Source: Methylocapsa palsarum (lineage in GTDB: Bacteria > Pseudomonadota > Alphaproteobacteria > Rhizobiales > Beijerinckiaceae). Taken from it: 64,000 nt of DNA. Below the pieces are notes generated by a model. The model did no database searches and was not told where the DNA came from. It worked only from the letters and a program-made list of their open reading frames with translations. Each line of letters opens with the position of its first letter. Position 1 is the first letter of the stretch. Below, one piece after another: positions 1-64,000 of the stretch. The stretch spans positions 124,001 through 188,000 of the forward strand of contig NZ_FOSN01000004.1 of the NCBI RefSeq assembly GCF_900114285.1, given 5' to 3'. The translations under genes were made by a program, and so were the position numbers.

Positions 1-129
1 GGCATCGGGCCGGCGCCCGCAAACGCCGCGACGCTTCGCCCTGAACGTCCCCGGAGACCAGACCTTCGGCCTTGAACCAACCCGCGGCCGGGCTTTTCCG
101 GCCAGATCCATTCGCAACAGAGGCGTTCA
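1..129 (+). other. Upstream region, possibly the 3' end of a preceding gene
   Basis: Two forward frames run in from the left edge and stop early, one at 42-44 and one at 88-90. Either could be the tail of a gene outside the window. Alpha-E proteins are commonly preceded by a circularly permuted ATP-grasp gene, so a tail of that gene is plausible, but the short peptide visible here has no recognisable motif. The remaining bases lead into the ATG at 130. Confidence 0.3.
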
Positions 130-1089
130 ATGCTTTCCCGCACGGCTGACAGTTTGTTCTGGATCGCGCGTTACGTCGAGCGCGCCGATTTTCTCGCCCG
201 GATCGTCGAAGCGACGCAACGCCTCGCGACGCTTCCCGCGAGTTATTCGGGAATGGGCACGGAATGGGAAAGCGCGCTCGAATCCTCTGGCGCGGCCGAG
301 GGGTTCCGCGCCACGCACAAATCCGTCGACGAAGCGAGCGTTGTCGAATACCTCACCTTCGCGGCCGACAATCCCACCTCGATCAGGAACTGCATCGAAT
401 TCGCGCGGACCAATGCGCGAGCCGTGCGCACGGCCCTCACCGTCGAGGTCTGGGAGGCGATCAACGGCGCCTGGATCGAACTCGACCGTTTCGCCTCGCG
501 CAACGCCGGGCGGGCGCGCTATGATCGCGAGGATCTGTCGCAGTTCCTGGAATTCGTGAAGAAAACCTCGCTCGACTACGATGGTTCGGTCTATCGCACC
601 ATGCTGCGCAACGACGCCTATTGGTTTTCGCGCCTCGGCCTCTTCATCGAGAGAGCCGATAACACGGCGCGCATCCTCGACGTGAAATATCATGTTCTCC
701 TGCCGGAAGACGAAGCGGTCGGCGGCTCGCTCGACTATTTCCAGTGGACGGCGATCCTGCGCGCGGTGTCGGCGCTGACCGCCTACCATTGGGTCTATCG
801 GGAGAACGTCAAACCCTGGCTGATCGCCGATCTCTTGATCCTCAAGATCGAAATGCCGCGCTCGCTGATCGCCTGCTACGACAACATCGTCTATTTTCTT
901 GACGCGATCGGGCGGGAATACGGCCATGTGGGCGCGTCGCAAAAGCACGCGCACAGCGTGCTCTCGCGGTTGTCCCATTCCACAACCAAAGAAATTTTCT
1001 CCACCGGCCTGCACGAATTCATCACCGATTTCGTCGAGAACAACGACCGGCTTGGAAAGAACATCAATCAGCAATATCTGGTCTATTGA
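130..1089 (+). CDS. Alpha-E domain-containing protein
   Basis: This 319-residue protein is of the alpha-E family (formerly DUF403), an all-helical cytosolic domain of unknown biochemical role. It is usually encoded between a circularly permuted ATP-grasp protein and a transglutaminase-like protein, a set thought to perform a peptide-ligation or modification step. The duplicated ERAD signature is visible at residues 17-20 (within WIARYVERAD) and 174-177 (within FIERADNTAR), and the length is typical. The N-terminus MLSRTADSLFW is the usual family start. The transglutaminase partner is not downstream; a ParB-like gene follows instead. Confidence 0.9.
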   Translation: MLSRTADSLFWIARYVERADFLARIVEATQRLATLPASYSGMGTEWESALESSGAAEGFRATHKSVDEASVVEYLTFAADNPTSIRNCIEFARTNARAVRTALTVEVWEAINGAWIELDRFASRNAGRARYDREDLSQFLEFVKKTSLDYDGSVYRTMLRNDAYWFSRLGLFIERADNTARILDVKYHVLLPEDEAVGGSLDYFQWTAILRAVSALTAYHWVYRENVKPWLIADLLILKIEMPRSLIACYDNIVYFLDAIGREYGHVGASQKHAHSVLSRLSHSTTKEIFSTGLHEFITDFVENNDRLGKNINQQYLVY

Positions 1090-1298
1090 GGCCTTGCCGG
1101 GATAAACACGGATTGATCGAAATGATCTCGAAATAGCCCGGCCTGCCGAAGCCCGCGCCGCAAAATTGGGGCCTTCGTCGTCCTGGCTTGAAACTCTCGC
1201 CCGCAAGGAACTCTCGAAGAAGCCGAGAAATTGGACCCCGCTCCCTGCCCATCATACGATGGACGCATTCGCCAGATGATTGGCCTGCGGAGTGTGGA

Positions 1299-2077
1299 AT
1301 GGTCCGAACTGATGCGCCTTTGCTGTTGTTTCTGATCCTGACAGCGTCGGCGGTCCTGCCGTCTAGCGCCATCGGCGCCCCGGACAGGCCCCCGCCCTGC
1401 GCAGACATGACCGATTCGGGGAAAAACTGTTCGTGCGATCTTCGCTCGCTGCGCCCGCTGCAAGGCGCGATCGGCCTGTACGAAGTCGCGCACAAGGAGA
1501 AAAGGATCAGCGAGGATCCCTCGAAGGCCGAGGACAAGCTGAAGAAAGATCCGATCAAGGTCGTTCGCGGTCCAAACGGCGATCTGTTCATCGTTGACCA
1601 TCACCATGGCGCATTGGCCTGGCTCGATGCGGGGTTCGCCAGCAGCATCTGCATCATCCAGCATCCGGAATTGTCCACGGATCCGGCGCTTTTCTGGGAC
1701 CAGCTCGCCGAAAAGAAACTGGATCACCTCGAAGACAAGAACGGCGTTGCGATCCCGCACGAAAAACTGCCGCGGACACTTTTCGAATTGCGGTCAGAAG
1801 ACGACCCTTACCGCTCGCTTGCGGGTCTGATGCGAAAGGACGACGGGTTTTGCCGGGATTCAAGCACCCCGAATTCGCCGAATTTCGTTGGGCGGATTTC
1901 ATGAGGGAGAGGCCCGAGCTTCCCGCCAGGGAGGTAGCCGCCTCGCCCAAGGACATGCTTCCAAAGGCTCTCATACTCGCCCGGAGTCCTGCGGCGAAAG
2001 ACGCCGATCTTCCGGGATATAACGGCTGCGACGGCGCGTCGCATTGTGCGAAATGCCCGGGCTCCGGAGACGAATGA
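1299..2077 (+). pseudogene. Exported ParB-like (ParBc_2) protein, interrupted by a frameshift
   Basis: Translation from the ATG at 1299 gives a signal peptide ending near SSAIGA, followed by a ParB/sulfiredoxin-like domain of the exported ParBc_2 type. The domain includes PIKVVRGPNGDLFIVDHHH and DPYRSLAGLMRKDDGF. The frame then reads into unrelated sequence and stops at 1904. The expected family C-terminus (HPEFAEFRWADF, then ALILARSPAAKDADLPGYNG) continues in another frame from about 1850 to 2077. The two parts join if one base is missing near the T-run at 1848-1851. The site does not match a classical -1 slippery heptamer read in frame, so a mutation or base-calling error is more likely than programmed frameshifting. 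The function of these exported ParB-like proteins is not established. Confidence 0.75.
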
Positions 2078-2189
2078 GGCGCGAGGCGCCGACAGGCGAG
2101 GCCTTCGCACGCCTCGCCGGCGACGCGTCCCGGCGACAGTGCTTGACCTTATCGATATTATCGCCCGAAATGGCGCGCTGTTCCTCAAC

Positions 2190-2263
2190 GCTTGAGCATA
2201 GTCCTTTTGGCTCTGGAGCTATTTCTCGATCGCATGACTTCATGCGGTCGGAAAGCGCTCCAG
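2190..2263 (+). repeat. Interspersed bipartite palindromic element, copy 1 (truncated)
   Basis: This is a partial copy of the element seen complete at 3448-3564. It retains the second hairpin block (tctggagc, then the CGATCGCATGACTTCATG palindrome core, then ggaaagcgctc), with several substitutions, and a short stub of the first block. It overlaps the possible 5' end of the L,D-transpeptidase gene, so one candidate ATG for that gene (2242) lies inside the repeat. Confidence 0.85.
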
Positions 2264-3450
2264 ATCCGATTTCGCCGGGAGAGCCGCGCGGTTTGCCACC
2301 CAAGGTCATCGTCTGCGCCATCGCCTGGATCCTCGCCGCTGCGGCCTTTGGCGCCTCAGCGGAGCGCGCCCATGCGGCCGAAGCCTCCAACGGCGAGGCT
2401 CCGATTCCGGCGGCGACGCTCGCCCTGATGGCCGCCCGCGAAACGACTCCGGCGGCGCCGGTTCTGATCCGGTCATACAAAAAAGAAGCGGAGATGGAGG
2501 TCTGGAAGCTCTCCCGTAACGGCTGGTACGTGCTGTTGAAGACCTTTCCGATCTGCCGCTGGTCGGGACAGCTCGGGCCGAAAATCTCGCAGGGCGACCG
2601 GCAGACCCCCGAGGGCTTCTATTCCGTTGGCCCGAAGCAGATGAATCCGAACTCCCACTATTATTTGTCCTTCGACACCGGCTACCCCAACGCCTACGAC
2701 CGGGCCCACGGCGGTTCGGGCTCGTACCTCATGGTGCACGGGACATGTTCGTCGGCCGGCTGCTATGCGATGACCGACAGGGGAGTCGGCGAAATCTACG
2801 CCATCGTCCGGGACGCCTTGCGGGGCGGACAGGCGGCTTTCCAGTTTCAGGCGTTTCCGTTCCGCATGAGCGCGCAGAACATCGCCAGGCGCCGCTCCGA
2901 CCCGAATATCGAATTCTGGCACCAGCTCAAGGAAGGTTCGGACCGTTTCGAGGCGACCGGGGAAGAAGCGTCCGTCGCGGTCGCCGCGGGCCGTTACGTG
3001 TTCGGCCCATCGAAGGATCCCGCGCGGGAAGCCTTGGCGAAGGCGCGTCTTGTCAGGGAGGCCGCGACCGTCCGCGCCCTCATCGCCGAGGGCAGTCCCG
3101 CGATCAAGACCACATATTCGGACGGCGGTCAGCATCCGGCCTTCGCCGCTCTCGCGCGCCAGGGCGCAAATCTTGGCGAGATCAGCCGGCCCGAGGCTCT
3201 CGCCTACGCGGGGATCGAAGAGGTCGTCACCCCGCCAAAGCCAAAGTGGCGGCCCTGTCTTGGACAAGGCGCTTGCGCGCCCCTCGCCCTCAGGCTTCCG
3301 GTTGCGGCGGACGCCAATCCCGCGCTCGCCAACGTCGAACCGGCGGCGCTGGCGCGATCGCCGCTCGGGTACAAGGTCGAATTGCTCGGACCGTCGCGTT
3401 CGCTGATCGGCGGGTCGCAGCCGATCCTCTCCGCCAATCTGACTGATTAG
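2242..3450 (+). CDS. L,D-transpeptidase, YafK/ErfK type, exported
   Basis: This is a periplasmic murein L,D-transpeptidase-family protein (YkuD fold) that would form or cleave L,D bonds in peptidoglycan. A hydrophobic export segment (VIVCAIAWILAAAAFGASA) precedes the domain. Substrate-loop features SQGDRQTPEGFYSVG and MNPNSHYYLSFDTGYPNAYD are of the YafK subtype. The catalytic HGTCSSAGC motif has His166 and Cys174, counted from the ATG at 2242. The start is uncertain: that ATG lies inside an interspersed repeat, whereas a TTG at 2293 has a GGGAGAG sequence nine bases upstream and would put the signal peptide right at the N-terminus. About 200 residues follow the catalytic motif without a recognised domain. 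The stop TAG at 3448-3450 is provided by the next repeat copy. Confidence 0.88.
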   Translation: MRSESAPDPISPGEPRGLPPKVIVCAIAWILAAAAFGASAERAHAAEASNGEAPIPAATLALMAARETTPAAPVLIRSYKKEAEMEVWKLSRNGWYVLLKTFPICRWSGQLGPKISQGDRQTPEGFYSVGPKQMNPNSHYYLSFDTGYPNAYDRAHGGSGSYLMVHGTCSSAGCYAMTDRGVGEIYAIVRDALRGGQAAFQFQAFPFRMSAQNIARRRSDPNIEFWHQLKEGSDRFEATGEEASVAVAAGRYVFGPSKDPAREALAKARLVREAATVRALIAEGSPAIKTTYSDGGQHPAFAALARQGANLGEISRPEALAYAGIEEVVTPPKPKWRPCLGQGACAPLALRLPVAADANPALANVEPAALARSPLGYKVELLGPSRSLIGGSQPILSANLTD

Positions 3451-3564
3451 AGCATATTCCGACCGGATTGAATCAATCCAATCGACAAGAATATGCTCAA
3501 GCTTTTGACTCTGGAGCGATTTCTGATCGATCGCATGACTTCATGCGATCGGAAAGCGCTCTAG
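3448..3564 (+). repeat. Interspersed bipartite palindromic element, copy 2 (complete)
   Basis: This is the reference complete copy. The first hairpin has arms GAGCATATTC and GAATATGCTC around a nested GATTGAATCAATC palindrome. The second has arms from GAGCGATTTC to GGAAAGCGCTC around CGATCGCATGACTTCATGCG. It starts with the TAG that terminates the L,D-transpeptidase gene and ends just before the convergent DUF6494 gene. As a paired stem-loop between convergent genes it could act in transcript stabilisation or termination, but it has no T-tract. Confidence 0.92.
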
Positions 3565-3579
3565 ACGGGCAGGCCGCGT

Positions 3580-3771
3580 TTAGGTCAGATCGATCGTCTC
3601 TTCGACGACATGATGAAGCGGCGTATTCTCAGCGGTAAGCGTCATGCGCAATTTCAACTCGTTGCTTTCGAGCTTGCCTTCGCGGACGATGCGCTCGATC
3701 TCCCTTTGCGACGTGACGCCGACCACTTTAAGAAACTTGCGCACCGCAATATTGAATGCATCCTCATCCAT
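3580..3771 (-). CDS. DUF6494 family small protein
   Basis: This 63-residue protein beginning MDEDAFNIAVRKFLKVVGVT matches the DUF6494 family of small alphaproteobacterial proteins of unknown function. It is predicted to be cytosolic and contains SQREIERIVREG, which reads as a helix resembling part of a helix-turn-helix. The reading frame is open further upstream (to 3873), but the MDEDAF start is the conserved one. It lies just downstream of prmA on the same strand and may be co-transcribed with it. Confidence 0.75.
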   Translation of the reverse strand: MDEDAFNIAVRKFLKVVGVTSQREIERIVREGKLESNELKLRMTLTAENTPLHHVVEETIDLT

Positions 3772-3842
3772 CGAAGCTCTCCCTCTTCGCGGGCCGACTC
3801 GCGGCGCGCCCTTCATCGATATGGGTTTTATCCGGCCGGTTT

Positions 3843-4775
3843 TCAGCACCGACACATGAGAAGGGTCGCCCACCCTTCAAGATCGATTCGCTCCCTCAGG
3901 ACGACGCCCTGAACGCCATAGGCCGCGACGACGCCGGCGACGTCGGGACCGATCAGACCGGAAAGCACGATATCGGCGCCGGGTTTCGACAATCGCGAAA
4001 CGGCCGGCGCAAGGCCACGGAGCGGACGCGCCAGAATATTGGCGAACACCAGATCGTAAGGCGCGCCGCCGCGAAGTTCATTGTGATCGGCGCCGCGCGA
4101 TTGTACCGGGCGCACGAAGCCTGCAACGCCGTTGAGCTTCGCATTCACGGCGGCGGCGGCGACCGAAATCGGATCGATATCGCCAGCGTGAATCCGCCGC
4201 CTGAACAGGCGCGCCGCCGCGATCGCGAGGACCCCGGACCCTGTCCCGATATCGAGGATGGCGTTTGGTCGACGACGCCGGGCGACGCGGTCGAGCATGA
4301 GAAGGCAGCCGCGCGTCGTGCCATGATGCCCGGTGCCGAAGGCGAGCGCGGCGTCGATTTCGATGGCGATTTCGTTGACCCGCGCGAGCCCCCGCGCATG
4401 CGAACCATGAACAACAAAACGCCCGGCCCGCACAGGTTGCAGGCCTTCCAGGGACGAAGCCACCCAATCGCGCTGATGAATCCGCCCGAAGCTCGCCGCG
4501 GCCGCAGCGTCAGCGCCCGCGACAGCCGCGATCAGAGCGCGGACATTGGCTTCGTCCGGCGCCGGGCCGAAATAGACCTCGACGACCCAGGGGCCCGTCT
4601 TCCAGTCCCTGGAGCTCGGCGCCTCCTCGAAAGCGGCGGCGGCGGTGTCGGCCGGATCGAACGTCTCGACGACGATATCGGCGATATTACGGGCAGTCGC
4701 CTCGTCGCACACAAGGCGCATGACATGAGCGGCGTTGTTTGGCGGCAGACCTTCGAGCATGGCGGCGGTTAGCAT
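3843..4775 (-). CDS. prmA: Ribosomal protein L11 methyltransferase
   Basis: PrmA trimethylates ribosomal protein L11 using S-adenosylmethionine. Counting from the ATG at 4775, the family motif FGTGHHGTT is at residues 146-154 and the SAM-binding DIGTGSG at 175-181, followed later by VFANILARPL, the position of the usual NxL substrate motif. The length (about 310 residues) suits the alphaproteobacterial form. The start is ambiguous: the frame stays open to a GTG at 4868, and candidate ATGs lie at 4799, 4775 and 4760, none with a strong ribosome binding site. I prefer 4775 or 4760 because homologues begin shortly before the LPPNNA segment. The far-upstream GTG would overlap the divergent gene at 4861. 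Confidence 0.9.
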   Translation of the reverse strand: MLTAAMLEGLPPNNAAHVMRLVCDEATARNIADIVVETFDPADTAAAAFEEAPSSRDWKTGPWVVEVYFGPAPDEANVRALIAAVAGADAAAAASFGRIHQRDWVASSLEGLQPVRAGRFVVHGSHARGLARVNEIAIEIDAALAFGTGHHGTTRGCLLMLDRVARRRRPNAILDIGTGSGVLAIAAARLFRRRIHAGDIDPISVAAAAVNAKLNGVAGFVRPVQSRGADHNELRGGAPYDLVFANILARPLRGLAPAVSRLSKPGADIVLSGLIGPDVAGVVAAYGVQGVVLRERIDLEGWATLLMCRC

Positions 4776-4860
4776 GAGCGCGCGCAAACGGCAATTCATC
4801 GACGCGCGACGCTTGCGAGCCCGCGCCTCAAAGGCATTCCGCCGCGCATAAAATGCGCCT

Positions 4861-5220
4861 ATGTTCACGCTTATGGACGCTTACGTATTTTCCGGTCGGT
4901 TTGCCCTCCGTGCGGCGGCGTTGCTGCTCGCCTCTTCCGCTTGCGCGGCCGAACCGGCCTCGCCGCCGAAGCCGGAGGCTCCGCCTCCCTCGATGCAGGC
5001 GTTCGGGGCCGCGAACGCCAACTGCCTGGAGTGGACGAATTCCTGTCTCGTCTGCGTGAGGCTCGCCCCTCCCGGGGACGCCGGGACGGCGGAAGGCGCC
5101 GAGACCACGGAAGGCGCCAAGACCCGGATAGGCGGCGAAGCGCCGGACCAGGGCGTCGCCTGCTCGACGCCGGGAATCGCCTGCCAGCCGAAAGAGATCA
5201 GCTGCGTCGCCATGCGGTGA
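4861..5220 (+). CDS. Small exported cysteine-containing protein, unknown function
   Basis: This 119-residue product begins with a signal-peptide-like segment (FALRAAALLLASSACAAEP; the Cys could be a lipobox residue, ASSAC). A proline-rich stretch and a low-complexity EGAETTEGAKT segment follow. The mature part contains CLEWTNSCLVC and CSTPGIACQPKEISC, seven cysteines in total, which suggests disulfide bonds in the periplasm. I recognise no domain. It is transcribed divergently from prmA. Confidence 0.6.
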   Translation: MFTLMDAYVFSGRFALRAAALLLASSACAAEPASPPKPEAPPPSMQAFGAANANCLEWTNSCLVCVRLAPPGDAGTAEGAETTEGAKTRIGGEAPDQGVACSTPGIACQPKEISCVAMR

Positions 5221-5331
5221 CCTCGTCTTGACTTCAGGGGTGGCGGCCCAATTTTAGGCGTAGGGCGCGTCTTCGGTCAGGCTTACGGATGCGCCGCGGC
5301 GGCTTCGCCGGGCTCGATGGGAGGAATGTGC

Positions 5332-6315
5332 ATGCGGAATTTGAAGGCTCTCGCCACAGCGGCGGCGATGGTGACGCTGATAGCGGCAAAACCTGCGTCC
5401 GCCGGCGACCCGGAGGCCCCCGTACAGGCCGTCGACGCCATGAACAAGCTTTTTGGCGCGCATCCCGGATTTCGCGCCAATCACGCGAAGGGCGTCGTGG
5501 CGGAAGGAAGCTTCAAGGCCTCGCCGGAAGCGGCGGCGTTGAGCAAGGCCGCCATTTTCAGCGGCGCCGAGATCCCTGTCATTGTGCGTTTTTCGGACGC
5601 CACCGGCGTGCCGAATATTCCGGACGGGTCGGCCAACGCCAATCCGCATGGCGTTGCGATCAAATACCGCCTTCCGGGCGGCGACGAGACAGACATGGTG
5701 ATCAACTCGCTGAAGTTCTTCCCCGTCGCCAATGTTGAGGATTTCCGCGATCTGCTGGTCGCCCTCGGCGACAGCCCGCCCGGCGCGCCAAAGCCGACCA
5801 AATTCGAGCAATTCGCCGTCGCCCATCCAAGCGTAGCCGCCGCGGGGGCCACCGCGAAGACTCCGGCGAGTTTCGCCGACGAGGAATATTTCGGCATCGA
5901 CGCCTTTGTTCTGGTCAACAAGGCCGGCGCGAAACAGGCGGTCCGCTATCAGCTCAAGCCTGCAAAGCTTGTCCATCTCGACTCCGCCGAGGCCGCCAAA
6001 AAGGCTCCGGATTTTCTGATCGACGAATTGAGCGAGCGGCTCGCCAAAGGTCCGGCGACGTTCCGCCTTCAGGCGCAGCTCGCCAGCCCGCAGGATCAGA
6101 CAAAGGATCCGTCCAAACCCTGGCCGGACGACCGCAAGATCGTCGATCTGGGCGTGCTGACGCTCGATAAGGTCTCGCCGGACAGCCTCGCCGCGCAGAA
6201 GGGGCTTTCGTTCACGCCCGGGCGCATCATCGATGGGATCGAACTTTCCGATGACCCGCTTGTCGAGTCGCGGGACGCCGCCTACGCGGTGTCCGTGTCC
6301 CGGCGGAACCCTTAA
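5332..6315 (+). CDS. Catalase-family peroxidase (small, exported)
   Basis: This 327-residue protein is of the small catalase-related heme peroxidase family, which lacks the catalase C-terminal domains and uses peroxide with organic reductants. The N-terminus MRNLKALATAAAMVTLIAAK ending in PASAGD is a signal peptide, placing it in the periplasm. The distal His lies in FRANHAKGVVAEGSF, the distal-pocket region continues through VRFSDATGVPNIPDGSANAN and PHGVAIKY, and the proximal Tyr is probably in ESRDAAYAVSVSRR. The start at 5332 is chosen for the GGGAGGA sequence six bases upstream; ATGs at 5317 and 5326 are alternatives. No redox regulator is adjacent. Confidence 0.88.
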   Translation: MRNLKALATAAAMVTLIAAKPASAGDPEAPVQAVDAMNKLFGAHPGFRANHAKGVVAEGSFKASPEAAALSKAAIFSGAEIPVIVRFSDATGVPNIPDGSANANPHGVAIKYRLPGGDETDMVINSLKFFPVANVEDFRDLLVALGDSPPGAPKPTKFEQFAVAHPSVAAAGATAKTPASFADEEYFGIDAFVLVNKAGAKQAVRYQLKPAKLVHLDSAEAAKKAPDFLIDELSERLAKGPATFRLQAQLASPQDQTKDPSKPWPDDRKIVDLGVLTLDKVSPDSLAAQKGLSFTPGRIIDGIELSDDPLVESRDAAYAVSVSRRNP

Positions 6316-6363
6316 AGGGTGAGCGGCGGACCTTCTCTGCAGCGCCGCCATTCGGGAGAGCGC

Positions 6364-7011
6364 GTGAAGCTCGTTATTTTTGACGTCGACGGCACGCTCG
6401 TCGACAGTCAGGAGATCATCCTCGAAGCGCAGCGCCGCACCTTCTGCGCCCATCGCCTCGAACCGCCCGGCCGTGAAGCGGCGCTTTCGATCGTCGGACT
6501 CTCGCTGATCGAGGCGTTTACGGTTTTGACCGATGCGAAAGGTCCCGTGGAAAGCCTGGCGCAAACCTATCGCGAAGCCTGGGGCGACGTGCGCAGCGAG
6601 CCGCAGTTTCAGGATCCGCTTTATCCGGGCGCCCGAGAGACCTTGGCGGCGCTCGCCGGGCGCGCCGATATCGTTCTCGGCATCGCCACCGGCAAGTCCC
6701 GGCGCGGCGTCGCGCTTCTGCTCGAGCGTTATGGCTGGAAAGACTGGTTCGCGACGATCCAGACCGCTGACGATCATCCCTCCAAACCGGCGCCAGACAT
6801 GATCCTGGCGGCGATGGCGGAGACCGCAGCCGATCCGGATCAGACCTACATGATCGGAGACACAAGTTTCGACATGGCGATGGCGGCGGCGGCAGGCGCT
6901 CACCCGATCGGCGTTTCCTGGGGATATCATGCCGCCAGCGACCTCAAGGCCGCGGGCGCGGAGCGCATCGTTGGGGATTTCGAAGAATTATTGCATATGT
7001 TGACCTCTTGA
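6364..7011 (+). CDS. HAD-superfamily hydrolase, phosphoglycolate-phosphatase-like
   Basis: This 215-residue protein has a haloacid-dehalogenase fold with the nucleophile motif DVDGTLVDS, motif II around IATGKSRRGV, the Lys in HPSKPAPDMI and the acidic motif IGDTSFDMAMA. A helical cap lies between motifs I and II, as in Gph/PGP phosphatases, so it should hydrolyse a small phosphate ester. The substrate cannot be told from sequence. The GTG at 6364 is preferred because GGGAGAG precedes it and the catalytic motif follows directly; an upstream GTG at 6319 would add 15 residues. It lies upstream of the ATP12 gene and may be co-transcribed with it. Confidence 0.88.
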   Translation: MKLVIFDVDGTLVDSQEIILEAQRRTFCAHRLEPPGREAALSIVGLSLIEAFTVLTDAKGPVESLAQTYREAWGDVRSEPQFQDPLYPGARETLAALAGRADIVLGIATGKSRRGVALLLERYGWKDWFATIQTADDHPSKPAPDMILAAMAETAADPDQTYMIGDTSFDMAMAAAAGAHPIGVSWGYHAASDLKAAGAERIVGDFEELLHMLTS

Positions 7012-7063
7012 TGGTCCGGGCGGAGCCAGATCTTCCGGCTTTGCGCCCTGCGAAAGGCGCCTC

Positions 7064-7954
7064 ATGAGCCCGAAAGTTTCAGGCGAAAAGATCCCGGACG
7101 GCGCGGCCCCAAGCGGCGCGGCCCCGAGCGAAAAACCCGTAAGCGAAAAACCCGTAAGCGAGGTGGGCGAGGCGTCCCGCCTTCCCCCGATCGATCCGGT
7201 CGCGATGGCCAGGCGCGATCTTAACGGCGGTCTGCCGAAACGATTCTACAAGGAGGCCGCGGCTCAGGAACAGGACGGCGCCTACGCCGTGCTCCTCGAC
7301 GGCAAGGGCGCGAGAACGCCGGCCCGCAACAAACTGGCCTTGCCGACACTCGCGGCGGCGAAGGCCGTCGCGGAGGAATGGTCCGCGCAGGAAGAGTTCA
7401 TCAATCCGCGAAACATGCCGCTGACGCGGCTGGTCAATTCGGCGATCGACGGGGTCGCCGCGGAGATCGAGCCAACCGTTGCGGAGATCGCCCGATACGC
7501 CGGGTCCGATCTCGTCTGCTACCGGGCCGGGGAGCCAGAAGCGCTCGTCAGGGCGCAGTCCGCGGCCTTCGATCCGGCGCTCGCCTTCGCGCGCAAGACG
7601 CTCGGCGCCTTGTTCATCTGCACGGAGGGCGTCGTCCATGTCGAACAGCCCGAGGCCGCCCGCCGCGCTGTCCTCGATGCGGTCAAGGCGATCGGCGCCG
7701 ATCCGGCGTCGGGACCGTTCGCGCTTGCGGCGCTGCATGTGATGACGACGCTCACGGGTTCGGCGTTGCTGGCGCTCGCTGTGGCCCATGGCGAATTGAG
7801 CGCGCGCGAAGCCTGGGTGGCCGCGCATGTCGATGAGGATTATCAGATGAAACTGTGGGGCGCCGACGACGAAGCGCTGGGGCGGCGGGCGCGGCGGTGG
7901 AGCGAAATGCAGGCGGCGGCGCAATTGCTGGAATGCGTCCGGGAGCCCGATTAA
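7064..7954 (+). CDS. ATP12-family F1-ATPase assembly chaperone
   Basis: This 296-residue protein belongs to the ATP12 family, whose mitochondrial members chaperone the F1 alpha subunit. The conserved core is visible as [42 protein letters not shown] and LVNSAIDGV, with the C-terminal [14 protein letters not shown] typical of the family. The first 45 residues are low-complexity and contain two tandem duplications ([10 protein letters not shown] and [12 protein letters not shown]). The gene lies 44 bases upstream of pccB on the same strand, a common arrangement in Hyphomicrobiales. Confidence 0.88.
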
Positions 7955-7998
7955 ACCTCCATCAAACGCCCTCGAACGTTCCCGGACATTGGCTCCCC

Positions 7999-9531
7999 AT
8001 GAAACACATTCTGGAACAGCTCGCCGCCCGCCGCGCCGCAGCCATCGCCGGCGGCGGAGAACAGCGGACAGCCGCGCAACATGCGCGCGGCAAGCTCACG
8101 GCGCGCGAGCGCATGGAGTTGCTCCTCGATCATGGTTCGTTCGAGGAATTCGACATGTTCGTCCAGCATCGGGCGACGGATTTCGGCATGGACAAGCATC
8201 ATGCGCCGGGCGATGGCGTCGTCACCGGCTGGGGCACCGTCAACGGCCGGACCGTCTTCGCCTTCGCCAAGGATTTCACGGTCTTCGGCGGCTCGCTCTC
8301 CGAAACCCATGCGCAAAAGATCAACAAGGTCCAGGATATGGCGCTGCGCAACCGCGCGCCGATCATTGGCCTTTTTGACTCAGGCGGCGCGCGGATCCAG
8401 GAAGGCGTAGCGGCGCTCGGCGGCTTTGCCGAAGTGTTCCAGCGCAACGCCCTGGCCTCCGGCGTCATTCCGCAGATTTCGGTCATCATGGGACCTTGCG
8501 CGGGCGGCGACGTCTACTCGCCGGCGATGACCGATTTCATTTTCATGGTGCAGGGCACAAGCTACATGTTCGTCACCGGGCCCGAGGTGGTGAAGACCGT
8601 CACCAACGAGACCGTCACCGCGGAAGAACTCGGCGGCGCGCCGGTGCACACGACGCGGAGCGGCGTCGCCGACGGCGCCTACAACAATGATGTCGAGGCG
8701 CTCCTGCAGATCCGGCGGCTGATCGACTTCCTGCCCTCGTCCAACACCGCCGCAATTCCGGAATGGCCGAGTTTCGACGACGGCGGACGCTGCGAACCTT
8801 CGCTCGACACGCTCGTTCCCGAAAACCCGAGCCGGCCCTATGACGTCAAGGAACTCATCGTCAAGATTGTGGACGAAGGCGATTTCTTCGAAATTCAGGA
8901 CGCTTTTGCGCGCAATGTCGTAACCGGATTCGGCCGGATCGAGGGCCGCACCGTGGGCCTCGTCGCCAACCAGCCGCTGGTCCTCGCCGGGGTGCTCGAC
9001 TCCGACGCGTCGCGCAAAGCGGCGCGGTTCGTGCGGTTCTGCGACTGTTTCAGCATACCGATCGTCACCTTCGTCGACGTTCCGGGGTTCCTGCCTGGAA
9101 CCGCGCAGGAAAGCAACGGACTGATCAAGCACGGCGCCAAATTGCTCTTCGCCTACGCCGAGACGACAGCGCCGAAGGTCACGATCATCACCCGCAAGGC
9201 CTATGGCGGCGCCTATGACGTAATGGCCTCGAAACATCTGCGCGGCGACGTCAATTTCGCCTGGCCGAGCGCGCAGATCGCGGTCATGGGCGCGCGCGGC
9301 GCCGTCGAAATCATTTTCCGCCAGGACATGAACGATCCGGCCAAGATCGCGGCGCGCACGCGCGAATACGAAGAGCGGTTCTTATCGCCGTTCGCCGCGG
9401 CGGAACGCGGCTATGTCGACGAAATCATCATGCCGCGCGAAACCCGCAAGCGCATTGCCAGCGCACTGGCGATGTTGCGCAACAAGGATCTGCAAAATCC
9501 GTGGCGGAAGCACGATAACATTCCGTTGTGA
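7999..9531 (+). CDS. pccB: Propionyl-CoA carboxylase, beta (carboxyltransferase) subunit
   Basis: The beta subunit of propionyl-CoA carboxylase transfers CO2 from carboxybiotin to propionyl-CoA, making methylmalonyl-CoA. The 510-residue protein starts [20 protein letters not shown] and has both crotonase-like halves. The N-terminal half contains [13 protein letters not shown] and the CoA-site region [18 protein letters not shown]. The C-terminal half contains [13 protein letters not shown] and [15 protein letters not shown]. The frame is open further upstream, but the ATG at 7999 is the family start. With pccA it would feed propionyl-CoA, for example from the ethylmalonyl-CoA pathway, towards succinyl-CoA. 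A receptor gene and a repeat separate it from pccA. Confidence 0.95.
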
Positions 9532-9537
9532 TTGTCT

Positions 9538-11745
9538 TCAGAACCGCTGGGACAGGCCGGCGAGGAAGGTTCGCCGGAGGCCATATTGCGACGCTCCGAC
9601 GCCGACGCCTGTCCCGTCGCGAATTTCATAAATTGCGTCGCCAAGATTCAACACGTCAAAGCGTAATTCGGCCGCCTGCTCGAGACCCAGATCGAGCTTC
9701 TGCACGACGCTGGCGTTGAATGTCGCATAGGCGGGCAAAGAAGCTCCATTCGGAACGTTGTCCGTACTGGCCCGCAAGCCGCTCTGCGCGACAGCGTCAA
9801 TCGAAACCTTCGTCCGATATTTCGTTCCCATGTTGAACGTGTAGGCGGCCCCACCTGATCCGGTCCAGGTCTGATCGTGATCGAGATGAATATAATGTTG
9901 CGCGATATAGGCGAGTTCGTCCGGCGCGAAATTGAATTGCGCCGAAACAATATTCGTCCCCAGCGCGCGGGAATAGGCCGCGTTGGCGTAAACGGAGAGG
10001 GGACCATCGTCATATGCGATCGAAAAGGTCGCGCCGCCGACATTGGCGTTGGCGTAATTGAAGGCGGTCAAAATGATCGGAGCTCCGAACTGGCCCTCGT
10101 CAAGCAGGTTGACCGCCTGCTTGTAATATCCGTCGAGATTGACTGTCAGATGCGGCATGACGACCTGGCTGAAGCCAACGTCAAAGTAATTCGACCGCTC
10201 CGCTTTCACGATCGAATCCTGCGTCACGGAGGGCGCCGCCGTCGTGTTGACGAACAGCGCGACTGACGTCGGCGAGACGAGTTCGAACGGAGGGGGGACG
10301 AAATAGCGCGAGTAGCCGGCGTGGAACACCGTTCCCTCGAGCGGTTTCCATACAATGTTGACGCGTGGGCTGATCTGGCCCTCGTTCGTGTATTGATTAA
10401 CGGCGTCGGCCCGCAAACCATAGTTGAGCGTCAACGTCGGCGCGATGCGCCATTCATCTTGCAGGTAGAGGCCGCCAAGCCAGCCGAATTTGCTTCCATT
10501 GTCGACAATTCCGAAAGGTACGGCTGACGTCTGCGCGCCGGCGTCGTCCACCGGCAAGACAAACGAGGTCGTGTTATAGGCTGTGCGTTCCAATTGACCG
10601 AGCAAGCCAAAGCGCAGGGTGTGGCTGTCGTTGATGCGCCAGCTGGCGTCGATCTGCGCGCCCTCGGCAAGATTCGACCGCCGTGCGTAAGGCGTCACGC
10701 CATTGAACAGCAAATCACCGAGGGAGTCGGGCGCAAATCCCAAAGCGCTGTTGCGGACAAACGCCGAGGCTTGCAGGTTGATGTCGCCCCAATTGTTGAG
10801 GTCGATGCGCTTTTGTAGCGAGAGGATGCCAAATTGCGTCGACTCGGACTGGTTTTCATTGAGGGCGGAGCTGTTGAACGTCGACAAGCCGTTGACGTTC
10901 AGACCAAGTTGCGGAACCTGCCCCGGGTTGTTCGGAATTTGAAAACGGCCGTCGAAGGCGCCGCCGATCATGCTGACCCGCGTGTCCGGATCGAGGACGC
11001 CGGAGAGATAAGCAAAACCGTGGAGTTGCCGCGTCGCGTCGTGGAGCGCATTGAAAGTGCTGGCCGGATTCTCGATCCCGCGATTATTCTGAAGGTAATC
11101 CCCGGAGACATACCAATCCACCGCTCCATTGCGCCCGCCGTATTCGACGCTCGGTTGAAGCCATCCGAAGCCGCCGCCGTAGATTGAATAAGCGAGTCCT
11201 GGATTGGTGATCCCGGTCTTGGTTTGAATGTCCAGAACGCCGGCGGTCTGAAAGCCGTATTGCGCTGGAAGGGCGCCCGTGAGCAGCGACATACTGTTGG
11301 CGAAGCGGGTCTGCAACGCCTGGCCGAAAACCGAGAGTCCTTCCGGCAATTGGACGCCATTGATCCGGAACTGCACATTGGCGTGATCGCCGCGGATATG
11401 CACCTGCCCGAAACTATCCTGGGCGACGCCGGGCGCCTGAAGCAGAATCTGATTCAGCGGCGCGTTCTCTCCTTGAGGAATCGTCCGCAGCGCCTCTGGA
11501 CTGAAAGTGTAAACGCTGGCGCCAAGGCTTGGCTGGATCGAGAGCCGCGCTTCATCAAGCCGCGCGGCCGTGGCCACCACGGCGTCGAGCTCAAAGACGG
11601 TCGCGTCAGCGCCCGCAGACTGTCCGGCGGCAGGCGTCTGCCCCGCCGCGCCAGCGGGCGTGAGCGTCAGGACGACGGCGAAAGAGGCGGCCAAAGAGGC
11701 GTATTTGACAACATTATGAATTCTGTCTGGCACGACGACATCCAA
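9538..11745 (-). CDS. TonB-dependent outer-membrane receptor, probably zinc-related
   Basis: This 735-residue outer-membrane transporter has a signal peptide (SLAASFAVVLTLTPAGAAG). A plug domain contains GENAPLNQILLQAPGVAQDS, the segment VHIRGDHANVQFRINGVQLP and the region SLLTGALPAQYGFQTAGVLD. A beta-barrel follows, ending in the aromatic C-terminus LSQRF. The substrate is not evident from the protein. A near-consensus Zur operator (11771-11785) just upstream suggests uptake of zinc or a zinc chelate under zinc limitation; that is inference. The annotated TTG start at 11745 has no clear ribosome binding site, and a GTG at 11733 is an alternative. The gene is inserted antisense between pccB and pccA. 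Confidence 0.88.
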   Translation of the reverse strand: MDVVVPDRIHNVVKYASLAASFAVVLTLTPAGAAGQTPAAGQSAGADATVFELDAVVATAARLDEARLSIQPSLGASVYTFSPEALRTIPQGENAPLNQILLQAPGVAQDSFGQVHIRGDHANVQFRINGVQLPEGLSVFGQALQTRFANSMSLLTGALPAQYGFQTAGVLDIQTKTGITNPGLAYSIYGGGFGWLQPSVEYGGRNGAVDWYVSGDYLQNNRGIENPASTFNALHDATRQLHGFAYLSGVLDPDTRVSMIGGAFDGRFQIPNNPGQVPQLGLNVNGLSTFNSSALNENQSESTQFGILSLQKRIDLNNWGDINLQASAFVRNSALGFAPDSLGDLLFNGVTPYARRSNLAEGAQIDASWRINDSHTLRFGLLGQLERTAYNTTSFVLPVDDAGAQTSAVPFGIVDNGSKFGWLGGLYLQDEWRIAPTLTLNYGLRADAVNQYTNEGQISPRVNIVWKPLEGTVFHAGYSRYFVPPPFELVSPTSVALFVNTTAAPSVTQDSIVKAERSNYFDVGFSQVVMPHLTVNLDGYYKQAVNLLDEGQFGAPIILTAFNYANANVGGATFSIAYDDGPLSVYANAAYSRALGTNIVSAQFNFAPDELAYIAQHYIHLDHDQTWTGSGGAAYTFNMGTKYRTKVSIDAVAQSGLRASTDNVPNGASLPAYATFNASVVQKLDLGLEQAAELRFDVLNLGDAIYEIRDGTGVGVGASQYGLRRTFLAGLSQRF

Positions 11746-11770
11746 GGCGCGAGGAAACCCGATATTGGTA

Positions 11771-11785
11771 TGTTATAATGTAACA
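11771..11785. promoter_or_regulatory. Putative Zur (zinc uptake regulator) operator
   Basis: The 15-bp near-palindrome TGTTATAATGTAACA lies 26 bases upstream of the receptor start. It differs at one position from the core TGTTATAATATAACA of the widely conserved Zur box. Its position before a TonB-dependent receptor is what zinc-repressed outer-membrane zinc transporters show. No zur gene is in the window. Confidence 0.65.
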
Positions 11786-11894
11786 TCAGATGAGTCCAGC
11801 CCGGTTCCCGCCCATGCAAAAAGCCGCTTTTTAACGAGGGCCGCCGAAAACATTCCGGTTGATGACGTACTGGACGCTGGTTTCCCGCTTCCCA

Positions 11895-12001
11895 AGAGCA
11901 TATTCCGATTGGATTGAATCGATCCAAGGATATGCTCAAGCTTTTGGCTCTCGAGCGATTTCTGATCGACCGCATGATTCCATTCGGTCGCAAAGCGCTC
12001 G
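11895..12001 (+). repeat. Interspersed bipartite palindromic element, copy 3
   Basis: This is a complete but diverged copy lying between the receptor promoter and pccA. The first block is shortened (aatcgatccaaggatatgctc). In the second block the hairpin has changed on both arms (GACCGCATG and CATTCGGTCG), which keeps complementarity in part. It ends about 70 bases before the pccA start, so it would be in or near the pccA leader. Confidence 0.88.
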
Positions 12002-12071
12002 AAGACCGGCGCGGCGAGCATGACAAGCGGCGGCGCAAAAGGCGTTTCACCTTAAAATCCCAGGGCCTTTG

Positions 12072-14078
12072 ATGTTCCAGAAAATATTGATTGCGAACCG
12101 GGGAGAGATCGCCTGCCGCGTGATCTCGACCGCGCGCCGCATGGGACTCGCCACGGTCGCGGTCTATTCGGAGGCGGACACAAGCGCTCTCCATGTCACG
12201 ATGGCGCACGAGGCGATCGCCATCGGCCCGGCGCCCGCCGCTCAATCCTATCTCGACATCGGCCAAATCATCGCCGCCTGCAAAGCGTGCGGGGCGGAGG
12301 CCGTGCATCCCGGCTACGGCTTCCTCTCCGAGCGTGCCGATTTCGCCCGCGCGCTGGAAGCCACGGGGATCGTCTTGATCGGGCCAAACCCGACGGCCAT
12401 CGAGGCGATGGGCGACAAGATCCAGTCGAAAAAATTCGCGCAGGCCGCCGGGGTCTCGACCGTTCCAGGCTCTCCAGGCGTCGTCGAGGATCTCGATGAC
12501 GCGATCAAAATCGCCGCCCTGATCGGCTATCCTGTGATGATCAAGGCCTCGGCGGGCGGCGGCGGCAAGGGCATGCGCGTCGCGGCGGCGGAAAGTGAAC
12601 TCGCCGAGGGGCTGGCGCGGGCGCGATCGGAAGGGAAATCCTCGTTCGGCGACGACCGCGTCTTTATCGAGAAGTTCATCACCGACCCGCGACACATTGA
12701 AATTCAGGTGCTCGGAGACAAATACGGCGCCATCATTCATCTCGGCGAACGGGAATGCTCCATCCAGCGCCGCAATCAGAAGGTGATCGAGGAGGCGCCC
12801 TCCCCGTTCATCGACGAGGCGACGCGGCGCGAGATGGGGGCGCAGGCGGTCGCGCTCGCCAAGGCCGTCCAATACGATTCGGCCGGAACGGTCGAGTTCG
12901 TCGTCGGGCAGGACAGATCGTTCTATTTCCTCGAAATGAACACGCGCCTCCAGGTCGAACATCCGGTGACCGAACTCGTCACCGGGATCGATCTTGTCGA
13001 GCAGATGATCAGGATCGCCGCCGGAGAAAAGTTGCGGATCCGCCAGGAGGATGTGCATCTGCGCGGCGCGGCGATCGAGTCCCGGATCTACGCCGAAGAC
13101 CCGACGCGCAATTTTCTGCCCTCCACGGGAAGGCTGACAACCTACCGGCCGCCGGCCGCCGGCAGGATTGACGGCGCCGACGTCCGCATCGACGCCGGGG
13201 TGGTCGAGGGAGACGAAATTTCGATCCACTACGATCCGATGATCGCAAAGCTCGTGACTCATTCCGGCGACCGTCCAGCCGCGATCGAGGCGCAGTCCCG
13301 CGCCCTCAATCAGTTCGTGATCGAGGGCGTGCGGCACAACATTTTTTTCCTCGCCGACGTCATGGAGCGCCCGCGCTGGAAGACGGCGCGGCTCTCGACC
13401 GCCTTCATCGAGCAGGAATATCCGCGGGGATTCGCCGGGCGCGACCTCGCCCCCGAAACAGCCCGCCGGCTCGCGGCGGTCGCCGCCTCGATCGACCACA
13501 CGATGAACGAGCGCAAACGCCTGATCTCGGGCCAGATCCGCGCCGGCAGCCGCTTCCGCTTCGAGCGCGAACGCTGCGTCCTCCTCGATGGCGCGCCCTT
13601 TGGCGTGAGACTCGAAGAGGGAGACGGCGGCCTTCTCGTTTGCTTCAAGGAGAGCGCCCACGCGCTTTTGTGCGCGTCGAACTGGGTCCCCGGACAGAAG
13701 GTCTGGAGCGGAGACATCGACGGCGACAAGATTTCTGTCCAGGTGAGGACCATTCCGAATGGGCATATCCTCGCCCACGGGGGCGCCGTCGTCGAAGCGC
13801 ACGTCTACACAAGACGCGAGGCGGAACTGTTCGCCCTCATGCCGCGGAAAAGGACTGCGGACGTTGCGAAGGCGCTTCTTTGTCCGATGCCGGGCGTGCT
13901 GAAGGCCGTCTATGTCGCGCCCGGCCAGCCGGTCAAAGCGGGCGAAGCGCTCTGCGTGGTCGAAGCGATGAAAATGGAGAACGTTCTGCGCGCCGATGAG
14001 GACGCATCCGTCAAGACCATTGTCGCGACGGAAGGCGACACGCTCGCTTGCGATGCGCCGATCATGACGTTCGAATAG
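12072..14078 (+). CDS. pccA: Propionyl-CoA carboxylase, alpha (biotin carboxylase/BCCP) subunit
   Basis: This 668-residue alpha subunit carboxylates its own biotin using ATP and bicarbonate. The biotin carboxylase part starts MFQKILIANRGEIACRVI and includes the glycine-rich ATP loop KASAGGGGKGMRVAA and FLEMNTRLQVEHPVTE. The BT domain follows. The C-terminal biotinyl domain carries EAMKMEN, with the biotin-accepting Lys at about residue 634. Its partner pccB lies 2.5 kb upstream on the same strand. The ATG at 12072 is used; a TTG directly before it is in frame. Confidence 0.95.
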   Translation: MFQKILIANRGEIACRVISTARRMGLATVAVYSEADTSALHVTMAHEAIAIGPAPAAQSYLDIGQIIAACKACGAEAVHPGYGFLSERADFARALEATGIVLIGPNPTAIEAMGDKIQSKKFAQAAGVSTVPGSPGVVEDLDDAIKIAALIGYPVMIKASAGGGGKGMRVAAAESELAEGLARARSEGKSSFGDDRVFIEKFITDPRHIEIQVLGDKYGAIIHLGERECSIQRRNQKVIEEAPSPFIDEATRREMGAQAVALAKAVQYDSAGTVEFVVGQDRSFYFLEMNTRLQVEHPVTELVTGIDLVEQMIRIAAGEKLRIRQEDVHLRGAAIESRIYAEDPTRNFLPSTGRLTTYRPPAAGRIDGADVRIDAGVVEGDEISIHYDPMIAKLVTHSGDRPAAIEAQSRALNQFVIEGVRHNIFFLADVMERPRWKTARLSTAFIEQEYPRGFAGRDLAPETARRLAAVAASIDHTMNERKRLISGQIRAGSRFRFERERCVLLDGAPFGVRLEEGDGGLLVCFKESAHALLCASNWVPGQKVWSGDIDGDKISVQVRTIPNGHILAHGGAVVEAHVYTRREAELFALMPRKRTADVAKALLCPMPGVLKAVYVAPGQPVKAGEALCVVEAMKMENVLRADEDASVKTIVATEGDTLACDAPIMTFE

Positions 14079-14125
14079 CGCGAACGCAGAACCGCCGCCC
14101 GGTTTCGCCGCGGGACCTCTTGGGC

Positions 14126-16306
14126 TCAGCCAGAGTTCGAGATTTGCCCGCTTGCGGCCTTGGCCTCGCGGCGGCGCTGGGTGAGAATGGCTTCGGTATA
14201 GCCATTGGGCTGTTCCCGCCCCTTGAAGATCAGGTCCGCCGCCGCCCTGAACGCAGGCCCGTCGAAACCAGGCGCCATGGGCCGATACAGCGGGTCATCG
14301 GCGTTCTGACGATCGACCACCAGCGCCATCTGCTTGAGTCTTTCCATGACTTCGTCCGGCGTCACCACGCCGTGATGCAGCCAGTTGGCGATGTGCTGGC
14401 TGGAAATGCGCAAGGTGGCGCGGTCCTCCATCAGACCGACGTCGTGAATATCCGGCACCTTGGAACAGCCGACGCCCTGATCGACCCAGCGTACGACATA
14501 ACCAAGGATGCCCTGACAATTGTTGTCGAGCTCCTGTTTCACGTCTTCCGCCGCCCAGTTCGCGCGGCTGACCGGGATGGTGAGGATATCCTGCAGGCGG
14601 GCCGGCGGGCGTTTGCGCAGCTCGGCCTGACGGCTCGGGACGTCGACCCTGTGGTAATGAATCGCGTGGAGGGTGGCCGCGGTCGGCGACGGCACCCAGG
14701 CGGTGTTGGCGCCCGCCAGGGGATGAACGATTTTCGTCTTCAGCATGTCGGCCATACGGTCGGGCGCGGCCCACATTCCCTTCCCGATCTGCGCCCGCCC
14801 GGGTAGCCCGCAGGCAAGGCCGGCGTCGACGTTCGAGTTCTCGTAGGCGCCAAGCCAGACCGAGCCTTTCATATCGTCCTTGCGGATCATCGGGCCGGCT
14901 TCCATCGACGTGTGAATCTCGTCGCCGGTGCGGTCGAGAAAACCGGTGTTGATGAACACGACGCGGTCGGCCGCCACCTGCAGGCAGGCCTTGAGGTTGA
15001 CGGTGGTGCGCCGCTCCTCGTCCATGATTCCCATCTTGAGCGTATGCCGGCGCAGGCCCAGCATGTCCTCGACGCGGCCGAAAAGATCGTCCGCGAGCGC
15101 GACCTCGCCGGGCCCATGCATCTTCGGCTTGACGATATAGACAGAGCCGCTTCTGCTGTTGCCAGGCCGCCCTGCGGCCTTGAGATCGTGGATTGCGATC
15201 AAACTCGTGACTGCGGCGTCGAGAATGGTCTCGGGAATGGGCTGCTCCGCCGCGTCGAGCACAGCGTCGGTGATCATGTGATGACCGACATTGCGGACCA
15301 GCAGCAGACTGCGCCCGTGCAGAATCATCGGAGCGCCGTCCCGCCCGATATAGGTCCGATCGGGTGAGAGCCGCCGCTCGACAAGCAGCCCCTTCTTCTC
15401 AAGGGAGGCGGTAAGCGAGCCTTTCATCAGGCCGAGCCAATTGCGGTAGACGGTCACCTTGTCGTCGGCGTCGACGGCCGCGACAGAATCCTCGAGATCG
15501 CAGATCGTGCTGAGCGCGGACTCGAGAATGACGTCCGCGACCCCGGCCTTGTTCTCGGCGCCGACGAGACTGCTGTGATCAATTTCGATTTCGACGTGCA
15601 GCCCGTGGTGGCGCAAGAGCACGATATAAGAATCAGGCGAGACCCTGCGCCAGCCAGCGAAACGGCCGGGGTGCCGCAAACGCGTCTCCAATCCGTTGTC
15701 GAGCTTAGCCACGAGTTCGTCGCCCGCGACCTTGTATTCAATGACTGATTTGTGCGAGCCGCCGGCGAGCGGCGCGATTTCGTCGAGAAACGCCCGCACC
15801 CAGGCGACGACCTTGTCGCCGCGCACCTTGTTGTAGCCTTTGCCGCGTTCCGCGCCGTCGGTCTCCGGGATCACGTCCGTCCCGTAGAGAGCGTCGTAAA
15901 GACTGCCCCAGCGGGCGTTGGCGGCGTTCAGCGCATAGCGCGCATTGGAGATCGGGACGACAAGCTGCGGTCCCGCCACCCGCGCGATTTCCGCGACATT
16001 GTCGGTGCGGATGGAAAAATTGGCCGGCTCTCGCGTGAGGTAGCCGATTTCGCGCAGGAAACTTTCGTATTCCGCCAGATCCGTGGGCTGACCGAGGCGG
16101 GCGCGGTGATAAGCGTCGATCTTCTCCTGAAGCTCATCGCGGACCTTCAGCTGCTCGCGGATGCGCGGCGCGAAATCCTTGATGAGCCCGGCAAGTCCGG
16201 TCCAAAACCGTTCGGCGCTAATCCCCGAGCCCGGCAGAACCTCATCGGCGATGAAGGCGCGCAGAACGCCCGCGACTTTGATGTCTCCGATCCGCTCGTA
16301 ATCCAT
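14126..16306 (-). CDS. glcB: Malate synthase G
   Basis: This is a monomeric malate synthase of the G class, condensing glyoxylate with acetyl-CoA to give malate. At 726 residues it has the expected size. Characteristic segments include the N-terminal [20 protein letters not shown], the central [17 protein letters not shown], and [17 protein letters not shown] with [16 protein letters not shown] in the TIM-barrel active-site region. Together with propionyl-CoA carboxylase next door it fits the ethylmalonyl-CoA pathway and glyoxylate assimilation of alphaproteobacterial methylotrophs. It converges on pccA across a 47-base gap. Confidence 0.95.
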
Positions 16307-16564
16307 CGTTTTCTCACCGGTTCGAGATTGAACACTCCTCCAGTGACGCGTTTCCTCATTGGTCTTTTTTTATTTGACTCCCTCGGCCGGCGGATATCGC
16401 GGCTTCCGAAGCACAAAGACTATAAGCCGAGCGCCGGGCAAAGCAACGCATCCGCTCAAGCCGGCACCTCCCCTGTTGGGCGGCGCCCCTTCAAAACCGA
16501 ATCCCGCTCCAGCGCCAGTCATACAATTCAAAAGCCGCGCAGCAAGTTCCTGCCCGAAAACGGG

Positions 16565-17857
16565 CTATTCCCGCGTGAGCAAAGCGATGAAAAATCCGTC
16601 AGTTCCGCTTGTCAGCGGGGTCAGGCGCAGGCCGTAGCCGAAAGGAGAAGCAAAACCATCGAGTTCCGGCAGACCCGCCTTTTCCGCCATCAGGCGCGGC
16701 GGCTCGCTCCTGTAATCTGGATGTGCCGCCAGAAAGCGCTTCAGCCGGTCTTCGTTCTCCTCCCGCAAGACGGAGCAGGTGACGTACAAAAGCCGCCCCT
16801 GCGATTTGACGAAACGGGCCGCCTCGTCGAGCGCCTGGTCCTGTTCGGCGATCCGCTGCTCCAGCGCGCCGGGCCGGATGCGCCATTTGGCGTCAGGATT
16901 GCGCCGCCAGGTGCCTGTCCCGGTGCAGGGCGCGTCGACCATCACGAGGTCGCATTTTCCCTCGAGATCGGCGAGGACGTCCTGATCCCGGCGCGGGGCG
17001 CGGACCTGGACGTTGCGCGCGCCCGCCCGCTCCAGCCGTTTGTAGATCGGCGCGAGCCGGCGCGCGTCGGCGTCGGTCGCGTAAATCTGTCCCTTGTTCC
17101 CCATCATCGCGGCGATCGCTAGGGTTTTGCCGCCGGCGCCGGCGCAAAGGTCAAGCGCTTGCTCTCCCGCCTGCGCGTGACTGCACAGCGCGGCGAGCTG
17201 CGATCCTTCGTCCTGAATTTCCACCCGGCCCTTGAGATAGTCCGGTTCGGCGGAGAGCGCCGGACCGCGCCCGTCAGGAGTCAGGGGCAAGCGCAGGCCA
17301 TCGGGGGCGAGCGGCGCCCGTCCGGCATGAAGATGAGCGAGGCTCGTCAGCGCTTTTTCGCGGGTCGTCTTCAAGGTGTTGACGCGCAGGTCGAGCGGCG
17401 CGCGCAACGCCAGCGCGGCGGTCTCGGCGACAACGGTCGCGCCGAACACGGCGGCGAAGGCCGATTCGAGCCATTGCGGAAAATCGCCGGCGACCGAAGG
17501 CGGCGCATCGGTCAGATCAGGCGCGGCGAGATGCGTGGTTTCCGCCTCGCTTAACGGCGCGGGCGCATGGCCCTCGCCGGAACACAGCGCCGCGATTTCC
17601 GTGACGCTCAGGCCGCGCGCCTGATGGAGGGCGCCGAGCATGATCGCCCGCGCGGAATCCTCGCCCATGATGAAGGCGGACGACGAACGTCGCCGGAGCG
17701 CGTCGAAAACGAGCGAGCCGATCGCGGCCCGATCCTTCGAGCCGGCGAACCGGTGGGAAAGGCCCCATTCCTTCAGGACGTCGGCGGCGGGGCGCTTGCG
17801 CGCCTCGATGTCGGCCAGAACCTCGATAGCCGCGGCGACGCGCGCGCCGGGCGTCAC
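16565..17857 (-). CDS. rsmB: 16S rRNA (cytosine-C5) methyltransferase, RsmB type
   Basis: This 430-residue m5C methyltransferase of the NOP2/Sun family has an N-terminal NusB-like RNA-binding region (about residues 1-130). It also has the SAM motif DLCAGAGGKTLAIAA, the catalytic-site segment DAPCTGTGTWRRNPDAKWR and the nucleophile motif TCSVLREENED. The GTG at 17857 is chosen because it overlaps the stop codon of the upstream MAPEG gene (GTGA), a sign of translational coupling. The reading frame stays open upstream but codes for nothing recognisable. In C5 methyltransferases one Cys attacks C6 of cytosine and the other releases the product; both are present. Confidence 0.9.
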   Translation of the reverse strand: MTPGARVAAAIEVLADIEARKRPAADVLKEWGLSHRFAGSKDRAAIGSLVFDALRRRSSSAFIMGEDSARAIMLGALHQARGLSVTEIAALCSGEGHAPAPLSEAETTHLAAPDLTDAPPSVAGDFPQWLESAFAAVFGATVVAETAALALRAPLDLRVNTLKTTREKALTSLAHLHAGRAPLAPDGLRLPLTPDGRGPALSAEPDYLKGRVEIQDEGSQLAALCSHAQAGEQALDLCAGAGGKTLAIAAMMGNKGQIYATDADARRLAPIYKRLERAGARNVQVRAPRRDQDVLADLEGKCDLVMVDAPCTGTGTWRRNPDAKWRIRPGALEQRIAEQDQALDEAARFVKSQGRLLYVTCSVLREENEDRLKRFLAAHPDYRSEPPRLMAEKAGLPELDGFASPFGYGLRLTPLTSGTDGFFIALLTRE

Positions 17858-18270
17858 AGCAGGATGCGGTAGGCGAAGAGAGCCCACATCAAGAGGAGAT
17901 CGACAAGGCCGACAATGAAGAGCAGGCCACGCAGCGGCACGTAATTGGAGGTGACGAAGACGGTGGCGTGCGCGATGCGGGTGAGGACGAACGCCCACGC
18001 CATGACGACAAAGGCGAGATCGGCGGCTTTGGTAATGATCGCGAGCACCGCGAGGAGATAAAACAGGACCGGGGCCTCGAACTGGTTTTCGAGGCAATCG
18101 CCAAATCTTTGCACGGGCTCCGGCCATTTGCTTTGGCGCAGGGCGATCTCCTGCCAGCGCACGTCGCCTTTCCGCATCAATGCGGAGCGCTCCTTCGCCA
18201 TCAGGATGAAGATAACGAACGTCAACAGAACCTGCACGAAAACCGGCAGCAGAACGGATTGTATACTCAT
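17854..18270 (-). CDS. MAPEG family integral membrane protein
   Basis: This 138-residue inner-membrane protein has about four hydrophobic helices, and its spacing resembles the MAPEG (eicosanoid/glutathione metabolism) superfamily. The segment RFGDCLENQFEAPVLFYLL is the family's conserved N-x-FE-P motif. Bacterial members are mostly uncharacterised. The start MSIQSVLLPVFVQ is used because it opens the first membrane helix. It lies between guaB and rsmB, with its stop overlapping the rsmB start. Confidence 0.82.
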   Translation of the reverse strand: MSIQSVLLPVFVQVLLTFVIFILMAKERSALMRKGDVRWQEIALRQSKWPEPVQRFGDCLENQFEAPVLFYLLAVLAIITKAADLAFVVMAWAFVLTRIAHATVFVTSNYVPLRGLLFIVGLVDLLLMWALFAYRILL

Positions 18271-18301
18271 CTGGCCCCGCGTTGGAAAGAAGACCGGCGA
18301 A

Positions 18302-21402
<3,101 letters not shown>

Positions 21403-21486
21403 CTACAACATTCATTGATCGCGCGAAGAGACTATCGCGAGTTCGAGAATCATGGACCTCGGGCGAGAGACGCCCCCTTTTTTGGA

Positions 21487-21516
21487 TTGACATGCAACTA
21501 TTTAGTTGCCTATTAT
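21487..21516 (+). promoter_or_regulatory. Promoter with embedded operator for the ArsR-SRPBCC operon
   Basis: TTGACA (21487-21492) and TATTAT (21511-21516) are separated by 18 bases, a strong sigma70-like promoter. The spacer holds the perfect 16-bp inverted repeat GCAACTATTTAGTTGC (21494-21509), a typical ArsR-family operator position that would block RNA polymerase. The expected transcription start is about 21523, the same base as the GTG start of the regulator. Confidence 0.8.
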
Positions 21517-21522
21517 CCTGAC

Positions 21523-21858
21523 GTGTTCGCTGATGAAGATAAAGTGTTCAAGGCGCTTGCCGACTCCAACCGCCGTTTCCTGCTCGATCGCTTGCGCGAA
21601 AAAGGCGGGCTGACGCTGGGAGACTTGTGCGAGGGCCGCGACATGAGCCGCCAGGCGGTGACCAAACATCTTGTTTTGCTGGAAGCGGCGAATCTTGTCG
21701 TCACCAGGAAACAGGGACGCGAAAAGCTGCACTTTCTCAATCCGGTTCCGATCCAGGAGATTTACATGCGCTGGATCGGCAAGTTCGAGCAAAACCGCCT
21801 TCAGGCGCTGCACAACCTTAAACAGGCCCTTCAGGAGGATGCCGATGACCAAGTCTGA
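21523..21858 (+). CDS. ArsR-family winged-helix repressor
   Basis: This 111-residue regulator starts at the GTG at 21523 (MFADEDKVFKALADSNRRFL). The winged helix-turn-helix includes LTLGDLCEGRDMSRQAVTKH as recognition region and LVLLEAANLVVTRKQGREKL as the wing. It lacks the CxC metal-binding motif of ArsR/SmtB sensors, so a metal ligand is unlikely. ArsR proteins paired with SRPBCC proteins are a known arrangement, usually autoregulated. The start codon coincides with the predicted transcription start, so the mRNA may be leaderless. A second in-frame GTG at 21544 is possible. The SRPBCC gene overlaps it by 14 bases. Confidence 0.9.
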   Translation: MFADEDKVFKALADSNRRFLLDRLREKGGLTLGDLCEGRDMSRQAVTKHLVLLEAANLVVTRKQGREKLHFLNPVPIQEIYMRWIGKFEQNRLQALHNLKQALQEDADDQV

Positions 21859-22312
21859 ATTCGTCTATGTCACCTATATCAGGACAACACCTGAAAAGCT
21901 GTGGGACGCCCTCACCAACAGCGAATTTATGAAACAATATTGGTTCGGCATGTCTTGCGAGAGCGAGTGGACGGCAGGTTCGCCGTGGCGATTGCAATTT
22001 CCTGACGGACACGTCGCCGACGCAGGCGAAATTGCCGAAAGCGATCCGCCGAAACATCTCGCCATCAGGTGGCGCAACGAATGGAAACCCGAGCTGAAAG
22101 CCGAAGGTTATTCGCTGTGCGTTTTTGAAATCGAACCTGAGGATGGCGCCGTCAAACTGACCGTCACTCACAGCATGGACAGGGCCGCATCGAAATCCGT
22201 CGAAGCCTTTTCCGGCGGATGGCCGAAGGTTCTGTCCAATCTCAAATCGCTCCTCGAAACGGGGCAGGTTGTGGTCAGCCGAACAGTGGATTGCCGGGGC
22301 GAGGCGGCGTAA
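21845..22312 (+). CDS. SRPBCC (AHSA1-like) domain protein
   Basis: This 155-residue protein is of the START/Bet v1-like hydrophobic-ligand-binding fold, AHSA1 subfamily. Indicative segments are TYIRTTPEKLWDALTNSEFM near the N-terminus, FGMSCESEWTAGSPWRL and the C-terminal FSGGWPKVLSNLKSLLETG. The ATG at 21845 has AGGAGG six bases upstream and lies inside the end of the arsR gene, so the two are translationally coupled. The ligand is unknown. The pair is transcribed from the operator-containing promoter at 21487. Confidence 0.9.
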   Translation: MTKSEFVYVTYIRTTPEKLWDALTNSEFMKQYWFGMSCESEWTAGSPWRLQFPDGHVADAGEIAESDPPKHLAIRWRNEWKPELKAEGYSLCVFEIEPEDGAVKLTVTHSMDRAASKSVEAFSGGWPKVLSNLKSLLETGQVVVSRTVDCRGEAA

Positions 22313-22427
22313 GAATGCTTCCGTGACAAGGCTTGAACATCAGCCTCGCGGCGGCGTGGCGACGGAATCGTCGCGCGGCGGCCGGGCCAACGTATTCGCG
22401 GCAGGACTTCCGCTGGACATCCGTCGG

Positions 22428-22547
22428 TCATGGGGCTGGTGTCGATGAGTTCGGCTTTGTCGTTCATGCGCCTGCCGCCCGACGCCGGCGCCGACATCGC
22501 CGGACGAGGCGCGACGCAAACGGACGAGATCGAGACGGCGGGGGAGT
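22428..22547 (+). pseudogene. 120-bp direct repeat, right copy: remnant of an MFS gene 3' end
   Basis: This copy matches the exporter gene's last 120 bases at 119 of 120 positions, including the codons for SALSFMRLPPDAGADIAG. It has no attached gene body. Weaker similarity seems to extend about 35 bases further left (ttcgcggcaggacttccgctgg compared with ttcgccgcggaaaacttccgctgg), then fades. It is a gene fragment left by duplication or by an insertion event, and marks the right boundary of the segment carrying the ArsR-SRPBCC pair. Confidence 0.9.
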
Positions 22548-22683
22548 GAGGAAGTTTCTGAGATGTGCAAAAATCAAGAGTTATGCACAAACATCCGACC
22601 CTTGATGGGAAAGTGGTTTTTCAGCGCAGGAATCAGGTGTGAATGTTTGGCCATACCTGCTCAAAATCCCACCACATAGATTG

Positions 22684-23283
22684 ATGGCCATGCTCCGCCC
22701 CCTCGCCCTTTTCGCCATCCTCGTGCCCGCCGCCGCGATGGCGCAATCGCCGCCGCCTGACCCCGCCGCGCATCAGATGACGCATGAGCAGATGATGATG
22801 CACATGCATCACATGGCCGGGTCCAACTCTTCCAACCCCATCCCTGCGCAGCCCGGGCAGGACGCCTTCGCCGCCATTCAGGAAATCGTCGGCCTTCTCG
22901 AAGCCGACCCATCAACAGACTGGTCGAAGGTCGATATCGACGCGCTGCGCGCCCATCTCGTCGATATGAACAACGTCATCCTCTCAGCCGACGACAAAAA
23001 CGAGAATGTCGAGGGCGGAATGCGCTTTACGATCACGGGCGCGGGCGCCGTCCGCGACTCCATCCGCCGCATGGTCATCGCCCACGCAGGCGCCATGGAC
23101 GGCGCGGACGGATGGGGCCTCATTGCGTCCGAGATCGCGGACGGCGCCATGCTCATTGTGCGCCCGCCAGCTTCGGAGGCCGCCAAACTGCGCGGCCTCG
23201 GCTTTTTCGGCCTCATGACGCGCGGCATGCACCATCAGATGCATCATCTGATGATCGCCCGGGGCCAGAACCCGCACCCTTAA
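22684..23283 (+). CDS. Exported methionine/histidine-rich protein, unknown function
   Basis: This protein of about 199 residues starts with a signal peptide (MAMLRPLALFAILVPAAAMA, then Q). The mature N-terminus is very rich in Met and His (HQMTHEQMMMHMHHMAG) and the C-terminus carries a second cluster (MTRGMHHQMHHLMIARGQ). Such clusters often bind copper or another soft metal. The middle part (WSKVDIDALRAHLVDMNNVI and later FTITGAGAVRDSIRRMVIAH) is predicted helical and I do not recognise it. The frame is open from a GTG at 22639, but the ATG at 22684 opens the signal peptide. It is the first of three small exported or membrane genes. Confidence 0.7.
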   Translation: MAMLRPLALFAILVPAAAMAQSPPPDPAAHQMTHEQMMMHMHHMAGSNSSNPIPAQPGQDAFAAIQEIVGLLEADPSTDWSKVDIDALRAHLVDMNNVILSADDKNENVEGGMRFTITGAGAVRDSIRRMVIAHAGAMDGADGWGLIASEIADGAMLIVRPPASEAAKLRGLGFFGLMTRGMHHQMHHLMIARGQNPHP

Positions 23284-23430
23284 GCCGCTGCGCATTTCCC
23301 CCGCGCCGAAGCGCGCCCGGCCTCACGTTTCCCATGTGCATCCGCGCACCGCAGCCCGGCGCGGGCCGGATTATCACATGATCACACCGGGCGACGAGGC
23401 CCGAGGCGAACAAACTCAAAGGGGAATACA

Positions 23431-23649
23431 ATGAAAACTCTGAAAATCGCACTGTTCGGCGCCGCGCTTCTCTCGACCGCCGCGATCTTCGCCGCCGCCG
23501 CTCCCGAGGGCAACGGCAATGTGAACACCGCCTCCTATGTCGCCCCCGAGGGCAATGGCTCGATCAACATCGCCTCCTCCGCCGCGCCCGAAGGTCACGG
23601 CGCGATCAACACCGCCTCGCTCGAGGCGGAGAGTCACGACCCGGCGTAA
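23431..23649 (+). CDS. Small exported protein with three APEG-type repeats
   Basis: This 72-residue protein has a signal peptide (MKTLKIALFGAALLSTAAIF, then AAA). Three near-identical units follow: APEGNGNVNTAS, APEGNGSINIAS and APEGHGAINTAS. The body consists almost only of these units plus an acidic tail (LEAESHDPA). AAAGGGG eight bases before the ATG supports translation. The repeat resembles small repetitive cell-surface or secreted proteins, but I know no family for it. Confidence 0.65.
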   Translation: MKTLKIALFGAALLSTAAIFAAAAPEGNGNVNTASYVAPEGNGSINIASSAAPEGHGAINTASLEAESHDPA

Positions 23650-23684
23650 TTTCGGCGCGACCCTCATCGATCGAGACGCCAATC

Positions 23685-23861
23685 ATGAGTCTGTTCTTCA
23701 AGATCGCCCTGGTTCCGACGCTCCTGACAGGGCTGACCCTGTTCGGCATGAACGCGACGGGCCTCTCCCGCAGAAGTCCTTCTCCAATTGCGATGACAGG
23801 CGCGCCGTTCGAACACGCGGACGCCGCGTTTCTCGCCGATGGCCTTTCGATCCCGAACTGA
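23685..23861 (+). CDS. Possible small membrane or exported protein (58 residues)
   Basis: The frame from the ATG at 23685 encodes MSLFFKIALVPTLLTGLTLF, a hydrophobic segment that could be a signal peptide or a membrane anchor. A short polar part ending DAAFLADGLSIPN follows. It lies 35 bases after the APEG-repeat gene and is followed by a clear transcription terminator, which supports a gene here. No ribosome binding site is obvious and I recognise no homologue. Confidence 0.45.
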   Translation: MSLFFKIALVPTLLTGLTLFGMNATGLSRRSPSPIAMTGAPFEHADAAFLADGLSIPN

Positions 23862-23905
23862 CGATACGGCCCGTCCGACTTTCCCTTGGCCTCCCGGCCC
23901 GACTT

Positions 23906-23937
23906 GGCCCCGTCAGGAACGACGGGGCCATTTTTTT
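23906..23937 (+). terminator. Rho-independent terminator
   Basis: A perfect 9-bp stem (GGCCCCGTC and GACGGGGCC) with a 6-base loop is followed by an A and seven Ts. It ends transcription of the small-protein genes just before the convergent DUF1275 gene. On the other strand the stem is not followed by a T-run. Confidence 0.9.
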
Positions 23938-24668
23938 CAGGGCGACGCGTCAGGCCGAATCGCCGGGTTTCCAGCGCCCGGCCCGGCGCGCCGTAGAAAA
24001 GCCAAGGCGCCCAGCACCGCCAGTAATGGCAGAAAGACGACCGACGGCTTGTGCGCGGCGAGCAGGCCCGCAAGGACGGCGCCGGCGCCATAGCTCAAGA
24101 CGATGCCGGCCTGGCGCAGGGCGGCGCAGGACAATGCGCGCGGGCGCCGGTCCAGCGCTTCGGCCACAGCGGCGGCGATCGAGGTCAGCGTGCTGGTGAA
24201 CACGACCGTGGAGATTCCCGATCGTCCCACGAGCCGCGCCGCCGCGCTTTGAACTCCCATCGCAAGGGACGCGATCCCGATCAATCCATACGCTCCCGCG
24301 CCGTGAGACGGCGGGCCGCCAAGCCGCCAGCCCGCCACGAAAGCGGCGAGAAGGCCAGTTTCAATCGCGAGCAGCAACACGACGACCCGCGACGCGGGGC
24401 GTCCGCGCGCGGCGAGATCGATGCGCGCGGCAAGGGCGGCGCCGACGAAAAAACCTGCGAAGGCAGTCAGCGGGCTCGAGGCCGCAACGAGGTCTCCGCG
24501 CCCGAGCGCGAGGCCGAGCAAGGCCGTATTGCCCGTCATCGCCGAGGGGAACACGGCGGCGAGATGAAAGAACGCAAGCGCGTCCATGCTCCCGGCGGCG
24601 AGGCCCAGCAGCGCCAGCCCGGCGTCGGCCGCGTCGAAGCGTTCACTGGCGGAGGCGGCGTCTTTCAT
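23937..24668 (-). CDS. DUF1275 (YoaK) family membrane protein
   Basis: This 243-residue inner-membrane protein of the YoaK/DUF1275 family has about six hydrophobic helices. The family signature AGSMDALAFF and the segment FPSAMTGNTALLGLALGRGD are present, as is MGVQSAAARLVGRSGISTVV followed by FTSTL. The function of the family is not established; transport is often suggested. The start MKDAASASERFDAADAG is preferred over an upstream in-frame codon. The gene is directly downstream of rlmE on the same strand. Confidence 0.85.
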   Translation of the reverse strand: MKDAASASERFDAADAGLALLGLAAGSMDALAFFHLAAVFPSAMTGNTALLGLALGRGDLVAASSPLTAFAGFFVGAALAARIDLAARGRPASRVVVLLLAIETGLLAAFVAGWRLGGPPSHGAGAYGLIGIASLAMGVQSAAARLVGRSGISTVVFTSTLTSIAAAVAEALDRRPRALSCAALRQAGIVLSYGAGAVLAGLLAAHKPSVVFLPLLAVLGALAFLRRAGPGAGNPAIRPDASP

Positions 24669-24681
24669 GGCGGCGCTCCGG

Positions 24682-25383
24682 TCACGCGGGCGGCCCGCGA
24701 AACCCCGTCGCCAGCACATAAAGCTCGGCGGAATCGGCGCGGCTCGCCTGCGGCTTCACATGGCGGACGCTCGCGAATTCGCGTTTGAGGCGGGCGAGGA
24801 GTTCGCCTTCCGTGCCACCCTGGATGACCTTGGCGAGAAAGGCGCCGCCGGGCGCCAGCGCGCCGCAGGCGAAATCGGCCGCGAGCTCGACAAGTCCGAC
24901 GATCCGCAGATGATCGGTTTTCTTGTGGCCCGTGGCGTTCGCGGCCATGTCGGACAAAACCACGTCCGCCTTGCCGCCAAGCCACTCGGTGAGGAGACGC
25001 GGCGCAGTCTCATCCATGAAATCCATCGTCCTGAATTCGGCGCCCGGCAATGGCTCGATGTCGAGAAGGTCGATGCCGATCACCCGTCCCCTGCCCTGCT
25101 CCGCGCCGATTGTTTTCGCGGCGACCTGCGACCAGCCGCCGGGGGCGGCGCCAAGATCGATGATCTTCTGGCCGGGTTTCAGGATCGGGTAGCGCTCGTT
25201 GATCTCGATCAGCTTGAAGGCGGCGCGGGAGCGATAGCCCTCGCGCTTCGCCCGCGCGACGTAAGGGTCGTTGAGCTGGCGCTGAAGCCACAGCGTCGAG
25301 GACAACGAGCGCTTGCGCGCGGTCTTGACCCTTGTCTTGAGGGAACGCCCGCCTTCGCGGCCGGAGGATGGCGGTTCGGTCAC
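24682..25383 (-). CDS. rlmE: 23S rRNA (uridine-2'-O-)-methyltransferase
   Basis: RlmE (FtsJ/RrmJ) 2'-O-methylates U2552 of 23S rRNA in the assembled 50S subunit. The 233-residue protein has the SAM site [19 protein letters not shown] and the catalytic K-D-K-E arrangement, with Lys in [11 protein letters not shown], Asp in [12 protein letters not shown], Lys in [12 protein letters not shown] and Glu in [11 protein letters not shown]. The basic N-terminal extension is usual in alphaproteobacteria. Its start overlaps the stop of the upstream DUF1254 gene by four bases (ATGA). Confidence 0.95.
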
Positions 25384-26942
25384 GGGCTTTTTTCAACCAC
25401 GATAGGAGGAAGGGGATAGGCGTCCGGCTCCGTCTGCGAACGCAGCAGCGCCGCGCCGGGAGCATAGGCGCGCAGGACCAGATAGAACGCGCCCTCCGGC
25501 GCGGGGAGCCAGTTCGTCTCCTTGTCCTCGCCGGGGCTGTCTTTCTGGATGGCGATGGTGAGCGACCCGTCCGCGTTGAGACGCATCGCCGTGTCGTCGC
25601 TGCCGAGCGAATAACGGTGAATCGGATTGGGAACCGTGTAATTGTCGGCGAGACCGTAAAGCGTCAGCGACCAGAATCCAGGTTCGACGGTGGGCGGCAA
25701 GACCTTGAAGGTCACCGTGTAGCGCTTGTCTCCGGACAGGCGTTCGCCGTCGTTTCCCTCAACGCCGCCGATGTAGATCGCCTCGCGCGGCGTATTGGCC
25801 GTCAGGCCGTTTCGTGCGGTGACCGCCCTGTTGTAGTAATCGACGCCGAAATCGCCGATCGTCGGCGCTGGCGTCACCCAGCCGTTGCGGAACGACCCGT
25901 TCGGGAGCAACGACAGCGCCTTTCCGGTGAACGCCGCGACCTTGCGCATCGATTCGAGAACGACCGGTTCGACCTTGGCGCGGTCGAACGGCTGGCCGGG
26001 CGTCAAGCCGAGCGGCCTGAAAAGCGGCAGAAGCGCTTTCATCTGATCCTGCGGCGGAGGATTTTCGATCAGCGCGGCGGCGAGGATTTCCCAGAACTGG
26101 ACTGGATCCCTGAACGACAGCGCGCTGACCGGAAGTTTCGAATCGGCGAATTCCGGCGCGGCGTAATGATAAACCGGCTGCAAAGGCGCCGGCTTGCCCG
26201 TCGCCGCCGAAAGGCCCTGAACCGTGATGGCGTCGAGCACCTCCTTGGCCGCCGGCAGATCGGCGCGATCGCGCACGTGCACCCGAGGCTGCACCAGCAC
26301 CCAGCGCGTCGGGCAATCGATGCGTTTGACATTCGCCGGCAGCTTGCCCTTCCATCTAGGCCCCACGAGGGCGAACCTGCCTCCCTTGTAGCCGGTGGCG
26401 ACGCCGCCCGCGTAAGCGAAGGCGTTGGTCCAGAAATCAACGATCTCGACCATGTAATAGCGCCCGTGAGAATCGGGGACCTGGAGAATGACCGGCTCGG
26501 CGGACAGATCGAGGAAGCCGAATCCATACAAGGTGTTGACGTTCGGCGTGACATAGCCAGCTTCCCGCGAAAGCTCCGGCGTCGAAATGTCGTCCATGCG
26601 CCAGATCGTGTTGGCTAGCGCCCTGGCGTTCGGCCCGACAGCATCGTTGTAGCGAAGGCTGTACATCGTCACGAGGGGAGCGCCCCATGTCGCGGCGGTG
26701 AGTCCCAGTGCGTCCGAATAAGCCTCCAGCGCTTTGGTCCGCGCCGCCTCCGTCTGCGAAAATGCGGCTTTCTTCTCCAGTTCGTATTCCAATTCGGGGG
26801 GCGGCGGCGCGATTTGCGCGTATGCGCAAGTTGAGCAACACAAGATGACGGCCGTCAACAATCCGATGCGAAATGAATCCGCGCCAGCCTTCCGAGCTTG
26901 AGCCGCACGCACGCGCGCCAGCATTTGTTGGGCGACGATCAT
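25380..26942 (-). CDS. Exported DUF1254/DUF1214 domain protein
   Basis: This 520-residue protein has an N-terminal export signal ([17 protein letters not shown], then Q). An N-terminal DUF1254 domain contains [20 protein letters not shown] and [22 protein letters not shown]-terminal DUF1214 domain contains [20 protein letters not shown] and RYSLG. These proteins are widespread, periplasmic and of unknown activity. The gene sits upstream of rlmE with a four-base overlap and is preceded by two tandem repeat elements. In many relatives ppx is directly upstream of rlmE, so this gene may be an insertion into that pair. Confidence 0.88.
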
Positions 26943-27004
26943 TTCAATCCTTCAAACTAAATCCGTCGCGTTCCCGGCGTCGGGATTTCTCCCGCCTCGG
27001 CGCC

Positions 27005-27119
27005 AGAGCATATTCCGATCGGATCGAATCAATCCAATCGACAAGACTATGCTCAAGCTTTTGACTCTGGAGCGATTTCTGATCGATCGCATGACTTCAT
27101 GCGATCGGAAAGCGCTCTG
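27005..27119 (+). repeat. Interspersed bipartite palindromic element, copy 4 (tandem pair, left)
   Basis: This complete copy begins agagcatattccgatcgg and ends agcgctctgg. It is joined head-to-tail to copy 5, sharing the junction bases, in the gap upstream of the DUF1254 gene and downstream of ppx. Confidence 0.92.
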
Positions 27120-27234
27120 GAGCATATTCTGATTGGAGTGAATCGATCCAATCGACAAGACTATGCTCAAGCTTTTGACTCTGGAGCGATTTCTGATCGA
27201 TCGCATGACTTCATGCGATCGGAAAGCGCTCTAG
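27119..27234 (+). repeat. Interspersed bipartite palindromic element, copy 5 (tandem pair, right)
   Basis: This complete copy is directly adjacent to copy 4. The second block is identical to that of copy 4 over about 60 bases, while the first block differs (gattggagtgaatcgatcc), so the tandem pair is not a perfect recent duplication. It ends about 110 bases before the ppx stop. That intervening stretch (27235-27346) shows nothing I recognise. Confidence 0.92.
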
Positions 27235-27346
27235 ACGTCAAAATTTCAGATTCAATGGGTTGTGTCGGGGAGGCAGGCGCGCCAACGCAAGACCTTCGGT
27301 GCATTGAAATCAACGTTGAAAACGTTTTTATATTCGATCCTATCAA

Positions 27347-28546
27347 TCAAATCGGCTGCTTGAAGCTTATCTCGTTCGCCCCGGCGCGTCCATGCGAGCA
27401 GGCGGCGCGGCTGCTTCCTCTTTCGCTGACGGAATCGGCGCTGATCAGCTGATGCAAAATTCCCTCGCGCAGCCCCCGGTCCGCGATGCGGACCCGCTCC
27501 GCCGGAAAGGCGCGGCGGATGGCTTCGAAAATCGCGCATCCGGCGAGAACGAGATCGGCGCGGCCGGCGCCTATACAACCATTGGCGACGCGGTCCTCGT
27601 AGGTCATGCCGCGCAGGATTTTGATGCTGTCATCGACATCGGCCGAAGACATCCACAAGCCGTCGACCCGATGGCGATCGTAACGGACGAGGCCGAGAAA
27701 TACGCCTGCGATGGTCGTCACCGTGCCGGACGTGCCGAGGAGATGAAAACGTTTGCAATGGCGCCTCTCGCCGACCCTCTCGACGAAGCCGGCGAGTTCG
27801 CCGGAGACGTGGCCGATCATCGCCTCGAACACGGCGCTGGAGACCTCGAGGCCGCCGAATTTTTCCGCAAGAGTGACGACCCCAAGGGGCAGCGAGACCC
27901 AGCAGCGGACCCGTTCAGACAAAGGCGCGTCTGTCGCGCGGCCGCCTCTCGGCTTCCCGACGCTTGGACCGAGCCAGACAAGTTCGGACGATCCGCCGCC
28001 GATGTCGAATAAGAGCGCGCCTTCCGCGGCGGGATCGGCGAGCGATATCGAACCTGCGGCGGCGAGATGGGCTTCGGTTTCGCGGTCCACGATTTCGAGT
28101 TCGAGCCCCGTCGAATCATAAGCCCGCTCAAGAAATTCGGCGCCGTTATGGGCCATTCGGCACGCCTCGGTCGCGACAAGCCTCGCCCGGGTGACCCCGC
28201 GGAGGTCGATTTTCTGCCGGCAGACCTGGAGCGCGCCAATCGTGCGCTCGATCGCCGCCGGGTTGAGCCGCGCGGATTTCGAAAGCCCTTCACCAAGGCG
28301 GACGATCCTGGAAAATGAGTCGATGATGCGAAATCCGGCGCGGCCGCCGCCCGACGGTCGTGCGATCAGGAGACGGCAATTGTTGGTGCCAAGATCGAGC
28401 GCGGCGTAAACATGATCCTCGCCCGGACGATGATGCGACGCCAGAAACCGCGCAGGCTGGACGATCTTGCCCACATCGTTTTCTGGTGAGGTCGGCCCCG
28501 GAAGGATTGGCCCAGAAGACAAGTCAGCGCTTTCCACTGGGCCCAA
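27347..28546 (-). CDS. Ppx/GppA family phosphatase
   Basis: This protein of about 399 residues is of the exopolyphosphatase/guanosine pentaphosphate phosphatase family (actin-like ATPase fold). The phosphate-1 motif ALDLGTNNCRLLIARP, ATEACRMAHNGAEFL, the phosphate-2 motif GALLFDIGGGSSELVW and the adenosine-region segment LLGTSGTVTTIAGVFLGL are visible. At this length it is the short form without the C-terminal HD domain of Escherichia coli Ppx. It would hydrolyse polyphosphate or pppGpp. The start is uncertain: a TTG at 28546 and a GTG at 28537 are both possible, and about 45 residues precede the first motif. Confidence 0.9.
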   Translation of the reverse strand: MGPVESADLSSGPILPGPTSPENDVGKIVQPARFLASHHRPGEDHVYAALDLGTNNCRLLIARPSGGGRAGFRIIDSFSRIVRLGEGLSKSARLNPAAIERTIGALQVCRQKIDLRGVTRARLVATEACRMAHNGAEFLERAYDSTGLELEIVDRETEAHLAAAGSISLADPAAEGALLFDIGGGSSELVWLGPSVGKPRGGRATDAPLSERVRCWVSLPLGVVTLAEKFGGLEVSSAVFEAMIGHVSGELAGFVERVGERRHCKRFHLLGTSGTVTTIAGVFLGLVRYDRHRVDGLWMSSADVDDSIKILRGMTYEDRVANGCIGAGRADLVLAGCAIFEAIRRAFPAERVRIADRGLREGILHQLISADSVSERGSSRAACSHGRAGANEISFKQPI

Positions 28547-28676
28547 TTCAGAACTCCTGGCGTCGCCATGCGATCTTCAGATTGAAACTCTAGCGGCGGA
28601 CCTCTCGGCTAGAGGAAAGTGTAACAACCCTTCAGACGAACGCCAAGCCCTGGCGGCCTGGCGCGTCGCGGCGGCG

Positions 28677-31424
28677 CTATTGGACCGGAGCCCCTGGCGG
28701 CGGCTTCGTCCCCGAAGGCGGCTGCGGCTTGGCCGGCGGCGGAGCCTGTTTCACCTGCTGCGGCGGTGGAGCCTGCCTCATTTGCTGCGGAGGCGGAGCC
28801 TGCCTCATTTGCTGCGGAGGCGGAGCCTGTCTCATTTGCTGCGGAGGCGGAGCCTGTCTCATTTGCTGTGGCGGCGGAGCCGGTCTCATTTGCTGTGGCG
28901 GCGGAGCCGGTCTCATTTGCTGTGGCGGCGGAGCCGGTCTCATTTGCTGCGGAGGCGGAGCCTGTCTCATTTGCTGCGGAGGCGGAGCCTGTCTCATTTG
29001 CTGCGGAGGCGGAACCTGTCTCGGCTGCATCGGCGGCGGCTGAATTTGCCTCGCCTGCGGCGGCGTTGCTTGCCTCACTTGCGGCGGCGAAGGCGCGACC
29101 GGCGCCTTGGGGGCGCTTTGTTGCGGCCTCGCCAATCCATTCGCCGGATTTGTCGGCGCGGGCTGGTCATGCGGTGCAAGAGCTGGCGCGAGGGTTCTTG
29201 GGGCCGACGGCGCGAGTTTTCCATTCGCTGAACCGGCGCCGGGGGCATTGACCCCGGAGGCGTGAGGCGGCGGGGCGGCCGCAGGAAGTCCTTTTCCCTG
29301 TGGCGATTGATGGCCTGTCGGCGCAGTGAGGCCGGGCAAAGCAGCGGGCGCGCCCGGCGCGGCGGGCTTCGCTTCGGTCGGCGCGACGGCGCCTGCGGGC
29401 GGAGCCGGCGCGGGTGGGGCGGCCGGCAGGCCAGGCTTCAACGCCGGCGCATGCCCTTGAACGGCCGCTGGCGGCAGCCCTGGAGCGGCCGTTGGCGGAA
29501 GCGCCGTGCCATGAGGCAGTTCATGGGTTGGCCCCGTGATGGGCGCGCCCGGCGCGGCGGGCTTCGCCTCGGACGGCGCGACGGCGCCTGCCGGCGGAGC
29601 CGGCACGATCGGGGCGGCCGGCAGGCCAGGCTTCAACGCCGGCGCATGCTCTGGAGCGGCCACTGGCGGAAGCGCTTTTCCCTGAGGCAGTTCATGGCTT
29701 GTCCCGACGGCGGGGGTCCCCGGGACAAGCGGCTTTGCCCCGGTCGGAGCAGCGGCGGCCGGCGGCGAAACCGGCGCGATCGGTGCGCCTGCCGGCGGCA
29801 GGGTCCCGCCAGGCCCGACCACTGGATGGAGCGGGCCAGCGCCCGCGGGCGCGACGCCTCCGGGGCCTCCAGCCGCGGGACGTCCCGCCTGTCCAGGGGG
29901 TTGAATCGGGAGCGGAGCCGCGGTGACGGGCGCGCCTGGCTGGGCTTGCGGCCCGCCGGAGCCGACCGGCTGCAGCGGCGCCGGAGCCACGGAACCTGGG
30001 CCTGATTGAGCCGCTCCAATCGGCCTTTGCTGGCCGAAATTGGGCTGCACGAGGACCCCCGGCCGGTAATCCGGCCGTCCCACCGAAACAGGGATTGGAA
30101 TCGGGATCGGGATCGGCAGGAACCCCGGCTCGGGCGGCGGCGGCGGCGGCAGGTCGACGAACACCACAGGCGGCGGCGGCAGAAAGTAGACCGGCGGCGG
30201 CGGAGGCGGCGGATAGCCCCAGGAGTCGAAGACGAGCACCGGGCGGTCGATGATGACGTATTCCTCCTGGGGCGGCGGCGGCAGGCCGCCGAAATCGTAG
30301 GCGTCGAACCGCGGCGGCGGTTCAAGCGGCGCGGACAGATAGATCAGCCGGCGGCGGGCGTCCGGATAGTGAGGTCCGTGCGGATAGCGGCGCATATAGG
30401 TCCAGCAGGCGTCCGGCGTGTTGGCCTCGACCGTGCGCCGCCACGTCAACGCTTCCCGCCGCGCCGCCAGCAAGGCGCGAACGCGGCCGGCGAGAGGATC
30501 GCCCGGATAGGCCGCGAGAAAATCCTGATAGCCTGCGAACGAATCGCGCTCGATCGCGGCGGCGTAGGCTTCCGAGGCGACGGGAAATTCCCGGATCGGG
30601 CGGACTCGCAAGGCTTCGCTCGCCTGCGCGGCGGCGGGAGGCGGAGCGTCGGGAGCGCCCGGCAGCAGGACAAGCGGGGGGACGATCTTGGCGGCGTCCC
30701 AGGGCACGAACGCCCCCTTCGTCGTTTCATTGACCCGAAGGCGGACCCTTGCGAACGTTTCATCGATGGGCGCGCCGCCTTCGCGCAGCATCTCGGCAAG
30801 GGCCCTCGCGTAGGCGCCATAAGGCGCGGGCTCGTCAGGTGCGATGGTCCCCGGGGCGGCGTTGAAGGCGTAAAGCGCCCCTGGATCCGCGTCGACGAGG
30901 GCGAGGCCGCCGGCAAGCGGCTGTCCCTCGGCCGCGAAGGTATTTTTTCGCGCGGCGTCGAGGACCAGAATTCGCGCCCGCAGCGGCAAAGCGCCGAGGG
31001 CGCGCGAGAAGTCGGAGATGCGGAGCGCCTCGATCGGAACGTCCGCGTCATGCTTGATGATCGCTTCGACGGGAGCGAAGTAATTCTCGCCTTCGTATTG
31101 AAGCCCCAGCCCCGAAAGGTAGACAAACACGACCGCCTGTGGCCCGGCCTGCGCCGCCTTCGCGAGGAAATCGCGAAACGCCCGGCGAAGCGCTTCCTGA
31201 TCGAGATTGGCGGCCCCGGTGACGTCGAAACCGGCCGCACGCAAACTCTCGGCGACAAGGCCCGCATCGTTGGCCGCCGTGGCCAGCGGCTGGTTCACAT
31301 AATCCGCGTTGCCGATCACCAGCGCGAGCCGCGGCTCGGCTGGCTGGGCGAACGCCCTGGTCTCGACCGCGCCGCAAAACACCAGGCTCGCGATCACGAG
31401 GCCGCAAAGAGGCAATCGAAGCAT
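28677..31424 (-). CDS. Exported caspase-like (C14) pseudoenzyme with long proline-rich tail
   Basis: This 915-residue exported protein has a signal peptide (LRLPLCGLVIASLVFCGAVE). Residues 31-260 form a caspase-hemoglobinase (p20-like) domain starting RLALVIGNADYVN. The catalytic His position reads SGLG (Leu106 instead of His in SGHG) and the Cys position reads LDAARKN (Ala158 instead of Cys in DACR), so peptidase activity is not expected. From about residue 370 the protein is dominated by proline: polyproline runs, a duplicated block around HAPALKPGLPAAP, then nine copies of PPPQQMR plus one PPPQQVK. The tail could span or bind peptidoglycan; that is speculation. The ATG at 31424 opens the signal peptide. 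Confidence 0.8.
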   Translation of the reverse strand: MLRLPLCGLVIASLVFCGAVETRAFAQPAEPRLALVIGNADYVNQPLATAANDAGLVAESLRAAGFDVTGAANLDQEALRRAFRDFLAKAAQAGPQAVVFVYLSGLGLQYEGENYFAPVEAIIKHDADVPIEALRISDFSRALGALPLRARILVLDAARKNTFAAEGQPLAGGLALVDADPGALYAFNAAPGTIAPDEPAPYGAYARALAEMLREGGAPIDETFARVRLRVNETTKGAFVPWDAAKIVPPLVLLPGAPDAPPPAAAQASEALRVRPIREFPVASEAYAAAIERDSFAGYQDFLAAYPGDPLAGRVRALLAARREALTWRRTVEANTPDACWTYMRRYPHGPHYPDARRRLIYLSAPLEPPPRFDAYDFGGLPPPPQEEYVIIDRPVLVFDSWGYPPPPPPPVYFLPPPPVVFVDLPPPPPPEPGFLPIPIPIPIPVSVGRPDYRPGVLVQPNFGQQRPIGAAQSGPGSVAPAPLQPVGSGGPQAQPGAPVTAAPLPIQPPGQAGRPAAGGPGGVAPAGAGPLHPVVGPGGTLPPAGAPIAPVSPPAAAAPTGAKPLVPGTPAVGTSHELPQGKALPPVAAPEHAPALKPGLPAAPIVPAPPAGAVAPSEAKPAAPGAPITGPTHELPHGTALPPTAAPGLPPAAVQGHAPALKPGLPAAPPAPAPPAGAVAPTEAKPAAPGAPAALPGLTAPTGHQSPQGKGLPAAAPPPHASGVNAPGAGSANGKLAPSAPRTLAPALAPHDQPAPTNPANGLARPQQSAPKAPVAPSPPQVRQATPPQARQIQPPPMQPRQVPPPQQMRQAPPPQQMRQAPPPQQMRPAPPPQQMRPAPPPQQMRPAPPPQQMRQAPPPQQMRQAPPPQQMRQAPPPQQMRQAPPPQQVKQAPPPAKPQPPSGTKPPPGAPVQ
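28741..29017 (-). repeat. 27-bp tandem repeat encoding the (Q/P)APPPQQMR array
   Basis: About ten head-to-tail 27-bp units encode the nonapeptide QAPPPQQMR, with variants PAPPPQQMR (three adjacent units) and QVPPPQQMR. Some neighbouring units are identical at the DNA level, including codon choice, which suggests recent slippage expansion. Copy number is likely to vary between strains. Confidence 0.9.
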
Positions 31425-31574
31425 TGCTTGAAATCCTGACATTCTTGCTTGAAATCCTGGCATTAAAGAACTGACCGCCGCGCGGTCTTTAAACAGAACC
31501 AGCGGCGCTGAATGCGCGATGAACGCTGTGGCGATTGATCGGGGGCCGGTATGGCGAATTCAAGATCTGGCGCC

Positions 31575-31689
31575 AGAGCATATTCCGATCGGATTGAATC
31601 AATCCAATCGACAAGAATATGCTCAAGCCACTCACTCTGGAACGATTTCTGATCGATCGCATGAAGTCATGCGATCGGAAAGCGCTCGA
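31575..31689 (+). repeat. Interspersed bipartite palindromic element, copy 6 (tandem pair, left)
   Basis: This complete copy begins agagcatattccgatcgg and ends gaaagcgctcg. In the second hairpin the core reads CGATCGCATGAAGTCATGCG, the palindrome flipped at its centre relative to most copies. It lies between the pseudo-caspase start and the stop of the uracil-DNA-glycosylase-like gene. The flanking bases 31425-31574 contain nothing I recognise. Confidence 0.92.
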
Positions 31690-31803
31690 GCATATCCCGA
31701 TGGGATTGAATCACTCCAATCGACCAGACTATGCTCAAGCTTTTGGCTCTGGAGCGATTACAGATCGACCGCATGACTTCATGCATCGGAAAGCGCGCTC
31801 TAG
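31688..31803 (+). repeat. Interspersed bipartite palindromic element, copy 7 (tandem pair, right)
   Basis: This complete, more diverged copy is directly fused to copy 6. Its right end, gcgctctag, read on the minus strand supplies the TAG stop codon (31802-31800) of the uracil-DNA-glycosylase-like gene. Confidence 0.9.
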
Positions 31804-32441
31804 CGGATCGCCTCCTCGACCTTCAGCCTGAGGACCGGAAGGACGTCCGACTCGAACCAGGGGTTGCGTTTGATCCAGCCGCTGTTGCGCCAGGAGGGAT
31901 GCGGCAGCGCCATGATTTGAGGCGTCCCGTGGGCGAATTCGCGCCAGCGCCGGACCGTTTCATCAAGGGTCGCGGCTTTCGCCAGCGGGCGTCCCAGACG
32001 CGCGAAATGATAGTTCTGCGCGAATCGCCCGATCGCCAGAATACAGTCGAATCGGGGAGCGGCCCGCAACAGATCGTCGTGCCAGGCGGCGCGGCATTCG
32101 CTGCGGGGAGGCAGGTCTCCCTTGTGATCATCGTGACCCGGAAAGCAAAAGCCCATCGGAATGATCGCGACCCGCGTTTCATCATAGAAAATGTCGCGCG
32201 AGACGTTCATCCATTGCCGGAGCCGGTCTCCCGAGGCGTCATCGAACGGCAATCCGCTGGCGTGAACCCGCGCCCCCGGAGCCTGGCTCGCGATCAGAAG
32301 GCGCGCGGTCGGCGTCACCCGCAGGACCGGCCGGGGCTCATGGGGCAAGCGCGTCCTCATCGGCGCGTCGCGGCAGATCCGGCAGGCGCGAATGCGATGA
32401 AGCGTCGCGTCGAGATCAACAGTCGATGGTTTGTCCGTCAT
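31800..32441 (-). CDS. Uracil-DNA glycosylase superfamily protein
   Basis: This 213-residue protein is of the uracil-DNA-glycosylase-like fold. The N-terminal CRICRDAP could form part of a metal or iron-sulfur site, but the full four-Cys set of family 4 enzymes is not evident. LIASQAPGARVHASGLPFDD corresponds to the active-site motif region (GQxPG, then GxPF) and LPHPSWRNSGW to the HPS-type motif. Whether it excises uracil is untested. Its start overlaps the end of the upstream MBL-fold gene by 26 bases, and its TAG stop lies in a repeat element. Confidence 0.8.
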   Translation of the reverse strand: MTDKPSTVDLDATLHRIRACRICRDAPMRTRLPHEPRPVLRVTPTARLLIASQAPGARVHASGLPFDDASGDRLRQWMNVSRDIFYDETRVAIIPMGFCFPGHDDHKGDLPPRSECRAAWHDDLLRAAPRFDCILAIGRFAQNYHFARLGRPLAKAATLDETVRRWREFAHGTPQIMALPHPSWRNSGWIKRNPWFESDVLPVLRLKVEEAIR

Positions 32442-33159
32442 AAGCGATCACGAGCCCCGCCTGCTCCATTTCGCCGCAAAAGGCCATCGCGGACTCGCTC
32501 ATATGGGTCACAAGGACAACCTTGGCGGACAATTCCGGCAGATTGGCCTTGAGAGTGGGCCAATTCATATGGTTCGGAGTCGGTTCGGCGCCCGAGAAAC
32601 ATTCGACGATGAAAAGATCCGCCGCCTCGGACAGATCAATCAAGGCGGGCGTCCAGGCCGTGTCCCCTGAATAAGCGAAAACGCTCTTGCCGTCGGAAAG
32701 GCGCACGCCGGTCGCCAGGGCGCGGGTCATATGCACGACCTCGAACGTCTCCAGGGAGAATCCGGCGACCTCGGTCTTGCGCCGCGCCAGAAGCTCTTCG
32801 ACGGTCCAGGGGAAACGCCAAACCATGCTCTTCGAGCCTGGAAACGACGTTTCGAGGACGGCGTCCAGCTTTTCCTTCAGGCCCGGCGGCCCGATGATCT
32901 TGAGGGGCTTCGTCCGCTGCTCGACGAATTGGCAATCGTACAGGAGAAACGGAAGCCCGCCGAAATGATCGCCGTGAAGGTGAGAAATGACTACAGCGTC
33001 GATGCTGTCGAATCGCAGGCCGAGCTTCTTCCAGGATCCGATCGACCCTGCGCCAAAATCGACAATAACGCCGAGACCGCCCGACACGATCTTGAAGCAC
33101 GTATGCGCTCGCCCGCCGCTTCCGAACGCGTCGCCCGATCCAACGATTGTAACTTTCAT
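32416..33159 (-). CDS. MBL-fold metallohydrolase, RNase Z-like
   Basis: This 247-residue beta-lactamase-fold hydrolase starts MKVTIVGSGDAFGSGGRAHT and carries the metal-binding HLHGDHFGGLP motif (residues 60-68). Further ligands are probably the Asp in FAYSGDTAW and the His in VLVTHMS. The overall arrangement resembles the RNase Z/ElaC branch, but the exosite of tRNA-processing RNase Z is not apparent. The substrate is unknown. The start at 33159 is preferred to upstream in-frame codons because the first strand begins directly. It overlaps and probably precedes the glycosylase-like gene in one operon. Confidence 0.85.
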   Translation of the reverse strand: MKVTIVGSGDAFGSGGRAHTCFKIVSGGLGVIVDFGAGSIGSWKKLGLRFDSIDAVVISHLHGDHFGGLPFLLYDCQFVEQRTKPLKIIGPPGLKEKLDAVLETSFPGSKSMVWRFPWTVEELLARRKTEVAGFSLETFEVVHMTRALATGVRLSDGKSVFAYSGDTAWTPALIDLSEAADLFIVECFSGAEPTPNHMNWPTLKANLPELSAKVVLVTHMSESAMAFCGEMEQAGLVIAYDGQTIDC

Positions 33160-33598
33160 CAAATTCCCGCGCCGGCTCATAAAGTTCAATCGCGACCGCC
33201 TTAATTTGAAGGGCGACGCAACGAAGCCGACCCTGACGCCCGTTCTCTGATAGCTTCGCTTCCAATTCGACAGGCGGAAGGGATCGACATCTCTTCGTCT
33301 GCCATTTTGCGGCAGGCATTTCCAGCCAGGCTTTCCTATGCGGCGCAGTTTGCCTCAGACTGTCGCCGCGGCGCGTGCGAAATCGCACATTTAAAACCTC
33401 GGCCATGGAGCCGTCTTGAAACCCGGACGGAAGGAGCCGCCTTAAAAGGGTCCGTCTCGCTCGAGCCCGGAGAACGTTTCGTCAGCTTCGGACCGGCGAG
33501 ACGTGCGATGACTTTGATCGATTTTTCGAGTCAGGCCTTAAGATTTTTTCATCACCTTCAATTGGATTCCAGCAGGCTTTCGAGCGGCGCTTTTACGG
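33160..33598. other. Intergenic region between divergent MBL and histidine kinase genes
   Basis: This 439-bp region separates two divergent genes and should contain both promoters. It holds a perfect palindrome with arms GTGCGA (33375-33380) and TCGCAC (33383-33388), and a weaker CTGCC/GGCAG inverted repeat at about 33299-33315. Either could be an operator. I see no open frame that looks real and no confident -35/-10 pair. Confidence 0.4.
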
Positions 33599-35173
33599 AT
33601 GACTGACATTACCGCAGAGACGATCCCGTTCGGGCGAGACGGCGGACCAAGGCCTTCTGCGCGCCCCAGCATCGCCGGGAAAAGCTTCGCCGGCAACGAA
33701 TTCACCAGGTTGACGCGACGCTCCCACGTCGGCCCAAAGTCGCGGAAAACGGCCGATGGGAGCCGCGACGTCAAACTGCTGAGGCTGTACGCGCAGGGCC
33801 GCAGATCGTCCGCGCCAGCGATGGCCGCGCTCAGCTGCGTCGTCGCAACGATCGCCATCCGGTGGATCGACCTCCCATCCGCGGCGCTCTGGGCGATCCT
33901 CGACATCGCCGCCCTGGTTTGGGCCTATCGGCTCGCCAGCAAATTCCTTTCGGAGCCGAAGATCGACTCAGGACGGCGCTGGCGTCGCGATTTCGTCCTC
34001 GCTGAAGCCGCCCGAGGCGTGACGATGGCGATCATCGTCTTTCTGATTAGCCAGACGGGAGAGGCTTCGGTGCGATTCTGCGTCCTTGTCTTGTTGCTGC
34101 TGGCGTGTGCGATGAACGCGACGGTCACGGCGTCGATTCCCGCCGCGGTCTCTGCGGGACTGGCTCCGGCCGGACTGGCGATTCTCTGCCTGTTGCGTCC
34201 CTTGAGCCTCGGCGACGGCGCGGCGCCGGTCATCGCTCTGGGCTTCGCCACGCTGCTCACCTTTGCTCTCCTCGCCCGCAAGCTTCATTCGACATTAGTC
34301 GAGACATTGAGGTTCGAAGCCGAAAAAGACGAGCTTATCGCGCAATTGGAGCAAACGAAGGCAAACAGCGATCTGGCCCGGCGCAGGGCCGAGGACGCCA
34401 ATCTCGCCAAGTCTCAATTCCTCGCGACGATGAGCCATGAATTGCGGACGCCGCTCAACGCCATTCTAGGATTTTCGGAAGTGATGAAAGGCGAATTGTT
34501 CGGATCGCACGTCGTGCCCTCGTACAAGGAATATTCGAACGACATTCATGCGAGCGGCCAGCATCTGCTCATGCTGATCAACGAAATCCTCGACCTGTCG
34601 AGGATCGAGGCCGGCCGGTTCGACCTGAAGGAGGAGCCGCTCGCGCTCGCGCCCCTGGTCGAGGATTGCAGGCGCCTCCTGGACTTGCGCGCGAAACAGC
34701 GGAGCATCATCGTCGAGGAATTCGCCGAGCCGACCCTCCCGCCCCTCTGGGCCGACGAGCGCGCCGTCCGGCAAATCACCCTGAACCTGTTATCAAATGC
34801 GATCAAATTCACGCCGCACGGCGGTTCGATCAGGATCCGGATCGGCTGGACGGCGAGCGGCGGCCAATATCTGGCGGTCCGCGACAACGGCCCAGGAATT
34901 CCACAGGACGAAATCCCCATCGTCATGTCCTCGTTCGGACGCGGCTCCCTCGCTCAGAAGAACGCCGAGGAAGGCTCGGGCCTCGGCCTTCCCATCGTCA
35001 AGGGCCTTATCGAACTGCATGGCGGCACGTTCACGCTGAAATCAAAAGTGGCGGAAGGAACCGAAGTGATCGTGATCTTTCCGCCGAGCCGGGTCTTGGC
35101 CGCGGCTTCTCTCCGGACCCAGGAGATCAGCGCCAAACCCCGCCATGGCCGCCGCCTGTCGACGGCCGCCTAG
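33599..35173 (+). CDS. Membrane sensor histidine kinase, PleC/DivJ-like catalytic core
   Basis: This 524-residue inner-membrane histidine kinase has about five to six hydrophobic segments between residues 75 and 227. A coiled-coil linker (TLRFEAEKDELIAQLEQTKA) follows. The HisKA domain has phospho-acceptor His280 in FLATMSHELRTPLNAIL. The HATPase domain has the N box NLLSNAIKF, the G1 box VRDNGPGIP and the G2 box GSGLGLPIVKG. The core resembles the PleC/DivJ group common in alphaproteobacteria. No response regulator is adjacent, so it is an orphan kinase. Its TAG stop is the first triplet of a repeat element. Confidence 0.92.
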   Translation: MTDITAETIPFGRDGGPRPSARPSIAGKSFAGNEFTRLTRRSHVGPKSRKTADGSRDVKLLRLYAQGRRSSAPAMAALSCVVATIAIRWIDLPSAALWAILDIAALVWAYRLASKFLSEPKIDSGRRWRRDFVLAEAARGVTMAIIVFLISQTGEASVRFCVLVLLLLACAMNATVTASIPAAVSAGLAPAGLAILCLLRPLSLGDGAAPVIALGFATLLTFALLARKLHSTLVETLRFEAEKDELIAQLEQTKANSDLARRRAEDANLAKSQFLATMSHELRTPLNAILGFSEVMKGELFGSHVVPSYKEYSNDIHASGQHLLMLINEILDLSRIEAGRFDLKEEPLALAPLVEDCRRLLDLRAKQRSIIVEEFAEPTLPPLWADERAVRQITLNLLSNAIKFTPHGGSIRIRIGWTASGGQYLAVRDNGPGIPQDEIPIVMSSFGRGSLAQKNAEEGSGLGLPIVKGLIELHGGTFTLKSKVAEGTEVIVIFPPSRVLAAASLRTQEISAKPRHGRRLSTAA

Positions 35174-35247
35174 AGCGCTTTCCGATCGCATGAAGTCATG
35201 CGATCGATCAGAAATCGCTTCAGCATCAAATGCTTGAGCATATTCTT
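35171..35247 (-). repeat. Interspersed bipartite palindromic element, copy 8 (truncated, reverse)
   Basis: Starting with the kinase stop TAG, tagagcgctttccgatcgc and the following palindrome are the reverse complement of the element's second block. After a short altered linker only the outer part of the first block remains (gcttgagcatattctt). Half of hairpin 1 is missing. Confidence 0.88.
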
Positions 35248-35495
35248 GGCGACACCGGCCCCGGCGAGGGAAGGAAATGGCTCGCCAATGGCGCAGGCCG
35301 AAGCGGCGGCGATCCCGCGGACCTTCATCCCCTTCCCGATCCCGCAGCTCTGATGCTACATCAGGGGCCGGTTCTGCGGAGACTCCTCCCTAAGGATGGT
35401 TTTGCTGGCGCGCGCATGCGCCGGGGGCCACATCGTTATACCGTCCAGATCATTCATTCACCATCAAGGTCATTCATTCAGCATCAAGGTCATTC
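35248..35495. other. Intergenic region with a 20-bp tandem repeat at the S10 peptidase start
   Basis: No convincing gene is present. From about 35446 the sequence is built of tandem units of catcaaggtcattcattcag; the last, incomplete unit supplies the ATG (35496) of the peptidase gene. Further left, CTGATGctaCATCAG forms a small inverted repeat near 35350. Ribosome binding would have to rely on the caaggt in the repeat unit, which is weak. Confidence 0.55.
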
Positions 35496-37028
35496 ATGGC
35501 TTCCATGTCTTCAACGCTCGCCACGGCGCTTTGTCTTTGTTGCATCGCCGTCGGCGCGTCAGCCGAAGCGCCCGACGCTGCCACGACGGTCCGCCCTGCC
35601 CCTCCCGAAGCGGCGCAACCGGCGCCGACAGCGCCGCCCAATCCCCTTCCGGCCCCCGTCACGACGTCCCACGCGATCAACCCGCCCGGACGCGCCCTTC
35701 GCTTCAAGGCGATCGCCGGAGCTATTCGGCTCAGCGAAGCGCAAACTGGAGCGCCCTTGGCGGATGTCGCCTATGTGGCGTTTGTTCTCGATGGCGGCGA
35801 TGCGGCGAAGCGGCCGGTCACGTTCGCGATTAACGGCGGGCCGGGCGCGAGTTCCGCGTGGCTCAATCTCGGAGCGATGGGGCCATGGCGCCTGCCGCTC
35901 GAGGCGGCGCCTGCGTCGCCGTCGGCGCCCGCCGCGCTGATCGAAAACGCCGATACGTGGCTCGATTTCACCGATCTCGTTTTCATCGATCCGCCCGGAA
36001 CCGGCTACAGCCGGATTCTCGCCAAAGGCGATGAAGCGCGCCGCCAGCTTTACTCGGTTTCCGGCGACATCGACGCGCTGGCCGTCGCGATCCGCAAATG
36101 GATCACGGCCAACAACAGGCTATCCAGTCCGAAATTCATCGTCGGCGAGAGCTATGGCGGCTTTCGCGGCCCGAAGCTCGCCCGTCGGCTCCAGGACGGC
36201 GAAGGCGTCGGGATACGCGGGCTCGTGCTGATCTCGCCTGTGCTCGACTTCAGCTGGTTCGAGAGCGCGAACAATCCCCTGACCTACGTCACCCGGCTGC
36301 CGTCCCAGGCCGCGGCCGTCCGCAAGCTCGACGCGACAGACGGACGCTCAGCGCTCGCCGACGTCGAAGCCTATGCCGAAGGCCCCTATCTGCTGGATCT
36401 CTTGCGCGGCGAGCGCGATCCGGCGGCGCTCGCCCGGATGAGCGAGAAGGTCGCGGGTTTCACCGGTCTCGATCCGGCGTTCGTGCGGCGCCTCGGCGGG
36501 CGCCTCGACAGCGCAAGCTTCGCGCGCGAGCGCGGCCGCGACGAAGGCAAGATCGCCAGCGCCTACGACGCCAGAGTCAGCGGTTTCGACCCTCAGCCTC
36601 ACGCCGCGTCGAGCGATTATTCGGACCCCGTTCTCGACGCGGTCAAAACGCCGCTCGCGAGCGCGATGGCCGATCTGACCGCCCGGCGGCTGAACTGGCC
36701 GATCGAGGCCCGCTATGAAATTCTCAACGAAAGCGTCGCGCCGCAATGGGAATGGGGCGGACATGGACGAAGCCGGTCCGAAGCGCTCACGGATCTGAAG
36801 CGGGCGATGGCGATCGACCCGCAACTGCGCGTCCTGATCGTCCACGGCGCGACCGACGAGGTGACGCCCTATTTCGCCTCGAAGCTGCTGATTGATCAGG
36901 TGCCGACGTTCGGCGACCCTGATCGCCTGCGGCTGAGAGTCTACGGCGGGGGCCACATGGTCTATTTTCAGGACAAATCCCGCGCCGCCTTGCGCGAAGA
37001 CGCCAAAAACCTGATCGAAGGGCGGTAG
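35496..37028 (+). CDS. Exported S10-family serine carboxypeptidase-like protein
   Basis: This 510-residue protein has a signal peptide (TLATALCLCCIAVGASA) and a proline-rich linker, then an alpha/beta-hydrolase domain of peptidase family S10. Oxyanion-region INGGPGASSAWLNLGAMGPW, the nucleophile motif VGESYGG (Ser219), the acid region IVHGATDEVTPYFAS and the catalytic His487 in YGGGHMVYF form a complete triad. It probably removes C-terminal residues from peptides in the periplasm. Bacterial S10 homologues are poorly characterised. It stands alone between two repeat-containing gaps. Confidence 0.9.
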   Translation: MASMSSTLATALCLCCIAVGASAEAPDAATTVRPAPPEAAQPAPTAPPNPLPAPVTTSHAINPPGRALRFKAIAGAIRLSEAQTGAPLADVAYVAFVLDGGDAAKRPVTFAINGGPGASSAWLNLGAMGPWRLPLEAAPASPSAPAALIENADTWLDFTDLVFIDPPGTGYSRILAKGDEARRQLYSVSGDIDALAVAIRKWITANNRLSSPKFIVGESYGGFRGPKLARRLQDGEGVGIRGLVLISPVLDFSWFESANNPLTYVTRLPSQAAAVRKLDATDGRSALADVEAYAEGPYLLDLLRGERDPAALARMSEKVAGFTGLDPAFVRRLGGRLDSASFARERGRDEGKIASAYDARVSGFDPQPHAASSDYSDPVLDAVKTPLASAMADLTARRLNWPIEARYEILNESVAPQWEWGGHGRSRSEALTDLKRAMAIDPQLRVLIVHGATDEVTPYFASKLLIDQVPTFGDPDRLRLRVYGGGHMVYFQDKSRAALREDAKNLIEGR

Positions 37029-37396
37029 GGCGACATTCGTCCCATCGGTGGTTCCGCGAGTGAGTTTGGATGCGCGCGACGTAAAGCCTGACATCGGACC
37101 GCAATTGTGAATCAGAGTCTTGCGGGCAGACCAGACGGAACCATAGCAAAAAGCCCTGTCCGAGGATGGCGTCGCGTCATAGCCTTGTGCTTGACAAATC
37201 GGCAATATGACTGTTTTACGGTTGTAATCACGTTGGACCGCGAAGGCTCACGCTAACGTCGTCGCTGACGACTCCCCGCGCAAGATATCCTATTCTGGCA
37301 AGACAATCCGGGTAAGACAATCCGGGCTAATTCGGATCAAGGACGTCGCCATTCTTCGATTTCTCACATTCGTCAATCTCTAAAAGGAGAAAGCCG
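37029..37396. other. Intergenic region upstream of a tiny DUF3309-like gene
   Basis: This 368-bp stretch is without a recognisable gene. It contains two tandem copies of aagacaatccggg near 37300-37326 and a strong ribosome-binding sequence, AAAAGGAGA, at 37382-37390. A promoter for the small gene is expected here but I cannot place it with confidence. Confidence 0.4.
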
Positions 37397-37558
37397 ATCA
37401 TCCCGCTCCCTGTCGTCATCTTTGTGTTGCTATTGCTCGGCGCCAGCGGCGGATATTACGCCTATGCCGCCTATGGCAGATCAGGCTTGGGCGGCGCGAT
37501 CGGCTCTGTCCTCGTCGTTTTTCTGCTCCTCTGGATGCTTGGAGCATTGTCAATCTAA
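37397..37558 (+). CDS. Small hydrophobic DUF3309-like protein
   Basis: The frame encodes PLPVVIFVLLLLGASGGYYA, then YAAYGRSGLGG and a second hydrophobic segment SVLVVFLLLWMLGALSI. This is the two-helix layout of the roughly 50-residue DUF3309 family. The only codon at the right distance (six bases) from AAAAGGAGA is ATC at 37397, which would give 53 residues. The first canonical start in frame is the GTG at 37424 (44 residues), which removes part of the first helix. The function of the family is unknown. Confidence 0.5.
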   Translation: MIPLPVVIFVLLLLGASGGYYAYAAYGRSGLGGAIGSVLVVFLLLWMLGALSI

Positions 37559-37651
37559 GCAAGCGCGTCCGCGCCATCGCTGGGTTGCGCGCCTCGATCA
37601 GCTCCTGCGTTCTCGCCGCAACTTGGCCGCCCGTCGCGCGGGGCCAACTTA

Positions 37652-38716
37652 TCAGGCGTCGGAGGTCTCGGATCGGCCTGGGACTTTCGCCTGGGCAAAT
37701 GTCGCCATGTCGGAATGGCAGGCGATCGCCGCCTTGAACAAGGCGGCGGACAAAGCCGCGCCGGAGCCTTCGCCGAGCCGCATCCCGAGATCGAGCAGCG
37801 GGCGCTTGCCGAGACGTCGCAGAACCTCGCCATGCGCGCCCTCTTCGGAAAGGTGCCCCGCCACGCAATGGTCGAGGGCGGACGCATCAAGGGCGTGGAG
37901 AATGGCTGCTGCGGCGCAAACCACATAACCGTCGAGGATCACCGGAACCCGCTCGATTCGCGCCGCCATGATCGCCCCGGCGATGGCCGCGATTTCGCGC
38001 CCGCCGAGACGGCGCATCAGCTCGAGCGGATCCGCAAGAAAAGGCCTGTGCAGCGCGACGGCGGCTTCGACCGTGGCGATCTTGCGCGCGAGAGCTTCTG
38101 CATCGGCTCCCGTTCCTCGGCCCACCCAATCCCTGGCGGCGCCGCCATAAAGTCCGTGGTAGATCGCCGCCGCGATGGTGGTGTTGCCGATGCCCATTTC
38201 GCCGAGGCAAAGCAAATCGACGCCGCCGTCGATGGCCTCCATGCCATAGGCGAAGGTGGCCGCCGCCGCCGCTTCCTCCAGAGCCGGCGCCTTGGCGATG
38301 TCCAGCGTCGGAATGTCGAGGGCGAGGTCGAACACTTTCAGGCCAAGGCCGAATGAAGCGCAGATCTGGTTGATCGCCGCGCCTCCGGCGGAAAAGTTTT
38401 CGACCATGGCCCTGGTGACGGACGCCGGATAGGCGGAGACGCCCCTCGCCGCAACGCCGTGATTGCCCGCAAAAACCGCGACCAGCGGGCGGTCCATCGT
38501 CGGCTCCGGCTTGTCCTGCCAGGCCGCGAGAAACTCGACGAGCTCCTCCAGCCGGCCGAGCGATCCGGGCGGCTTTGTCAGCTCCGCCTGCCGCGCTCGA
38601 ACCGCCGCGATGGCGTCCTTTGAGGCGAGCGGCATCATTGGAATGAGATCACGGATGGCTTGAAACGGCGCGCCGGAAGGCGGCTGAGAGGAGGAGGACT
38701 GAGAGGAGGAGGACAT
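37652..38716 (-). CDS. cobT: Nicotinate-nucleotide--dimethylbenzimidazole phosphoribosyltransferase
   Basis: CobT makes alpha-ribazole phosphate from dimethylbenzimidazole and nicotinate mononucleotide in the lower-ligand branch of cobalamin synthesis. The 354-residue protein contains KPPGSLGRLEELVEFLA, FAGNHGVAARGVSAYPASVT, LGEMGIGNTTIAAA and the catalytic Glu316 in LGEGSGAAL. The first ten residues (MSSSSQSSSSQ) arise from a short DNA tandem repeat. Methylmalonyl-CoA mutase, the step after propionyl-CoA carboxylase, needs B12, which fits the metabolic context. I see no cobalamin riboswitch near the start. Confidence 0.95.
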   Translation of the reverse strand: MSSSSQSSSSQPPSGAPFQAIRDLIPMMPLASKDAIAAVRARQAELTKPPGSLGRLEELVEFLAAWQDKPEPTMDRPLVAVFAGNHGVAARGVSAYPASVTRAMVENFSAGGAAINQICASFGLGLKVFDLALDIPTLDIAKAPALEEAAAAATFAYGMEAIDGGVDLLCLGEMGIGNTTIAAAIYHGLYGGAARDWVGRGTGADAEALARKIATVEAAVALHRPFLADPLELMRRLGGREIAAIAGAIMAARIERVPVILDGYVVCAAAAILHALDASALDHCVAGHLSEEGAHGEVLRRLGKRPLLDLGMRLGEGSGAALSAALFKAAIACHSDMATFAQAKVPGRSETSDA

Positions 38717-38926
38717 GGCGGCCTGACGATGGAAACAGTCCCGTCACGCGGGACGAATGGAAGGAAACGAACCTGAACTATGGGGCTATTGTCGATCCGC
38801 GCGGCGTCTTGCCTCACCTTTTTTTGCATATGCGATATTGCACTGCAGCATAAGACGCCCCAAGTTAACGACAACGGAAATATGGAGGACGCAACTCAGT
38901 TTGAAACACGATTGGAGACAGACGAT

Positions 38927-39163
38927 ATGACACGCAAGCTTTCGTTCATCGCCGGGGGCTTTTTCTTCACCGCGACCGCCCTCGCCATCGCCGCATCCGC
39001 TCAGTCGCCGACTGTGCAGATCAAGGCGTATACTCCCGCGGCCGCCGTCGAGGCCTCCGCCGCCGAGATCCCTGGCAAAGTCTATTGCTATAACGGCGCG
39101 AAGCGCGATCAGGTCAATGTTTATAGAGGCTGGACCTGCATCCTCGAGCACCATCCTCTCTAG
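38927..39163 (+). CDS. Small exported protein, unknown function
   Basis: This 78-residue product has a clear signal peptide (MTRKLSFIAGGFFFTATALA, then IAASA). The mature part of about 54 residues ends with PGKVYCYNGAKRDQVNVYRG, then WTCILEHH, with two cysteines that could pair. A GGAG sequence lies nine bases before the ATG at 38927. The frame is open further upstream but without a matching start. It lies between divergent cobT and cobS, 54 bases upstream of cobS, and could be co-transcribed with it. No family is recognised. Confidence 0.6.
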   Translation: MTRKLSFIAGGFFFTATALAIAASAQSPTVQIKAYTPAAAVEASAAEIPGKVYCYNGAKRDQVNVYRGWTCILEHHPL

Positions 39164-39217
39164 ATCGGCCTGACGTCCCGCCTCGACAAAGCCGTCCGGA
39201 TCATTGATTGAGAAGCG

Positions 39218-40003
39218 ATGCGCTTCGGCTCGACGCTTCTCAGCGATGCTCTGCTCTGCCTGCGGTTCGCCACGCGCCTCCCGGTTCCAGGCATCGAGGA
39301 CCAATCGTTCGCCACCTTTCCGCGGGCGATCCGGATGCTCCCTTTGGCCGGAGCAATGGTCGGCGCATTGGCAGGCGGCGTCCTCGGGCTCGCCTCATTT
39401 ATCGGGTTTCCGCCTCAGATCGCCGCTCCGCTTGCGATCGCCGTCCTGATTTTGTCGACTGGCGCGCTCCATGAAGACGGTCTCGCCGACTGCGCCGACG
39501 GGTTTGGCGGCGGCGCGACGTGCGAGCGCAAGCTCGAAATCATGAAAGACAGCCGAATCGGCGCTTTCGGGGCCCTGGCTCTGGCGCTGACATTGTACCT
39601 GCGTGCGGCCAGCATCGCCTCGATCCTCGACCAAAGCCTTGGCCTCGCCTGCGCCGTCCTGATCGGCGCCGCCGCTGTTTCGCGCGCAGCCGCGCTGATT
39701 CCGCTTGTCTGGCTGCCTCCGGCGCGCAAGGAAGGCGCCGGCTTTTCCGCAGGCCGGCCAGCGCCGGGCGCAGCGATCGCCGCCGCATGCCTTGGAACTT
39801 TGTTCGCCTTGGCTCCGGCATTGGCGGGCGCGTCGTCGCCAAGGCTCTTGATCGGTATCGGCGCAGCGGCGGGAGCCGGGTTTGGGGCGTCGCTACTGGC
39901 GAAGCGCCAGATCGGCGGTCAAACCGGCGACGTCGCCGGCGCCGCCCAGCAAATCAGCGAGGTCTTGTTTTACCTTGTCTTCGCCGCGAACCGTCTCGCC
40001 TGA
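39218..40003 (+). CDS. cobS: Adenosylcobinamide-GDP ribazoletransferase (cobalamin synthase)
   Basis: CobS joins adenosylcobinamide-GDP with alpha-ribazole (or its phosphate from CobT) in the inner membrane, completing the nucleotide loop. The 261-residue protein is strongly hydrophobic and shows the family motif HEDGLADCADGFGGG, LEIMKDSRIGAFG and the C-terminal KRQIGGQTGDVAGAAQQISE. It is divergent from its pathway partner cobT with one small gene between. No other cobalamin genes are in the window. Confidence 0.93.
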   Translation: MRFGSTLLSDALLCLRFATRLPVPGIEDQSFATFPRAIRMLPLAGAMVGALAGGVLGLASFIGFPPQIAAPLAIAVLILSTGALHEDGLADCADGFGGGATCERKLEIMKDSRIGAFGALALALTLYLRAASIASILDQSLGLACAVLIGAAAVSRAAALIPLVWLPPARKEGAGFSAGRPAPGAAIAAACLGTLFALAPALAGASSPRLLIGIGAAAGAGFGASLLAKRQIGGQTGDVAGAAQQISEVLFYLVFAANRLA

Positions 40004-40021
40004 GCAGGCTTTGGGGGAAAC

Positions 40022-41323
40022 TCAAAGGCCCGCCAGATATTGCGTCGGATCGACCGGGGTCGCGCCCTTGCGCAGTTCGAAATGGAGTTGCGGAGACGCG
40101 ACGTTGCCGCTCTGGCCCGATTTGGCGATCGTCTGCCCGCGTTTGACGGTTTCGCCGCGCTTGACCTCGATGTCGCCGTTGTTCGCATAGGCCGAGACAA
40201 ATCCGTTGGGATGCCGGATCAGGATCAGATTGCCGTATCCTTTCAATTCGCTTCCGGCATAGGCGACCACACCGCTTTCGGCGGCCTTCACGGAAGTTCC
40301 CTCCGGAACGGCGATATTGATCCCGTCGTTGCCGCCAGGCTTGAAGGCCTGGATGATCCGTCCGCGCGCGGGCCAGCGGAATTCAGGATTGGCCGGATCT
40401 GTCGAAGCGGCTCCCTTGTTTTCCGGCGCGTCCGGGGCGGCCTTGGGTTCGGCCATCGCGGTTTCGGTTTTTTCGGGCTTGAGCGCTTCGGGTTTGGAGC
40501 CTTCGGGCCTGGATTTTGCCGGCGCCTGCTGCTCCTTCACGATCGAAGCGGTTTTCCGGGCGGGCTCTACAGGATGCGTTTCGCTGACGGCGACGGCGGC
40601 TTTCTGGGCCGGTTTCGCGTCCGCGTGGGCGATGACGGCTTTGGGCGCGGGAGCGGCCTTCACCGGCGCCGCGGCGACTTTGGCCGCGGGCGCCAATGCG
40701 GCCGGCGCGGCCGCGATCGCCGGGGCGGCGCCTTTCAGGAGCTTGACCTGTCCCGCAGCAGAACGCACGGGCGCGGGGGCGTTCGCGACGGTCTCAGCGA
40801 CGCGCGCTCCGCTCGAGGCGGCGAGCGAAGCGTTGTAGACCGGGATGACAATCCGAGAGCCCGGTTGAATTTGCGCCGCCGAGGTAAACCCGTTCGCGCG
40901 GACAAGGGCGTCGGTTGGAATGCCGTAGCGTTTGGCGAGGAGTTCCGCGCTTTCCCCCTGGGCGACGGAGATCGGCGTCCCGCCTTCCGCAGACCAGCCG
41001 GCGACCGTCTGGGCAGGGCGCGCGACATTTCCGGCGAGCTTCGGGCTCTGAACGACTGGCGACGAATGGCTCTGCGCCGGAGCGGACAACGGCCGCGATT
41101 GCACCGGCGACACCGGAGCCGATCCCGGGAACCCCGAGCCCGCAGCCGCGGGGTCGATGCTCGATGTCGGCAAATCGGCGCTCGACGATGTCTCAAAAGG
41201 ATTTTTGAACGGGTCGCTCAAGCGGTCTGAACTGGCGCACCCCGCGAGCGCACTGGCGGCGAGTCCCGTCATGGCCAGACGAAACGCGGAACGTGAGCAG
41301 AAATTGGAAAAAGAATGACTCAT
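40022..41323 (-). CDS. nlpD: NlpD-like lipoprotein, LysM plus degenerate LytM (M23) domain
   Basis: This 433-residue lipoprotein has lipobox LAASALAGC. A LysM-like domain (VAQGESAELLAKRYGIPTDA) lies near residue 130, followed by a long Ala/Lys-rich linker. The C-terminal LytM domain starts FRWPARGRIIQAFK. The zinc-ligand positions are altered: NDGINI replaces the usual H-x-GIDI, and SPQLHFEL lacks the first His of HxH. It is therefore expected to be a non-catalytic activator of amidases during cell division, like NlpD/EnvC. It follows surE on the same strand, as in many proteobacteria, but without pcm between them. The start at 41323 opens the lipoprotein signal. Confidence 0.88.
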   Translation of the reverse strand: MSHSFSNFCSRSAFRLAMTGLAASALAGCASSDRLSDPFKNPFETSSSADLPTSSIDPAAAGSGFPGSAPVSPVQSRPLSAPAQSHSSPVVQSPKLAGNVARPAQTVAGWSAEGGTPISVAQGESAELLAKRYGIPTDALVRANGFTSAAQIQPGSRIVIPVYNASLAASSGARVAETVANAPAPVRSAAGQVKLLKGAAPAIAAAPAALAPAAKVAAAPVKAAPAPKAVIAHADAKPAQKAAVAVSETHPVEPARKTASIVKEQQAPAKSRPEGSKPEALKPEKTETAMAEPKAAPDAPENKGAASTDPANPEFRWPARGRIIQAFKPGGNDGINIAVPEGTSVKAAESGVVAYAGSELKGYGNLILIRHPNGFVSAYANNGDIEVKRGETVKRGQTIAKSGQSGNVASPQLHFELRKGATPVDPTQYLAGL

Positions 41324-41488
41324 GACGCAACCCACTGACGCAGTAGCTCTCACCTCCGATTAAATGGGGTTTGAGTTAAGGGAGCGTTTAGATGAACAAT
41401 CATTCAAGAAAAAACTGTGCAAATTACCGAATAACCGGATCGGCTTTGGAGGCCGGTCCAAGCAGCGTCCGGCGAGGATCCGTGAGGA

Positions 41489-42250
41489 TCACCCAAGCGC
41501 CTGCGCCAGCCGCTTGAGAGAATGTTCGTCGGTCAGATCGAGCTTGAGCGGAGTGACGGAGATCTTTTTTTGCGCGAGGGCCTCAAGATCGGTTCCTAGC
41601 CCCGGCGTGAGCTGATGCCGATCGAAAGAAATCCAGTAATAGGGATTGCCGCGTCCGTCCGCGCGCGCGTCGATGTTGACGAGATAGCCGCGCCTGCCCT
41701 GAAAGGTCACCGCGACGCCCGTCACCTCGCTTGGCGAACAGGCCGGGAAATTCACGTTCATGATGACGTTGGGAGGAATTCCCCCGGCGAGAATTTTTTC
41801 GATGATGGAAGGCCCATGCGCTTCCGCGCAGTCCCAGAACGCTCCCTCCCGGCCGCCAATGGGTCCATAGGCCAGCGACAATGCGATCGAGGGAAATCCC
41901 AGAAGCGCGCCTTCCATGGCGCCGGCTATGGTGCCGGAATAGACGACGTCTTCGGCGACGTTCTGGCCGCAATTCACGCCCGACAGGACGAGGTCCGGCG
42001 CGCGTCCTTCCAGAATACGGCGCACGCCCATGATGACGCAGTCCGTCGGGGTGCCTTTTACGGCGTAGTGGCGTTCGGATATCTGACGCAGGCGCAAGGG
42101 ATCGTTCAGCGACAGCGAATGAGCGACCCCCGACTGATCGCTTTCCGGCGCGACGACAATGACATCGTCTGTCAGCGCCCTGGCGATTTTCTCGAGGGTC
42201 GCGAGGCCGGGCGCGTGAATGCCGTCGTCGTTCGTCACCAGAATGCGCAT
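41489..42250 (-). CDS. surE: 5'/3'-nucleotidase SurE
   Basis: SurE is a metal-dependent nucleotidase and exopolyphosphatase of stationary-phase survival. The 253-residue protein starts MRILVTNDDGIHAPGLATLE, with the metal-binding NDDG. It continues with VVAPESDQSGVAHSLSL and LVLSGVNCGQNVAEDVVYSG, followed by TIAGAMEG, all strongly conserved. The start is set at 42250, giving the canonical N-terminus; eight further in-frame residues upstream are unlikely to be translated. nlpD follows 165 bases downstream. Confidence 0.95.
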   Translation of the reverse strand: MRILVTNDDGIHAPGLATLEKIARALTDDVIVVAPESDQSGVAHSLSLNDPLRLRQISERHYAVKGTPTDCVIMGVRRILEGRAPDLVLSGVNCGQNVAEDVVYSGTIAGAMEGALLGFPSIALSLAYGPIGGREGAFWDCAEAHGPSIIEKILAGGIPPNVIMNVNFPACSPSEVTGVAVTFQGRRGYLVNIDARADGRGNPYYWISFDRHQLTPGLGTDLEALAQKKISVTPLKLDLTDEHSLKRLAQALG

Positions 42251-42284
42251 CCAGCATCGCTCCCGCAGATACATTTGTGAGGCC

Positions 42285-42328
42285 TGCCCCGCAGCGGGAC
42301 AGAGGCGTCCGCCGCCGGGGGCGGACGC
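42285..42328. other. Two adjacent GC-rich hairpins between eipB and surE
   Basis: Two adjacent inverted repeats, tgccccgcagcgggaca (42285-42301) and gcgtccgcc/ggcggacgc (42305-42328), lie in the 236-bp gap downstream of eipB and upstream of surE. Neither is followed by a T-run on either strand. They may attenuate read-through or stabilise the eipB mRNA end, but no function is shown by sequence. Confidence 0.45.
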
Positions 42329-42486
42329 TTCGCCAGTTCGGATTCATCTTTTGAAAAGTCGGCGGCCGGCGCCACGTCTAGCAGACCCGTGGGCTTTCTT
42401 CATCGGGCAATCATCGCAACGCCGGATAAAGGCGGCGCGCGCGCGATCAGGACGGCTTGTCCGATGAGACGTGAGACGCGTTCAGC

Positions 42487-43413
42487 CTATTTCCCGCAAT
42501 CAGGCTGACTCAAAAGCTCGAGGCTGGACATTTCGCCGGCGAGAACGAAATCGCCGTAATCCAGCCGCAAGGCGCGGGAGATGCCGTTTTCATAGAGATC
42601 GAACGACAGGGTGTAGCTTGGACCGTCGTCTTTCTTGCCGCTCTCGAAATAGCTGATGGAGACCGGCCAGCGCCGCATTTTTTCGAGCTGGGGAATGTGC
42701 GCCGCCTTTTCAACGGCCGGAGCGGCGATGGGATGCCCTATATAGGTTGTGGTCTCGTAGACTTTTTCGCCGGTCTCCGATCCGTCGTAAACCTTGGCTT
42801 CCAGAAGGTTTTTTCCGTCCGCAGCCGCTGCCAGAATCCGCCTCAGATGCTCCGTCGGAAAGGCGATCTCGGACTCGACGCTGAATTTGCTGCGCTTGGG
42901 CTTGGCGAGATTGACCAGCAACGGACCATTGGCTGTCTTTGAGGCCTTGCCGTCAACCGAATCGGCTTCGGCGCTATCGACGCTGGTCTGCATCTTGAAG
43001 TTGAAATTCTTGCCCTCGGGGTCTTCGAACGTCGCCGATTGCATGTCCGACACGCGGGTCGGCCCTTCGGCCGGCTGCAACTCGGTGAACTGGCGGAAAT
43101 TCTGCACATAGCCTTCGCAGGCCGAACCGGTGAAATCGAAGGCGATGCGTCCATGCGCGGCGGTCGGGCTTTTTGTCCCCACGGATTTGGCGAGGGTCAA
43201 TTCGTAAACGGCGCGGTGCGGCGCGAGCGAGACGGAATGGACCTGCTCCGTCTTCGACGTCGCGGAGGGAGGATTTGGCGGGATCGAATTGGCGGCGATA
43301 CCCCCGGACCCGAAGGGGCAGATCGCCACGAGGGAGAAAGCGGCGAGCGTCCGCCCGACGCGGCCGAAAACCTGAAAACGAGCCTGAGGGAACCGAGCTT
43401 GGGGAGCGATCAT
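42487..43413 (-). CDS. eipB: EipB-like periplasmic cell-envelope integrity protein (DUF1849)
   Basis: EipB is a periplasmic beta-spiral protein needed for envelope integrity in Brucella and conserved in Hyphomicrobiales. This 308-residue homologue has an export signal (TLAAFSLVAICPFGSGGIAA) and the DUF1849 core, including LAPHRAVYELTLAKS, HGRIAFDFTGSACEGYVQNF and PVSISYFESGKKDDGPSYTL. Cys99 (GSACEGY) and Cys306 (PDCGK, near the C-terminus) match the disulfide pair of the family. The start at 43413 is preferred to an upstream in-frame codon. Confidence 0.88.
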   Translation of the reverse strand: MIAPQARFPQARFQVFGRVGRTLAAFSLVAICPFGSGGIAANSIPPNPPSATSKTEQVHSVSLAPHRAVYELTLAKSVGTKSPTAAHGRIAFDFTGSACEGYVQNFRQFTELQPAEGPTRVSDMQSATFEDPEGKNFNFKMQTSVDSAEADSVDGKASKTANGPLLVNLAKPKRSKFSVESEIAFPTEHLRRILAAAADGKNLLEAKVYDGSETGEKVYETTTYIGHPIAAPAVEKAAHIPQLEKMRRWPVSISYFESGKKDDGPSYTLSFDLYENGISRALRLDYGDFVLAGEMSSLELLSQPDCGK

Positions 43414-43621
43414 TCTTGGCTTTTCCTCGAAGTGCGCCGCGGCCGGCGCCGGGAATTTGTCATCGTCTCGGCGCAAAGATTACCAATTCGTGCTGCAAAG
43501 CGTCAAATTAGAGTTAACGCCCCCCAACTGCAACCTGAGCGGCGCGATTTACGCGCTGTGGATCTCGCCGACTTGAGATACAAGGGTCCGGCGCAACACT
43601 CAAATCATAGGGAAATCTTTC

Positions 43622-44095
43622 ATGGACAAGGTCGAGGCGAAACTGGCGGCTCTGGGCGTATCGCTTCCGACCCCCGCCGCTCCTGTCGCAAATTATGTCC
43701 CTTTTGTGATCTCCGCCTCGATTCTCGTAATTTCCGGACAGCTCCCGCTTGGCGCGGACGGGAAGCTTGATCCCGCCCATACGGGCAAATGCGGCGGAGA
43801 TGTCTCCATAGAAGATGGGCAGGCCGCCGCGCGCCGCTGCGCGATCAACCTTCTGGCGCAGGCTAAAGCGGCGCTCGGCGATCTCGACAAAATCTCCCGC
43901 TGCGTTCGCCTCGGCGGTTTCATCAATGCGGCTCCGGAATTCGTCGCGCTCCCCGCGGTGATGAACGGCGCTTCGGATTTCATCGTCGAAGTTCTCGGCG
44001 AGAAGGGCCGGCATGCCCGCTCAACCATCGGAGTCGCCGAATTGCCGATGAACAGCGCCGTCGAGGTCGAGGCCATGTTCGAGATCGAACGCTGA
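43622..44095 (+). CDS. RidA family protein (YjgF/YER057c/UK114), long variant
   Basis: This 157-residue RidA-superfamily protein is of the longer type found in alphaproteobacteria. The start MDKVEAKLAALGVSLPTPAA and the core VISGQLPLGADG and DKISRCVRLGGFINAAPEF are typical. The Arg of canonical RidA that contacts the imine carboxylate may be in RHARSTIGVAELPMN. Members deaminate reactive enamines or imines, but this subgroup is not well tested. The stop overlaps the probable CTG start of the phosphodiesterase gene. Confidence 0.88.
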   Translation: MDKVEAKLAALGVSLPTPAAPVANYVPFVISASILVISGQLPLGADGKLDPAHTGKCGGDVSIEDGQAAARRCAINLLAQAKAALGDLDKISRCVRLGGFINAAPEFVALPAVMNGASDFIVEVLGEKGRHARSTIGVAELPMNSAVEVEAMFEIER

Positions 44096-44865
44096 CCAGG
44101 CGGGCCGGCCCCTGGTCCCTCAATGCGCCGGACTGGCTGACGGCGCGCCCGATCGCCCATCGCGGACTTCACGCCAGGGCGACGGGACTCGTCGAGAATA
44201 CAATCGCGGCGGCTGAAGCCGCGATCGGCAAGGGGTACGCCATCGAATGCGACGTGCAGCGGACCCGGGATGGCGAAGCCGTCGTTTTTCACGATTTTAC
44301 CCTTGATCGCCTGATGCGCGCGAAGGGAGACGTCGCCGCCTTCAGCGCCGGCGACCTCGCCGGTCTCGCCCATAAGGAGTGCGACGAGGGGATCGCGACT
44401 TTATCCGGCTTCCTTGCGGCGGTCGCGGGCCGGACGCCCGTGATCGTTGAAATCAAAAGCCGGTTCGACGGCGATGTCCGCCTCGCGGCGCGCGCGCTGG
44501 CGGCGATCGCGGACTATGCGGGTCCCGTCGGCCTCAAGACCTTCGATCCTCGTGTCCTCGCCTGTCTCCGCGCCCAAGGCGCCTCGCGTCCGCTCGGCCT
44601 TGTCGCCGAAGCCTGCTACGAGACCGGCGAATGGCTTGAACTGGCGCCGCAGCAGCGCGCCGCGCTCCGCGAGCTGCGGCATTTCCCCGACACGCGTCCG
44701 GATTTCCTGTCCTGGAACGTCAATGATTTACCGCACGCCGTGCCGATGCTGTGCCGTGCCGGAATCGGAATGCCGGTCATGACCTGGACCGTGCGGTCGC
44801 CGGAGGACAGGTCGCGGGCCGAACTGTGGGCGGATCAGATCGTCTTCGAGGGCTTCGAGGCCTGA
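44092..44865 (+). CDS. Glycerophosphodiester phosphodiesterase family protein
   Basis: This is a TIM-barrel GDPD that would hydrolyse glycerophosphodiesters to glycerol 3-phosphate and an alcohol. The essential N-terminal motif ARPIAHRGLH with NTIAAAEAAIGKGYAIECDV, then VVFHDFTLDRLM and VIVEIKSRF, cover the catalytic His-Arg, Glu-Asp and His residues. The first canonical start codon in this frame (GTG 44254) lies after the catalytic His, so translation must begin earlier. The only candidate near the ridA stop is CTG at 44092 (CTGA overlap), giving 257 residues. An undetected frameshift is the alternative. It converges on the desaturase gene, overlapping it by 31 bases. Confidence 0.82.
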   Translation: MTRRAGPWSLNAPDWLTARPIAHRGLHARATGLVENTIAAAEAAIGKGYAIECDVQRTRDGEAVVFHDFTLDRLMRAKGDVAAFSAGDLAGLAHKECDEGIATLSGFLAAVAGRTPVIVEIKSRFDGDVRLAARALAAIADYAGPVGLKTFDPRVLACLRAQGASRPLGLVAEACYETGEWLELAPQQRAALRELRHFPDTRPDFLSWNVNDLPHAVPMLCRAGIGMPVMTWTVRSPEDRSRAELWADQIVFEGFEA

Positions 44866-45911
44866 CTCGATCGAGCGTCGGTCCGTTCGCCAATCCGGCG
44901 AAGCGCGGCTGAACTTCGATCGACCCGCGTATAGAGCGTGTAACCGGGATCGAAGATGAACTTGAACAAAAGTCCAACCCAGGACTCGTGAGTTTTCAGA
45001 TCGTCGTAGAATTCCGGCGCCATTTGCTTCAGTCGCGGCAGCCTGGTCCAGGGCACGTCGGGAAAATCGTGATGTTCGTTGTGATAGCCGATGTTGAGCG
45101 CGACGATGTTCATCGGGCCGTAATAATCGAAGGTCTCCTGCTCGGGATCGCTGGTGAAATGCTCCTGGACCCAGCGCGCGCCGAGCGGATGCAGGCCGCC
45201 GACTGAAAACCAGAACGACGCGAACAGGTAGAGCAGCGCATTGGGGCCGAATAAAAAGACAACCGCGAGATCGTAGAAAATCACGCAGACCGTGTTGATG
45301 AAGGTCCAGCGGCCCCACATCGGCACTGTTCCCCTGAGCCGTCCGAGACGGGTCACCTGAAACACCGCGAAAAAGAACATCCAGGCGGCCTTGCCGTACC
45401 AGGTCCGGCCAAAAACCCTCGCCTCCCAATGACTTGGCAGATCGGCGTCGTAGTCGTAATCGCCAAGATGGGAATGATGCTTCATGTGGTAGCAGCGAAA
45501 GCCCATCGCGGTCGGGAAGCCGTTTGGCAGATCCGCGAGAATCGCCGTCCATTTGTTCCAGGTTGGGCTTTTGAAGACGCAATTGTGCGAAGCGTCGTGG
45601 ATGATCACGAACAAGGCGTGGTTGGCGAAAGCTCCAACGCAAAAGGCGACGGCGATGGCGAGCGGCCAATAGGAAAGGCCAAGCCAGCCTAGCCAGGCGG
45701 CGATCAACGTCTGACCCGCCGTCAGCCCCAGCGTGATCACGGCGGTCAACGGATCGTAGCCGGCGAGCGCGGCGACGTCCGGATGCGCCTTCAGGATCGC
45801 GCGCCGGCGAATGGGATGCGGCCGAGGCTCGGCCTTGGCGATGAAGTCGGTCCGCGTCGCGGGCGCTTCGGCGGCCGCGTCGAGATTCAGGCCGAGCGAA
45901 TTGATGTTCAT
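44835..45911 (-). CDS. Sphingolipid (dihydroceramide) Delta4-desaturase-like protein
   Basis: This 358-residue membrane di-iron desaturase has the three histidine boxes HDASH (105-109), HMKHH (142-146) and HNEHH (277-281). Long stretches match eukaryotic DEGS1-type dihydroceramide desaturases: RCYHMKHHSHLGDYDYDADL, GGLHPLGARWVQEHF, ETFDYYGPMNI and NIGYHNEHHDFPDVP. It would introduce the 4,5-trans double bond of the sphingoid base, using O2 and an electron carrier. It is the last gene of a minus-strand operon behind a ceramide-synthase-like gene (39-base gap) and a serine-palmitoyltransferase-like gene. The C-terminal 30 residues are unlike the family. Confidence 0.85.
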   Translation of the reverse strand: MNINSLGLNLDAAAEAPATRTDFIAKAEPRPHPIRRRAILKAHPDVAALAGYDPLTAVITLGLTAGQTLIAAWLGWLGLSYWPLAIAVAFCVGAFANHALFVIIHDASHNCVFKSPTWNKWTAILADLPNGFPTAMGFRCYHMKHHSHLGDYDYDADLPSHWEARVFGRTWYGKAAWMFFFAVFQVTRLGRLRGTVPMWGRWTFINTVCVIFYDLAVVFLFGPNALLYLFASFWFSVGGLHPLGARWVQEHFTSDPEQETFDYYGPMNIVALNIGYHNEHHDFPDVPWTRLPRLKQMAPEFYDDLKTHESWVGLLFKFIFDPGYTLYTRVDRSSAALRRIGERTDARSSQASKPSKTI

Positions 45912-45950
45912 AGGGCGTCCCCTTTGGGCGCTATCGCTCCGCCATGACGA

Positions 45951-47114
45951 TCATGGCGCAAGCGCCGCAATTCCGAGCCGCTTCTCGTAAACGCGATGAA
46001 TCTTGTCGATTTTCGCGCCCGCGGCCTCGATCGGCCGCCGCATGCCGGCGTTGTTCTCCAGAACCCAGCCGAACTCGACATGTTCGATGGAACTCTGCCG
46101 GCTGCGGCGCCGGATTTCCTCGATGAACGCAAGTATAACGGCCCCGCCCGCCGCCTTGCGGTGGAGGGCGCGACGGATGCCGAAAAGTGCCAGCCGCCCC
46201 GATTTGAACTTGTGGTTCCTGATCCGCGAGATCATTCGAAAGATGCCGAAGGGGAGCAGCTTGCCGCCAAGATCGCCGGTGATCTCGTGCAGATTAGGCA
46301 GGACGACGCCAAAAGCCTGAGGCTCGCCGTCAAGTTCGATCATGAACCCGCCTTCAGGCGGCATCACCAGTTTCAGTCCGTCCGCGGTCGACATGAATTC
46401 GTCGTAGGTGAAAGGGGTGAAGCCCCAATTCTCGCTCCACGCGTCGTTGAAAATGTCGAGAATGATCCTGGCCTCGTTGGCGAGATCCTTGAGATCCAGG
46501 GTTCTGATGCGCAATCTGTCGCGCCATTCCGGCCGGTCGATAATCCTGGGACCGTCAGCGCGGTCCCTTTCGCTGACGTCGTAGCGGTATGAAATCAGAT
46601 CGCGGGCCTTGGCGTAGCCGCAGCGCTCGAGAGCCCCCGGCAGATAGTCGGGATTCCACGGCATGAACACCATCGGCTCGGCGTCGAAGCCCTGGACCAG
46701 CACGCCGACCTCGCTGTTGACCGACGGCGAGAACGGCCCATGCACGACTTCCGCGCCTCGTGCCTGCAGCCAGTCTTCCGCGGCCTTCATCAGCGCCCCG
46801 ACGACAAAATCGTCGTTGATCGCGTCAAGGCAACCGAATTGCGCGCGCGAGGCGCCCAGCGGCGCATGATCTTCGTCGTACATCTGCGCGAAAATTCGTC
46901 CGACGAACTTGCCGTCCCTGCGGGCGAGAAAGGCCTGCGACTCGACCAGTTTATAATGAGGGTTGAGCCGCGGCGAAAAGGAGGTCCACCGCTCGGCGTC
47001 GAGCGGCGGGGCAAATCCAGGCTGATCCTTGTATAAAAGGCGCGGCAGCCGGCAAAAGGCGAGGAAGTTTCCAAGCCCCTGAGAGGGAATGACGTCGACC
47101 GCGCTCTTCAGCAT
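45951..47114 (-). CDS. GNAT-like acyltransferase, candidate bacterial ceramide synthase (bCerS)
   Basis: This 387-residue protein has two GNAT-like halves. The first contains KFVGRIFAQMYDEDHAPLGA, ALMKAAEDWLQARGAEVVHG and PFSPSVNSEVGVLVQGFD. The second contains ARIILDIFNDAWSENWGFTP and, near the end, HVEFGWVLENNAGMRRPIEA. The layout fits the long GNAT-like family to which the bacterial ceramide synthase of Caulobacter belongs, which N-acylates the sphingoid intermediate independently of the eukaryotic enzyme. The assignment rests on the fold, the length and the gene position between spt-like and desaturase genes. It could be another acyltransferase. Confidence 0.65.
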   Translation of the reverse strand: MLKSAVDVIPSQGLGNFLAFCRLPRLLYKDQPGFAPPLDAERWTSFSPRLNPHYKLVESQAFLARRDGKFVGRIFAQMYDEDHAPLGASRAQFGCLDAINDDFVVGALMKAAEDWLQARGAEVVHGPFSPSVNSEVGVLVQGFDAEPMVFMPWNPDYLPGALERCGYAKARDLISYRYDVSERDRADGPRIIDRPEWRDRLRIRTLDLKDLANEARIILDIFNDAWSENWGFTPFTYDEFMSTADGLKLVMPPEGGFMIELDGEPQAFGVVLPNLHEITGDLGGKLLPFGIFRMISRIRNHKFKSGRLALFGIRRALHRKAAGGAVILAFIEEIRRRSRQSSIEHVEFGWVLENNAGMRRPIEAAGAKIDKIHRVYEKRLGIAALAP

Positions 47115-47177
47115 GAATGGTTTCTCATCGCCCCGCCCGGATGCAAAGCCGCCGGTCCGGCTCCGGGCAAGGCCTGA

Positions 47178-48404
47178 TCAAGTCGCGACGCTGAGAGCGC
47201 GGGCGGGCGCTGCATGTTCGCTTTTCCGTTTCGCCAGAAGGTCGATCACGCCCCTGATTTCCGCCTCCGTATGCGTGGCGGACAAGAAAAAGCGCAGGCG
47301 CGGCTGATCCTTGGGAACCCCGATCTGGATGATCGGCGGCACGTAATAATACTGGCTCAAAAGCAATCTCGAGGCGGCGAGCGTTTCGAGACTGTCCGAG
47401 AACAGGATCGGCACGACGCCTCGTCCGATCGCAGGGCCCGTGTCGAGACCGGCCTCGTGCGCGAGATCCATGAACAGTTCGGCGTTCTCGCGCAAACGGC
47501 GCAGTCGCCACGTCTCTTGCTGCATGAGCTGCAAGGCCGTTTCCGCAGCGGCGGAAATGACCGGAGACAACCCGACGCTGTAGACAAAACCAGGAAGCGT
47601 GTAGCGCAGCCAGTCGATCACAGGCGCCTTGCCGGCGACGAAGCCGCCGCAGGACGCCAGCGTCTTGGACAGCGTTCCGATGATGAGATCGACCTGCTGC
47701 GGATCGACGCCTGCGTATTCGCAAAGACCGCGTCCCTCGCTCCCAAGAACCCCGATCGAATGCGCTTCGTCGATCAACAGCCACGCGTTGCGCTGCTCCT
47801 TGATCCTGACGAGGCGGACGAGGTCGGCGACGTCGCCGTCCATGCTGTAAATGCCTTCCGCGACGATCAGAACGTTGCGGAAGTTTTCGCGCCGTTCGCG
47901 CAGCAGAAAATCGAGGTGGTCAAGGTCGTTGTGGCGGAAAACGACGGTTTCCGCCACCGCGCTTTTTGCGCCGCTCAGAATGCTGTTGTGCGACAATTCG
48001 TCGATGAAGAGCGCGTCCCGCGATCCAAGAATATGCGAGATCGTCGTGACGTTGGTCAGATAGCCGCTGACGAGGGTCAGCGCTGAATCTGTTCCGACGA
48101 ATTTCGCAAGGGCGACCTCAAGATTGCGATGGGTCGACCGCTCTCCGCCGACGAGACGGGAGGCCAGCGCCCCGACGCCAAAGGTATCGAGCGCGGCGGC
48201 CGCGCTCGACTTGATGGCCGGATGGGTGGACAGCCCGAGGTAATCATAGTTTGCGAAGCTGACAAACCGCTGGCCCTTCGCTTCCGCCTCGCGCCGCAAA
48301 GTATCGGTCGGAGCAAAGAATGGATCGCCGCTTTCCAGATAGGCTTTCCCGGCAAGGCGGAAGCGCTTGGTGGCGTATTGCGCGAGGCTGTTATCTTTTT
48401 GCAC
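47178..48404 (-). CDS. Serine palmitoyltransferase-like alpha-oxoamine synthase
   Basis: This 408-residue PLP enzyme of the alpha-oxoamine synthase family condenses an amino acid with an acyl thioester. The PLP Lys is K247 in GTLSKTLASCGG, with D212 and H215 in IDEAHSIGVLG and H139 in DELSHNSIL. The segment GGFVAG followed by LPGFVYSVGLSP, and PPIIQIGVPKDQPRLRFFLS, resemble soluble bacterial serine palmitoyltransferases more than AONS or KBL. With serine and palmitoyl thioester it would make 3-ketosphinganine, the first sphingolipid step. It is the first gene of the operon, with the acyltransferase gene following 63 bases later. Confidence 0.78.
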   Translation of the reverse strand: MQKDNSLAQYATKRFRLAGKAYLESGDPFFAPTDTLRREAEAKGQRFVSFANYDYLGLSTHPAIKSSAAAALDTFGVGALASRLVGGERSTHRNLEVALAKFVGTDSALTLVSGYLTNVTTISHILGSRDALFIDELSHNSILSGAKSAVAETVVFRHNDLDHLDFLLRERRENFRNVLIVAEGIYSMDGDVADLVRLVRIKEQRNAWLLIDEAHSIGVLGSEGRGLCEYAGVDPQQVDLIIGTLSKTLASCGGFVAGKAPVIDWLRYTLPGFVYSVGLSPVISAAAETALQLMQQETWRLRRLRENAELFMDLAHEAGLDTGPAIGRGVVPILFSDSLETLAASRLLLSQYYYVPPIIQIGVPKDQPRLRFFLSATHTEAEIRGVIDLLAKRKSEHAAPARALSVAT

Positions 48405-48965
48405 TTAGGTCTAGCCGTCTCAAAGGAGTTCTAGGATGTCTTTAAGAAACCTTGCGGCGTTAAGAAACCTTGCGGCGTTGCGCCTGCAACGAATCAAAGA
48501 GCCTGCAATGAATCGAAGCGCCTTCAATGAATCGAACTGTTCCCCCACAGCAAATCAATGCATAGCATCGCCCGACGGGGGGAGCAAAAGTCGATCGGGG
48601 GATAACCCTCGCCGATCGTCTTAAACTGCTTGCTGAAATCGCGTAACCCCTTGCAGACCAAAGATTTAGCGGCTTTGGTCAATTCGAGTTACAAACCGTA
48701 ACAATGCTCAGTTTAACCGTCGGACGCGGTATTTAGTGCTGACGATAGCCCAACGAAGACCGAAGATGGGAATCGGTTGCTTTAAAGCGGCGATCTTGAC
48801 CGCCAAGTCAGGGCCGCGGATTTTTAAATCCGTTTGAGCTCCAACGACTGAAATGCACTTCTAAACATGAATTTTTTACAAAGATTAAGAAAGTCTTTAC
48901 TATATTGCCGGGCCGCCAGCCTACGGCGAGCCATCGTCGACTCAGTTTCCGTCGACGCTTGCCCT
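48405..48965. other. Non-coding region upstream of the sphingolipid operon
   Basis: This 561-bp gap lies upstream of the serine-palmitoyltransferase gene and downstream of purD. It holds an 18-bp tandem duplication (ttaagaaaccttgcggcg, 48442-48477) and a perfect inverted repeat GTTACaaaccGTAAC (48689-48703) that could be an operator. An AT-richer segment lies at about 48620-48910. A short plus-strand frame across the tandem repeat looks like a by-product of the duplication. I see no RNA gene. Confidence 0.45.
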
Positions 48966-50237
48966 TTACGGGCGTTGCAAGGCGCGCCAGCCGATATCGC
49001 GGCGGCAAAATCCCTCCGGCCAATCGATCGCGTCGATCGCCGCATAGGCTCTGGCGCCGGCTTCCGCCACGTTGGCTCCGACGGCGGTGACGTTGAGCAC
49101 CCTGCCGCCGTCGGCGAGAAGCCGCGTTCCCTCGAGCCGCGTTCCCGCGTGGGTGATTGTAACAAAAGGTTTCGCCTCGGCCCGTTCAAGATGGACGATC
49201 TCCGCGCCCTTCAGCGGCGCCTCGGGGTAGCCGCGTGCGGCGAGCACGACGCTCAGCGCGGTGCAGGCGGAGAGCCGTATCGGCCGGTCCGGGAGAGTGG
49301 CGTTTGCGCAGGCGAGCATGAGGGCGAGGAGATCATCCTCCAGACGCGGCAGGATCGCCTGCGTCTCGGGATCGCCGAACCTGACATTGAATTCGATGAG
49401 CTTTGGACCCTCGCGGCCGATCATCAGGCCCGCAAAAAGGACGCCCCTGAACGGCGCGCCCAATTCCGTCATGCCCTTGAGGGTCGGTTCGATGATCTCG
49501 GTCATGACCCGCCGGCTCATCGCCGCGTCCATGACCGGCGCGGGCGAATAGGCGCCCATCCCGCCGGTGTTGGGCCCGGTTTCCCCCTCGCCGACGCGCT
49601 TGTGATCCTGCGCCGAGGCGAATTCGACGGCGCGGGCGCCATCGCAGAGCGCGAAAAAGGAAGCTTCCTCGCCTTCGAGAAAGTCCTCGACGACGATGGT
49701 CTCGCCTGCGGCGCCGAATCCGCCGCGAAACATCATGCCGATCGCCTCTTCCGCCTCGGCGAGACTGGCGGCGACCACAACCCCTTTCCCGCTGGCGAGG
49801 CCATCCGCCTTGATGACGATCGGCGCGCCTTTGCCGCGTGCATAGGCCAACGCCGAAGCCGCGTTGCTGAAACGCCCGTAGGCCGCCGTCGGAATCCTGA
49901 ACCGCGCGCAGAAGTCCTTGGCGAACCCTTTTGACCCTTCGAGACGGGCGGCCGCTTTGCCCGGCCCGAAGACCTTGATCCCGGCCAGAGCCAGATCGTC
50001 GGCGATGCCGGCGACGAGCGGCGCCTCGGCGCCGACCACGACAAGGCCGATCCGGTTCGCCTTGCAATACGCGGCGACTGATGCATGATCGGCGGCGTCG
50101 AGCCCCACGCATTGACCGATGCGGGCGATTCCGGGATTGCCGGGCGCGGCGAAAAGGGTGTCGAGCAGCGGACTTTTGACCAGCGCGGCCGCGATCGCAT
50201 GTTCGCGCCCGCCCGAGCCAAGGAGGAGGACGTTCAC
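48966..50237 (-). CDS. purD: Phosphoribosylamine--glycine ligase
   Basis: PurD ligates glycine to phosphoribosylamine in purine synthesis. The 423-residue ATP-grasp protein starts MNVLLLGSGGREHAIAAALV. It contains GLVVVGAEAPLVAGIADDLA, KADGLASGKGVVVA, the region ALCDGARAVEFASAQDHKRV, GPNTGGMGAYSPAPV and EFNVRFGDPETQAILPRL. The GTG start at 50237 gives the canonical N-terminus. Its first bases overlap the stop of a possible 30-codon upstream frame. Confidence 0.95.
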   Translation of the reverse strand: MNVLLLGSGGREHAIAAALVKSPLLDTLFAAPGNPGIARIGQCVGLDAADHASVAAYCKANRIGLVVVGAEAPLVAGIADDLALAGIKVFGPGKAAARLEGSKGFAKDFCARFRIPTAAYGRFSNAASALAYARGKGAPIVIKADGLASGKGVVVAASLAEAEEAIGMMFRGGFGAAGETIVVEDFLEGEEASFFALCDGARAVEFASAQDHKRVGEGETGPNTGGMGAYSPAPVMDAAMSRRVMTEIIEPTLKGMTELGAPFRGVLFAGLMIGREGPKLIEFNVRFGDPETQAILPRLEDDLLALMLACANATLPDRPIRLSACTALSVVLAARGYPEAPLKGAEIVHLERAEAKPFVTITHAGTRLEGTRLLADGGRVLNVTAVGANVAEAGARAYAAIDAIDWPEGFCRRDIGWRALQRP

Positions 50238-50326
50238 GCCGCCGCCGTAACGTTTGCGCCGGCCTGACCGTTGTGGTGGGATCCCTGCGCGATCAGGCCC
50301 GGCGGAAGGCGGAATACGGCGCTCAC
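50234..50326 (-). other. Possible 30-codon upstream frame coupled to purD
   Basis: A GTG at 50326, preceded nine bases upstream by AGAGGA, opens a frame of 30 codons (VSAVFRLPPGLIAQ, then GSHHNGQAGANVTAAA) whose TGA overlaps the purD GTG as GTGA. It could be a leader that couples translation into purD. The peptide has no recognised feature, so it may be chance. Confidence 0.3.
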
Positions 50327-50672
50327 CTAGAATTTTCCTCTTGCCTGCTTTTGCGCGCTTGCGTCATCGAATTCGCCTGTCCGATTGCGCGGCGGATCGG
50401 GCGAGGGCGTGATTGGACGGGGTCCTGATCGGATGAAGACCGAGGCCGGCAAAATGCTGAAGGATGCGCCCGTCGTCAAGGAGCGTTCGTCGGGGGCGGA
50501 CCGGATTTACGCCTTCCCCCCCCCAGCGGGCTCGGGCGACGGGGCGGAGCTGAACTTGAACGCCCTCGCTCGCGCGCGAAGGGAATTATTGCCGCGCCTT
50601 CGGCGCCGGCGGCGTGAAACCCCGCGACGCTTTGCGGATTATCTGACGGACAAAAGCGAAGGGAGAGACACT
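50238..50672. other. Intergenic region between purD and the VOC gene
   Basis: This 435-bp gap between divergent genes should hold both promoters. Apart from the possible short purD leader frame I see no structure, repeat or convincing promoter. The VOC frame remains open upstream to 50385, but that part is low-complexity and unlike the family. Confidence 0.35.
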
Positions 50673-51143
50673 ATGGCGAGCGCTCAGGTAAAGCCAATTC
50701 CGGACGGGATGCATCGCGTGACGCCGCACCTTGTCTGCGACGGCGCGGCCGGCGCCATAGACTTCTACGAAAAAGCCTTCGGCGCCGTTGAGGAAATGCG
50801 CCTCGCCGGGCCCCAGGGCAGATTGATGCATGCGCGAATCCGCATCGGCGATAGCGCAATCATGCTGGTCGACGAATTCCCGCAATGGGGATCGTTCGGT
50901 CCGAAATCGCTGAAGGGCACGCCAGTGACGATCCATCTTTTTGTCGAGGACGCCGACGCCGCCGCCGCCCGCGCCGTCGAGGCGGGGGCGAAACTGATCC
51001 TGCCGGTCACCGACATGTTCTGGGGAGACCGTTACGGCGTGATCGAGGATCCGTACGGTCACCGCTGGTCGATTGCGACGCATGTGCGCGACCTGAGCGC
51101 GGAGGAGATCGCGCAGGCGATGCCGAAGCATATGTCCGGTTGA
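50673..51143 (+). CDS. VOC superfamily protein, PhnB-like
   Basis: This 156-residue protein has the vicinal-oxygen-chelate/glyoxalase fold of the PhnB-like group. HLVCDGAAGAIDFYEKAFGA opens the first beta-alpha-beta module. RIGDSAIMLVDEFPQWGS follows, and DMFWGDRYGVIEDPYGHRW is the characteristic C-terminal segment. It starts at the ATG at 50673, with GGGAGAG just upstream. Members of this type are often annotated as glyoxalase/bleomycin resistance, but their substrates are mostly unknown. It converges on mutL across 23 bases. Confidence 0.88.
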   Translation: MASAQVKPIPDGMHRVTPHLVCDGAAGAIDFYEKAFGAVEEMRLAGPQGRLMHARIRIGDSAIMLVDEFPQWGSFGPKSLKGTPVTIHLFVEDADAAAARAVEAGAKLILPVTDMFWGDRYGVIEDPYGHRWSIATHVRDLSAEEIAQAMPKHMSG

Positions 51144-51166
51144 GCCGCGCCAGGCCCCGCCCTTCC

Positions 51167-53026
51167 CTACCGCCGCCCGAACAGCTTCTCGACATCGACG
51201 AGTTTCAGTTCGACATAGGTCGGGCGGCCGTGGTTGCACTGGCCGGAGCCTGGCGTGCGCTCCATCTCGCGCAAAAGCGCGTTCATCTCGTCCGCGCCGA
51301 GCCGCCGCCCCGCCCGCACCGAATGATGGCAGGCGAGCGTCGCCAGCACCCGGTCAAGTCGCTTCTCCAGAGGCGCCGCGCCGCCGCCCTCCCCGGCGAG
51401 CGCCGCGGCAAGATCGCGCACGAGACTCGAGGCGTCGCAGGCGCCGAGCGCGGCGGGCGTCTCGCTGACCGCGACGGCACCCGGCCCGAACGGTTCGACC
51501 CTGAGGCCGAACTCGCCAAGGAGGTCCGCCGCATCGCAGACCCGCGCCGCCTCGCTTTGCCCCATCTCGACGATCACCGGGATGAGCAGATGCTGGCGCG
51601 GCGGGCTAGAGCCCGCGCGGGCGGCCTTGAGGCGCTCGTAGACCAGCCGCTCATGCGCCGCGTGCTGGTCGACGATGACGATCCCCTCGCGGGTCTGCGC
51701 GACGATATAGGTCTCGTGCAATTGCGCTCGCGCCGCGCCCAGAGGCGCGTCGAGGTCTTGCTGCAAAGGCTGCTGCTGATGCGCCCGCGCGGAGACGCTC
51801 GCGATCCGCGCCAAGGCCCCGTCCGTGGCGAAGCTTGTCTGGTCAGGCGCAGCGAAAAGGTTTGTCGCCTCGGCGAAGCCGGCGGAGGGGCCGGAATGCT
51901 CCGGCTTCGCGGGCGAGGCCCGCCAATCCCAGTTCGCGGCGGGCGCATAACCCGACCGGGCTGCGCCGAAGCCGCGTCTGGCGAGAAGATCGAGCGCGGC
52001 GGCGGAATTGTTCGGGGTCGCCCTGTGCAGCGCGCCCGCCAGGGTCTGTTTCAGCGCGCCGACGATCAGGCCGCGCACGAGGCCGCCGTCGCGAAAGCGC
52101 ACCTCCGCCTTGGCCGGATGGACGTTGACGTCGACCTCGCGCGGATCGCAGGAGAGGAAAAGCGCCAGCGCCGGATGGCGTCCCTGCGGCACAAAATCCA
52201 TATAGGCCGCGCGCACGGCGCCCGCGAGTAGCTTGTCGCGGACCGGACGGCCGTTGACGAAGAGAAATTGCGCCGACGCATTGGCGCGGTGCCAGGTCGG
52301 CAGCCCGGCGAAGCCCGCAAGGCTCACGCCCTCGCGCTCCGCCTCGACGCGCAGCGCATTGGCGCTGAACTCGCGGCCCAGAATGTCCGTCAGCCGCGCG
52401 AGCAGACCCGCGTCGCCCGGCCCCTGCGCGGCGAACTCGAAGCCCGCCGCCTCGCCCCCGCCTGAAAACGTGAACCGCACCTGCGGATGCGCCATCGCAT
52501 GGCGCTGCACGGTCTCGGAGGCGGCGCGGGCCTCGGCCCGGTCGTTTTTCAGGAATTTCAGCCGCGCGGGCGTCGCCGCGAAGAGGTCGCGGATTTCGAT
52601 CCGCGTCCCTTGGGGATGGGCGGCGGGCGCAATGGCGCTTTTGGCGCCCTGATCGACGCAGATCCGCGAGCCATGCGGCGCGCCAGACGCGCGGGTCGTG
52701 ATCTCGAGGCTCGCGACCGAGCCGATCGAGGGCAAAGCCTCGCCCCGGAAGCCGAGGGTCTCGATCGCGGAGAGATCGCCGCCGGGAAGTTTCGAGGTGG
52801 CGTGGCGCTCGACCGCGAGGTCGAGGTCCTGCGCCGACATGCCGAAGCCGTCGTCGATGACGCGAATGAGCTTTTTCCCGCCCGCCTCGAGCGCGACGTC
52901 GATCCGGGCCGCCCCGGCGTCGAGCGCGTTCTCGATCAATTCCTTCAAGGCCGAGGCCGGCCGCTCGACGACCTCGCCCGCGGCGATGCGGTCGATGAGA
53001 ACGGGATCGAGGCGGCGAACCGGCAT
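51167..53026 (-). CDS. mutL: DNA mismatch repair protein MutL
   Basis: This 619-residue MutL has the GHKL ATPase motifs ELIENALDAGAARIDVA and DDGFGM near residues 30-65 and TLGFRGEALPSI at about 90. A variable linker leads to the C-terminal dimerisation domain. That domain contains VDQHAAHERLVYE, which fits the DQHA-x2-E-x4-E endonuclease motif, and GQCNHGRPTY near the end. This indicates a nicking MutL, as in organisms without MutH. No mutS is in the window. Confidence 0.95.
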   Translation of the reverse strand: MPVRRLDPVLIDRIAAGEVVERPASALKELIENALDAGAARIDVALEAGGKKLIRVIDDGFGMSAQDLDLAVERHATSKLPGGDLSAIETLGFRGEALPSIGSVASLEITTRASGAPHGSRICVDQGAKSAIAPAAHPQGTRIEIRDLFAATPARLKFLKNDRAEARAASETVQRHAMAHPQVRFTFSGGGEAAGFEFAAQGPGDAGLLARLTDILGREFSANALRVEAEREGVSLAGFAGLPTWHRANASAQFLFVNGRPVRDKLLAGAVRAAYMDFVPQGRHPALALFLSCDPREVDVNVHPAKAEVRFRDGGLVRGLIVGALKQTLAGALHRATPNNSAAALDLLARRGFGAARSGYAPAANWDWRASPAKPEHSGPSAGFAEATNLFAAPDQTSFATDGALARIASVSARAHQQQPLQQDLDAPLGAARAQLHETYIVAQTREGIVIVDQHAAHERLVYERLKAARAGSSPPRQHLLIPVIVEMGQSEAARVCDAADLLGEFGLRVEPFGPGAVAVSETPAALGACDASSLVRDLAAALAGEGGGAAPLEKRLDRVLATLACHHSVRAGRRLGADEMNALLREMERTPGSGQCNHGRPTYVELKLVDVEKLFGRR

Positions 53027-53353
53027 GGGGGTTTGATGCTCTCAGCTTGGGCTTGCGCCGATCTTATCGTGCGCCGGACGCCGATGCGCGTTCGAGATTG
53101 GGCGGAGGAAGTTTTTCCAGAGCTTTCTTACACAAAAAGGCCAATGCCAGTCTGATGCGGCGAGTGTAGTCGGCGATACGCCTAACCAAGTCTTGTTGAA
53201 TCTTTGCGGGTTCTTCCTGAAATCTGGACGGCGCGGAAGAGCTTTTGTCGCGACTTCTGCGCCAACATCGCGCTCTCTGACACGCCGACGCTCACACTGG
53301 CTTCCCTTCTTGACGGCGGCGCAACGTGATGCATATCAATGGTATCCACCATA
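53027..53353. other. Intergenic region upstream of the vapBC-linked repeat
   Basis: This stretch between mutL and repeat copy 9 has no convincing gene. Both strands have only short frames with unfamiliar translations. The mutL promoter should be at its left end. It may be the remnant of an older insertion, but no transposase motif or inverted terminal repeat is visible. Confidence 0.35.
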
Positions 53354-53466
53354 AGAGCGCTTTCCGATCGCATGAAGTCATGCGATCGATCAGAAATCGC
53401 TTCAGATTCAAAGAATTGAGCATATTCTTGTCGATTGGATTGATTCAATCCAATCGGAATTTGCTC
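53354..53466 (-). repeat. Interspersed bipartite palindromic element, copy 9 (reverse)
   Basis: This complete copy in reverse orientation runs from agagcgctttccgatcgc through the palindromes to ccaatcggaatttgctc. It ends two bases before the AGGAGG of the vapB ribosome binding site (53468-53473), so its hairpins would form directly in the vapBC leader. Confidence 0.92.
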
Positions 53467-53478
53467 CAGGAGGCGCAT

Positions 53479-53736
53479 TTGACCGCCAAAGGAACCGCCA
53501 AGCTCTTCATGTCCGGCCGCAGCCAGGCCGTGCGCCTGCCCAAGGAATTTCGGTTCGAGGGATCGCAGGTGCGGGTCTCCAAAATCGGCGACAAGGTTAT
53601 TCTGGAGCCGATGGAGAACGCACCCTTCGACGTCACGGCCTGGCGCGCGAGGCTGCGGGCCCTCGGCGCCGCCGATTTTCTTCCCGAGGGGCGCCCCGAG
53701 CAGCCGCCAACGCCTGATGACGGCGCCGCGTTCTAA
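53479..53736 (+). CDS. vapB: VapB-type antitoxin (AbrB/SpoVT fold)
   Basis: This 85-residue antitoxin has an N-terminal swapped-hairpin AbrB domain ([20 protein letters not shown], then FEGSQVRV) and a C-terminal tail ([20 protein letters not shown]) that would wrap the toxin. The start is the TTG at 53479, with AGGAGG five bases upstream; no ATG fits. The toxin gene begins five bases after its stop, forming a standard autoregulated operon. The repeat element abutting the ribosome binding site may influence antitoxin translation. Confidence 0.88.
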
Positions 53737-53741
53737 AGGCG

Positions 53742-54152
53742 ATGTTCTGTCTCGATACGAACGCCGTCATCGCCGCGCTGAATGAGAAAAGCCCGTTGAT
53801 GGCGGCGCGCCTCGACGCGGAAATCGCGCGCGGCGCGCAAATCCTTTTATCAGCGATCGTTCTTTACGAATTGCGGTATGGCGTCGCCAAAAGCGTGCGC
53901 CCGGAGCGCAGCCAGGCGATTCTCGCGGCGTTTCTGGATCTGCCGCTCACGATCGCCGCGTTTGACTCGGAGGACGCGAAAGGCGCGGGCGAAATCCGAG
54001 CGGCGCTGGCAAAGGCGGGAACGCCGATCGGACCCTATGACGTGCTGATCGCGGCGCAGGCCCGCCGCCGGAGCGCTACGCTCGTCACGGCGAACCGCCG
54101 CGAATTCGAGCGTGTGCCGGGGCTGGTCATCACCGATTGGATGGCAGGTTGA
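53742..54152 (+). CDS. vapC: VapC-type PIN-domain ribonuclease toxin
   Basis: This 136-residue PIN-domain toxin starts MFCLDTNAVIAALNE. The conserved acidic residues Asp5, Glu43 (LYELRYG) and Asp100 (GPYDVLIAAQA) can coordinate magnesium. VapC toxins cleave tRNA or rRNA and are neutralised by VapB. The C-terminal LVTANRREFERVPGLVITDW is typical of the family. All catalytic positions are intact, so the toxin is probably functional. Confidence 0.92.
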   Translation: MFCLDTNAVIAALNEKSPLMAARLDAEIARGAQILLSAIVLYELRYGVAKSVRPERSQAILAAFLDLPLTIAAFDSEDAKGAGEIRAALAKAGTPIGPYDVLIAAQARRRSATLVTANRREFERVPGLVITDWMAG

Positions 54153-54227
54153 CCGAGAATCATCGGTGCGTCATTCCTGCATCCTTCTTCGAGAGGCACG
54201 GGCTCATCTGGATGAGGAATTGCCCCC

Positions 54228-55508
54228 TCACATCCCTTCCGGGCGCCCTGCGACGGCGACGAGGAGCTTCCCATCGCCAAAGATGCGCCTCGCCGCGCGC
54301 TTGGCGTCGTCCATCGTGACGGCGGCGATCAGCCTGTTGCGTTCATCGAGATAATCGACGCCATAGCCCTCGGTCTGGAGGTGGACGAGCTGGGCCACGA
54401 TCTTGGTCGAGGTATCGAAGCGGAGCGCATAGGAGCCGATGAGGTATTTTTTCGCCTTGTCCAGTTCCTCTTCCGTCGGCCCCGACTCGGAAAGGCTGGC
54501 GATCTCGCCCTCGATCACCGCCATCGATTCGGCGGCGCGTTCATTCTTGGTGGAGGTGCCGCCGCTCAGCATGGCGGCGTGATCGAAGGTCGTGAGGTGG
54601 GACCAGACCGAATAGGCGAGGCCGCGCTTCTCGCGCACCTCGCGGAAGAGCCGCGCCGAAAACACGCCGCCGCCGAGGACGTGGTTGACGACAATCGCGG
54701 GGATGATGTCGGGATCGGCGCGGGCGATCCCTTGCCGGCCGAAACGGATCGCCGATTGCGGCACGTCGATCCTGACGACATGGCGCGCGCCTTCCCCCGA
54801 GAAGGCGATGGGAGCGATAGGATCCAGGTCGGACTTTGCCGGCAGGGCTCCGAACACGTCGTCGAGACGGGCGGCGAGCGTCGCGGCGTCGATCGCGCCC
54901 ACCGCCGCGATTTTCAGCGTGTCGCGCGCGAAGACCCGCGCCCGCATGTCGGTGAGGTTGGCGCGGGTCAGCGTCGGCAGAGTCGCGAGATCGCCGCGCA
55001 CCGGCAGGCCATAGGGATGGTTCGCATAGGCGACCGAACGGAAGGTGCGCGCGGCGACATGGTCAGGATCGTTGACCTCGCGCTTGAGGCTGGCGGAGAT
55101 CTGGCCGATGACGCGCTCGAACGGTTCGGAGTCGAGACGCGCCTTGCCGACGGCGAGCTGCAGAAGTTCGAAGGCCCGCGCAATGTTGCGGGCGAGCGTC
55201 TGCATCCGCCCGCTGACGAGATCGCGGTCGGCCGAGAACGAAAGCTCGATGGCGTCTTCATCGAGCGCGCGATGGAAGGCCTCGGCGTCATAGGGGCCGG
55301 CTCCTTCATCGAGCATGCCGGCGAGAAGGGTGGCAACGCCCGGCTTGCCGATCGGGTCCTGCGACGCGCCGCCCTTGAAGGCGAATTCAAGCGCGACGAT
55401 CGGAACGGCGTAATCCTCGACCAGCCAGGCCTCGATGCCGCCGGGCGAGACGATCTTCTGGACGGCGGCGGCGCGGGACGGGCTTTGCGTGCTGGCGAGA
55501 GCGGTCAT
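54228..55508 (-). CDS. M16-family peptidase-like protein, non-catalytic partner
   Basis: This 426-residue protein has the two-domain M16 fold but lacks the zinc-binding HxxEH. The corresponding region reads TLLAGMLDEGAGPYDAEAFH. The glycine-rich and R/Y regions of the partner type are present (LGGGVFSARLFREVREKRGL, then AYSVWSHL). It would dimerise with the catalytic M16 protein encoded 34 bases upstream, as in the alphaproteobacterial two-gene pitrilysin pair. The N-terminus MTALASTQSPSRAAAV lacks a clear signal peptide. The start at 55508 is preferred to upstream in-frame codons. Confidence 0.88.
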   Translation of the reverse strand: MTALASTQSPSRAAAVQKIVSPGGIEAWLVEDYAVPIVALEFAFKGGASQDPIGKPGVATLLAGMLDEGAGPYDAEAFHRALDEDAIELSFSADRDLVSGRMQTLARNIARAFELLQLAVGKARLDSEPFERVIGQISASLKREVNDPDHVAARTFRSVAYANHPYGLPVRGDLATLPTLTRANLTDMRARVFARDTLKIAAVGAIDAATLAARLDDVFGALPAKSDLDPIAPIAFSGEGARHVVRIDVPQSAIRFGRQGIARADPDIIPAIVVNHVLGGGVFSARLFREVREKRGLAYSVWSHLTTFDHAAMLSGGTSTKNERAAESMAVIEGEIASLSESGPTEEELDKAKKYLIGSYALRFDTSTKIVAQLVHLQTEGYGVDYLDERNRLIAAVTMDDAKRAARRIFGDGKLLVAVAGRPEGM

Positions 55509-55542
55509 GATGGATCCATTTTTTCTTTTTTTTGCTTTTCGT

Positions 55543-56952
55543 TCAGCACGCGATGATGGCGTCGGCAGCATCCTGCGCGGGAGGGGTTCGCGCAGAGGGT
55601 TCGGCCGGAAGCAGGAATCCAGTGACGCTGCGCCGCTTGTCGAGCCAGCGCGCGGCTCTTTTCACGTCGTCGGCGGTCACAGCCTCGATCCGCTCGGGCC
55701 AGTGCGCGACGTCCTCGATCGAAAGTCCGACCGCCAGCGAGGCGCCGTACCATCGGGCGAGGGTCGCCTGATTGTCCTGCGCATAGATCGCGTCGGCGAC
55801 GAGCCGGGTTTTCGCGCGTTTGAAGTCCGCCTCATCGACGCCATGGGCGGCGACGCCGGCGATGATCTCTCCGATCGCGGCGTCGAGCCGTTCGAGCGAA
55901 ACCCCGGGCGCCGGGACGGCGAAGACATAGAATCGCGTGTCGTCGACCGAGGCGCCCTGGTAATGCGCGCCCGCCCCGACCGCGATCTTGTCGTTCATGA
56001 CGAGGGTCTTGAAGAGGAGGCTCGTCGGGCCGCCGCCCAGAAGATGGGCGAGGACTTCGAGGGCCTCGGCCTCGCCGGGCTCGGCCGTCCTGTACGAGGG
56101 CGCAAGGAACACGCTCTGGTGCGAGGGCTGTTCGACCTTCTCGTCGGCAAGGGTCACGAGACGGTGCGCGCGGGGCTCGGGTTCGCGTGGACGCGAGCGT
56201 TTCGGGGCCTCGCCCCGCGCCGGGATCGCGCCATAGATCTCCCCCGCGAGTTCGATCACGGCCGCCGCATCGACGTCTCCCGCAATGACGAGGATCGCGT
56301 TTTCGGGCGTATAGAACCGATGGTAATAGGCCAGCGCGTCGTTACGGTCGAGACCTTCGATCTCGTGATTCCAGCCGATGATCGGCCGGCCGTAGGGGTG
56401 CTGGGTGAAGAGCGCGGCCTGCACCGCCTCGTTCAACTGGTCCGAAGGATCGGAATCGGTGCGCATCCGACGCTCCTCGAGCACGACGTCTCGTTCGGGC
56501 GCCACCACCTCGTCGCTGAGGACAAGATTGGTCATCCGGTCCGCTTCATATTCCATGCAGACCCGAAGATGGTCCTTGGCGACGCGCTGGAAATAGGCGG
56601 TGTAATCGTTTGAGGTGAACGCGTTCTCCTGACCGCCGACATCGGCGATCAATTCGGAGAATTTACCCTGGGGATTGGCCTTGGTGCCCTTAAACATCAG
56701 ATGTTCGAGGAAATGGGCGATGCCGGATTTTCCCAGCGGGTCGTCGGCGGAGCCGTTGCGGTACCAGACCATGTGCGTCACGACCGGCGCGCGATGGTCG
56801 GCGATCACGACGATTTCGAGGCCGTTGGCGAGTTTCGCCTGAGCGACAGGCGGCCCGGCGGGTTTGGCGGAGGGCTGCGCAGAGGGCGTAAGGGCGCAGG
56901 CGCGCGGGCCGGAAGCGGCTTGACCAGGAAGCATTCGATCCATCGCTTTCAT
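55543..56952 (-). CDS. M16-family zinc metallopeptidase, catalytic subunit
   Basis: This 470-residue pitrilysin-type peptidase has the inverted zinc motif HFLEH (residues 80-84) in SGIAHFLEHLMFKGT, and the third ligand Glu is probably in ERDVVLEERRM. The N-terminal substrate strand ANGLEIVVIADHRAPVVTH is typical. It probably degrades short peptides together with the inactive partner just downstream. The frame is open for 80 codons upstream, but MKAMDRMLPGQAA is the sensible start. An export signal is not obvious. Confidence 0.9.
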   Translation of the reverse strand: MKAMDRMLPGQAASGPRACALTPSAQPSAKPAGPPVAQAKLANGLEIVVIADHRAPVVTHMVWYRNGSADDPLGKSGIAHFLEHLMFKGTKANPQGKFSELIADVGGQENAFTSNDYTAYFQRVAKDHLRVCMEYEADRMTNLVLSDEVVAPERDVVLEERRMRTDSDPSDQLNEAVQAALFTQHPYGRPIIGWNHEIEGLDRNDALAYYHRFYTPENAILVIAGDVDAAAVIELAGEIYGAIPARGEAPKRSRPREPEPRAHRLVTLADEKVEQPSHQSVFLAPSYRTAEPGEAEALEVLAHLLGGGPTSLLFKTLVMNDKIAVGAGAHYQGASVDDTRFYVFAVPAPGVSLERLDAAIGEIIAGVAAHGVDEADFKRAKTRLVADAIYAQDNQATLARWYGASLAVGLSIEDVAHWPERIEAVTADDVKRAARWLDKRRSVTGFLLPAEPSARTPPAQDAADAIIAC

Positions 56953-57100
56953 GAGACCGCGGCGAGCAGGCCGAGGTCCGAGTTGAAAAGTCTGGAGCGA
57001 ATATAGGTCAGAAAATCGGCGGCGGTATAGTCTTTGTGAATTTGCGGCGACAGGCCCCGGCCCGGAAAGCCGCCGCCCGCCGCGCGCGGAACCATAAAGG

Positions 57101-57775
57101 TTAGTTGTCCACCGAGTTCTTGCGTCGTTGCGAGCGGTTGTAGGCGGCGGGATCCGACGGGTCCGCCTCTTCTTTGACCTTGTCCGGCGCAAGAGCGGTG
57201 GCGGCGGTCGCCTTGCGATAGCCCGGCGGCGGTTCGGTCAGATATTTCCGGCTCGGCTCGACTCCCGGCTGGACCACATCCGCTTGTCCGCCGCCGCCGA
57301 CGGCGGCCTGCAGGGCTTTCCAGGGCGCGTAAAGGCAGATCGGCGTTCCAGAACCCGCCTGACATTCGCTAGGCGGCCCCTCCTTCGGAAGATCGCCGGT
57401 GACGCGACTAAGGTCGCGGGGCGACATTTCCACGCGGGCGTTCGGCGTCGGTTGCGGCGCCGGCTGATTCGCGCTGAGCGCCGCCCGGCGGCGTTCGACG
57501 ACATCGGGGTCCGTTGGCCATGACGCGCTCCGGGCGCTTTCCTTTGGCGGGGGAAGATCGAGTCGCGGCGGCACGACGATGGGGGCGCGGGCGCGGTAAT
57601 CGATCGCGTCCTGCTCCTTGTCGAACTGCAGCCCGACAAAGCCGAGCATCGAGTTGAACATATTGGTGTCTTCTTCAGCCGCCGCAGGCAAAGGCGCGGC
57701 GGCCATGAAAGCGCCGGCGGCCAACGCGGCCAAAATGGAGGCTTTGCTGCGTCCCTGAACCTTGTCAAACACCAT
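57101..57775 (-). CDS. Exported protein, possibly DUF3035/BamF-like
   Basis: This 224-residue protein has an N-terminal export segment (ASILAALAAGAFMAAAPLPA, then AAA). The motif DYRARAPIVVPPRLDLPPP resembles the RAPL-x-PP-x-L-x-PP core of DUF3035 proteins, which in some alphaproteobacteria are a lipoprotein part of the outer-membrane BAM complex. No lipobox Cys is visible at the signal end, and the C-terminal half (KYLTEPPPGYRKATAATALA) is low-complexity. Its position between lspA and the M16 pair matches the usual place of that gene. The assignment is tentative. Confidence 0.55.
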   Translation of the reverse strand: MVFDKVQGRSKASILAALAAGAFMAAAPLPAAAEEDTNMFNSMLGFVGLQFDKEQDAIDYRARAPIVVPPRLDLPPPKESARSASWPTDPDVVERRRAALSANQPAPQPTPNARVEMSPRDLSRVTGDLPKEGPPSECQAGSGTPICLYAPWKALQAAVGGGGQADVVQPGVEPSRKYLTEPPPGYRKATAATALAPDKVKEEADPSDPAAYNRSQRRKNSVDN

Positions 57776-57913
57776 AACGAAGTCCTCTCCCCTGTCGTCG
57801 CCCGAACACGGCGGTCAATCGCCGGGAAGCCGCGAGAGCGCTTGCGCCGAGCTTACGTCGCCATGTTAAGCGCCATCGCGGCATTTTGACGGCGAAGCTG
57901 CGCCATTCGGCGA

Positions 57914-58414
57914 TTATTGCTCCGCAACGCCCTCCGGGTCGCGGTTCGAGGTAAACAAAGAATCGTAAAGAAGTAGTCCAACCCCGGACACAATCGCGAC
58001 GTCGGCGAAATTGAAAACGTACCAGGAGAATGTCCCGACGTGGAAATGGTAGAAATCGGCGACGAACCCGTAGGCGAACCGGTCATAGGCGTTGCCGAGC
58101 GCGCCGCCGATGATCAGCCCCAGCGCGAGGGCGACCGTTTTCGTCTGCGCGCGCCAGAGCCATGCGCCCAGAAAGAACGTCGCGGCAAGGGCGAAGGCCA
58201 GCAGGACATACCTTCCGGTCTCGCTGCTCGCGCGCAGGAGCGAATAGGAAATGCCGGTGTTTTTCGCGTAGATCACGTCGAGAAACGGCGCTAATCGCAC
58301 CGGCTGGCGCGTCTCGATGCCATAGACGAAGATCAGCCACAGCTTGTTGGCCTGGTCCGCCGCCAGCGTCGCCAGCGCGACGGCGGCGCCAAGGCGGCGG
58401 GGACTCATCGCCAT
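57914..58414 (-). CDS. lspA: Lipoprotein signal peptidase (signal peptidase II)
   Basis: LspA cleaves prolipoprotein signal peptides at the diacylglyceryl-Cys in the inner membrane. The 166-residue protein has four hydrophobic helices and the catalytic Asp pair in FVADFYHF and [19 protein letters not shown] and [14 protein letters not shown] are further conserved motifs. The start [20 protein letters not shown] gives the family length and overlaps the end of ileS, its usual partner. A longer upstream frame is probably untranslated. Confidence 0.93.
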
Positions 58415-61400
58415 AGGCCGGCGGCCCGCAATTCGCGAAGGGCCTGCGCGTCGCGCGGGCTGACGTCTGGAAATTCGGAATCGGCGCCGACACTTTTCGA
58501 GATCTTCCACGATCTCGCGCATTTCGTTCCCTCGGCGAGTCCCGGGACGATTGCGACGCCGGGAACGTCGTCGAGCCGGAACGCTTCCGCCGGGCCTTCG
58601 CCCGCCGCAATCGAGATGTCGGAGGTGATGCAGATCTCCGCGAAATCGACGCCGTTGAGAAGAGCGCGCCAGTCTTCATTTTCGATGAAGACCTTTGGCG
58701 CCGCCTCGAGCGACGAGCCGATGCGCTTTTGCGCCCGCTCGATCTCGAGCGCGCCGGTCACCACCGAGCGGATGCGGCGGATTTTTTCCCATTTTTCGGC
58801 GAGCGCGTCGTCGCGCCAGGCTTGCGGCGTTTCGGGAAATGCTTCGAGATGAACCGAGACGGCGTCGGGGCGGCGCGACAGCCACGCCTCTTCAGACGTG
58901 AAGGCGAGAATCGGCGCGAGCCACAACGTGACCCGGCGGAAGATCTGCTCGACAGTCTCCAGCGCGGCGCGGCGCTTAAGGCTCGAGGGCGGCTCGCAAT
59001 AGAGCGCATCCTTGCGGATGTCGAAATAGAAGGCCGACAGGTCCGAGTTGAGAAAGGCCGACAGGCGCGCCACCACCCTCTTGTAGTCGAAGCGCAAGTA
59101 GGCGTCGCGGATCTCGCCGTCGAGTTCCGCGAGCTTGTGCAGCATCAGCCGCTCCAGTTCGCCCATGGCGGCCGGCGCGACGGTCTGGGCCGGATCGTAA
59201 TGAGCGAGCGTCCCGAGCATCCAGCGGATCGTGTTGCGCAGCTTACGATAGGTCTCGACGAAGGTCTTGAGGATTTCCGGCCCGATGCGCAGATCGTCGG
59301 AATAATCGGACGCCGCGACCCAGAGCCGGAGAATGTCGGCGCCGGCGTCCTTGATGATGGTCTGCGGGGCGGTGACGTTGCCCGCCGATTTCGACATTTT
59401 CTGGCCCTTCTCGTCGAGAACGAAGCCATGGGTCAGAACCGCGTCGTAGGGCGCCCTGCCCCGCGTGCCGCAGGATTCGAGCAGCGAGGAATGGAACCAG
59501 CCGCGATGCTGGTCGGAGCCTTCGAGATACATGATCTCGTCGGCGCCGCCGTCGCGCAGCCGATGGATTCCCGCAAGGCCGGGAAAGTTCTTCGGATCGT
59601 CCAGCGTGAAGGAATGGGTCGATCCGGAATCGAACCAGACATCGAGAACGTCGTCGATTTTCTCGAATTTTTCCGGATCGTAGCCGGGCTGCAGGAAGCG
59701 CTCGGCGGCGCCATCGGCAAACCATGCGTCGGCGCCCTCTTCTTCGAAAGCCGCCGCGATGCGCTGGTTCACCACATCGTCAACGAGAATGTCCTTCGTG
59801 TCCTTATCGACAAAGATCGCGATGGGCACGCCCCAGGCGCGCTGGCGCGAAACCACCCAGTCCGGGCGGTTGGCGATCATGCCATTGATGCGATTTTCGC
59901 CCGCCGCCGGAACCCATTTGGTGGCTTCGATTTCGCGCAGGGCGATCTGGCGGATGGTGGGAGCGTTTGTGGAGGCGCCGGCGTCAATCGGCTTGTCGAG
60001 CGCGATGAACCATTGCGGCGTGTTGCGGAAGATGAGCGGCTTTTTCGAGCGCCAGCTATGCGGATATTGATGCTTCAACCGTCCACGCGCGACGAGATTG
60101 CCCGCCTCGATCAGCGCCTTGATGACCGCCTCGTTGGCGTCGCCCTTATTGCCCTTGTCGTCGATGACGCGGCGGCCCTCGAAGCCGGGCGCTTCCTTGG
60201 TGAGAAAGCCGTCGGCGTCGACGGTGTAGGGAATGCGCGTCTCGATGCCGCGCGCGGCGAGTTCGCGGCCGTGCGCCATCCAGACGTCGAAGTCGTCCCG
60301 GCCGTGGCCGGGCGCGGTGTGGACGAAGCCGGTGCCGGTATCGGCGGTGACGTGGTCGCCGTCGAAAAGGAGAACGTCGAAATCATAGCCGGGGATTGTT
60401 GCGGCGAGGGGATGTCGAACTTCGAGAGCCGCGAGAGCCTCGGCGGACACGTCGTTTTCACGCTCGAAAGCGTTGACTTTTGCAGCATTGAACACGCTTT
60501 CGGCAAGCGCATCGGCAAGGATGTAGAGATCGTCAACTTTCATCCAATTGTGTTCAGGCGCCGCCGTCACGCGATACAGGCCATAGGCGATCTTGGACGA
60601 AAAGCTAATCGCCCGGTTGGCTGGGATGGTCCAGGGCGTCGTCGTCCAGATGATCACACGCGCCCGTTGGCGCTTGACGCTCTCAACTTCACTTAGATGT
60701 CTGGTTCGAGCGTTCGCCCAATCAAACAATGCAGAATCATCGAATATGGTCTGACCGGTTTCTTCATCTACAGAGATTTTGCCGGACGGCGCCATTAATC
60801 GGTGGGCATTTTCGGCGCCACCGATAGGAAACGCCACAAAAACCGTGTCGCTAACATGGTCTTCGTATTCCACCTCCGCCTCGGCCAAAGCGGTTTTTTC
60901 GACGACGCTCCACATCACCGGCTTCGAGCCGCGATACAGCGTCCCGTTGGCGGCGAATTTCATGATCTCGCGGGCGATCTGCGCTTCGGCCGGAAAGGTC
61001 ATAGTGAGATAGGGATGATCCCAGTCTCCCGTGACGCCAAGACGCTTGAACTCCTCGCGTTGCACATCGACCCAGTGCGCGGCGAAGGCGCGGCACTCGC
61101 GGCGGAATTCGTTGATCGGGACAGCGTCCTTGTTGCGGCCCTTGGCGCGGTACTGCTCCTCGATCTTCCATTCGATCGGCAGTCCGTGGCAGTCCCAGCC
61201 CGGCACATAATTGGAATCCTTGCCGAGCATCTGCTGCGAGCGGGTGACGAGATCCTTGAGGATCTTGTTCAGCGCATGGCCAATGTGGATGTTGCCGTTG
61301 GCGTAGGGCGGGCCATCGTGGAGGACGAATTTCGGGCGCCCCCGCCCGCTCTCGCGCAGCCTCTGATAGAGGCCGATCTCGCGCCAGCGGGCGAGCAATT

Positions 61401-61524
61401 GCGGCTCCTTGGCCGGGAGGCCGGCGCGCATCGGAAAATCCGTCTGCGGCAGAAAAAGCGTCTTCGAATAATCTGGGCCATCCGGCTTCTTGTCAGCCGT
61501 TTTGGCCGGAGCTTGTTCGTTCAT
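58405..61524 (-). CDS. ileS: Isoleucyl-tRNA synthetase
   Basis: This class I aminoacyl-tRNA synthetase, about 1039 residues, charges tRNA-Ile. The HIGH motif is present as [11 protein letters not shown] and the KMSKS motif as [11 protein letters not shown]. The editing (CP1) domain lies between them ([18 protein letters not shown]). The anticodon-binding domain follows [13 protein letters not shown]. The C-terminal part lacks the four-Cys zinc finger of some IleRS forms. The start is uncertain between ATGs at 61548 and 61524; neither has a strong ribosome binding site. Confidence 0.95.
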
Positions 61525-61889
61525 AGTGTTTGAGGCCTGATCGAGCATGGCGCGGCGCCTGCCGCGTGAGAGCATGATCGCCGCAATCGGACCATGCCCG
61601 GCAATATGGACGGGTGCGCGAGATCGGTCTGGAAAATTTCCCGAACTGGTCTAGCGGCCGGATCGTCCCCGGACTCGCGGGCGCACGGCGCCGGCGCGAG
61701 CCGGGCCCCTAATTCGCGTCGCCCGCAAAGGAGAGTTCTGTAGCATCGAATTGTTCTAGCAATAGACGGGAGCGGAATAAAGCGCCGCTTTATTGGACGA
61801 CTTGGTCAATTCCTTGGGCCAATTCCTTAGGCCCACCCTGACCCCAAAGCCTCAGCCCCAAGCCCCCCCAAGTCGTCACCCCCAAGTCC
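61525..61889. other. Intergenic region with short C-rich imperfect repeats
   Basis: The left part (61525-61790) upstream of ileS should contain its promoter, but I see no clear -35/-10. The right part (about 61800-61889) is a run of imperfect repeats of about 12 bases, variants of tcagccccaagtc, ccaagtcctcag and ccaattccttaggccc, ending directly at the stop of the next minus-strand gene. I see no terminator. Confidence 0.45.
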
Positions 61890-62756
61890 TCAGCCCCAAG
61901 TCTTGGCGGCGCGCCAGAGGATCCATTGCCGGCGCCATTGCGGCGGCGCGACCGGAGTCTTGAACGGGTCGTAGCCAGGCTGTTCCATCGCGCAGAGATA
62001 AAGTTCGCAAAGACTCGCCGGCAGGAACGCGGCCCGACTCCGGTCGGGAAGCCCGAGAATCCGCGCATCGAACGTCTCGAGATGGCGCCGCGCGAGGGCG
62101 CGAAGGTCCGCGAGCGCGGCGAGAACGCCGGGCGTCGCCACCCCGGCGGCGAAATCCTCGCGCCGCGCGCCATGTTTCGCCAGGAGGTCCAGCGGGACAT
62201 AGAGCTGGCCGCGCGCGCAATGCCAGGGCAAGGCGCGTAAAAGTCCGGTCAAGGCATAGGCGATTCCAGCCGCTTCGTCAGCGCCAAGGCCTTGAGTCGG
62301 CTCGTCGGGTTCGAGGATCGTCGAGGCCAGCCTGAAGAGGCCCGAGGACGTCGCCCTGGCGTAGGCCTCGAGCGCCTCCACCGATTCCATCGGATCGTCG
62401 TAAAGATCGAAATGCCGCGCGTCGATCAGGTCGAGCAGCGGCCGTTTGGGCAGATCGGAGCGCTCGACCGTATCGAGAAGCGCCGCCGCGACGGGATTGG
62501 CCTGTGTTTCCGATCCGGACCCCTCGATGGCGTCCCGCCACCATTGATAGCGGATTTCGCCCAGCAAGGGTTCGGAAACGATTTCACGGACGCGGGCGAT
62601 CTCGAGGCTGAAGGCGTAGAGCGCGTGAATGTGGGGGCGAAGCGGCCTTGGAACAAAAAGCGCGGAAAGCCAACGGTCCGGGTCGTCTCGGCGCAGCATC
62701 GTTTCGCAATAGGAATAGTCGGGCTCGCGTCCCGGGAAAAGATGATCCGCGGTCAT
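61890..62756 (-). CDS. Squalene/phytoene-synthase-like protein, NDUFAF6 type (probably non-catalytic)
   Basis: This 288-residue protein has the all-helical squalene/phytoene synthase fold. However, the substrate-binding Asp motifs are absent: YAFSLEIARVREIVSE stands where YAF-x3-DD-x2-D is expected, and LTGLLRALPWHCARGQLYVP replaces the second D-x3-D before RG-x-LYVP. Loss of both motifs is typical of the NDUFAF6 branch, the complex I assembly factor of mitochondria. The start overlaps the Mth938-domain gene stop by four bases (ATGA). Partnership with that NDUFAF3-like protein supports a role in respiratory complex I assembly rather than terpene synthesis. Confidence 0.8.
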   Translation of the reverse strand: MTADHLFPGREPDYSYCETMLRRDDPDRWLSALFVPRPLRPHIHALYAFSLEIARVREIVSEPLLGEIRYQWWRDAIEGSGSETQANPVAAALLDTVERSDLPKRPLLDLIDARHFDLYDDPMESVEALEAYARATSSGLFRLASTILEPDEPTQGLGADEAAGIAYALTGLLRALPWHCARGQLYVPLDLLAKHGARREDFAAGVATPGVLAALADLRALARRHLETFDARILGLPDRSRAAFLPASLCELYLCAMEQPGYDPFKTPVAPPQWRRQWILWRAAKTWG

Positions 62757-63139
62757 GGCGCCGCCAGAAGCGCGGCGGCGACCCGCCGTCTCTCGCCCAG
62801 CAGAATGGAATAGGTGCGGGCCGCCGCCCCGGTCGGCATGGGCTCCGCCCTGATCCCGGCCTCGCGCAGACGCTGGCGCAGGGGGGCGGCGAGCGGCCGG
62901 AGTTCGGTCCCGGTCCCGACCAGGAGATGCTCGACGAGACCCGCAGGCTCCGCGAAAAGCTGGCCCAGCGAGTCGATGTCGATCTCGGCCGGAGTCGCCG
63001 CGCTCCAGGCGTAGATTCCCGACGGCAAGGCGAGGATCGAGCCGCGATGGGACATTCCGCCGAAGCGGAAGCCGCCGCCGCCATATCCTTCGATCATATG
63101 GGCGCCGGGGAGGAAGCCCTTGTCCTGCGGCTGATTCAT
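62753..63139 (-). CDS. Mth938-domain (DUF498) protein, NDUFAF3 type
   Basis: This 128-residue protein has the Mth938 fold. HMIEGYGGGGFRFGGMSHRG, then SILALPSGIYAW, and VEHLLVGTGTELRPLAAPLR are the conserved segments. The human homologue NDUFAF3 assembles complex I, and in alphaproteobacteria the gene commonly follows secF, as here (58 bases). It overlaps the NDUFAF6-like gene by four bases. Confidence 0.85.
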   Translation of the reverse strand: MNQPQDKGFLPGAHMIEGYGGGGFRFGGMSHRGSILALPSGIYAWSAATPAEIDIDSLGQLFAEPAGLVEHLLVGTGTELRPLAAPLRQRLREAGIRAEPMPTGAAARTYSILLGERRRVAAALLAAP

Positions 63140-63197
63140 GGGGCCTCCCTGGCGGCCTCAGCCGCGCTCATCCGATGAGCGGTCAGACCGGCGCGCG

Positions 63198-64000
63198 TCA
63201 GGCCGGGCTCTTCGCCAGCTTGCCCGGCGCGGGCGGGGCCGATCCGACGGTCTCGGTGCGCAGCCCGAGATAGATCAGCATGGGCGAGCAGATGAAGACC
63301 GACGAATAGGTGGCGACGAAAATTCCCCAGATCATCGCAATCGAGAACGAGCGGATGACCTCGCCGCCGAACACGACGAGCGACAGAAGCGCGAGAAACA
63401 CCGTCGTCGCGGTCATGATGGTTCGCGGCAGGACGGCGTTGACCGAAAGATCGATCAATTCATCGGTCGGCATCTTGCGGTATTTACGCATCATTTCACG
63501 GATGCGGTCGAGCACGACGACGGTCTCGTTCAGCGAATAGCCGACGATGGTGAGAATGGCGGCGATCGAGGTCGTGTTGAATTCGAGCCGCGTCAGCGCG
63601 AAGAAGCCGACGGTCAGAAGAAGGTCGTGCATCGTCGCGATAATGGCACCGACCGCGAACTGCCATTCGAAGCGGAACCAGAGATAGCAAAGCACCGCGA
63701 TGATGGAGATCACGACGCCGAGGGTGCCAGATTGCACGAGTTCGCCGGACACGCGCGGTCCGACGACCTCGGTGCGCCGGACCTCGTATCCATCCCCGAT
63801 CGCCGCCCGCACCCTTCCGACCGCGACTTCCTGCGCCGCGTCTCCTCCCGCCTGAAGGCCGAACCGCAGGGTCACGTCCGTCGGCGCGCCGAATTCCTGA
63901 ACCTCGACCTGGCCGACATTCATCTGTTCGGCGGCGGCGCGAAGCTTGGCGATGTCGGCCGGTCCGGACTTGGCGCGCAGCTCGATCAGGGTGCCCCCGG
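63198..64000 (-). CDS. secF: Protein translocase subunit SecF (5' end outside window)
   Basis: SecF forms with SecD the proton-driven SecDF complex that helps SecYEG export proteins. At least 267 C-terminal residues are present. The frame continues past the first Met to the window edge, reading GGTLIELRAKSGPADIAKLR. The periplasmic-loop part is followed by five membrane helices, with VGYSLNETVVVLDRIREMMR and the DLSVNAVLPRTIMTA region as conserved SecF signatures. The protein start, and probably secD, lie beyond 64000. Confidence 0.93.
   Translation of the reverse strand, partial: GGTLIELRAKSGPADIAKLRAAAEQMNVGQVEVQEFGAPTDVTLRFGLQAGGDAAQEVAVGRVRAAIGDGYEVRRTEVVGPRVSGELVQSGTLGVVISIIAVLCYLWFRFEWQFAVGAIIATMHDLLLTVGFFALTRLEFNTTSIAAILTIVGYSLNETVVVLDRIREMMRKYRKMPTDELIDLSVNAVLPRTIMTATTVFLALLSLVVFGGEVIRSFSIAMIWGIFVATYSSVFICSPMLIYLGLRTETVGSAPPAPGKLAKSPA

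Follow-up and report, generated by a model that had tools for sequence, protein, structure and literature searches.

The closest described counterpart of the locus analyzed here is the ceramide pathway of Caulobacter and E. coli BL21, which comprises Spt, AcpR, AasR, CerR, and bCerS; the five-gene ceramide cluster of E. coli BL21(DE3) is described in the available text of PMC9386255. The available text of a 2020 survey of type strains gives sphingolipid reports in Alphaproteobacteria as lacking outside Sphingomonadales (PMC7179689), and neither this text nor that of PMC6460317, as far as available, reports sphingolipids in Methylocystis or Methylosinus. The present locus, from Methylocapsa palsarum, shares with the Caulobacter/E. 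coli BL21 pathway a PLP-dependent α-oxoamine synthase (AOS) and a full-length bCerS homolog. It differs from that pathway in that its AOS belongs to another clade, in that no CerR ortholog was found in the genome and no acyl carrier protein (ACP) in the window (the whole stretch of 64,000 nucleotides analyzed, C40:124001-188000), and in the addition of a DES-type desaturase, an SCS7-like hydroxylase, and a GT21 glycosyltransferase. We estimate a probability of about 0.7 that the operon encodes the central steps of a bacterial ceramide pathway that includes eukaryote-type tailoring.

The first-pass annotation had proposed a sphingolipid operon of three minus-strand genes, and both the open reading frames and the gaps of 63 and 39 bases between them were borne out (Table 1), as were the desaturase motifs HDASH, HMKHH, HNEHH, FDYYGPMN, and GYHNEHHDFP, all of which occur in the translation. 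The order AOS, GNAT-like acyltransferase, desaturase is retained in 49 of 52 loci of the Beijerinckiaceae/Methylocystaceae type, in agreement with the operon claim. Because the Pfam domain matches are accompanied by this conserved order, the trio is beyond chance. Among 199 genomes of the family, a close homolog of the acyltransferase was present in 51 of the 53 bearing the desaturase and in none of the 146 without it. Separation was seen in Beijerinckia mobilis (L049), where the desaturase lies apart from both partners, and in two genomes (G003 and G045) where it lies apart from the acyltransferase. Outside the Beijerinckiaceae-type group, 21 of 28 loci, 19 of them from Bacteroidota, showed no AOS in the fetched stretch near the desaturase.

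Table 1. Genes, domain, and histidine boxes of the three-gene operon (positions in the window)
Feature	Position	Strand	Details
α-Oxoamine synthase (AOS) of the DES-linked clade; putative first enzyme, serine palmitoyltransferase-like	47178..48404	-	408 aa, GTG start
Long GNAT-like N-acyltransferase, bacterial ceramide synthase (bCerS/YghO) homolog	45951..47114	-	387 aa, ATG start
DES-type membrane desaturase, putative dihydroceramide Delta4-desaturase	44835..45911	-	358 aa, ATG start
Lipid_DES (PF08557), desaturase N-terminal domain, residues 19-55	45747..45857	-	Pfam
Desaturase histidine box 1 HDASH, residues 105-109	45585..45599	-	sequence + alignment
Desaturase histidine box 2 HMKHH, residues 142-146	45474..45488	-	sequence + alignment
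Desaturase histidine box 3 HNEHH, residues 277-281	45069..45083	-	sequence + alignment

Over its full length, the acyltransferase is homologous to the ceramide synthase found in Caulobacter-type Spt clusters, and its predicted activity is N-acylation of a long-chain base. It shares 35-39% identity over the full length with eight uncut bCerS-type proteins from canonical Spt clusters and 35.6% over 374 residues with YghO of the E. coli BL21(DE3) ceramide cluster, and 29 residues are invariant in the alignment of 18 rows. This homology upholds the assignment to the bCerS type made from the sequence at first. The label "GNAT" is a weak one, with a PF00583 match of 21.8 bits against a cut-off of 20.7; for E. 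coli YghO, there is no Pfam match at all. A search of solved structures by sequence returned only chance matches for this protein.

The desaturase had been said to resemble DEGS1 closely, and its membership in the DES family is supported by PF00487 (94.7 bits, cut-off 29.7) and the DES-specific N-terminal PF08557 (40.2 bits, cut-off 23), both of which it has in common with eukaryotic DEGS1/DES. With a DEGS1 sequence entered by hand, identity was 32% over 321 residues and the pairwise score was 190 bits, compared with 52 bits or less for the other desaturases listed, and of the 93 columns conserved to 95% or more among 81 bacterial DES proteins, 64 are identical in this sequence. The box histidines are invariant across 11 diverse aligned rows. 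Unlike the eukaryotic enzymes, the protein is bacterial, and its operon also encodes an oxoamine synthase and a bCerS homolog. The DES tree, in which the hand-entered DEGS1 is the one eukaryotic row, has no usable root, because the outgroup desaturases are long branches placed within the DES set. The structure search gave nothing usable for the desaturase, and a literature search for bacterial DES enzymes or for sphingolipids in these methanotrophs, with Methylocystis and Methylosinus as the only genera named, found, in the available text of its sources, no characterized bacterial sphingolipid Δ4-desaturase.

The DES domains suggest that the desaturase may introduce the 4,5 double bond into (dihydro)ceramide. 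Desaturation and hydroxylation by DES enzymes are not separable by sequence alone, and the enzyme might instead hydroxylate a ceramide, either at C4 to give phytoceramide or at another position, which we consider unlikely. Eukaryotic DES2 is a Δ4-desaturase/C4-monooxygenase (PMC13161914, available text), and Caulobacter CC_0202, a DesA-family desaturase/hydroxylase, is reported in the available text of PMC11324152 to hydroxylate the amide-linked acyl chain. Acyl-chain hydroxylation could, however, fall to the separate SCS7/FA2H-like enzyme of the same gene set, and a close DES homolog was absent from the 24 canonical-Spt genomes searched (best E value 9e-8), a comparison that leaves Caulobacter CC_0202 outside.

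A further observation is that some relatives carry, next to the operon, genes for a hydroxylase resembling SCS7/FA2H and for a GT21 enzyme resembling ceramide glucosyltransferase. In Methylocapsa acidiphila (L038), the AOS, acyltransferase, desaturase, GT21, and FA2H-like genes form a single run, and in three other loci (L081, L086, and L088) the FA2H-like gene follows the desaturase gene, with GT21 and SDR genes close by. In the M. palsarum genome, the two are neighbors at C30, away from the operon. The FA2H-like protein at C30, one of five PF04116 proteins of the genome (57.1 bits), matched SCS7 alone among the solved structures with E values up to 0.1 (E 3e-25, 185 residues aligned). It differs from SCS7 in its length of 221 residues and in having no counterpart of the SCS7 N-terminus, a cytochrome b5 domain, since the match begins at residue 185 of a chain of 392 residues. 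The GT21 protein resembles ceramide glucosyltransferase (UGCG) in its PF13506 match (167.7 bits) and in its sole solved match (E 1e-31), and differs in being also related to the hopanoid enzyme HpnI (151.6 bits, below the cut-off of 310). Ceramide is a putative acceptor of the GT21 enzyme.

The relationship to HpnI, together with the presence of HpnA in the genome, raises the alternative that the operon makes another N-acyl amino-ketone or a glycolipid, and that the GT21 enzyme and the fatty acid hydroxylase-family enzyme serve hopanoids or other lipids and lie nearby incidentally. For other members of the fatty acid hydroxylase superfamily in a methanotroph, a role in hopanoid desaturation has been postulated (PMC6460317, available text), and in part of the loci the FA2H-like or the GT21 gene is absent from the fetched stretch (present in 33 and 4 of the 52 Beijerinckiaceae/Methylocystaceae-type loci, respectively). 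We judge this alternative to be very improbable: the two genes repeatedly cluster with the three operon genes in relatives, the hydroxylase finds its best match among solved structures in SCS7, and sphingolipids are the only lipids on which DES enzymes are known to act, according to the available text of PMC5037126.

The AOS, whose PLP lysine lies within GTLSK, matched PF00155 with 148.7 bits. Among the NCBIfam models, bioF scored best (338 bits, under the cut-off of 426), and the Spt models reached at most 291 bits, none of them at cut-off; the canonical Spt model gave 209 bits against a cut-off of 670 and a canonical band of 432-835 bits. In the tree, the protein fell into a desaturase-linked clade of its own (19 rows, support 100/100), apart from BioF, ALAS, and KBL as well as from the canonical Spt clade (100/100). 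Support for the deepest forks, including the placement of the protein on the Spt side, was 79/65, which suggests that placement weakly. The first-pass annotation had regarded a grouping with AONS (BioF) or KBL as fatal to its reading, and no such grouping was seen. With all Spt models below cut-off and a clade apart from canonical Spt, its assignment of the AOS as a serine palmitoyltransferase was not established. A canonical Spt was rejected on the model score, the canonical band, and the tree position, and a plain BioF on the tree and on the presence in the genome of a BioF-like gene of its own (424 bits) and two ALAS genes. An attempt to read the amino acid substrate from the pocket also failed: the catalytic residues H138, D210, H213, K244, and R367 (8guh numbering) say nothing on the amino acid, because they are common to every AOS group compared. 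Three Verrucomicrobiota loci have the desaturase about 5 kb or less from an AOS whose best match among the queries was a solved Spt (8guh, 36-38%), and in the tree these AOSs sit separately from 8guh on their own long branch; an FA2H-like gene was found in two of the three loci and a bCerS homolog in one.

The position outside the canonical Spt clade and the best curated model, that of an alanine-using family, leave some room for an AOS that takes alanine or glycine and leads to a 1-deoxy (headless) ceramide-like lipid, although we regard such a product as improbable. GT21 enzymes normally require a C1 hydroxyl on the acceptor, and the GT21 gene of the same set would thus argue against a 1-deoxy product. 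The genome, moreover, already has the BioF-like gene and two ALAS genes besides the AOS, and the AOS is closer to E. coli Spt (34% identity) than these three are (29-30%). The available text of PMC11334938 describes one marine community with abundant 1-deoxyceramides.

It had also been noted that the ketone reductase and the ACP lie outside the window, and none of the 14 CerR-profile matches or 19 PP-binding matches in the genome fell within it. No AcpR was found next to the spt-like gene, nor did reading of the open reading frames upstream of the AOS (48405-48965) reveal a small ACP-like one. The genome search for CerR that was to complete the pathway yielded no ortholog: the best profile matches (125 and 120 bits) were HpnA, which scored 463 bits, over the HpnA cut-off, and an epimerase-family protein. 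A cluster in the same genome (G000:C46) encodes an ACP, a KS, a MaoC, an SDR, and a GT2 protein. Its ACP scored 23 bits with the AcpR profile, compared with 69 bits for E. coli AcpR, and its SDR matched generic ketoreductases among the solved structures, giving no specific call.

On the ceramide reading, the best reading of the predicted product is a Δ4-unsaturated, 2-hydroxylated hexosylceramide. The AOS would join an amino acid, most likely l-serine, to an acyl thioester, and the bCerS-type acyltransferase would N-acylate the resulting 3-keto long-chain base. A reductase other than CerR, for which the SDR at G000:C46 is a candidate, would then remove the ketone, and the desaturase would act on the dihydroceramide to create the 4,5 double bond or, alternatively, a hydroxyl at C4. 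Finally, the SCS7/FA2H-like enzyme would 2-hydroxylate the amide-linked acyl chain, and the GT21 enzyme would attach a hexose.

The gene set combines three eukaryote-type tailoring enzymes with a bacterial ceramide core. It is a doubtful extension that methanotroph-lineage bacteria make true 4,5-unsaturated, 2-hydroxylated hexosylceramides and that the eukaryotic DES, SCS7/FA2H, and UGCG stem from a source to which this clustered set is related, instead of the set having been borrowed from eukaryotes. In the available text of a 2014 study, the eukaryotic ceramide glucosyltransferase is listed as mitochondria-derived and its role with ceramide is taken to be one that eukaryotes newly acquired (PMC4198247). 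With a GT21 gene lying in a cluster of ceramide genes in present-day Alphaproteobacteria, the proposal of a newly acquired ceramide role becomes directly testable. Given the lack of sphingolipid reports outside Sphingomonadales in the available text of PMC7179689, lipid analysis of methanotroph cultures would be of value whether or not sphingolipids are seen.

The three minus-strand genes of the first-pass annotation, its gaps of 63 and 39 bases between their reading frames and the motifs it quoted were all found in place in the window. The genes encode an alpha-oxoamine synthase (AOS), a long GNAT-like acyltransferase homologous to bacterial ceramide synthase (bCerS) and a DES-type desaturase (DES). 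The upstream neighbour is purD, and a GDPD gene lies on the far side, convergent with the desaturase. The GDPD gene (44254-44865, other strand) shares 31 bases with the 3' end of the desaturase gene, and its frame extends upstream (AHRGLH near 44160) with no ATG, GTG or TTG start, so that its start codon is either rare or disturbed. At 53326-54152, a small ORF precedes a PIN-like one, and the two resemble a VapBC-type toxin-antitoxin pair, as judged by eye from the translation. Homologues in named genomes place the window within the Beijerinckiaceae, close to Methylocapsa/Methylocella. The genome (4.1 Mb, 78 contigs, completeness 100% by tool estimate) was searched for selected families.

Table. 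Coordinates of the operon (window) and of related genes on other contigs (C30, C46) of the genome; L numbers denote fetched loci
Feature	Location	Strand	Length	Remark
AOS	48404-47178	minus	408 aa	
GNAT, long acyltransferase	47114-45951	minus	387 aa	
DES desaturase	45911-44835	minus	358 aa	
GT21	C30, L197: 8274-9422	plus		tail to tail with FA2H-like
FA2H-like hydroxylase	C30, L197: 9469-10134	minus		tail to tail with GT21
C46 cluster	L200: 8866-13763 (C46, ~511365-516262)			

The desaturase is the only PF00487 match in the genome (94.7 bits) and also matches PF08557, which covers the N-terminal part of sphingolipid Delta4-desaturases (40.2 bits against a cut-off of 23); its top NCBIfam model stays far under the cut-off. 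Compared with an approximate sequence of human DEGS1, it showed 32% over 321 residues (190 bits), while the other alphaproteobacterial desaturases listed reached at most 52 bits. Of the 93 columns with a conservation of at least 95% across 81 bacterial DES, 64 are identical in this approximate DEGS1 sequence. At least 530 DES relatives were confirmed in named genomes, and the best 80 of them, which were used here, include Bacteroidota, Verrucomicrobiota, Ignavibacteriota and other Alphaproteobacteria. Other desaturases added as an outgroup appeared as very long branches inside the DES set of the unrooted tree, so that neither a root nor a direction of transfer is readable from it. Desaturases and hydroxylases of the DES and FA2H-like (SCS7/FA2H-type) families require oxygen, in agreement with the aerobic methanotroph lifestyle.

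The ACYLTRANSFERASE is the only copy in the genome and matches the Pfam GNAT model marginally. For reference, the canonical alphaproteobacterial Spt clusters formed a band of 24 loci at 432-835 bits with NF047603 among 190 class genomes, the next match scoring 263. For 16 of these loci, the ORFs of a surrounding 20-kb region were clustered; Spt was present in 16, ACP in 15, CerR in 14, AasR in 13 and a long GNAT in 11, of which three are truncated at the region end. The names CerR, AasR and bCerS follow from gene order and from homologues in E. coli BL21, where PMC9386255 describes a five-gene dihydroceramide cluster with an assayed Spt. The window protein showed 35-39% with the eight uncut GNATs and 35.6% over 374 residues with YghO, the putative bCerS of E. 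coli BL21(DE3), which confirms the proposed bCerS-type homology at the sequence level. Canonical clusters (L148-L152 and the BL21 locus, L209) also lie near LptF/LptG-type permeases, annotated in BL21; ORF families assigned to them by eye occur in 11 and 10 of the 16 regions, which suggests dedicated ceramide transport.

The oxoamine synthase family of the genome comprises a BioF-like gene, two 5-aminolevulinate synthases, the operon AOS and two weak matches; both 5-aminolevulinate synthases (C43 and C30; L034 and L035) score well above the curated cut-off. The top curated model for the operon AOS is bioF (338 bits, cut-off 426), and the Spt models gave 291, 283 and 209 bits, each under its cut-off. 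These cut-offs are strict, since that of NF047603 is passed by two of the 190 class genomes and by none of 14 controls, Caulobacter among them. In a 50-row tree, the operon AOS fell in a 19-row clade (100/100) whose AOSs all come from DES loci, four other alphaproteobacterial loci among them. The clade stands apart from BioF, ALAS, KBL and canonical Spt, with a weak placement on the Spt side (79/65); grouping with AONS or KBL, which the first-pass annotation had named as incompatible with its reading, was not seen. The catalytic residues are intact but superfamily-wide. Given these residues, the sub-cut-off scores and the separate clade, the label "Spt-like" is reasonable as a guess at function, and membership of Spt is not demonstrated.

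The best 80 of the at least 530 DES relatives include 52 Beijerinckiaceae/Methylocystaceae-type loci (L038-L088, L105), among which AOS and GNAT were each present in 50 and the order AOS-GNAT-DES on a single strand in 49. The exceptions were Beijerinckia mobilis (L049), lacking AOS and GNAT at the locus, L054, whose contig begins at DES, and L050, with an inverted DES. Among 199 family genomes, DES matched at E 1e-3 in 74 and below 1e-30 in 53; any GNAT match was found in 63, and one below 1e-100 in 51, all among the 53 DES carriers. Only distant GNATs were found in the two DES genomes lacking a close one (G152 and G168) and in 10 genomes that have no DES. The thresholds were chosen after inspection of the tables, the two genome draws were treated as one set because their handles match, and the genomes are related, so this co-occurrence count is not a probability. 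Two results argue against a DES-ceramide gene link: no AOS was found in the fetched stretch near DES in 21 of the 28 loci outside this group (19 Bacteroidota) among the same best 80, and a DES orthologue is absent from all 24 canonical-Spt genomes. Verrucomicrobiota are a second lineage tying DES to ceramide-type genes: in each of L096, L104 and L107, an AOS that scored best with the solved Spt 8guh as query (36-38%) stands close to DES, accompanied by an FA2H-like gene in two loci and by a bCerS homologue in one. In the tree, these AOSs sit on a separate long branch.

Near DES, FA2H-like genes occur in 33, a related SDR in 15 and GT21, a ceramide-glucosyltransferase-like enzyme, in four of the 52 loci (among the best 80 of at least 530). 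In Methylocapsa acidiphila, AOS-GNAT-DES-GT21-FA2H form a single run. In M. palsarum the last two adjoin on C30. This GT21 is the sole strong PF13506 match (170 bits versus 33 and 27); among solved structures it matched ceramide glucosyltransferase alone (E 1e-31), and it is also related to the hopanoid enzyme HpnI (151.6 bits, cut-off 310). The hydroxylase, one of five PF04116 proteins, is the nearest of them to the DES-linked hydroxylases, and its sole match among solved structures was SCS7 (E 3e-25).

A genome search for CerR, expected to complete the pathway, returned no orthologue; the top two matches were HpnA and an unassigned epimerase-family protein. A cluster on C46 encodes, in this order, an ACP, a FabF-like KS, an unassigned 148-aa protein, a MaoC dehydratase, an SDR and a cellulose-synthase-like GT2. 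Such a GT2 lies near DES in 16 relatives' loci, directly tail to tail in 11 (among the best 80 of at least 530). This SDR is a candidate for the ketone reduction of the ceramide route; equally, it may serve the KS of its own cluster. Numerous PP-binding domains lie on contigs C33, C26 and C24 in large NRPS/PKS-like genes outside the window, with open frames as long as 4140 codons.

The eukaryotic step order has been proposed for Caulobacter ceramide by some authors. N-acylation before reduction is argued by others (PMC11087976). In M. palsarum, the pathway would run from condensation through N-acylation, reduction of the ketone by an enzyme other than CerR, 4,5-desaturation or C4 hydroxylation, and 2-hydroxylation to hexosylation. 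No characterised bacterial sphingolipid Delta4-desaturase was found in the literature searched (mostly open-access main texts; Methylocystis and Methylosinus by name), and PMC6460317 concerns desaturation of fatty acids and hopanoids in another methanotroph. About half (median 46%) of Black Sea deep-water ceramides have a sphingoid base with one double-bond equivalent, according to PMC11334938, the main text of which lacks the word "desaturase"; those waters are without oxygen, so a DES-type enzyme is not the obvious source there. An apparent confinement of alphaproteobacterial sphingolipids to Sphingomonadales (PMC7179689) is already contradicted by the Caulobacter work (PMC11087976). As predicted from its genes, the system combines the core logic known from bacterial ceramide synthesis with a different AOS and putative eukaryote-type tailoring, and CerR was not found.
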